Assembly (NCBI GenBank): GCA_013792005.1
Contig: VMSU01000121.1
Coordinates: forward strand, 1-32,682
Source: Desulfobulbaceae bacterium
Lineage (GTDB): Bacteria > Desulfobacterota > Desulfobulbia > Desulfobulbales > VMSU01
DNA: 32,682 nucleotides
Direction of reading: 5' to 3'
In this document: in pieces, positions 1-32,682 of the stretch
Layout: each line of letters opens with the position of its first letter
How positions within the stretch are numbered: the first letter of the stretch is position 1
The notes under the pieces: model-generated
Database searches by the model: none
What the model was told of the DNA's origin: nothing
Seen by the model: only the letters and a program-made list of their open reading frames with translations
Made by a program: the position numbers and the translations under genes

Positions 1-441
1 AAAAAAGATGCCGCCCTGCTAGGATTAGAACTGGTGACCGAACCCATTAATAATTCCGAAGACTTCCAACTCGGATTCAAAAAGCTTTCCGGCAAGATTG
101 ATGCCTTCTGGGTACTGAATGACCCTATTATTTACACCTTAAACAATATGGACTGGCTTGAAAACCGCTGCCTCAGGGAAAAACTCCTCTGCGTTGGTCA
201 AAGCAAGAACCTGGCTATAAAGGGAATGGTCCTGACTGTCAACCCTGACAATAACCAGATCGCAGCCCAAGCCTCAGCAATAACCAAGAATATCCTGTCC
301 CACACCCAAAAGACCAGCAACCTGGAAGTCATGGCTCCGCTCGGCACCCAATTGCTGGTCAACCGCAAAACCGCTCAGCACATCGGACTTACCCTCTCCC
401 CCCAGGCCCTGAGCATCGCCACCTCTGTTATAGATCAATAA
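1..441 (+). CDS. ABC-type substrate-binding protein, C-terminal part (5' truncated)
   Basis: The frame is open from base 1 to a TAA at 439-441, so the gene begins outside the window; the first possible in-window start is GTG at 34, but the frame is coding before it. The roughly 146 visible residues match the C-terminal lobe of the ABC transporter substrate-binding family PF04392 (TrpX-like). The marks are a DAFWVLNDP segment, a VGQSKNLAIKGM segment, a later VNPDNNQIAAQA segment, and a final LLVNRKTAQHIGL segment where the family has an 'iN.k.A..lgl' ending. Such proteins bind small ligands in the periplasm, and the ligand cannot be told. No permease or ATPase gene follows; the next gene is 328 bases downstream, so any partners must lie upstream of the window. 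Family assignment is by remembered motif pattern. Confidence 0.7.
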   Translation, partial: KKDAALLGLELVTEPINNSEDFQLGFKKLSGKIDAFWVLNDPIIYTLNNMDWLENRCLREKLLCVGQSKNLAIKGMVLTVNPDNNQIAAQASAITKNILSHTQKTSNLEVMAPLGTQLLVNRKTAQHIGLTLSPQALSIATSVIDQ

Positions 442-769
442 CAATCCTCACGTGTCACTCTCCTGCAATGCGGGCCTCCCACTCACAGTGGGGCAGAGAA
501 AGTTGCAAACGCGTCAGACATTGCGTCTCTTACGATCATCAAGTCGTCACAAGTGCAATCAATTCACTTTATCCTGGCTATTTGTAACAGAAAAAAACCA
601 GCTCAAAAGCATCACAGAGCTACTTGACTGAATTTACTTCACTTTACAAAAAAATCAGTTTGACTTCACCTTTCACTTTCCACTATTCTTTAGTAAACGA
701 TCAGATTTCCACCAAGTCCCTGCCTGAATGTTCACACAATGTGACAAACGCTATCAAGAGGCCTTCACA
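442..769. other. Intergenic region upstream of the TonB receptor gene
   Basis: This 328-base stretch has no convincing gene. It contains a short perfect hairpin at 478-492 (CCCACT, loop CAC, AGTGGG) without a T tract, so it is not a clear terminator for the upstream gene. The right half is AT-rich and contains the candidate promoter listed separately. I see no cobalamin, FMN or TPP riboswitch pattern and no Fur-like palindrome that I would defend. Confidence 0.5.
660..689 (+). promoter_or_regulatory. Candidate sigma-70-type promoter of the TonB receptor gene
   Basis: TTGACT at 660-665 and TATTCT at 684-689 are separated by 18 bases, in an AT-rich tract about 80 bases before the chosen start codon. 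The match to consensus is moderate. A second TTGACT lies upstream near 624, so the exact promoter is uncertain. Confidence 0.35.
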
Positions 770-2935
770 ATGAACAACAAACGAGCGATCACCATCGCGG
801 CTCTTTCTTTCTTGTCCTGCGGAACCATGGCCATGGCCGGATCAACAACAAACAACACCAGCGATCAAGAGGCCAAAGCCTTCCTCTCAATGTTCGGCCA
901 AGGGCCTCAGGAAGAGGATGTCTACAGGACCGACCGGCTACTGCTCACTGCGACAGGATCTCTGAAACCGGTCCACCTGGCGCCGTCGGTGGCCTCGGTA
1001 ATCACCAAAGAGGACATCGAAGCCATGGGCGCCACCACCCTGGACGAGGTGTTGGAGACCGTGCCGGGGCTGCATGTCGAGTCCTCGGGGTTGCAGTATT
1101 TCTCTTCCATCTGGTCGATCCGCGGCATCCACACCAGCATAAACCCTCAGACCTTGCTGCTGATCAACGGAGTGCCCTTCACCTTCAACTTTATCGGTGG
1201 GCGGTATCAAACCTTCAAGATGCCCACGGCGATGATCTCGCGAGTCGAGGTGGTGCGAGGGCCAGGCTCTGCCCTGCACGGCGCCGACGCCTTCAGCGGC
1301 ACCATCAACGTTATCACCAAGGACAACTTCGAGATCGACGGCACCAAGGCCGGGGTGCGCTACGGCTCGTTTAACACCGTTGACACCTGGGTCCAACAGG
1401 GCGGCCAATACGGCGGCTGGGACCTGGCCTTGGGGGTAGAGTGGCAAAAGACTTCAGGCGACCACGACCGGATCATTGACCGGGACCGGATGCATGCCTT
1501 TCCACCAGCGCTGGGACTGGCCGCCTACTCCAAGGCCCCCGGTCCGCTGGACACCTCCTACGAGATCCTGGACACCCACCTGAACCTGCGCCGGGGCGAC
1601 TGGAACCTCCACCTCTACGGCACCCTGGAGGACAGTAGCGCCGGCGCGGGAGGCGCCCAGGCGATAACCGACGGCAACGATGCAGACACTAAGTCCCTAC
1701 TGGCCGACCTGAGCTACTCCAACGACCATAGCCTGGAAGACTGGACCCTGGGGGGACGGCTCTCCTACTCCTATATCAAGCAGGACTCCTTTCTCCAATA
1801 CTATCCACCAGCCACGTACCCTGCCATCCCGGCCCTCGCTTTCCTCAATATGCTGGGCGAACCGATCCAAACCAGCACCGACGGCGGCATTGAGACCAAC
1901 GCCCTGTACAAAGGATTCAAAGACCACCAGGTTCGTTTAGGCCTCGGGATGAAAAACTACAACTTCGACCGCGATCAGTACAAGAACTTCCTCTTTACTT
2001 ATGCCCCTCCACCCAACCCAGCCATTGCCATTGTCCCCTGGTTCCAGGTCACCGACCCAAGCCTGATTTATATCGACCAGGCCAGCCGCACCCTGTGGTA
2101 CGCCCTGATCCAGGACGAATGGCAACTGGCCCCGCGTTGGACCCTTACCGGCGGCGTCCGTCACGACGAGTACTCCGACTTCGGCTCCACCGTCAACCCC
2201 AGAGCGGCCCTGGTGTGGGAGACCCGCTACAACCTGACCACCAAACTGATGTACGGCACCGCCTTCCGAGCCCCATCTTTCAGCGAACAATTCGCCAAGA
2301 ACAACCCAGTCACCGTCGGCAATGCCAACCTCACACCGGAGGAGATCGAAACCGAGGAGCTGGCCTTCGATTACCAGCCGAGCAAGGACCTGCGCCTGAT
2401 CTTAAGCCTGTTTACCTATAAGGCCACCGAAATTATTGAAATAACACCAGCCGTTCCCATTTCTCAATTCACCAACTACGGAACCATAAGGGGCAAGGGC
2501 TTCGAGGTGGAAGCCGAGTGGCAGCTTGCTTCAAGCCTTATGCTACGCACCAACTTCGCCTACCAGCGGTCGAAAAACACCACGATAGACTCGCTGGTCG
2601 CCGATGCGCCGGAGATGCAGTTTTATCTGGCCCCGCACTGGGAGTTCCTGCCGGAATGGTCCTTGGACGGCCAATTCACCTGGGTTGGCGATCGCCCACG
2701 GGCCAAGGGTGACCCCAGACCTGAAATCAACACGTATGAACTGGTCAACCTCACCCTGCGCCGCACCAATATCGCCAAACACTGGGATGTGGCGCTGGCG
2801 GTACGCAACCTCTTTGACGAGAATGCCCGTATTCCCAGCCCTTACGCTCCGGGAGCGACAGATGGCGCCTATATCCCCAATGACTACCCGATGGCAACCA
2901 GAGCAGTATGGGCCGAGGTCAGTTGCCATTTTTGA
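770..2935 (+). CDS. TonB-dependent outer-membrane receptor
   Basis: A 721-residue ligand-gated outer-membrane channel that would import a scarce ligand (siderophore, cobalamin or other metal complex) using TonB/ExbBD energy. I chose ATG 770 over the in-frame ATG at 728: an AAGAGG ribosome site lies about 9 bases before it, and translation from 770 gives a typical signal peptide starting MNNKRAITIAALSFLSCG with a likely cut after AMA. A plug domain follows (about residues 45-185), with the TLDEVLETVPGLHV, WSIRGIH and VEVVRGPGSALHGADAFSG elements. The rest is a beta-barrel, with a TPEEIETEELAFDY strand motif and a last residue of Phe, as expected for BAM-inserted barrels. Substrate is unknown. 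It lies 141 bases before the citrate-synthase-like pair on the same strand, so it may import a precursor or product of that pathway; this is inference. Confidence 0.93.
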   Translation: MNNKRAITIAALSFLSCGTMAMAGSTTNNTSDQEAKAFLSMFGQGPQEEDVYRTDRLLLTATGSLKPVHLAPSVASVITKEDIEAMGATTLDEVLETVPGLHVESSGLQYFSSIWSIRGIHTSINPQTLLLINGVPFTFNFIGGRYQTFKMPTAMISRVEVVRGPGSALHGADAFSGTINVITKDNFEIDGTKAGVRYGSFNTVDTWVQQGGQYGGWDLALGVEWQKTSGDHDRIIDRDRMHAFPPALGLAAYSKAPGPLDTSYEILDTHLNLRRGDWNLHLYGTLEDSSAGAGGAQAITDGNDADTKSLLADLSYSNDHSLEDWTLGGRLSYSYIKQDSFLQYYPPATYPAIPALAFLNMLGEPIQTSTDGGIETNALYKGFKDHQVRLGLGMKNYNFDRDQYKNFLFTYAPPPNPAIAIVPWFQVTDPSLIYIDQASRTLWYALIQDEWQLAPRWTLTGGVRHDEYSDFGSTVNPRAALVWETRYNLTTKLMYGTAFRAPSFSEQFAKNNPVTVGNANLTPEEIETEELAFDYQPSKDLRLILSLFTYKATEIIEITPAVPISQFTNYGTIRGKGFEVEAEWQLASSLMLRTNFAYQRSKNTTIDSLVADAPEMQFYLAPHWEFLPEWSLDGQFTWVGDRPRAKGDPRPEINTYELVNLTLRRTNIAKHWDVALAVRNLFDENARIPSPYAPGATDGAYIPNDYPMATRAVWAEVSCHF

Positions 2936-3076
2936 ATCGCGGAATGGGCTCAACTCCACGCACCATAACCAAAACCAGGAAGGCCTGATTTTTCTCGCAA
3001 ACAGACCCCTGCAAGAGAAGAACCCTTTCTTTTTTTAATTGTTAATCGAATCAATCAGCACACCCAGAGACTCTCT

Positions 3077-3901
3077 ATGCCTCAAGCCAAAACCGACGTC
3101 ACCAAAAGAAACATTGATTTCGCCACCCGGACTGCTACCAAGATATGGAAAGAAGAGCCATCGGCGCACAATCCCTATCTGGCGGAAGAGTGCCTCTGTC
3201 ACGGCTACAGCCTGATCGAATTAATGGAAGGCCGGAGTTTCGTTGACACCCTATTCCTTCTCTTTCAAGGAGAACTCCCCTCCCCCGATCACGCAAGATT
3301 GCTGGAAATGACGTTGGTCGCCTTCTGCAACCCCGGCCCTCGGCACCCGGCCACCAGGGCGGCGATGAACGCAGGCGTTGGCAAAACCTCTCCGGCTCAC
3401 CTCCTTCCCATCGGACTCAACGTCCTCAGCGGCTCACACCTGGGAGGTCAAGAAGTAGAAGAGGCGATTCGTTTTTTACGGAAACACGCCGGGGACTTGC
3501 CGAATGAAATCGCCTTGGCCCTGCTGGCCCCCAACCGACCAGAAAACGGTGATTTCCACCTGGCTCCAGGCTTTGGCAGCCGATTTGGCGGGATAGACCC
3601 AATGCCAAAAAAAGTGGCGGATATTCTGACTGCCCACCATTCGTCAGGAGCAGCCCTGCAATGGGGGAAGGCCTTTGCCGAGACGATCCGCCCGGATAAC
3701 ATGGGATGGCTCAGCACCGGGGTGGTTGCCGCCGTGTTATGCGACCTCGGCTTTCACCCTCAGGCCGGGGCAGGAATGTTCCAACTGATTTGCGCACCAG
3801 GGATCCTGGCCCACGGCTTGGAACTCGCCAATAAACCGATCAGCGCCATGCCATTTCTAGACGAGGAACACTATGTCATTGAGCATAACACACCACGATA
3901 A
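3077..3901 (+). CDS. Citrate-synthase-fold protein 1, catalytic residues not conserved
   Basis: A 274-residue protein of the citrate synthase / citryl-CoA lyase superfamily (PF00285), shorter than ordinary citrate synthases (about 370-430). Family landmarks: an early YSLIELMEGRSFVDTLFLLF segment followed by GELP, a mid-protein GVGKTSPAHLLPIGL helix, SGSHLGGQEVEEAI where catalytic enzymes have GPLHGGANEAV, FGSRFGGIDP where they have GFGH.VYK.DPR, and DNMGWLSTG where they have NVDFYSG. At these three places the catalytic His, His and Asp appear to be displaced, Ser and Gly, so ordinary acetyl-CoA condensation is unlikely. It overlaps the next gene, a second citrate-synthase-like protein, by 29 bases, which suggests translational coupling and a heteromer. 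The alignment is by eye. Ribosome site before the ATG is weak. Confidence 0.78.
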   Translation: MPQAKTDVTKRNIDFATRTATKIWKEEPSAHNPYLAEECLCHGYSLIELMEGRSFVDTLFLLFQGELPSPDHARLLEMTLVAFCNPGPRHPATRAAMNAGVGKTSPAHLLPIGLNVLSGSHLGGQEVEEAIRFLRKHAGDLPNEIALALLAPNRPENGDFHLAPGFGSRFGGIDPMPKKVADILTAHHSSGAALQWGKAFAETIRPDNMGWLSTGVVAAVLCDLGFHPQAGAGMFQLICAPGILAHGLELANKPISAMPFLDEEHYVIEHNTPR

Positions 3902-4721
3902 CACCGCATTCTGGGACAACCGCCGCGGTGTGATCCGTACCCGGATCGGCGGCTGGATCCCGGGCAGAGCCGTTTACTGCCATGGGTACGACATGATGGA
4001 AGACCTGGTCGGCAAGGTCTCCTACTTCCAGGTACTGATGCTCAACGCTACGGGCCGGCTCCCGGATCGACGACTCGCCGACTGGATGGAGGCTTACTTT
4101 ATCGGTAACAGTTATCCGGATGCACGCATTTGGTGTAATCAAATCGGAAGTCTGGCCGGAACCATGCACACTTCTCCGCTTACCGCCACAAGCGCCGGCA
4201 TCCTGGCCTCGGATTCAAAAATGTATGGACCGGGGACAGTAATGGCAGGTGTAAACTTCTTTGTCGAGGCCCTGGCAAAAAAAATGAACGGCCTGTCGGC
4301 TGAAGAAATTGTCACCGACCAACAGAGGCACCCTAAGGCCAAACCTGTGATCATCGGCTACGCTCGCCCAATTGCCAACGGAGATGAAAGGATCGCCACC
4401 CTGGATCTCTTAGCAAAAAAATTAGGGTTTGAGCGGGGAGAACATCTGACCCTGGCATTTGAAATCGAGCAGGTAATATATAATAAAACCAAAGAACGCA
4501 TGAACCTTCTTGCTTATGTCCTGCCCTTTCTCTGCGACCAAGGCTATACTGCCCGAGAAATCTATCGCCTCTTAAGCGCCCTCGTCTATGCCGGTGTCGT
4601 CGCCTGTTATGGCGAGGCAGCTGACCAGCCGGGAGAAGCATTCTTCCCCCTGCAGTGCAATGATATCTACTATCAAGGTAAACCCTTACGAAAGATACCT
4701 GAAAAAAAGTGCCTCTCATGA
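3873..4721 (+). CDS. Citrate-synthase-fold protein 2, catalytic residues not conserved
   Basis: A 282-residue protein whose layout also follows citrate synthase / citryl-CoA lyase proteins: HGYDMMEDLVGKVSYFQVLML then GRLP near the N-terminus, YGPGTVMAGVNFFVEAL in the position of the GPLHGGANEAV helix, GYARPIANGDER in the position of GFGHP-DPR, and MNLLAYVLPFL in the position of NVDFALAAL. All three catalytic positions look substituted. The ATG at 3873 lies inside the end of the previous gene with a clear GAGGA site a few bases upstream; the stop TGA overlaps the ATG of the downstream dehydrogenase (ATGA). This is a coupled three-gene unit. The most economical idea is a heterodimer with protein 1 that acts as an acyl-CoA-binding or scaffold unit, or has a changed chemistry. 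Family call moderate, function unknown. Confidence 0.7.
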   Translation: MSLSITHHDNTAFWDNRRGVIRTRIGGWIPGRAVYCHGYDMMEDLVGKVSYFQVLMLNATGRLPDRRLADWMEAYFIGNSYPDARIWCNQIGSLAGTMHTSPLTATSAGILASDSKMYGPGTVMAGVNFFVEALAKKMNGLSAEEIVTDQQRHPKAKPVIIGYARPIANGDERIATLDLLAKKLGFERGEHLTLAFEIEQVIYNKTKERMNLLAYVLPFLCDQGYTAREIYRLLSALVYAGVVACYGEAADQPGEAFFPLQCNDIYYQGKPLRKIPEKKCLS

Positions 4722-5521
4722 ACCTCCTCACCAACAAGACCGCAATCATCACTGGCAGTTCTACAGGTATCGGCAAGGGAATAGCAGTCCTCTTTGCCCA
4801 ACTTGGAGCCCACGTTATCGTTACCAGTCGAACCATGGCACATGCTGCGCAAGTAGCAGACCAAATCCTGGCCGATGGCGGAAAGGCTACCCCGTGTGCC
4901 TTCAATCTTGAGCATCCAGAGGCTATCCCCGACCTGCTGTCCACCGCGTTAACCACCACAAGTCGAATTGACATCTTAGTTAACAACGCCTTAAGTCGAC
5001 CGTCAATACCTTCGGGCGCACTCCAGGACATGGCCTCCAGCCAGTTGCAAAGAGGCGTTACAGTTAACCTCACAAATGTCCTGGCACTAACTGCTGCAGC
5101 CTATCCCCATCTCAAGAAATCAGCTGGAGTTATCATAAATATCGGCTCGGCGGTAATCAACCGGCATACGGTAGGCGTCCCCTTGTACACCATCCTGAAA
5201 GGGGCACTAGCCCAAACGACCAAGGTCTTGGCCGCCGAGTGGGCCGAGTCTAGAATCCGGGTTAATCAAATCAATCCCGGCTTCGTTCGTACTGACTCTA
5301 TAATGACTCGGCAAACCAACGAAAACGCTCGCATGATAGTCGATCACTTCGAAAAACTCCACCCGCTTGGCCGGGTAGGCGAAGTTAAGGATATCGCCAC
5401 CCTTACCGCCTTCCTGGCTTCAAATGAGGCGAACTGGATCACAGGAGCTGTCATCGATATCGACGGCGGTTTCTCCATACAAGGTGCTAATTTTCCACAG
5501 CACAACAACCAAAGTAAATAA
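4718..5521 (+). CDS. Short-chain dehydrogenase/reductase (SDR)
   Basis: A classical SDR of 267 residues, expected to reduce or oxidise a keto/hydroxy group with NAD(P)(H) in the cytoplasm. The Rossmann motif TGSSTGIG is at residues 12-19, a VNNA segment follows near 90, the catalytic Ser lies in NIGSAV, the YxxxK pair is YTILK 14 residues later, and the end has the usual WITGAVIDIDGGFS pattern. Arg after the TSR segment (VIVTSR) leans toward NADP(H), though this is only suggestive. I chose ATG 4718, which overlaps the stop of the preceding gene as ATGA, over an in-frame GTG at 4709. Context places it as the redox step of the citrate-synthase-like / TPP-enzyme pathway. Substrate is unknown. 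Confidence 0.9.
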   Translation: MNLLTNKTAIITGSSTGIGKGIAVLFAQLGAHVIVTSRTMAHAAQVADQILADGGKATPCAFNLEHPEAIPDLLSTALTTTSRIDILVNNALSRPSIPSGALQDMASSQLQRGVTVNLTNVLALTAAAYPHLKKSAGVIINIGSAVINRHTVGVPLYTILKGALAQTTKVLAAEWAESRIRVNQINPGFVRTDSIMTRQTNENARMIVDHFEKLHPLGRVGEVKDIATLTAFLASNEANWITGAVIDIDGGFSIQGANFPQHNNQSK

Positions 5522-5685
5522 TTTCCACCTTTAACCCTAAAATGCCTCTCTCCTGCCTTGTTGCAGCGAGCTAAATGCCCTCAAATCGATGAATCCATTC
5601 CTCTTCCGAGCGGCACATACTGCCCGGACAACCTCACGCGTTGGCGATGGACCAACAAGAATGAATTCTACATGGGAGATAGAGT

Positions 5686-7386
5686 ATGAACGTAGCAGAA
5701 ATGATCGTGACAGCGCTAAGCATGGTCAAAGTAAAATACATCTTTGGCATTCCCGGCGGGGCAATCGAGGATCTCAATACCGCCATCTTCTTCAATGACC
5801 GGATCCAAGCCATAGTCACCAAACACGAAGAGGGCGCGGCCTTTATGGCCGACGGGTATGCCAGGGTCTCCGGCGAACTAGGTGTGTGCTGCGCCACATC
5901 GGGTCCTGGAGCCTCCAACCTGATTACCGGTCTAGCCTCGGCCTATGCCGATTCAATCCCGGTTCTGGCTCTCACCGGTCAAGTATCCACCTCAGTTTTC
6001 GGCAAAGGGGCGCTCCAAGAATCGGGGGCCGAAGGTGTCAACATGGTTTCCATCTTCAAAACCTTTACCAAATATTCCGGCATGCTGATCACCGAGGATC
6101 GGGCCCAGTATATGATCCAAAAGGCCGTCCGCCTCGCCACCACCGGGCCTACCGGGCCGGTGCATCTCAATTTGCCCATCAATCTGATGAAAAAAGAGGC
6201 CCCCGAAAAACTCGCCTTTGTTCTCAGGTCCAACGTCCGCCTCTTTGACTGCGAAGCGATCAAGAGAGCGGCGGAAAAACTGGTTACCGCCAAACACCCG
6301 GTGATCATCGCCGGCTGGGGTGTCGGTCTCTCCAAGGCTGCCTACGAACTTAAGGAACTGGCCCAAATCCTCAATATTCCGGTGGCCACCTCGCCCAAAG
6401 GTAAATCAGTGTTCCCGGAATCCCACGAACTGGCCTTAGGTGTCTTGGGTTTTGCCGGTAATCCGGTGGCCAAAGAGTATGTGATTGAGCAGGATGTCGA
6501 TGTCATGCTGGCGGTAGGCACCAGCTTCAACGAGATGATGACCGGTGGATGGAGCGATTGCCTGAAACCAAAGAGTTGCATGATTCACATCGACGTCAAC
6601 CCGGAGAACATCGGCAAAAATTACGACGTCTGCATCGGCCTGATCGGCGACGCCCGGGTTAACCTCAAGGAACTCTGCAAGGCGGTGGTAGATGTCAGGT
6701 CGAACATGGGCCTAAGACGCCCTGAACTAGATAAGGAAGTGGGTACGCTCAAAGCAAAACACGCCAAGGACGATCCTCAACCAATAACCAGAGACGGCCT
6801 TTACCACCCCCGACATCTGGTTGAGGACATCCAGGCACACTGCCCTGAAGACACAATCTACTTTGCTGACATGGGTTCCATTATGGCCTGGGCCACACGC
6901 TACATGAACCTTGATTTCCCCTACTCTTACATGATGGGAATGGGATTTGGATCCATGGGATATGCTGTGGCCGCTCCTGTAGGCGCAAAGCTCGCCCGTC
7001 CGGACCGCCCGGTAGTGGCCATGGTCGGAGACGGCAGCTTCCAGATGAACGGATTCGAGGTCGCCACTGCGGTCAATTACGATATCCCCGTGGTTTGGAT
7101 CGTCTTTAACAACGCCATGCTCGGCATGGTCTATCATGGCCGCAAGCTGTTCAAAAACCCGATACCTGAAGGCCTAGGCTCCCACTTCAAACGAGTAGAT
7201 TTCGCCAAGGTGGCCGAAGGATTAGGGGCGCGCGGAATACGACTCGACACCCCACGGGGTCTCACCAAGGAGCTGATGGATGATGTCTTTGCCTGCGGAC
7301 GACCGACAGTGATTGATGTAATCATCGACGAAGAGGCGGTGCCGCCAATCCACAGCCGAATCAAATCGGTTGAAAAATCAAGTTAA
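5686..7386 (+). CDS. Thiamine-diphosphate enzyme, acetolactate-synthase-like large subunit
   Basis: A 566-residue enzyme of the AHAS/POX family with three domains: N-terminal pyrimidine-binding, central, and C-terminal pyrophosphate-binding. The FGIPGGAIEDL loop, the catalytic Glu48 in KHEEGAAFMADGYAR, and SGPGASNLITGL match acetohydroxyacid synthase-type proteins. The ThDP motif is GDG at 448-450 followed by the NN pair near 475. A GGGAG-like ribosome site precedes the ATG. Reaction class: decarboxylation of a 2-keto acid and transfer of the acyl anion to an acceptor, or simple decarboxylation. No regulatory small subunit (IlvN) and no other branched-chain gene is nearby, which argues against a housekeeping ilvB. 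Placement after an SDR and before a sulfotransferase suggests secondary or specialised metabolism. Sulfoacetaldehyde acetyltransferase (Xsc) was considered, but the N-terminal motifs are those of AHAS-type proteins. Confidence 0.88.
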   Translation: MNVAEMIVTALSMVKVKYIFGIPGGAIEDLNTAIFFNDRIQAIVTKHEEGAAFMADGYARVSGELGVCCATSGPGASNLITGLASAYADSIPVLALTGQVSTSVFGKGALQESGAEGVNMVSIFKTFTKYSGMLITEDRAQYMIQKAVRLATTGPTGPVHLNLPINLMKKEAPEKLAFVLRSNVRLFDCEAIKRAAEKLVTAKHPVIIAGWGVGLSKAAYELKELAQILNIPVATSPKGKSVFPESHELALGVLGFAGNPVAKEYVIEQDVDVMLAVGTSFNEMMTGGWSDCLKPKSCMIHIDVNPENIGKNYDVCIGLIGDARVNLKELCKAVVDVRSNMGLRRPELDKEVGTLKAKHAKDDPQPITRDGLYHPRHLVEDIQAHCPEDTIYFADMGSIMAWATRYMNLDFPYSYMMGMGFGSMGYAVAAPVGAKLARPDRPVVAMVGDGSFQMNGFEVATAVNYDIPVVWIVFNNAMLGMVYHGRKLFKNPIPEGLGSHFKRVDFAKVAEGLGARGIRLDTPRGLTKELMDDVFACGRPTVIDVIIDEEAVPPIHSRIKSVEKSS

Positions 7387-7432
7387 GCCGTTATCACAAA
7401 ATAATGTCGTCATCTAATTAGTTAAAACGGCA

Positions 7433-7450
7433 TCCCCCCACAAGGGGGGA
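7433..7450 (+). other. GC-rich hairpin between the TPP enzyme and sulfotransferase genes
   Basis: A 7-bp perfect stem (TCCCCCC / GGGGGGA) with an ACAA loop, 46 bases after the stop of the TPP enzyme gene and 36 bases before the ribosome site of the next. There is no T tract, so it is not a standard intrinsic terminator. It could act as an mRNA processing or stability element that sets the ratio of the two products. Confidence 0.4.
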
Positions 7451-7503
7451 CTGAACTAAGTAAAGAGCCGTAACGTGATAAGCAAAAAGGAGGAAATTAT
7501 TTC

Positions 7504-8643
7504 GTGACGGTTCCTAACCAAAAACACAAGGCAACAACAATGTTTGTTATATACTTTCGCACCGTGCTGGTGAGTTGGAAGATTTATGGTCCAGGGAAGG
7601 TCTTCTTTTCCGTGTTGCTTGGAGAACCACTCCTCCGCTGTTTTCACGCTGCCACCCTCTGGCTTGACCGGATCTTTTTCCCCGGCTACCTGAGGATGGA
7701 GGTAAAAAGACCGGTATTCATCATCGGCCACCCCCGAAGCGGCACCACCTTTCTCCATCATCTGCTGACCAAATGCGACCAGGCGGCTGCTTTCCCATGC
7801 TGGCACATTTTATTTCCAGCGCTGACCGGTCGAGTCCTGGTCGGTCCCTTGATCCGCCGGCTGATCAATTCGGGTAAGGCTGAAGTGATGCCGGAATGGA
7901 CCGGTCACGCCATGGCTCTTGACAAGGTAGAGGAGGAGGAGATGCTCTTTCTCCACAACTTCGACACCCAGTTTGTAACCGCTGGGTTACTGGGCTTCGA
8001 TGAGCGGGAGTATCCGGAATTACACTTTCACGATCTCCAGCCACAACAGCGAAGATTTCGCTCCATGCGTTTTCTTAACGGATTGTTTCAACGCCAGATC
8101 CACAGCACCGGCAAGAGTCAAATCATTGCTCAAACCCATTTTTCCACCCACCGCCTCAAAACAATGTTGGAGTTCTACCCGGATGCAAAGTTTATATACA
8201 TTATTCGCAACCCCCACCATGTTGTGCCCTCCTTTCTCTCGCTGCTCCACAACAGCATCGAGTTCCGTTGGGGACTGAGTAAAATCCCAAAAACGATGCT
8301 TGATCGGTATAACCAGAGGCGTTACCAGGCGATTATTGATCTCTATACGTATTTCCATGACCTCCAGACTCAAGGAGAAATTCCCGCTGACCGGGTCATG
8401 GTGCTGCCCTACGAACTGCTTCGTAACGATCTGGAAACCGCCTTCAACCGAATCATTGATTTCACTGGCATTCGGGCAAATGACTCGTTAAGAGAGTTTG
8501 TCACCAAAAGAGCGTCCACCCAACAACAATATCAGAGAAAGCACAAAGTCAAGGACCTTAAAGAATTCGGCCTAAGTCACGCTCAGATCAACAAGGACTT
8601 TGCCTTTGTCTTTACCGCCTACGATTTCCCCGAAGACTCATAG
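7504..8643 (+). CDS. PAPS-type sulfotransferase family protein
   Basis: A 379-residue protein of the Sulfotransferase_3-like family (PF13469), expected to move a sulfuryl group from PAPS to a hydroxyl or amine. The 5'-phosphosulfate loop is seen as GHPRSGTT at residues 75-82, and the 3'-phosphate-binding strand as FIYIIRNPHHVVPSFLSLL around residue 235. A GTG start at 7504 is favoured because a near-perfect AAGGAGG lies 10 bases before it; the next in-frame ATG is at 7540. The N-terminus has a hydrophobic stretch, so membrane association is possible. It follows the SDR and TPP-enzyme genes on the same strand and may add sulfate as the tailoring step. The acceptor is unknown. Family confident, pathway role inferred. 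Confidence 0.85.
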   Translation: MTVPNQKHKATTMFVIYFRTVLVSWKIYGPGKVFFSVLLGEPLLRCFHAATLWLDRIFFPGYLRMEVKRPVFIIGHPRSGTTFLHHLLTKCDQAAAFPCWHILFPALTGRVLVGPLIRRLINSGKAEVMPEWTGHAMALDKVEEEEMLFLHNFDTQFVTAGLLGFDEREYPELHFHDLQPQQRRFRSMRFLNGLFQRQIHSTGKSQIIAQTHFSTHRLKTMLEFYPDAKFIYIIRNPHHVVPSFLSLLHNSIEFRWGLSKIPKTMLDRYNQRRYQAIIDLYTYFHDLQTQGEIPADRVMVLPYELLRNDLETAFNRIIDFTGIRANDSLREFVTKRASTQQQYQRKHKVKDLKEFGLSHAQINKDFAFVFTAYDFPEDS

Positions 8644-8863
8644 AACAAAAAAATCTCCACGCCCAAAGGGACTCGGAAATTACCAAGAGGAAAAGACACA
8701 TATCTGTCCAACAATAACTTGGCGATATCGTGGCTTTTCCCCTTGCCTTTCCCCCCATCAATCCGCTACCTTTATTATATAGGAAAAGGGTGCGAACCTT
8801 CTCACCACCTCGGTAACAACGCCACCAACCCAGGCTGCACACAACAATCAAACAAATACCTCC

Positions 8864-10633
8864 ATGTGGAAACGCCCCTCCATAAGCACCTACCTCATCA
8901 CCATGAATATGCTGCTGCTCGGCCTGCTTTTTCCGGCCTTCAGCTTCCTGTTCATGAAGGAGATAACCCACCTCCGCGATACCCAGCTTGAACGCAACAT
9001 CAATACTATTCGCCAGTCCCTGACCACAAGTATGACCTCCATGGTGCGTAGCACCGCGTTAAGCGCCAATGAGGCAGTGGCCGGATACAATTTCACCTTC
9101 CTGCAAAATCTGCTGGCCGAGGTCTCACTCGATGATCAGGAAATTAAGTCATGCATGATTATCGACCAACACCAGATGATTGTCGCCCACAGCGACAAAA
9201 CCCAAATCGGCAGCGCCTTAACCCGCGCCGCAGACAAAAGGATCTCCACTCTATTAACCTCGAAATTTCCACCATCGATACAGTCAAACATGACCAGCTC
9301 AAAAGCAGAACTCAAGGCAGAAATTATCTGGCCAGACAAGGAAGAGGCGGATGGTGTGATGACAGCGGCATTCCCCATCTACCTCAGCAATGCTTTATGG
9401 GGCATCATCCGCTGCGACCACTCCACGACAACAGTCAATCAGCAGATTACCCAGGCAAAGGAAGAGTGGGCCATCCAACTGCATCAGGCAAAAAACTACT
9501 TCATAGGACTACTGGTCTTCTTTCTCGGCGCTGGTTTTGTCATTGCCATCCTCTTAACCCGATCTTTCGTACGTTCAACCCAAATACTGCACACCGGCGT
9601 CCAGCAGGTGGCAATGGGAGATCTCGACATGGAAATCTCCATCCAGGGAGTGGTCTGTGAAGAGTTTCTCGACCTGATCTTCTCTTTCAACTCCATGACC
9701 GAAAGGCTGAAGGATAGTCAAAGAAAACTGGAAGACTACTCCCGCTCACTGGAAGATAAAGTCTTGGAACGAACCCAAGCTCTGCATGAAACCCAACAGA
9801 TCTTGGTCCAACAAGCACACGAAGCAGGGCTTGCCGAGATGGCGGTCGGTGTTCTCCATAATATCGGCAATGCCATTACCCCGGCTAAAGTTGCGACCAC
9901 AGTGCTCAGCAATCAGCTCACCGCCAGCCCCTTGCGCCACAGGCTGGAGCAAGCGCTGACGCCGCTGCGCGATTACCTGAATGGCAGCCGAGAACTCTCT
10001 CCTCAGGAACGGCAAAAATTCGCCACCCTCCTCCACCACCTACCTACCAGCCTGATAGAAGAGTACGACAGGACAATCCGAGAGCTTAAAGATATCCAAG
10101 ACAAGCATCATCATATCGAAACTATCATCAAACTGCAGATGCGCTACGCCAAGGTGAAGGAATATACCGAACTCGTCGATATTTCGCGTCTGGCACAGGA
10201 CGCTATCAAAATCATAGCGGACGCCATTACCAAACGGCACATCACCCTGATGCTTGACATCCAAGAGACTCCGCTGATCCGGACAGAGGAATCAAAGATC
10301 CTGCAAGTCATGGTCAATCTGATCAAAAACTCTTATGAAGCCATGGACACAACCGATGTCTCAACCCGCGAATTGACTGTTTTCACCGGGGTCTGCCCCA
10401 GCAAACCAGACTGGGTGCTGTTCTCGGTCAAGGATACTGGCTGCGGTTTCACAGCAGAGGAAAAACTCCAGCTTTTCAATTACGGATACTCCACCAAGCA
10501 ACGAGGAAGCGGCTTTGGCCTGCACTCCTGCGCCAACACCATTATCGCCAATCACGGCATCATTGAGGCGACAAGCGCAGGCCCCGGCAAGGGGGCGGAA
10601 TTCAGCATCCTCCTGCCCATCACAGCTGAATAA
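8864..10633 (+). CDS. Membrane sensor histidine kinase
   Basis: A 589-residue two-component sensor: first membrane helix at about residues 10-30, a periplasmic sensor domain to about 205, second membrane helix in NYFIGLLVFFLGAGFV, a HAMP linker, a coiled coil (EDKVLERTQALHETQQ), then a phosphoacceptor region with His332 in GVLHNIGNAI. The H-box type is the GVLHN(I/V)GN variant. The ATPase shows the N box VNLIKNSYEAM, G1 DTGCGF, and G2 GSGFGLHS. It has no receiver domain and so should signal to a separate partner; the REC-kinase-REC protein 392 bases downstream is the obvious candidate. The start is uncertain: ATG 8864 has a poor ribosome site, and ATG 8903 is an alternative but would cut the first helix. 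Ligand not predictable. Confidence 0.9.
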   Translation: MWKRPSISTYLITMNMLLLGLLFPAFSFLFMKEITHLRDTQLERNINTIRQSLTTSMTSMVRSTALSANEAVAGYNFTFLQNLLAEVSLDDQEIKSCMIIDQHQMIVAHSDKTQIGSALTRAADKRISTLLTSKFPPSIQSNMTSSKAELKAEIIWPDKEEADGVMTAAFPIYLSNALWGIIRCDHSTTTVNQQITQAKEEWAIQLHQAKNYFIGLLVFFLGAGFVIAILLTRSFVRSTQILHTGVQQVAMGDLDMEISIQGVVCEEFLDLIFSFNSMTERLKDSQRKLEDYSRSLEDKVLERTQALHETQQILVQQAHEAGLAEMAVGVLHNIGNAITPAKVATTVLSNQLTASPLRHRLEQALTPLRDYLNGSRELSPQERQKFATLLHHLPTSLIEEYDRTIRELKDIQDKHHHIETIIKLQMRYAKVKEYTELVDISRLAQDAIKIIADAITKRHITLMLDIQETPLIRTEESKILQVMVNLIKNSYEAMDTTDVSTRELTVFTGVCPSKPDWVLFSVKDTGCGFTAEEKLQLFNYGYSTKQRGSGFGLHSCANTIIANHGIIEATSAGPGKGAEFSILLPITAE

Positions 10634-11025
10634 ACGGGGACCGCGTCATAATCTTCTAGCGGCTGCATACGTAACTGCTCAGGTTGTCGGTTTACGGTTG
10701 ACAGTTGACGGTGATTGGGTTCTGCCAATGGCTGAGGACACTCTGACATTGAGTATCATGCGATGATTTATGACAAACCATAATTCTTTTAACCGTAAAC
10801 CGATAACTGATTACCGTTAACCTGTGTAGTTGCCTGCATACTCTCATTGGGGTATAAGCTCTTCCTTTTCTATTGATCACATCTCTCTACAACAAACCCT
10901 AACAAGACAAAAACAGCTCCAGCCAGCAACAAAAGTCTGTACAACGGCAACACTTCGATGATATTATTAAACCCTTATCGTCACATACTAAAATCCCTAC
11001 CCCACAATCGTGTTTCAAGGGTACC
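10634..11025. other. Intergenic region between kinase genes, holding a repeat
   Basis: A 392-base stretch without a convincing gene. Its first half carries the inverted repeat at 10663-10842 (separate entry). The second half (10850-11025) is AT-rich and would have to hold the promoter of the downstream hybrid kinase; I do not see a clear -35/-10 pair. Confidence 0.6.
10663..10842. repeat. MITE-like imperfect inverted repeat, about 180 bp
   Basis: The left end (10663-10686) and right end (10819-10842) are imperfect inverted copies: a TGCA start, then (G/C)AACT, then C.CAGGTT. Further inside, TCGGTTTACGGTT at 10687-10699 pairs with AACCGTAAACCGA at 10791-10803, a 13-base perfect inverted match. 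The left arm also has a local TTGACAGTTGACGGT direct repeat. No protein is encoded, which fits a miniature non-autonomous element or a REP-type palindrome. Confidence 0.55.
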
Positions 11026-12735
11026 ATGACACAGAATCAAACTAATCCTGAGCGAATCCTGATCATCGACGATGATCAGGCTATATGGAAATCATACCGT
11101 CAGGTTCTCTGCCCGACCACCCCTGAACCAGATTCATCGTTGGCAAAGATCAACGAAATTCTACTCGGCGGCGGGACACAAGGAAACGACTCCAATTTTG
11201 TCCTCTCCTTTGCCAATCAAGGACAAGATGGATACCAAATGGTTGCCGACTCCAAGGAGCAAAACCCCTTCGCCTTGGCTTTTGTTGATATCAGGATGCC
11301 TCCAGGCTGGGACGGGATGGAGACCGCAGTAAAAATCCGCCAACTCGATCCTGACATTGAGCTGGTAATCGTCACTGCATACTCCGACCGGTCGATGGAG
11401 GAGATCGTCCGTGCTGTGGGTTCCCCTGACAAGCTTCTCTTCCTGCACAAGCCCTTTGATCCGGATGAACTCAAGCAGATAACCCGTTCAATGACCAGCA
11501 AGTGGCGAATGGCCAGAATGGAAGAACAGCAACGCCACGCACGGGAACGTATCGAGGAACAGCTGCATCAGGCCCAAAAGATGGAGGCGATAGGTACCCT
11601 GGCCGGTGGCATTGCCCATGATTTTAACAATATCCTCTCTGCTATCATGGGCTACACCGATCTTGCCCTGATGCGGATAAAGGGAACGCATCCGGAGGTT
11701 GAATCAGATCTGGAACAGGTCCGTAAGGCATCCATCCGAGCCACCGACTTGGTCAGGCAGATCCTGACCTTCAGTCGCCGCCAGACCAGAGAAAAATCCC
11801 CACTGCTTATTTCCGTGATCATCAAAGAAGCGATGAAGTTGCTTCGCGCCTCAATCCCCACCACCATCGATATCCGTGAAGAGATCAGTTCCCAGGCAAC
11901 AATCCTGGCTGATGCCACCCAATTACATCAGCTGGTCATGAACCTCTGCACCAACGCCTATCACGCCATGGCTGACTATAGCGGAGTACTGACGGTCACA
12001 CTCCATGACACAACCCTTGCTGAGGGGGAGATCATCGTCAACAATACGCCAATTGCCGCCGGTAACTATGTAACGCTCAGCATCAAAGATACCGGAACCG
12101 GCATCCCCCACTCGGTCATTGCCAACATTTTTGATCCATATTTCACCACCAAGGAAAAAGGGAAGGGTACCGGCATGGGACTTGCCGTGGTCAAAGGAAT
12201 TGTCGACAGCCACAACGGAGCAATAACCGTGGACAGTGAGCCTGGCCAAGGTTCTATTTTCAAGGTCTATTTACCCGCAAGCACAGCAGGAAGTGGCGCA
12301 GAGAAAGTTATTGACGCTTCATTCTCCGTCAAGCTATTATCCACCCGCCACGAACGAATCATGGTGGTCGATGACGAAAGTTCACTCAGAGAATTGGCAT
12401 ATCAATTCCTGACCGCTGCCGGATATCGGGTTGACCTCTTCGCCAACGCCGAAGAGGCATCTAACGCCTTGACCCAAAACCCTCACGCCTGGCACCTGCT
12501 GCTGACAGATCTGACCATGCCCGGCATGACTGGAGAGCAATTGGCCATCAAGGCCAAACAAATCAAGCCCGATCTTCCCATCATCATCTGTTCCGGCGAC
12601 ATCCAGTCCTTGACAAACAAAGAGATTGCAGAACTCAACACCTCCACCTGTCTCCAAAAACCTATTGACTCAACCAGCCTGCTCACGGCTGTCGCCGAGT
12701 CGCTAAGAGCACGAGACAACAAGTCCTCAGATTGA
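11026..12735 (+). CDS. Hybrid signalling protein: receiver - histidine kinase - receiver
   Basis: A 569-residue cytoplasmic protein with no membrane helix. Receiver 1 covers about residues 10-155, with acidic pocket D15-D17, phosphoacceptor Asp88 in FVDIRMPP and Lys142 in HKPF; it carries an insertion of about 35 residues before the Asp strand. A coiled coil leads to the kinase, with His198 in GGIAHDFNNIL, N box VMNLCTNAYHAM, G1 DTGTGIP, F box FDPYFTTK and G2 GKGTGMGLAVV. Receiver 2 starts near residue 445 (MVVDDES) with phosphoacceptor Asp495 in LTDLTMPGMTG. There is no DNA-binding or cyclase output, so it must pass phosphate on. Start ATG 11026 has an AGGG site 5 bases upstream. Probable partner of the upstream membrane kinase, by position only. 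Confidence 0.93.
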   Translation: MTQNQTNPERILIIDDDQAIWKSYRQVLCPTTPEPDSSLAKINEILLGGGTQGNDSNFVLSFANQGQDGYQMVADSKEQNPFALAFVDIRMPPGWDGMETAVKIRQLDPDIELVIVTAYSDRSMEEIVRAVGSPDKLLFLHKPFDPDELKQITRSMTSKWRMARMEEQQRHARERIEEQLHQAQKMEAIGTLAGGIAHDFNNILSAIMGYTDLALMRIKGTHPEVESDLEQVRKASIRATDLVRQILTFSRRQTREKSPLLISVIIKEAMKLLRASIPTTIDIREEISSQATILADATQLHQLVMNLCTNAYHAMADYSGVLTVTLHDTTLAEGEIIVNNTPIAAGNYVTLSIKDTGTGIPHSVIANIFDPYFTTKEKGKGTGMGLAVVKGIVDSHNGAITVDSEPGQGSIFKVYLPASTAGSGAEKVIDASFSVKLLSTRHERIMVVDDESSLRELAYQFLTAAGYRVDLFANAEEASNALTQNPHAWHLLLTDLTMPGMTGEQLAIKAKQIKPDLPIIICSGDIQSLTNKEIAELNTSTCLQKPIDSTSLLTAVAESLRARDNKSSD

Positions 12736-12742
12736 CAGAGGA

Positions 12743-14605
12743 TCAGATCCTTAACCTTTCTTCTGTCTCTGATTGAGACGTACCCTCATCCACACCACCA
12801 CTGCCGCCTCCTTGCCATTTGCGAAGCACCAATGAACTGGTGGCGGCCACGACACCAAAAGAAAAAACACTCATGACCAGAGGAATTCCACTGGCGCGAA
12901 ACAGATCAAGAAGAAAGACCTTGACCGCTGCCACCACAACCACCCCACCTGCCACCAAGAGCAGTTCTCGGTTACGTCCCCGCAAACCCACAATCAGCAG
13001 CACCACAATTCCACAGTTGACAAGAACACTCTGGACGCATGCAAAGTCTGTGGCCGACCCTGCCAAAGAATCTTGAAAAGCCGCAAACAACAAAAAACGA
13101 AGGGCGGCAAACCCCTGAAACAGACCAAGGCAAAGCAGGAAAACCGCCGAAGAATCCTTTCGATCAAACACCTCAAAAAAAGCGCTGTCGTACTGCGGCG
13201 GGTGCTGACGGCACCAATGGTAAAGCCAGAGAGTACACCCCGCCATGAGGCCGGCGACAAGAGCGCCGAGAGGCCACAAAACCTCTCCAACCGAGAACGT
13301 TGCATGCCGCACAGCAAAGATCAGGACAAAGCCCTGAAAGAGATAGGAGATTACCCGGATGCCACCACTCCGCCACTTGTCGGCCCGCAGGGTGAGAATT
13401 GCCGCAGCTACGGTCCACACCGGCAAGGCCCACAGTGGCGGCACTGCAATGGCCAAGCCCTGAATCAATAAAATGGTCGCCGCCACAACAAACTCCTTCC
13501 CCCCCGGAATGTCATCCTCGCCTCGACCCGCCAACCAGGCGACCAACCCCAGATAGAGCGCGGACAAAATAACCGTAATGGAACCCACTAACTCCTGCTT
13601 TCCCACCCAAGGACTCAACACTGCATTAACCGCAAAAAAACTGCCCCCCGCAACCACTGCCGGCAACACATGATGAAACGCCCCCAGAGTGTGCCCGCAG
13701 CTCAGTGTCTGCCATAACGAAGTCCAGGAGTAACAGAGCCAGTAAACAGAGATAAGGATAAGAAAGAGACCAGGCTGCAACTGTGCAACCCTGTCCGGAT
13801 CAAACTTCAAGGCAAAATTCAATTTATACGCCCAGAGCATCCAGAAAAAGATGGCAAAAAGCAGGGTATACCAGCGAAGCACGGTTGTGATCTTCCGACT
13901 TTCTGCGGCATGGGCTGCTATACTGTTCACCAAAATGATCAATCCCATGAGGAAAAACAAAGGGTTGGCATATCCTATGGCGACACCGACAACTGTTGAA
14001 GCAAAGACAGAGACATACAGAAGCCCCTTGGATTGACAATAGATTCCAACCATAAGAATAAATATCTCAACAATAAGCAGGATCAGATACCCGGACTGAC
14101 CAGACATAGACGAAAAATGATTTTGGGTCTCAAAGATAATTGCATACAGGAGCAAAACCCCACAGACGGGAAAAACCGGCGCTAACTGGCTCTTCCGAAT
14201 ATAGAGAAAACACCCAGCGGCGATAAGAGCCACGGCATAGATCATTCCCATCATTGATCCAGTCATTAATCCCACCATGCCATTATCAGTGACAGTTCTG
14301 AGGATCAGAGCCGCCACCAGCATGAAACTGATGGCAGCTACCCTTGGCAAAAATACCGTCTGCCCCATATGGGTCCACGAGTCGTCTTCAGACTCCGGTA
14401 AAGGCGAAAAACCACCCTGTTGTTCCCATGCACTTTGATAATCCACATACTCCTTCACGACTCTGCCGCCTTCAAAACCGGATGTTTTTAAATGTTCCAG
14501 GGCGTCAAGCCGACTGGCCATCATAGCCATCTGTTCCTTAGCGAGCAACAACTCCTCTGCCAGCCAGTTAAGCCGGTCATCGAGTGTCTTCAGCTCCTTA
14601 ACCAT
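12743..14605 (-). CDS. Polytopic membrane protein, DUF2339-like
   Basis: A 620-residue protein with an N-terminal cytoplasmic coiled coil (about residues 1-60; LDDRLNWLAEELLLAKEQ) followed by some 15-18 hydrophobic segments. The arrangement, and the end of the barrel with VKVFLLDLFRASGIPLVMSV then a last helix, resemble DUF2339 membrane proteins, whose function is not established. I moved the start to ATG 14605 because GGGAGGAA lies 4-5 bases before it; the frame is open for 21 more codons upstream to 14668 but without such a site. It ends only 7 bases from the stop of the convergent hybrid kinase, with no terminator between them. No genetic partner on the same strand; role unknown. Confidence 0.72.
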   Translation of the reverse strand: MVKELKTLDDRLNWLAEELLLAKEQMAMMASRLDALEHLKTSGFEGGRVVKEYVDYQSAWEQQGGFSPLPESEDDSWTHMGQTVFLPRVAAISFMLVAALILRTVTDNGMVGLMTGSMMGMIYAVALIAAGCFLYIRKSQLAPVFPVCGVLLLYAIIFETQNHFSSMSGQSGYLILLIVEIFILMVGIYCQSKGLLYVSVFASTVVGVAIGYANPLFFLMGLIILVNSIAAHAAESRKITTVLRWYTLLFAIFFWMLWAYKLNFALKFDPDRVAQLQPGLFLILISVYWLCYSWTSLWQTLSCGHTLGAFHHVLPAVVAGGSFFAVNAVLSPWVGKQELVGSITVILSALYLGLVAWLAGRGEDDIPGGKEFVVAATILLIQGLAIAVPPLWALPVWTVAAAILTLRADKWRSGGIRVISYLFQGFVLIFAVRHATFSVGEVLWPLGALVAGLMAGCTLWLYHWCRQHPPQYDSAFFEVFDRKDSSAVFLLCLGLFQGFAALRFLLFAAFQDSLAGSATDFACVQSVLVNCGIVVLLIVGLRGRNRELLLVAGGVVVVAAVKVFLLDLFRASGIPLVMSVFSFGVVAATSSLVLRKWQGGGSGGVDEGTSQSETEERLRI

Positions 14606-14813
14606 GAGTTCCTCCCATTGCCAGGCCATAGAATCGAAAAATAGCTCCTGGCAATTTATTGCTTGCACATTTCACCGGACCAATTTATCTTGCCCGGTAC
14701 TCCCACGCAGTGGTACATTTTCATTTCCACAAATGTCTAGGGTTGTCAACTTATAATCATCAACAATAAATGTAAAACATCATTAAATATCCACAAAACA
14801 AAGGAGGTGCAGT

Positions 14814-15284
14814 ATGAGAAACCATGCCTGGCGCCCGCTGGTCGTGGCGATTGCCGCCGTTGCTCTGCTACTGTTAGTACGAGCAACTGTGGTCCCGTCT
14901 GACTTCGGGGTGAATGGAAGAAATTTCACTTACGGATTTTACAGGAAAGGCAGTGTCGATGACTGGAATGCCTTCAAAGTCAAATACAAAGGCAAGGACT
15001 ATTGCCGGGACTGCCATGAAAACAAAACCACCGAAAACATGAGTTCACCCCACAAGGTTATCGAGTGCGAAAACTGCCACGGACCAGCCATTGACCATCC
15101 GGAAAATCCAGAGAAATTAGACATCGACCGCAGCCGAGAGCTTTGCCTGCGTTGCCATGCAGCCCTCCCCTATCCCCAAAGTCATCGCGCTGAAATGCCC
15201 GCCATTGACCCCCATGAGCATAATCCCAAACAGGCCTGCGTCGAATGTCATAATCCGCATAACCCGAATTTGGAGGCCATGTGA
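14814..15284 (+). CDS. Membrane-anchored tetraheme c-type cytochrome
   Basis: A 156-residue protein with an N-terminal hydrophobic helix (about residues 8-27) that serves as signal/anchor, then a periplasmic domain with four CxxCH heme sites at residues 64-68, 85-89, 111-115 and 142-146. Additional His residues (80, 124, 134, 136, 149) could be the second axial ligands. The size and heme count fall between NrfH-type quinol dehydrogenases and small multiheme cytochromes of sulfate reducers. An AAAGGAGG site sits just before the ATG. The next gene starts inside its stop codon (TGATG), so cytochrome, FeS protein and NrfD protein form one operon and most likely one membrane redox complex exchanging electrons between the quinone pool and a periplasmic partner. 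An isolated TATAAT at 14752-14757 may be part of its promoter. Confidence 0.92.
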   Translation: MRNHAWRPLVVAIAAVALLLLVRATVVPSDFGVNGRNFTYGFYRKGSVDDWNAFKVKYKGKDYCRDCHENKTTENMSSPHKVIECENCHGPAIDHPENPEKLDIDRSRELCLRCHAALPYPQSHRAEMPAIDPHEHNPKQACVECHNPHNPNLEAM

Positions 15285-16054
15285 TGAACGCCAACAGACG
15301 AAAATTCTTAAAAAACGCACTTACCGTGGGTGTCGCTTCATCGTTACCACTGTCCGCCTTCAAACTGCTTAACCCCGATGAAGTCAGGGCATCCATCGGC
15401 GACGACAACGTTCGTTGGGCCTTCCTGGTTGATATCCAAAAGTGTGTAGGTTGCGGATTCTGCGTCAAAGCCTGCAAACTGGAAAATGAAATCCCCTATG
15501 ACGCCCCAATTACCAGAACCTGGGTGGAACGATATGTAGTCACCAAGGATGGCAAGTCCCACATCGACACCCCCATGGGTGGAAGGGACGGCTATACCAG
15601 CGCCAGAATCCATGACCAAGACATCCCGCCGGAGGAAATCACCAAAGCATTTTTCGTACCCAAGCTCTGTAACCAGTGCCAGAACCCGGCATGCGTTCAG
15701 GTCTGCCCGGTAGGGGCCACGTACCAGACCAATGATGGCGTAGTCTTAATCGACCGCTCTTGGTGCATCGGTTGCGGATATTGCATCATGGCCTGCCCCT
15801 ATGGAGTTCGTTTTTTTCATCCTGTCACCAAAACAGCTGAAAAATGCACCTTCTGCTACCACCGTATCAACCAAGGACTACAGAGCGCCTGTGTCCAAGC
15901 CTGTCCGTTCGGGGCCAGACAACTCGGCAACTTGAAGGACCATGACGACCCGGTCACCAAGACCATCATGACTCAACGAGTGTCAATACTGAAAGACGAA
16001 TATGGCACTAAACCCCAGGTCTACTACATTGGCCTTGACGAGAGAGTGAGGTAA
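15284..16054 (+). CDS. Tat-exported ferredoxin-like protein with four [4Fe-4S] clusters (NrfC/DsrO-like)
   Basis: A 256-residue periplasmic electron-transfer subunit. The N-terminus has a twin-arginine signal (NRRKFLKNAL) and a hydrophobic stretch. Four Cys clusters are visible in the order expected of the NrfC/DsrO/HybA family: CVGCGFCVKACK, CNQCQNPACVQVCP, CIGCGYCIMACP and CTFCYHRINQG followed by CVQACP. ATG 15284 is preferred to GTG 15281 because GGAGG is 7 bases upstream of it and the codon overlaps the cytochrome stop. Expected to sit on the periplasmic face of the NrfD membrane protein encoded 4 bases downstream and pass electrons between it and the cytochrome. No molybdopterin or other catalytic subunit is encoded beside it. 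The assignment to DsrO rather than NrfC cannot be made from motifs alone. Confidence 0.93.
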   Translation: MNANRRKFLKNALTVGVASSLPLSAFKLLNPDEVRASIGDDNVRWAFLVDIQKCVGCGFCVKACKLENEIPYDAPITRTWVERYVVTKDGKSHIDTPMGGRDGYTSARIHDQDIPPEEITKAFFVPKLCNQCQNPACVQVCPVGATYQTNDGVVLIDRSWCIGCGYCIMACPYGVRFFHPVTKTAEKCTFCYHRINQGLQSACVQACPFGARQLGNLKDHDDPVTKTIMTQRVSILKDEYGTKPQVYYIGLDERVR

Positions 16055-16058
16055 GAAA

Positions 16059-17306
16059 ATGCTAGATGAATTAATTGTGCATGGTCTGGAATGGACCATC
16101 AAGGATGGATTTGTATACCCGAATGAGTTTATCTACTGGAGCATTCAGATCGTCATGTACCCTTACATGACAGGTTTGGTGGCCGGGGCCTTCGTCTTGT
16201 CGTCTCTTTACCATGTCTTCGGCCAAAAGGACCTCCAGGGAATCGCCCGTTTTTCGCTGGTGTTTTCGCTGGCACTTCTACCGACCGCCATGATGCCGCT
16301 GCTTCTCCATCTTCAGCAGCCGCTCAGGGGGCTGAATGTCATGTTCACCCCCCATTTCACCTCAGCCATCGCCGCTTTTGGCATCGTCTTCTCGACCTAT
16401 GCCATGATTGTTTTGAGTGAAATATGGTTTGTCTACCGGAAATACTTCGTTGAACAAAGCATCGCCATGAAAGGACAACCCGGCTTCGCCAACAACTTTA
16501 TGCATATCCTCTATTCCATCCTCACCCTTGGGGCGACAAACATGGATGACGCGGCACTAGTCATCGACAAAAAAGGGGTCAAAATCCTGGCTGGAATCGG
16601 TATCCCAGTAGCCTGCTTCCTGCACGGCTATGCCGGATTCATCTTTGGATCGGTCAAGGCCAATGCCCTGTGGATGTCACCGCTGATGCCGGTTATCTTC
16701 ATCATGAGCGCCGTAGTGTCGGGCATTGCCCTCTGTATGCTGACCTATATCATCATTATGGAGTTCAAGAAATTCAAAGCGACACTGGCTCGGGGACGCG
16801 GCGACGAAACAGTCAAGGAGTTAGGCGGGGTAGAGATGGACGTAATCAGCAAGACCAGCCGCTATCTGATCGGATTTCTGGTCGCGGCGATCTCTTTGGA
16901 GCTATTAGATTTAATCTTCAGAGGCTATACCGCCATGAAGTCATGGGACATCCTGCGTGACGTGATGTTTCACGAAGATTTTGTCAAGATCTTCATTCTA
17001 CAGTACGGATTAGGCAACCTGCTGCCTTTTTTGTTGCTGATGTTACCCAAACCATCCATCAAACGAATGGTGGTCGCCCTATTACTGGTTCTGTTCGGGG
17101 TCTTCATGATGCGGTGGAACGTAGTTATCGGCGGCCAGGCATTTTCCTTGTCCTTTGAAGGCTTCATGCACTACCACCTGCCAATCATTCCCCATAACCT
17201 TGAAACATATAAGGAAGGTTTGTTTGGGGCCTTGACCGTGGTAACCACCCCGTTCGTAATTTTCTGGTTGATCAATAAGATTATCCCCTCACTGCAGAAA
17301 GTCTGA
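16059..17306 (+). CDS. NrfD/PsrC-family quinone-interacting membrane protein
   Basis: A 415-residue integral membrane protein with about 10 hydrophobic helices and the NrfD-type arrangement: W-x-I-Q-I at the start of helix 1 (YWSIQIVMYPYMTGLVAGAF), a long second helix run, and a conserved-looking GYAGFIFGSVKANALWMSPLMPV segment in the middle. NrfD proteins exchange electrons between quinol and the periplasmic FeS subunit and in some complexes are thought to move protons. It follows the FeS gene by 4 bases with a GAGG site, and the operon ends at the strong terminator at 17332. The three-subunit set lacks an enzyme subunit, so the final donor or acceptor is unknown; a soluble cytochrome pool is plausible. 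Confidence 0.92.
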   Translation: MLDELIVHGLEWTIKDGFVYPNEFIYWSIQIVMYPYMTGLVAGAFVLSSLYHVFGQKDLQGIARFSLVFSLALLPTAMMPLLLHLQQPLRGLNVMFTPHFTSAIAAFGIVFSTYAMIVLSEIWFVYRKYFVEQSIAMKGQPGFANNFMHILYSILTLGATNMDDAALVIDKKGVKILAGIGIPVACFLHGYAGFIFGSVKANALWMSPLMPVIFIMSAVVSGIALCMLTYIIIMEFKKFKATLARGRGDETVKELGGVEMDVISKTSRYLIGFLVAAISLELLDLIFRGYTAMKSWDILRDVMFHEDFVKIFILQYGLGNLLPFLLLMLPKPSIKRMVVALLLVLFGVFMMRWNVVIGGQAFSLSFEGFMHYHLPIIPHNLETYKEGLFGALTVVTTPFVIFWLINKIIPSLQKV

Positions 17307-17331
17307 TTTCTCAATACGCTTTTTTCTCTCT

Positions 17332-17377
17332 CCCCCTGTTTCGGCGCTTCCTGCCGGAATAGGGGGTTTCTATTTTT
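17332..17377 (+). terminator. Strong intrinsic terminator of the cytochrome/NrfD operon
   Basis: A 14-bp stem (17332-17345 with 17353-17366, two G-T wobbles, 7-base loop) followed by TTTCTATTTTT. It lies 26 bases after the NrfD stop codon. Confidence 0.9.
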
Positions 17378-17487
17378 GTAAACGTTCAGCAGCACCGCAT
17401 CTGCTTTGTCGTCGGCCTGGTTCGCATACCATATGTATAGCGCGTACAGGCCTCTTTCGCGCATCTGCAGCACTGTGAACGTTTACA
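17377..17487. repeat. 111-bp palindromic repeat element with 12-bp perfect terminal inverted repeats
   Basis: TGTAAACGTTCA at 17377-17388 is mirrored by TGAACGTTTACA at 17476-17487. Inside, GGCCTG (about 17417) pairs with CAGGCC (about 17448) around a near-palindromic CATATG centre, and GCAGCAC / GCATCTGC words occur near both ends. A related TGAACGGTTACC follows at 17523-17534 over the stop of the pseudouridine synthase gene. No protein is likely. It abuts the terminator of the + strand operon and lies between convergent genes. Confidence 0.6.
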
Positions 17488-17533
17488 GCTCCGGGGTTAC
17501 CTTGTAGTTTTAGTGCCCCTGGTGAACGGTTAC

Positions 17534-18478
17534 CTATTTTTCAAGCCCCCAAGCCCCCATATCTTTGGGTATAGGAGCTTCTAACCGCACCGGCTCTCCT
17601 GTCCAAGGATGAACGAAATACAGACTCTCTGCATGCAAAGCCTGCCGAGGAGAAGGGATCCCGATCCCAACTTGGTCAGACCAGGGACGACTCCGCCACT
17701 CGACAAACTCCGCATCAGTCCGACCATACAATTTGTCACCAACTATAGGATGGCCAAGATGGGCAAGATGCACCCGGATCTGGTGAGTACGGCCAGTTTT
17801 TGGAAACACACGAACAAGCGTAACATCTCCACGCGTCCCTAAGACCTGATATCTGGTCAATGCATTTTTCGCCTTAACTGCTCGATTATCAGCCGTATAA
17901 CGATAGGTCACCACACTGTCCGGATCCCGACCGATAGGAGAATCAACAATCCCGCACTCCTGTTTCGGTCTACCGTAAACCACGGCCAGATAGGTCTTCT
18001 CCACCTCTTGCTGAGCAAAAAGAGCGCTCAATCTCCCCACATAATCAACATGCCGTGCCACTAGAATAACGCCTGACGTCTCGCGATCCAGACGATGCAC
18101 CAAACAGGCTGATGGATAGGGCGGACCAACACCATAGCGAAGCTGGTATATTAGATTGTGAGTCAAAGAACGACCCTGATGATGGACCAACAGATTACCA
18201 GTCTTATTTACGCATATTATCCATTTATCCTGATACAGTATCTGAATATTCAGGTCAGCTGCCGGCTCAGGAAATTCACTCATGTCCGGCGTAAAGCTCA
18301 CTGTATCCCCACTCCATATTGGCACATCACCTAAACAGAGTTGGCCATTTATCTCAATACGGCCGGTGACTAACTGCCGGCGCCATTCAGCTTCAAGCAA
18401 ATAGGTAAAGCGACCGGATAGATACTGCACTAGAAGAAAACCATTAAATTTCTGAGAAACAGTCGATGAAAAATTCAT
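17534..18478 (-). CDS. RluA-family 23S rRNA/tRNA pseudouridine synthase
   Basis: A 314-residue enzyme that isomerises uridine to pseudouridine in RNA. An S4 RNA-binding domain is at about residues 10-70, then the catalytic domain with HRLDRETSG at 128-136 (catalytic Asp131), the EKTYLAVVYG strand, and the GRTHQIRVHLAHLGHPIVGD segment typical of RluA/RluC/RluD proteins. I chose ATG 18478, which has AGGA 5 bases upstream, rather than the TTG nine codons earlier. Which RNA position it modifies cannot be told. Transcribed divergently from the cold-shock gene 101 bases away; the stop codon lies inside a repeat word (TGAACGGTTACC). Confidence 0.92.
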   Translation of the reverse strand: MNFSSTVSQKFNGFLLVQYLSGRFTYLLEAEWRRQLVTGRIEINGQLCLGDVPIWSGDTVSFTPDMSEFPEPAADLNIQILYQDKWIICVNKTGNLLVHHQGRSLTHNLIYQLRYGVGPPYPSACLVHRLDRETSGVILVARHVDYVGRLSALFAQQEVEKTYLAVVYGRPKQECGIVDSPIGRDPDSVVTYRYTADNRAVKAKNALTRYQVLGTRGDVTLVRVFPKTGRTHQIRVHLAHLGHPIVGDKLYGRTDAEFVEWRSRPWSDQVGIGIPSPRQALHAESLYFVHPWTGEPVRLEAPIPKDMGAWGLEK

Positions 18479-18497
18479 TTTTCCTGTGAAAGATTTA

Positions 18498-18527
18498 TTG
18501 CACAATCATTTATTTTGTGTCTATATA
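18498..18527 (+). promoter_or_regulatory. Candidate promoter of the cold-shock protein gene
   Basis: TTGCAC at 18498-18503 and TATATA at 18522-18527, 18 bases apart, upstream of a roughly 45-base leader that contains a small CTAG...CTAG inverted repeat. Such a leader would fit post-transcriptional temperature control, but it is short compared with enterobacterial cspA leaders. Confidence 0.4.
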
Positions 18528-18579
18528 AAACTAGGGTGCTAGTTTATTTCCATGCTACATTAATCAGAAGGAGTAGAAA

Positions 18580-18780
18580 ATGCCAGAAGGTACAGTGAAG
18601 TGGTTCAATGCGAAAAAAGGTTTTGGCTTCCTTGAGCGTGACAATGGAGATGATGTCTTTGTTCATTTCTCAGCCATTCAAACAGATGGATTCAGGACGT
18701 TAAACGAAGGAGATAAAGTCAAATTTGATATTGTTGATGGCGAAAAAGGCCCATCAGCCGCCAATGTCAAACGCGTATAA
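18580..18780 (+). CDS. Cold-shock domain protein (CspA family)
   Basis: A 66-residue single cold-shock domain: [15 protein letters not shown] carries RNP1 (KGFGFL) and DVFVHFSAI carries RNP2 (VFVHF), with the usual [20 protein letters not shown] end. It binds single-stranded RNA/DNA and acts as an RNA chaperone. GAAGGAG is placed 6-7 bases before the ATG. Full length for the family. A single-gene unit, with its own promoter candidate and an intrinsic terminator at 18805. Which paralog (cold-induced or constitutive) cannot be said. Confidence 0.96.
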
Positions 18781-18804
18781 TTAAATCACAAAAGTGTTCC
18801 CCAT

Positions 18805-18840
18805 AAAAAAGGCCCACAATCTACATCGCGGGCCTTTTTT
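18805..18840. terminator. Bidirectional intrinsic terminator between csp and cbiO
   Basis: A6-GGCCC at 18805-18815 pairs with GGGCC-T6 at 18830-18840, so both strands end in a U run. It lies 24 bases after the csp stop and 20 bases past the cbiO stop on the other strand. Confidence 0.88.
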
Positions 18841-18859
18841 ATAGATATTTCAGGAAAAG

Positions 18860-19624
18860 TTATGGCGAAAGAGGCCAATTACCACAGACAGAACATGGTT
18901 GCATCCGATGAATCTGCTCAAGGCCGCAAGCCTCAAGCAGCGCCCCATCCCGGAAGATATCCTCAGTAGGTCCATCAGCAGCAATCTTCCCCTCCTGAAA
19001 GACAATAGTCCTCCGGCACAAATCCGCCACCATCTCCAAATCATGGGTAGCAATAATCTTAGTGTGTTGAAATGACCGCAGCAAGTTAATCAATCTTCTT
19101 CGCGCCGCCGGATCAAGATTTGAACTTGGTTCATCCATCACTAAGATATCAGGCGACATGACAAGAACAGTTGCAATCGCCACAGCTCTCTTTTCACCGC
19201 CCGACAGATGATACGGTGCGCGGTCCCGCAATGAGACTGCCCCAACCCGCTCCAAAGCAGCTGCCACTCGTGACTCCACCTCATCATGAGGGAGGCCAAG
19301 ATTCAGCGGACCAAAAGCGACATCCTCACGAACGGTTGGCATAAACAGTTGATCGTCCGGGTCCTGAAAAACCATCCCCACGGTCCGCCGCACTTCCTGC
19401 AAAGTCTCCTTGGTCAATGGATAGTCACCAATCCTCACAGCCCCATGCTGAGGCGTAATATACCCATTAAGGTGCAAGAGCAGGGTTGACTTTCCTGCCC
19501 CGTTTGCCCCGACCACCGCCACCGACTCGCCATGGGTGATCCTGAAAGAGATCCCCTTCAGCGCCTGCGTGCCGTCCGGATAGCTATAGTGAAGATCAGA
19601 AACTTCTACAATATGATGACTCAT
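18860..19624 (-). CDS. cbiO: ATP-binding subunit of an ECF-type cobalt/nickel transporter (CbiO-like)
   Basis: A 254-residue ABC ATPase that would drive uptake of Co2+/Ni2+ or a vitamin with the EcfT/CbiQ protein encoded upstream. Walker A is GANGAGKST at 39-47, Q-loop Gln87 in FQDPDDQLF (the DPDDQ form is typical of ECF ATPases), signature LSGGEK at 140-145, Walker B ILVMDE at 160-165, and switch His194 in ATHDLE. The C-terminus ends with a small HRMQPCSVCGNW tail whose Cys pair could bind metal; I do not recognise it as a standard part. Its ATG overlaps the cbiQ stop (ATGA). Metal or substrate identity is by family analogy; the S component is not in the window. Confidence 0.9.
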   Translation of the reverse strand: MSHHIVEVSDLHYSYPDGTQALKGISFRITHGESVAVVGANGAGKSTLLLHLNGYITPQHGAVRIGDYPLTKETLQEVRRTVGMVFQDPDDQLFMPTVREDVAFGPLNLGLPHDEVESRVAAALERVGAVSLRDRAPYHLSGGEKRAVAIATVLVMSPDILVMDEPSSNLDPAARRRLINLLRSFQHTKIIATHDLEMVADLCRRTIVFQEGKIAADGPTEDIFRDGALLEACGLEQIHRMQPCSVCGNWPLSP

Positions 19625-20439
19625 GACATAGTCCGTGCAACAATGCTCCCCAAGATATGGGGAAGATTATAAATTCGCATCACGGCAAAAGCCGCCCACC
19701 AGCCCAGAATAAAAACGACATCGGTTACCCTGAAATGCAAAGGACGAAGCATTCTCACCTCACCGTCAAACCCCCGACTGAGCATAGCCAGATGAATTCG
19801 CTGAGCTCTCTGCAGAGTCCTCAAGAGCAAATGTCCGATCACGGACGCAAAAACACGAATTCCAAGCCCCCTGCCACCAAATGACCTCAGCGCCCGAGCC
19901 CTGACCACCCTCATCGCCTCCCCTCCCAACACAAAAATATATCGATAAAGAAAGAGGAGCTGTACCGTAAGAACTCTGGGCATCCCTAACCGCAGCAGAG
20001 CGAAACACAACCCTTGAAAACTGGTTGTTGCTATCAACAAGAATGCCATCCCTATGGTCAAACAGAAACGAAGCATGATGGAGGCAAAAGAGACCCAACC
20101 GCCACTAATCCCTATTGGTCCGAAACGAACCAGAATTTCCCGGTCAAAAAACGGGTTGAGAATACCGACCATAATCGCAAACGGGGCAACGACCACAATC
20201 TTACGAAGAATGAGACCCAACGGTAATTGTCCCACCGTGGCAAACATCACAGGATAGAGCAGGAACGGTAAGAGACCTGCCACCTCGTATTTGGGAAAAG
20301 AGACCACGGCTATTAAAAACGCCATGGTGGTCAGCACCTTGGCCCTCGGGTCAAGCCGATGTACGGGGGTCTGTTGCAGCGCTAGTTGATCCAGTCTGCC
20401 GATGTCAAAAAAAGTGGCGTCGATCGTGCCAAGTCTCAT
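19621..20439 (-). CDS. cbiQ: ECF transporter transmembrane (T) component, CbiQ-like
   Basis: A 272-residue membrane protein with about 5-6 helices. The cytoplasmic coupling region has the Ala-Arg-Gly/Arg-Gly-type motifs of EcfT proteins seen as VRARALRSFGGRG and MLSRGFDGEVR. The N-terminus TPVHRLDPRAKVL is the classic CbiQ 'hrldPraKl' segment. Its start ATG overlaps the stop of the CofD-like gene, and its stop overlaps the start of cbiO, so the three genes are translationally coupled. No CbiM, CbiN or CbiK gene is adjacent, so the substrate-binding partner must be encoded elsewhere or this is a reduced module. Confidence 0.9.
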   Translation of the reverse strand: MRLGTIDATFFDIGRLDQLALQQTPVHRLDPRAKVLTTMAFLIAVVSFPKYEVAGLLPFLLYPVMFATVGQLPLGLILRKIVVVAPFAIMVGILNPFFDREILVRFGPIGISGGWVSFASIMLRFCLTIGMAFLLIATTSFQGLCFALLRLGMPRVLTVQLLFLYRYIFVLGGEAMRVVRARALRSFGGRGLGIRVFASVIGHLLLRTLQRAQRIHLAMLSRGFDGEVRMLRPLHFRVTDVVFILGWWAAFAVMRIYNLPHILGSIVARTMS

Positions 20440-22754
20440 TGCCGGATCTCCATTCCCCTATCACAAGCAGAGCCGCAGGAGGATACATCAAGGAGTTTTT
20501 GTACCCCATTTTGCTGAAAAACAACTTCTCTGAAAAAATCAATCAACCCCCGGCGTCTGGACTGATGCTTGGCATGTTCAAACACCGGATCTGAGAATTC
20601 TGCGCGGGCAATACCCATTTTATACTCAACATAACTGGAAAACCGGTTATCCAAATACCATGCATACGTCAGGCCCATCAATAATCCCGGCGGTGTAAAA
20701 CCCTCATCGCCATTGACAACCCGGGTGAAATGATAAGGATCATGAACGGACTGTCGCATCCGAGCCAGCAAAAGATATTGAAACAACTCCTGCTCTGAAA
20801 AAAAACAGCGCCGCTGAGCAAGGGGACGAAGAATAAGATGATACACCTTTCCCAAAATCTCCCCCCCATGCAATAGGGGTTGAACCTCTTTACTCAGAGC
20901 AAAATTCCCAAGCAGGGACTGGCCCAAAGCGGCTAGAAAAGCCACCTCAAACTGTTGCTTTCTCCCCACCAGATCCCTGCAAATCTTAATTGTACTGTCA
21001 GACGGATCATAAAACGAATACAGGTTATCCCAATACTGATCCCGCTTCCACTCCGCCTGATCAACAATGGTTACCCCGTGCAGGTACTGTAAGTGAGACA
21101 CCGGAATATCAGGATGCCTCCAAACAATGTCCCCCACCTGCTCATAATCCCGGACACTCAACTGACCCAAGGTCTCTAGAATACGACCATACCGTTGACA
21201 GGGCACATCAGCAGTGGATCTAACCTCGACCTCGACCTCAGCCGCAGGAGAAAGAGCCAATTCCCCCTGCCCCTCTTTCTGGTCAAGATAGCCATTAACG
21301 GCCCAAAGAACTTTGATGGCCGTGGCAAAAGCTACCGGGTCATGGCGAACCTTTCGATCAAGTAATCCCTGGCGAGAAAAAATACTTGCCTCAATAGGAG
21401 AGAATCCCATATTCCAGACCTTGACCCGATCAAGATAAATGGGCGTTTTCCCTTCGACAGCATAGCTCTGAATAATATTGCCGGGGATTTCCTGCATCGC
21501 CAGCAACAAAATCTTGCCAAAAAGCCCCTGAACCCCGCCCGGGATATTCTGATGATACGCCGTGATCAAGTCAGAGACATAATACCGGCGGCCTGAATCA
21601 TCTGTCGCCAAGTCTGTTTCGCCGGCCTGGACCCAAAGATTGGCCACCAATAACTTCATCGCCCGGTCATTTTCCCTGACAGCCTGGGCCAACCCCGGTG
21701 TTTGCATCACAGGCACGATACTGGTGTACAGACTCCCTGGAGCATAGAGAATAATATCAGCCTGACGGATAGCGTCCAGGACCTCAGGAAGGATCCGAGG
21801 ATCCGGACGAACATAATCAACCATTACCTGTTCAACAGGAACGCCACGATGAGCTGTCGCGACCTTGCTTTCTCCGGTCACCACCACCCCGTTGGCATAA
21901 CGCATTTTCAGGACAGAGGGAGTACAGGCACAGGGCAAAACAGCATCAGCAGGAACACCGATCAGGGAGGTAATATCATGAAGTCCATCCCGGATAGCGT
22001 TGGGTGAAACCTCAATAGGTTCTCCTTCTACCCGAGCATATATGGCAGACAAAATTAATAGGTTCCCGAGACAATGAGGTCGATTAAGGGCTTTACTCAA
22101 TCTCCTGTCGCTGAAAAGACGTTGCAACAACACCATGATTCCAGAGATCAACGGGGGGGGCAGACCCTGAAGGTTAATCCCACCCCGACTCAGCAGATCA
22201 CTTAACGATGACGGAGTCTTTGTGAAACGATAGTTGAACAAAGAAAACAAGGCCACTCCAATTTGGCTGGCCTCATTTTCGGATACCTTATAGTCTGCTT
22301 TTAAGCGGGATTTCTGCACTGAAGAGAGCAACACATGACGAATATCACCAAGACCGATCAAAGGAAAGTCTCGCAACAGCTCGCCGGTTGAACCACCATC
22401 ATCAGTTGTGCATACAATGGCCTGAGTTCGAGGAAAAATCTCCTTCAGTCCATGAAAGGGATGTTCAACCCAGCTCAAACTCCGGCTGTCTCCACCGACA
22501 ATAGTAGACAACCCCGTTCCACCGCCGAAGATAACGACCCGGGCCTGACTGGTATCGTATCGCTTCAGAGTGGCGGTCAAGGTCTTAAACCCAGAAACAA
22601 GCCATGGTGGCCCCTCTGGCTCTCCCTGAAGGACTAATTCCAGAAGTTTCTCCCCCAAGCCCCGACTGGACAGCAATTCAAATGGCGAAAAGACAGCGGT
22701 CGTCAACCGGTCCAGACATTCGGTCAACGGATCACTTATGTTGGATTCAACCAT
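20436..22754 (-). CDS. Large YvcK/CofD-like protein with extra N- and C-terminal regions
   Basis: A 772-residue protein, about twice the length of ordinary YvcK (about 320) or CofD (about 310). The CofD/YvcK fold is shown by FGGGTGLS at 76-83, TTDDGGSTGELLRDF at 116-130, GLGDIRH at 134-140, and YAPGSLYTSIVPV further on. Residues 1-70 form an extra N-terminal piece, and about residues 490-772 an additional C-terminal domain I do not recognise. In YvcK proteins this fold binds UDP-sugars and affects carbon flux and cell-wall synthesis; CofD makes the F420 side chain. Neither role is proved here, and there is no other F420 gene in the window. Coupled to cbiQ by an ATGA overlap and 60 bases after mdh on the same strand. 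Ribosome site before the ATG is weak. Confidence 0.75.
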   Translation of the reverse strand: MVESNISDPLTECLDRLTTAVFSPFELLSSRGLGEKLLELVLQGEPEGPPWLVSGFKTLTATLKRYDTSQARVVIFGGGTGLSTIVGGDSRSLSWVEHPFHGLKEIFPRTQAIVCTTDDGGSTGELLRDFPLIGLGDIRHVLLSSVQKSRLKADYKVSENEASQIGVALFSLFNYRFTKTPSSLSDLLSRGGINLQGLPPPLISGIMVLLQRLFSDRRLSKALNRPHCLGNLLILSAIYARVEGEPIEVSPNAIRDGLHDITSLIGVPADAVLPCACTPSVLKMRYANGVVVTGESKVATAHRGVPVEQVMVDYVRPDPRILPEVLDAIRQADIILYAPGSLYTSIVPVMQTPGLAQAVRENDRAMKLLVANLWVQAGETDLATDDSGRRYYVSDLITAYHQNIPGGVQGLFGKILLLAMQEIPGNIIQSYAVEGKTPIYLDRVKVWNMGFSPIEASIFSRQGLLDRKVRHDPVAFATAIKVLWAVNGYLDQKEGQGELALSPAAEVEVEVRSTADVPCQRYGRILETLGQLSVRDYEQVGDIVWRHPDIPVSHLQYLHGVTIVDQAEWKRDQYWDNLYSFYDPSDSTIKICRDLVGRKQQFEVAFLAALGQSLLGNFALSKEVQPLLHGGEILGKVYHLILRPLAQRRCFFSEQELFQYLLLARMRQSVHDPYHFTRVVNGDEGFTPPGLLMGLTYAWYLDNRFSSYVEYKMGIARAEFSDPVFEHAKHQSRRRGLIDFFREVVFQQNGVQKLLDVSSCGSACDRGMEIRQ

Positions 22755-22814
22755 GATTACATAGCAAGGAGGAGTGCCTCATTTTGATAACAGGAGGTAA
22801 GACCTTGACACAAA

Positions 22815-23741
22815 TTAAAGACCAGTATCTGTCATCTGCTTTCTGACCACAGCCTCTGACTCTGCGAGGGCTGCCTTCTCTTCTGGTGTTAATGCGAATT
22901 CAATAATCCTTTCAACACCGCCTGCACCAAGTACAACCGGGACCCCGATAAAACAGCCCGATATGCCAAATTCCCCATCCACATAAGCGGCGCAAGGGAG
23001 AACACGCTTGGTGTCCTTAAGGATAGCCTCAGCCATCTCCACCGCCGAGAGACCTGGAGTATAAAACGCAGAACCAGTTTTAAGATGATTAACAATCTCG
23101 ATCCCGCCATGCTGGGTTCGCTTGACAATATCGGCAATCGCTTCAGGAGAAAGGAGATCTGTCACAGGCACTCCGGCGACGTTAGCCAACCGAACCAACG
23201 GCAACATATTATCACCATGCACCCCCATAACCATGGCGTTCACATCTTTAGGCGAAACCCCCACCGCATCAGCCAGAAAAGTCCTATAACGGGCAGAATC
23301 CAATACTCCAGCCATACCAATTACCCGGTTACGGGGAAAACCGGAGACCTTGAAGGCCGTATAAACCATAGCATCTATAGGATTGGTGACCACAATCAAG
23401 ACTGCATTTGGTGAATGCACAACCGCTTGCTCGGTACAAGACTTTACGATCGAAACATTCTTGGCCAGCAGATCATCCCGACTCATGCCCGGCTTTCTCG
23501 CTAAACCTGCGGTGATGATAATGACGTCTGAATCAGCAGTATCCTGATAATCATTGGTGCCAGTAATTGAGTAGGAAAAACCATCCACCGGTCCTCCCTG
23601 CAGCAGATCCAAACCCTTTCCCTGCGGGATTCCTTCCACCACATCCATCAACACGACATCACCAAGCTCACGCGCCATCGCCCAGTGAGCCGCAGTCGCA
23701 CCCACATTACCTGAGCCAATAATTGTAATCTTCTTTCGCAT
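22815..23741 (-). CDS. mdh: Malate dehydrogenase (LDH-like type)
   Basis: A 308-residue NAD-dependent enzyme, malate to oxaloacetate. The Rossmann motif GSGNVG is at 9-14, followed by an acidic residue at the end of strand 2 (VLMDVVEG), which fits NAD. The substrate loop [13 protein letters not shown] has the Arg-Lys-Pro-Gly-Met form of malate, not lactate, dehydrogenases; the catalytic Asp/Arg segment [11 protein letters not shown] and His in VMGVHGDNM are present. ATG 23741 is chosen over GTG 23744, with GAGGA upstream. It is one of the - strand run kdnB-kdnA-kdsB-mdh-cofD-like-cbiQ-cbiO. Its housekeeping role (reductive or oxidative TCA) is by family knowledge. Confidence 0.94.
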
Positions 23742-23788
23742 CACTTCCTCGCTGTATCAATAATTAATCAACATTATAATAAAATAAA

Positions 23789-24589
23789 TCAACTTTGTCG
23801 GCTGGACGGCGGCAGGTTGTCCGGCACTGAATTAATCATAGCAACAACCCTCTCCAGGTCTTGAGGGGTATCTACTTCAATAGAATCATGCTCTGTCAAA
23901 ACCACCTTGATTTGATACCCGAACTCAAGGGCCCGCAATTGCTCAAGCTTTTCAAATCGCTCCCACTCACCCTCTGGTAACCCAACAAAGATCACAAAGA
24001 ATCCTTTCCGATAAGCATAGAATCACAAGTGCTTATAATAAGTCGGGGGTACTGGCTCATCAGGGTTTCGCTGAAATGGAATCGGAGAACGAGAAAAATA
24101 GAGCGCCATTCCATGTCTGTCAAAAACAGTCTTCACATGATTAGGGTCGTGTATTTCCTCATGCCTGACGATCTTATAGATCAACGTTGACATAGGCAAA
24201 GACAGGTCTTCAAGCAGAGGGCGAGCCACCTGCTCAACCACCTCATGGGAAAAAAATGGTTGATCTCCCTGGATATTGACCACCACGTCTTGTTCAGCAA
24301 CACCCATCTTTTCTGCAGCCTCAGCCAAGCGGTCGGTTCCGGAAACATGATCGGAACGGGTCATAACCACTTCCCCGCCAAATCCATGAACACAACTGGC
24401 AATACGCTCATCATCGGTAGCAACCGCGACCCGTGTCAGAAGCGGCACAGCCATAGCTCTTTCATACACATGCTGGATCATTGGTTTGCCGGCAATATCG
24501 GCCAAAGGTTTCCCTGCAAACCTGTTAGATCCATAACGTGCAGGAATAATTGCAACAACCCTGGACTGCTCATTCTGTTTTATTGACAC
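23789..24589 (-). pseudogene. kdsB: kdsB (CMP-Kdo / CMP-8-amino-Kdo synthetase) interrupted by an in-frame TGA
   Basis: Activates Kdo (or 8-amino-Kdo) with CTP before LPS inner-core assembly. The N-terminal part shows IIPARYGSNRFAGKPL, ATDDERI, SGTDRLAEA and VVNIQGDQPF, all KdsB marks. At 24023-24025 the frame meets TGA, in KHL-stop-FYAYRKGFF, where the family has a conserved Gly (HLG.Y.YR); one base change from GGA gives TGA. The same frame then continues with EKLEQLRALE and HDSIEVDTPQDLERV, the expected C-terminus, to the stop at 23789. So the gene is intact apart from one codon. A GTG at 23995, with AAGGA six bases before it, could restart translation. The start is taken as GTG 24589 (GAAGGA upstream); TTG 24598 is the alternative. 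Sequencing error, pseudogene, readthrough or a two-piece protein are all possible. Confidence 0.85.
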
Positions 24590-24616
24590 TGAACCCAAAT
24601 CCTTCGTAGAAAAAAT

Positions 24617-25819
24617 CTATACCAGCGCTGCCGCATGGGCCGCTGCCACTATCTGAGCCAATCTCTCTTCTGAAAGCTTGACCGGCACCTGATACACTAA
24701 AGTCCGACCCATAATCTCTGCTGATTGAGGCAAAACCTGAGGATCATAAATGACCCTTCGCTTTCCATGCCCATCAATAAAAGGCCAACCAGCACGTGAC
24801 AATGTTGCTCCACTCAGCAAGTGCTCCCATTGAGGATAATAATGCCACGTGTTCTCGGCAAAATATACCGCCCCAGCCCCCTTCTCTCGTAGGATAGCGT
24901 TAACAGCCTTAGCCTGAGTGGAATCAGGAAGCATAAAAGACAAAAAAGTCGCCGAATCTCCGGCCTCGTCGACATATTGTCGAAAAGTAACACCTGGAAT
25001 TGAAGCAACGGCATCACGCATTTTGGCTTTGTTAACTTTTTGGGCGGCAATAATTGTATCGAGCTTCGCTAATTGCGCCAGCCCCAAAGCACCTTGAAGC
25101 TCCATCATTCGGAAATTAAAACCTATAAAACGACGTCCCTCCCCGCCACGACCACCAGGATTTTGAACATGATCATGCCCATGATCCTGATATTCGGAGA
25201 ACGTTCTCCATAATTCAGGATCGTTGGTGATCACCATCCCACCCTCACCAGTGGTAATTGTCTTTACCGGATCAAAGGAAAAAGTACCGCACGCACCAAA
25301 ACTTCCTAACTTGCGCCCGTTGACACTGGCGCCAGGGGACTGAGCGGTATCCTCGATTACAGGAATACCATGATGATCGGCAATCTTCTGAATTTCATCA
25401 ATTCTAGCCGCTGCTCCCATCATATGCACAGGAATAATAGCTCGCGTTTTAGGAGTAATTTTTCTCTCAAGATCAACAGGGTCCATATTCAAAGTTTGAT
25501 CTATCTCGGTAAAAACAGGAACGGCCCCAATATCGAGAATAGCCTCCCAAGTGGCGACAAAGGTAAACCCCTGAGTGATCACCTCATCACCGGGACCAAC
25601 TCCTAAAGCAACAAGCGCAACTTTAAGAGCAGCGGTCCCCGAGGTAACGGCCTGTGCATGGCTGGTACCGCAATAGAGAGCAAACATTTCCTCAAATTCA
25701 CGAACTTTATACACACCGCGACGCTGTTCCGCGAATTCATAACGAAAGAGTACCCCGGTATCAAAAACTTCCATTGCCTCTCTCTTCTCTTCCTCTCCAA
25801 ACACTTCAAAGCCTGGCAT
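24617..25819 (-). CDS. kdnA: 8-amino-3,8-dideoxy-manno-octulosonate aminotransferase (KdnA-like)
   Basis: A 400-residue PLP-dependent DegT/DnrJ/EryC1-family enzyme. It resembles the Shewanella KdnA as I recall it: start MPGFEVFGEEEK, PLP Lys in SFDPVKTITTGEGG, the SGTAALK loop, the QDHGHDHVQNP segment and a WHYYPQWEHL segment near the end. KdnA transfers an amino group from glutamate to 8-oxo-Kdo to give 8-amino-Kdo. An AAGGAGT site precedes the ATG. Position between the iron-type alcohol dehydrogenase (KdnB) and kdsB is exactly the known three-gene set, which raises confidence well above the family level. Without the context it would only be a sugar aminotransferase. Confidence 0.88.
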   Translation of the reverse strand: MPGFEVFGEEEKREAMEVFDTGVLFRYEFAEQRRGVYKVREFEEMFALYCGTSHAQAVTSGTAALKVALVALGVGPGDEVITQGFTFVATWEAILDIGAVPVFTEIDQTLNMDPVDLERKITPKTRAIIPVHMMGAAARIDEIQKIADHHGIPVIEDTAQSPGASVNGRKLGSFGACGTFSFDPVKTITTGEGGMVITNDPELWRTFSEYQDHGHDHVQNPGGRGGEGRRFIGFNFRMMELQGALGLAQLAKLDTIIAAQKVNKAKMRDAVASIPGVTFRQYVDEAGDSATFLSFMLPDSTQAKAVNAILREKGAGAVYFAENTWHYYPQWEHLLSGATLSRAGWPFIDGHGKRRVIYDPQVLPQSAEIMGRTLVYQVPVKLSEERLAQIVAAAHAAALV

Positions 25820-26007
25820 ACGGACTCCTTAATAGAAAAAACTTAATCACCATGAATCGCCAGGACTGAATGACCTGGCTGGAAACAGTAATTGAACAGT
25901 TACGGTTCTGGGCTTCGGCACCTTTCTGGGTCAGAAGGTGGATAGTTACATTAAACAAAAGATAAAAGAGATCGGATTGGTTACTTTTATCCGTAATGGT
26001 ACAACTA
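25820..26007. other. Spacer between kdnB and kdnA with small inverted repeats
   Basis: This 188-base gap holds a GCCAGG / CCTGGC hairpin at 25859-25879, a CACCTTTCTG / CAGAAGGTG hairpin at 25919-25940, and TGAACAGTTACG at 25893-25904, a word resembling the ends of repeats at 10.67 and 17.4 kb. No gene is seen and no clear T-tract terminator, so kdnB and kdnA may still be co-transcribed. Confidence 0.45.
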
Positions 26008-27183
26008 TTAATCCCACCCGTTTAACGCCACCTGATAGATATTCACTACATCATCATAGGTTGGACGCCGGGGATTATTTTCAACCGGTCTTGTTACAGT
26101 TAAGGCAATTTTTGCCATTTCCGGGATCTTGTCACCAGGGATATTCAAGTCAGCAAGGGTTGCAGGAATACCAATTTCCATATTTAGCTCAAAGACTGCC
26201 TCGACCACACATCGAGCTGCCTCCTTGTGACCAATCCCTTTAACCTCACACCCCAAAAGAGCCGCGACCCGAGCATATTTTTCGGGAGCCCCGAGAAGAT
26301 TATATTGCAAAACATAGGGGAGGAGCACAGCGTTAGCTAACCCATGGGGAATTCCAAACATTCCACCCAATGGATATGCCATCGCATGCACTAACCCGAC
26401 GCCGGCTGTTGCTAAAGCCTTACCAGCCAGCATACTCCCCAGCAACATATCAGTACGTGCACTTATGTTGCCGCCATGAGCGTAGACCTTGGGCAAGCTG
26501 GCGCTGATTAACTTCATAGCTTCCAATGCATACATATCGGAGATTGGATGAGACTGAGTTGATACAAATGCCTCAATAGCATGGGTGAAAGCGTCAATCC
26601 CGGTTGCGGCGGTGACATGAGGTGGCATAGTAAGAGTTAACTCAGGATCCAATATCGCTGCTTCCGGATAAAGAGGATCACCATTCATCCCACCTTTTGA
26701 ACTGGTTTTTTCATTAATAAATACGGCCGTAAAACTAACCTCAGCACCAGTGCCAGCAGTAGTAGGAACCATGATTTTAGGAACACCGGCCTTGGCAATC
26801 TTACCAAGGCCGAGATAGTTTTCAGCACACCCCCCATTCGTCAACAATATACTAACTGCCTTGGCAACATCCATCGCTGAACCGCCACCAACGCCAACTA
26901 CACAATCCGCTCCAGCCTGTCGCGCTAACTCAGCGCCACGATCCGCCAAGCGTAGTCCTGGCTCTGGATCAATCTCAGTAAAAATTGTAAAGGGGATTGC
27001 TTCATCATCTAACGGTTTAGTAATCTTCCCCATTAGATTAGCGGCAACTACTCCAGGGTCGGCAACTAAAAAAACTTTGGTACCTTTGAGATTTTTAACA
27101 ATCATGCCTAGATCAGCAATAGCGCCACAGCCAAACCGAATAGTTGTCGGTTGTCTAACAGTAAAATCAGGTGATAAAATCAT
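26008..27183 (-). CDS. kdnB: Iron-containing alcohol dehydrogenase, Kdo 8-oxidase (KdnB-like)
   Basis: A 391-residue member of the Fe-ADH (dehydroquinate-synthase-like) family. The nucleotide loop is GVGGGSAMDVAKAV, the metal-ligand helices include DAFTHAIEAFVS and VHAMAYPLGG...PHGLANAVLLPYVLQYN, with the His residues in the places expected for metal binding. In Shewanella, KdnB oxidises C8 of Kdo to 8-oxo-Kdo, the substrate for KdnA. The start ATG 27183 has AAAGGA 6 bases before it; the frame extends upstream to a TTG at 27207. Alone this sequence would be a generic alcohol dehydrogenase, so the Kdo assignment rests on the adjacent kdnA and kdsB. Divergent from the YjgA-family gene. Confidence 0.82.
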   Translation of the reverse strand: MILSPDFTVRQPTTIRFGCGAIADLGMIVKNLKGTKVFLVADPGVVAANLMGKITKPLDDEAIPFTIFTEIDPEPGLRLADRGAELARQAGADCVVGVGGGSAMDVAKAVSILLTNGGCAENYLGLGKIAKAGVPKIMVPTTAGTGAEVSFTAVFINEKTSSKGGMNGDPLYPEAAILDPELTLTMPPHVTAATGIDAFTHAIEAFVSTQSHPISDMYALEAMKLISASLPKVYAHGGNISARTDMLLGSMLAGKALATAGVGLVHAMAYPLGGMFGIPHGLANAVLLPYVLQYNLLGAPEKYARVAALLGCEVKGIGHKEAARCVVEAVFELNMEIGIPATLADLNIPGDKIPEMAKIALTVTRPVENNPRRPTYDDVVNIYQVALNGWD

Positions 27184-27299
27184 AAGTAGTCCTTTTGTAT
27201 TGAACAAATAAAAAACACCGAATAAAGTGAATTGAATTTACCGTAGTCATCTCCGGTAAGGCAACTAAAAAGTGCGTCACGTAAGGAATCAGCTAAATC

Positions 27300-27872
27300 A
27301 TGGAACAATTCATCAGTAGATCAGAGCACAAACGTCGGGGCAAAACACTGGAAGAACTCGCATCAGAACTCGTGAATCTCTCGGCCTCCGAGATTAAACG
27401 ACTCACCTGCGAAGATTTCCTCAAAGAGGAGATAAAAAGTGCTTCAGGGATGTCCGGCGGCGCAAAAAAAAGACAAACAAAATATATTGCCAAATGCCTA
27501 CGCCAAACCGACTGTGAACCCCTCTTTTCATTCCTGGATGAAAAGAAAGGATCCAAGTTAAAAGAGAACAAGGTCTTTCACGAACTGGAACGTCTGCGAG
27601 ATGACATTATTTCCGAGGCGCTTATCGCGATGCGGGAGGCAGCAACAAGACACGAAAAACTAGACTCCAGTTGGGACAGTGAAACAATCGATGTTGCAGC
27701 ACATCAGTTTCCAGGAATCGACAAGAATTCACTTAAAAATACCGCAATTCAATACGTGAGGTCTAGAAAACCAACTTTTAATCGTGAATTATTTCGATTA
27801 TTGAAAGCGGCGAGGGATCAGCAACAATTTGGTGATGATGCAGATACTTCTGGCTCTCAACCTGAGGAATAA
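27300..27872 (+). CDS. yjgA: Ribosome-associated DarP/YjgA family protein (DUF615)
   Basis: A 190-residue, charged, largely helical protein with the DUF615 signature: ISRSEHKR at the start, a LEELASELVNLSASEIKRL helix, then a GGAKKRQTKYIAKCLR segment corresponding to the family's 'r.RQ.qYIGKlmR' and a C-terminal QYVRSRKP..NRELFRLLK segment. The E. coli member DarP binds late 50S ribosome precursors. The ATG has only a distant AGGA (12 bases), but the N-terminus matches the family. It is followed by the PPC-domain gene after 9 bases. Family assignment by motif memory, with no catalytic residues to check. Confidence 0.82.
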   Translation: MEQFISRSEHKRRGKTLEELASELVNLSASEIKRLTCEDFLKEEIKSASGMSGGAKKRQTKYIAKCLRQTDCEPLFSFLDEKKGSKLKENKVFHELERLRDDIISEALIAMREAATRHEKLDSSWDSETIDVAAHQFPGIDKNSLKNTAIQYVRSRKPTFNRELFRLLKAARDQQQFGDDADTSGSQPEE

Positions 27873-27881
27873 ACAACAACT

Positions 27882-28322
27882 ATGGAATATCGCTCGGGAA
27901 AAACAGGCAGGATAATCGTGATTCGCTTTGACAATGACGATGACCTGTTACAAGGATTGAAGCACATTGTACAAAAAGAGGGGATTAAGGCAGCTTATTT
28001 CACAATCTTTGGTGGATTACAGCAAGCAGACGTTGTGACTGGCCCCATAGAGCCAACTATACCACCAGTGCCTGTTTGGGCGAAGATAGATGAAGCTAGG
28101 GAAGTTGTGGGGCTTGGGAGCATTTTTTTAGACGAAAATGACGAGCCAAGAATCCATCTCCACTCGGCCCTTGGACATCACGGGCAAACAACAACCGCCT
28201 GTATCAGGAAAGGAACCAAAACGTACCTCCTCTTAGAGGCATATCTTACTGAAATTCTTGAAATCAATATAACTCGACCATGGTTTGCGGATGGCCAATT
28301 TTACCGAATATGTTTTAGTTAG
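27882..28322 (+). CDS. PPC-domain (DUF296) protein, putative DNA-binding
   Basis: A 146-residue protein spanning one PPC domain (PF03479): an N-terminal VIRFDNDDDLLQGLKHIVQ strand-helix, EGIKAAYFTIFGGLQQADV, and the core HLHSALGHHGQTTTACIRKG with a YLLLEAYLTEI strand, matching the plant/prokaryote 'HlH.slg..g....gghl..G' core. The His residues could bind a metal. In plants this domain is part of AT-hook proteins; bacterial single-domain members have no settled function. It starts 9 bases after the yjgA-family stop, so it is probably in the same transcript. Its stop codon lies inside the left arm of the long terminator hairpin. Confidence 0.82.
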   Translation: MEYRSGKTGRIIVIRFDNDDDLLQGLKHIVQKEGIKAAYFTIFGGLQQADVVTGPIEPTIPPVPVWAKIDEAREVVGLGSIFLDENDEPRIHLHSALGHHGQTTTACIRKGTKTYLLLEAYLTEILEINITRPWFADGQFYRICFS

Positions 28323-28377
28323 TATAGCACACAAAAAAACCGGCATAATGCCGGTTTTTTTGTGTGCTACACTAACT
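28317..28377. terminator. Long bidirectional hairpin terminator between the PPC gene and rplQ
   Basis: Two 30-base arms (28317-28346 and 28348-28377) pair with a single mismatch around one central base. The core is A7-CCGGCAT and ATGCCGG-T7, giving a U run on both strands. It overlaps the PPC gene stop (28320-28322) and lies 21 bases past the rplQ stop. Confidence 0.92.
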
Positions 28378-28398
28378 GTATTTTTGAATTTTAGTACA

Positions 28399-28794
28399 TT
28401 AATTACTTTCTGTTATAATCTCGGAAGATTCACTTTCTTTGTAATTAACCAATTCTAATATTGCCATTGGTGCGGCATCACCTATACGATTCCCAGTCCT
28501 GATGATTCTTGTATATCCACCATTCCTGTCCATATAGTCATTCTTTAAATTATCAAATAATTTAGCAACAATCTCATCTTTCTTCATAAATGCTAACGCT
28601 TGTCGTCGTGCGTGCAAATCGCCACGCTTAGCCAACGTCATCATTTTATCAACCATTTTCCGAGCTTCTTTGGCTTTCGGAGTCGTTGTTACAATCCTTT
28701 CATGCTCAAAAAGAGAGGTAACCATATTCCGAATCATAGCATCTCGATGCGATGAATTACGTCCAAGTCTTCTTCCTGCTTTTCTATGTCTCAT
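28399..28794 (-). CDS. rplQ: 50S ribosomal protein L17
   Basis: A 131-residue ribosomal protein of the large subunit, near the polypeptide exit. [20 protein letters not shown] is the L17 start, followed by [19 protein letters not shown] and a [20 protein letters not shown] segment. It extends with a short acidic tail beyond the normal end. Last gene of the rpoA operon, 23 bases after rpoA; AAGG lies 10 bases before its ATG. Confidence 0.97.
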
Positions 28795-28817
28795 TGTAAT
28801 ATAACCTTATTCTCAGT

Positions 28818-29876
28818 TTACAAATCTTCTTGGGGTTCCTGTGAGGGTGGTTGTACCCAACCTTCAACCTTCATTCCCAACGACAGACCCATTTCAGAAA
28901 GTAATTGCTTAATTTCATTCAATGACTTTCGACCAAAATTTTTGGTCTTCAGCATTTCTGTTTCGGTTTTTTGTACTAATTCACCGATATATTTTATGTC
29001 CGCATTTCGCAAGCAATTAGCTGAGCGGACAGAAAGCTCAAGATCATCAACACTTCTATATAAATTTTCATTTACAGCGATAAGAGTTGCGTCGGATGAT
29101 TGCTCAATTTCTGGCTCAACACGATCTTCATCAAAATTAATGAAAATTCTCATCTGCTCCTTGAGAATTTTTGCAGCATAAGCAAGCGAATTCTCAGGGG
29201 TGATACTTCCATCAGTATGAATTTCCATTGTCAACTTATCATAATCAGTCTGTTGACCAACTCTTGCTTGACTAACAACGATTTTCACCTTCTGGATCGG
29301 CGTAAATATTGCGTCAATCGGGAAGGTATCAATACTCATATCTTCAGTTTTATTATTTTCTGCTGGTGAATATCCTTTTCCCCATCTAACCTGAAACTCA
29401 GCAACCATCTTGCCTTCACTTCCGGTTATAGTACAAATGTGTTGTTCAGGATTCATCACTTCAACCATACCATCAGGTGAAATAATATCAGCAGCTGTCA
29501 CTGGTCCCTTATCTGTTTTTTCTATTCGTATGACGGCTGAATTCTGCGAATTTAAACGGAGCCTAACTTCCTTTAAATTAAGTATAATTTCAATAACATC
29601 TTCCAAAACACCAGGAATCGTTGAATATTCATGATGTGCACCTTCAATATTAACAGAAGTGATCGCAGCACCTTGAATGGAAGACAATAATATTCTTCTC
29701 AAGCAATTTCCAACGGTTGTTGCAAAACCACGTTCCAAAGGCTGGCATGTAAATTTACCATATCTATTGGTATGCGTTGCAGAATCAACCTCTAGCCGTT
29801 CTGGTAGGATAAGTTCTGTCCAATTACGATAAATTGGGTCAGAATCCATTTGAATATTCAAGTCAGTATGAGTCAT
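28818..29876 (-). CDS. rpoA: DNA-directed RNA polymerase alpha subunit
   Basis: A 352-residue alpha subunit. The N-terminal assembly domain shows [19 protein letters not shown], then [22 protein letters not shown]; the C-terminal domain shows [20 protein letters not shown] and the helix-hairpin-helix [20 protein letters not shown], which binds UP elements and activators. Full length, with a slightly longer N-terminus (about 18 residues before the NW.ELI start). Ribosome site is poor, but it is 8 bases after rpsD, so translational coupling is likely. Confidence 0.98.
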
Positions 29877-29884
29877 ATTGTGTC

Positions 29885-30514
29885 TTATTTAGAATAAAGT
29901 TCAACTATAAGGTTTTCCTGAATTGGCATAGTGATTTCTTCACGATTCGGAAGTGCAATGACTTTACCCTTAAAATTATCATGGTCGATGTTCAACCAAC
30001 TGGGTACTCCACGTCGTGCAATCGCAGACAAATTTTCCTTTACAGCACCAATGCTTTGACTTTTATCTTTTAAAAGTATTTCATCGTTAACAGAAACAAG
30101 AAATGAAGGTATATTTACTTTTCTGCCATTGACAAGAAAGTGATTATGTCTGACTAATTGACGAGCCTGATTTCTGGAGGAAGCAAATCCAAGTCTATAA
30201 AGTACATTATCTAGTCTACGTTCAAGCATTACGAGCAGATTAACGCCTGTTATACCTTTTTGAAGATCAGCTTTTTGAAAATACCTATTAAATTGACCTT
30301 CTAGCATACCATACATACGTTTAACTTTTTGCTTTTCACGTAACTGGATAGCATAATCAGACATTTTCTTTAATCGGTCTTGTCCATGTTGCCCTGGTGC
30401 AAAAGCACGCCGTTCAAAAGCACATCTATCAGAATAGCATCTATCTCCCTTCAGAAAGAGCTTAATTTTTTCTCTTCGGCATTGACGGCATAAAGCGCCT
30501 GTATATCGTGACAA
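29885..30514 (-). CDS. rpsD: 30S ribosomal protein S4 (TTG start)
   Basis: A 209-residue small-subunit primary assembly protein with S4 RNA-binding domain. The N-terminal Cys set CRQC ... CYSDRC (four Cys) suggests the zinc-binding form; [19 protein letters not shown] and [17 protein letters not shown] are the S4 domain. The start is TTG at 30512-30514 with GGAGGT 6 bases upstream; no ATG exists in a suitable place and the N-terminus is at the normal family position. The rare UUG start on a highly expressed gene could allow autoregulation. Confidence 0.96.
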
Positions 30515-30617
30515 TTTACTACCTCCACTTTCTATACAATTAAATAAATGAATATGTATAGTTTCTTTTTACTAAAATGTATTACTCTATGAAAGTAATG
30601 ATAAAAAGAATTTAAAA

Positions 30618-31007
30618 TTAAACTCTTCTTTTCTTGGGTGGTTTACAACCATTATGAGGAATTGGTGTTACGTCACAAATTTTACTGACTTCTAACCCTA
30701 CTTGCTGTAATGCCCTAAGCGCTGATTCTCTTCCAGGCCCTGGACCCTTTATATTAACCATTACTTTTCTCATACCACAGTCCATTGCTTTTTTTGCGGC
30801 AGTTTCTACAGTATTTTGAGCAGCAAAGGGTGTACTCTTCCGAGAACCTTTGAAACCTAAACAACCAGAACTACACCATGACACTGCGTTACCTTGCTTA
30901 TCGGAAAATGTCACTAAGGTGTTATTGAAAGTTGATTTAATACTAACAACCCCTTCGGGAATGTTTTTTTTATCCTTACGCTTCACCTTAGTCTTAGGAC
31001 CTGCCAT
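30618..31007 (-). CDS. rpsK: 30S ribosomal protein S11
   Basis: A 129-residue protein of the 30S platform. Family marks: [61 protein letters not shown] and the basic end [18 protein letters not shown] lies 7 bases before the ATG. It follows rpsM by 38 bases and precedes rpsD by 103 bases, the standard order. Confidence 0.98.
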
Positions 31008-31045
31008 TTTCTATTCTCCTGATATATGTATATAAAATATAACAA

Positions 31046-31405
31046 TTATTTACTTGCTGATCTTCTTGGACCTCTTCGAGTCCTAGCATTTGTACTAGTC
31101 CGCTGTCCTCTGCATGGTAAACCTTTCCGATGTCTGATTCCTCGATAGCTTCCAAGATCCATCATACGTTTAATATCCATAGCGACATTACGCCTTCTAT
31201 CACCCTCGACACTATGCGATGTTTCGATTATTTTCCGGATTTCGGCTACTTGATTATCGTCGAGACTATCACTATTCATATTATGAGCAATATTGACTTC
31301 ATCAAGTATTCTCATTGCACTTGTTTTACCTATTCCATGGATATAGGTAAGTGCAATAACCATATGTTTATTTTTCGGTAAATCTACACCAGCTATACGT
31401 GCCAA
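31046..31405 (-). CDS. rpsM: 30S ribosomal protein S13 (TTG start)
   Basis: A 119-residue small-subunit head protein. [27 protein letters not shown] is the conserved start (split here in two blocks), and [25 protein letters not shown] the conserved end. The start is TTG at 31403-31405 with GGGAG 7 bases upstream; the initiator position is exactly that of the family. This is the second UUG start in this operon. Confidence 0.97.
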
Positions 31406-31474
31406 GTTCTTACTCCCAAATATTTTGATTCACTATATGTAGGTCTCAACTAAATTTTCTTAAATATCTTAGTG

Positions 31475-31588
31475 TTACCCCTGACGCTGCTTATGTTTTT
31501 TTACTTTGCAAGAAACCCGAACAACTCCACTTCTTTTAAAGATCTTACATTCACTGCAAATTTTTTTTACTGATGATCTAACTTTCAT
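31475..31588 (-). CDS. rpmJ: 50S ribosomal protein L36
   Basis: A short gene of 37 codons, easily missed. The product starts [11 protein letters not shown] and ends HKQRQG, with zinc ligands Cys11, Cys14, Cys27 and His32, which is the Cys-containing (C+) form of L36. ATG at 31588 is preceded by AAAGG 8 bases upstream, and TAA is at 31475-31477. It sits between infA and rpsM, the standard place. Presence of the Cys form indicates zinc-replete expression of this paralog. Confidence 0.97.
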
Positions 31589-31612
31589 GATGTTTGCCTT
31601 TACTTGTCAAAG

Positions 31613-31840
31613 TTATCTATTGGCCTTTCCACGAAATACTATCCTACCACGGGTCAAATCGTAGGGTGACAGTTCAATTGTTACTTTGTCTCCAGGAAGT
31701 ATTTTAATAAAATGCATACGCATTTTACCTGATATATGAGCTAAAACTTTATGGCCATTCTCAAGTTCAACACGGAACATAGCATTTGGAAGAGGTTCAA
31801 TTATGGTACCCTCAACTTGTATTGCCTCTTCTTTTGCCAT
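31613..31840 (-). CDS. infA: Translation initiation factor IF-1
   Basis: A 75-residue S1/OB-fold factor that binds the 30S A site during initiation. [35 protein letters not shown] and [14 protein letters not shown] are the family blocks. Normal length (about 72). GAGGA lies 10 bases before the ATG. Located between map and rpmJ as in most bacteria. Confidence 0.98.
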
Positions 31841-31874
31841 AGCTAAATTTCCTCTTTACTCCTTAACTAATAAA

Positions 31875-32642
31875 TTAAAGAATTATTCCTTCACTCAAAA
31901 TTTCAGGATTGCCATCTGTAATAAGTACAGAATGTTCGAAATGGGCTGACAATGTCTTATCTGAAGTAATTACAGTCCAACCATCTTTCAGCACCTGAAC
32001 GTCTGAGGTACCGACATTAACCATTGGCTCTATCGCTAAAACCATCCCAGGAATTAATCTTTGGCTACTTCCTGATCTTTTATAATTAGGTACTTCTGGC
32101 GGCTCATGAAGTTTTGATCCGATACCATGTCCAACAAATTGCTTAACAACATACAATTTATTATCTTCAACATAGGTTTGAATAGCCAAAGAAATATCTG
32201 ATACTCTATTGCCTTTTCTAGCCTGCTCTATTCCCATATAGAGTGATTTTTGGGTGACTTTTAATAAGTGATTTTTTTCAGGAGTATTCTCACCAACAAC
32301 AATCGAGAATGCTGCATCACCATAAAAACCTTTATATTTCACTCCAAAATCAATACTGACAAGATCCCCTTCTTGAAGAATTACCTTATTAGAAGGAATT
32401 CCATGTACAACTTGTTCATTTATTGATGAACAAATACTCGCAGGGAATCCTCTATAACCTTTAAAAGCGGGAATTGCACCATTTTTTTTAGCGTAATCTT
32501 CGGCAATAATGTCTAATTCTTTAGTAGTAACACCTATTTTAATGTTATTGATAATTAAATTCAAAGCTTGGGCCACGATTTGATTCGCTCTTCTCATCAA
32601 ATCGATTTCTGAAACCGTTTTTATTGTCACAGCAGAACTCAT
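31875..32642 (-). CDS. map: Methionine aminopeptidase, type I
   Basis: A 255-residue metal-dependent enzyme removing the initiator Met from nascent proteins. All five metal ligands can be seen in order: Asp in VSIDFGV, Asp in YGDAAF, His in GHGIGSKLHEPP, Glu in AIEPMV and Glu in HFEHSVLI. Full length, type Ia without an N-terminal extension. It precedes infA by 34 bases. Usually secY and adk lie upstream; they would be beyond the window edge. Bases 32643-32682 show no gene. Confidence 0.97.
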   Translation of the reverse strand: MSSAVTIKTVSEIDLMRRANQIVAQALNLIINNIKIGVTTKELDIIAEDYAKKNGAIPAFKGYRGFPASICSSINEQVVHGIPSNKVILQEGDLVSIDFGVKYKGFYGDAAFSIVVGENTPEKNHLLKVTQKSLYMGIEQARKGNRVSDISLAIQTYVEDNKLYVVKQFVGHGIGSKLHEPPEVPNYKRSGSSQRLIPGMVLAIEPMVNVGTSDVQVLKDGWTVITSDKTLSAHFEHSVLITDGNPEILSEGIIL

Positions 32643-32682
32643 AAATATTTAACGGCCTTTTATTCTTCCTGTTTTTAAAAAG

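Follow-up and report, generated by a model that had tools for sequence, protein, structure and literature searches.

The KdsB family is described by the models TIGR00466 and NF003952 and by solved structures (PDB 3k8d, 1gq9 and 2y6p). In the Aquifex enzyme, D219 is one of two strictly conserved Asp residues that hold Mg-A (PMC3149649). In-frame stops in bacteria are known to be widespread and usually short-lived (PMC7918605), UGA is recoded to glycine in SR1, Gracilibacteria and BD1-5 (PMC4032931), and a tRNA-Trp with a 4-bp anticodon stem has been linked to UGA readthrough (PMC13092985). A Kdo8N pathway with KdnA (5k8b) and KdnB (5k8c) is described from Shewanella oneidensis. Here we analyze a kdsB frame from a Desulfobulbaceae bacterium that carries one in-frame TGA. 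The window referred to below is the whole stretch of DNA that was analyzed, 32,682 nucleotides of contig VMSU01000121.1.

An in-frame TGA at an invariant glycine of kdsB

The frame and its parts are as follows.
23789..24589, minus strand: kdsB frame with one in-frame TGA; start GTG at 24589, terminal stop TGA at 23791-23789
24026..24589, minus strand: N-terminal 188 codons of kdsB, with the CTP-binding region together with most of the second domain
24023..24025, minus strand: in-frame TGA at the invariant Gly of HLG.YAYRKGF
23792..24022, minus strand: 77 codons past the in-frame TGA, good KdsB sequence that includes Asp codon 243

Around the stop the minus strand reads ...PTYYKHL*FYAYRKGFF.... 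The TGA is codon 189 when counted from the GTG at 24589 and codon 192 when counted from a TTG at 24598; Asp codon 243 is counted from the TTG. When read through with code 25, the frame scored 317.1 bits against NF003952 (cut-off 193) and 244.1 bits against TIGR00466 (cut-off 155.2), covering nearly the entire model in both cases, and it aligned over its full length with solved KdsB structures. The N-terminal part by itself was also above the cut-offs of both models. No frameshift was found in kdsB, and the in-frame TGA is its lone disruption. The product is predicted to be CMP-Kdo synthetase, or possibly CMP-Kdo8N synthetase.

The residue at the position of the TGA was Gly in 109 of 109 aligned related loci, and a stop was found there in none of them. 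The initial annotation had recognized KdsB sequence on both sides of the stop and the loss of a conserved Gly, and the model scores and the alignment bear out both points. In addition, kdsB was uninterrupted at this position in all nine other genomes of the family that were searched. A TGA flagged in one of the genomes (G001) lies outside the part aligned, which runs up to query position 258, and was taken as that gene's own end.

As written, the product stops after HL. Asp codon 243 lies 3' of the TGA, in frame, and aligns without gaps with Aquifex D219; it is absent from the truncated product. The counterpart of the first Mg-A Asp (Aquifex D95) is expected within the intact N-terminal part, at VNIQGDQP. 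Truncated KdsB should be inactive.

Purifying selection on both halves of the frame

Codon differences between kdsB and its nearest relative (L009) were counted on each side of the stop. There were 90 synonymous and 25 nonsynonymous differences before it, and 31 synonymous and 3 nonsynonymous differences in the 59 codons after it. From the stop position onward, parsimony places 17 synonymous changes on the window's own branch and 4 nonsynonymous ones, with the stop itself counted among the 4. Judged from these codon comparisons, purifying selection is acting on both halves of kdsB, and the frame is without decay. Neither relaxed selection nor further disruptions, as signs of a pseudogene, were found in kdsB, and nonsynonymous changes are still rare 3' of the stop. 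A very young pseudogene, however, would not show relaxed selection.

At near-invariant columns the window kdsB deviates at two positions only, G192* and L201F. The two are 29 nt apart, and both are G-to-T changes on the gene strand. The second is the following.
23996..23998, minus strand: Leu-to-Phe codon (L201F), 29 nt away from the base that creates the stop; 108 of 109 relatives have Leu at this position

The neighboring genes showed one such departure (mdh) and two (kdnA), numbers near those that their relatives show on average.

Copy number and the Kdo pathway

The assembly consists of 252 contigs, 4.0 Mb in total, and is 97.6% complete. It is probably metagenome-assembled, as suggested by its fragmentation and by its close relatives, which are nearly all metagenome-assembled genomes. 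Seven matches to PF02348 were found in it, kdsB included. The three strongest of the others, PseF, a PseF-like gene and an SpsF/NeuA-like fusion, fall far under the KdsB cut-offs and were rejected as a second kdsB on account of their PseF-like or SpsF/NeuA-like character; the other three score weakly, at 24 to 34 bits. In an SpsF/NeuA-like case (L003:1480-3507, G000:C7), the cytidylyltransferase domain is fused to an aminotransferase-like domain.

No second kdsB was found in the 97.6% complete assembly, and a search of plasmid records returned no similar sequence. The suggestion that kdsB might be a pseudogene covered by another copy elsewhere did not hold up in this search. Both kdsA and two waaA-type proteins (Kdo transferase family PF04413) are intact in the genome. 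A working KdsB is expected, since a single kdsB was found in a genome of this completeness in which kdsA and the two waaA-type genes are intact.

The neighborhood of kdsB

Two genes flank kdsB on the same strand.
24617..25819, minus strand: kdnA-like aminotransferase, adjoining kdsB on its upstream side; among solved structures it matches KdnA of Shewanella oneidensis (5k8b) best
22815..23744, minus strand: malate dehydrogenase (mdh), the conserved downstream neighbor

The kdnA-like gene matched 5k8b with 341.6 bits, while the next solved match scored 188. The gene order kdnA, kdsB, mdh, cofD was found in many relatives; therefore the window kdsB is the native copy. Beyond the kdnA-like gene lies an Fe-dependent alcohol dehydrogenase (Fe-ADH, 26008-27207, minus strand), in an order that recurs in many Desulfobulbales; its match to KdnB (5k8c) is just 101 bits.

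The gap between kdnA and kdsB (24589-24617) is 27 nt here and about 1 kb in relatives that have both genes, and in the three genomes of the same genus no kdnA shows up in the 1.5 kb upstream of kdsB. The possibility that kdsB decayed after loss of a neighboring gene was considered and dropped: no conserved gene appeared in the roughly 1-kb gap of the relatives, so its absence here is uninformative. Elsewhere in the window, two tandem, overlapping citryl-CoA lyase-like genes were seen on the plus strand (3077-3901 and 3873-4721), both well under the model cut-offs.

A consensus error or a recent nonsense allele

We lean towards the explanation that the TGA is a base error in the draft consensus and that the living organism makes normal full-length KdsB. 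The gene would then be an ordinary, single-copy, vertically inherited kdsB, and the TGA would arise from a wrong consensus base. This explanation fits best because the gene is single-copy, the pathway is intact, purifying selection is seen, the stop is alone, and a second odd base lies 29 nt away. A low-quality patch could give such a pair of changes, although paired nearby changes can also arise by chance in real DNA. The fragmented assembly, whose named close relatives are nearly all metagenome-assembled genomes, points in the same direction. Even a rate of one error per 100,000 bases would put about 40 errors into a 4-Mb genome, of which one or two would be nonsense changes. Against a consensus error stands the observation that 203 matches of two large families contain no internal stop over roughly 22,000 codons, so the assembly is generally not error-rich; this number of stop-free codons is nevertheless too small to rule out one or two errors among about 1.2 million. 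A base-call error was among the readings listed in the initial annotation. It stays the most likely one in view of the intact pathway and the purifying selection, while the wrongness of the base itself is something that we infer.

A real and recent nonsense allele, present in the strain or in part of the population, is possible, though we consider it doubtful. Its 188-residue product would be inactive, and the gene would be at an early stage of becoming a pseudogene or would carry a short-lived polymorphism, with an unassembled second kdsB or a lost need for Kdo as a possible help. The TGA does stand in the assembled sequence, and two more nonsynonymous changes follow shortly 3' of it. However, selection on both halves of the frame, the intact kdsA and waaA-type genes and the failure to find a second kdsB in the assembly all weigh against such an allele, and a lethal allele should not dominate the consensus. 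We thus favor the consensus error first and the recent nonsense allele next.

How UGA is read in this genome

Three further explanations have the UGA translated, and one has it bypassed. TGA ends 8 of the 25 other main open reading frames of the window, as well as kdsB itself, in agreement with the earlier statement that it serves as a true stop here. RF2 is intact; C24, a low-scoring prfB-like match that contains an internal TAG, had been considered as a second nonsense case and was dropped, since the GGQ motif was not found there. The genome also has an intact tRNA-Sec, and three formate-dehydrogenase-type (molybdopterin-family) genes (L150, L151 and L152) contain an internal TGA read as selenocysteine, in the context NNIDHCARL-stop-HAPTVA that is typical of formate dehydrogenases. 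UGA is therefore read in two ways here, as a stop and as selenocysteine; the second of these was not known to the initial annotation. Among the 40 tRNA genes found, the UCA anticodon occurs in tRNA-Sec only. A pattern search found no Gly-type tRNA with this anticodon, a negative limited by the incompleteness of the tRNA set, from which tRNA-Gly UCC, for example, is missing.

Functional readthrough, with near-cognate insertion of Trp and some full-length KdsB at a lowered level, would agree with the purifying selection that persists before and after the stop, and a case for translation through in-frame stops in bacteria has been made (PMC7918605). We regard it as improbable: Trp is probably not tolerated at an invariant Gly, RF2 is intact, the stop was seen in no relative, and the tRNA-Trp has a normal anticodon stem of five pairs (TCGGA/TCCGA), not the 4-bp form. 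Slightly less probable still is a real, fixed TGA with kdsB, single-copy and probably essential, depending entirely on UGA readthrough for its expression and the amount of enzyme metered by termination efficiency. If the TGA were real and fixed, a probably essential enzyme would be made through a stop codon.

A restart downstream of the stop was also considered, in which a separate C-terminal piece joins the N-terminal piece. The proposed start is the following.
23993..23995, minus strand: in-frame GTG (codon 202), suggested restart

This GTG does lie 28 bases past the stop, with AAAGGA placed 6 nt ahead of it. The supposed ribosome site, however, proved to be coding sequence of intact relatives: AAAGGA encodes the Lys-Gly of a conserved Arg-Lys-Gly, and since these residues are encoded there, each of the 25 nearest intact relatives has an SD-like AAGG or equivalent at the same place. 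Codon 202 is likewise ATG, GTG or TTG in several intact relatives. Moreover, a restart would skip codons 192-201, and with them G192, Y194, Y196 and F200, which do not vary among the 109 relatives; a split gene was seen in no relative. The two-polypeptide enzyme once thought possible thus appears very unlikely.

Insertion of selenocysteine at the kdsB UGA is hardly to be expected either. The tRNA-Sec and the three formate-dehydrogenase-type genes make it conceivable, but Cys occurs at this position in 0 of 109 relatives, all of which have Gly. In addition, the 40 nt from the UGA fold weakly (-5.4 kcal/mol, z about -0.4), as does a 70-nt piece by its z of -0.12, whereas two formate dehydrogenase controls gave a clear SECIS-like hairpin whose loop is GUCU (-12.7 kcal/mol, z -1.6); the third gene was left out as a control since the automatic pick was a later stop.

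A genome-wide reassignment of UGA to glycine, as in SR1 and Gracilibacteria, would explain why the UGA falls at an invariant Gly, but its probability is negligible given the terminal TGAs, the intact RF2, the restriction of UCA to tRNA-Sec among the tRNAs found, the 203 family matches without internal TGA and the placement of the host with Desulfobacterota, and the earlier rejection of global recoding is upheld.

Comparison with known systems

With a UGA at a Gly position, the host resembles SR1, Gracilibacteria and BD1-5 (PMC4032931). It differs from them in that no glycine UCA tRNA was found, RF2 is intact, terminal TGA is used, and it belongs to another phylum. With the in-frame stops reported under purifying selection (PMC7918605), the window kdsB shares a single nonsense codon and conserved coding sequence on both flanks; unlike those, its stop was seen in one genome alone. 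Lone nonsense codons in draft genomes need a read-level check before recoding is claimed.

As in the Kdo8N pathway of Shewanella oneidensis, a KdnA-like aminotransferase adjoins kdsB upstream and an Fe-dependent alcohol dehydrogenase lies farther out; the latter, compared with KdnB, is nearer to lactaldehyde reductase and ErcA-type enzymes. This arrangement suggests a Kdo8N pathway in the host, predicted from gene content, in which the Fe-ADH is no close relative of KdnB. The neighborhood further suggests that Desulfobulbales may produce the amino sugar Kdo8N.

In comparison with KdsB itself (TIGR00466 and NF003952; 3k8d, 1gq9 and 2y6p), the whole frame aligns lengthwise if the TGA is read through, and the catalytic and Mg-binding positions appear to be kept. 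It departs from the family in the in-frame stop at the invariant Gly, which leaves the product as written without the second Mg-binding Asp. Taken together, the findings most likely describe an ordinary kdsB.
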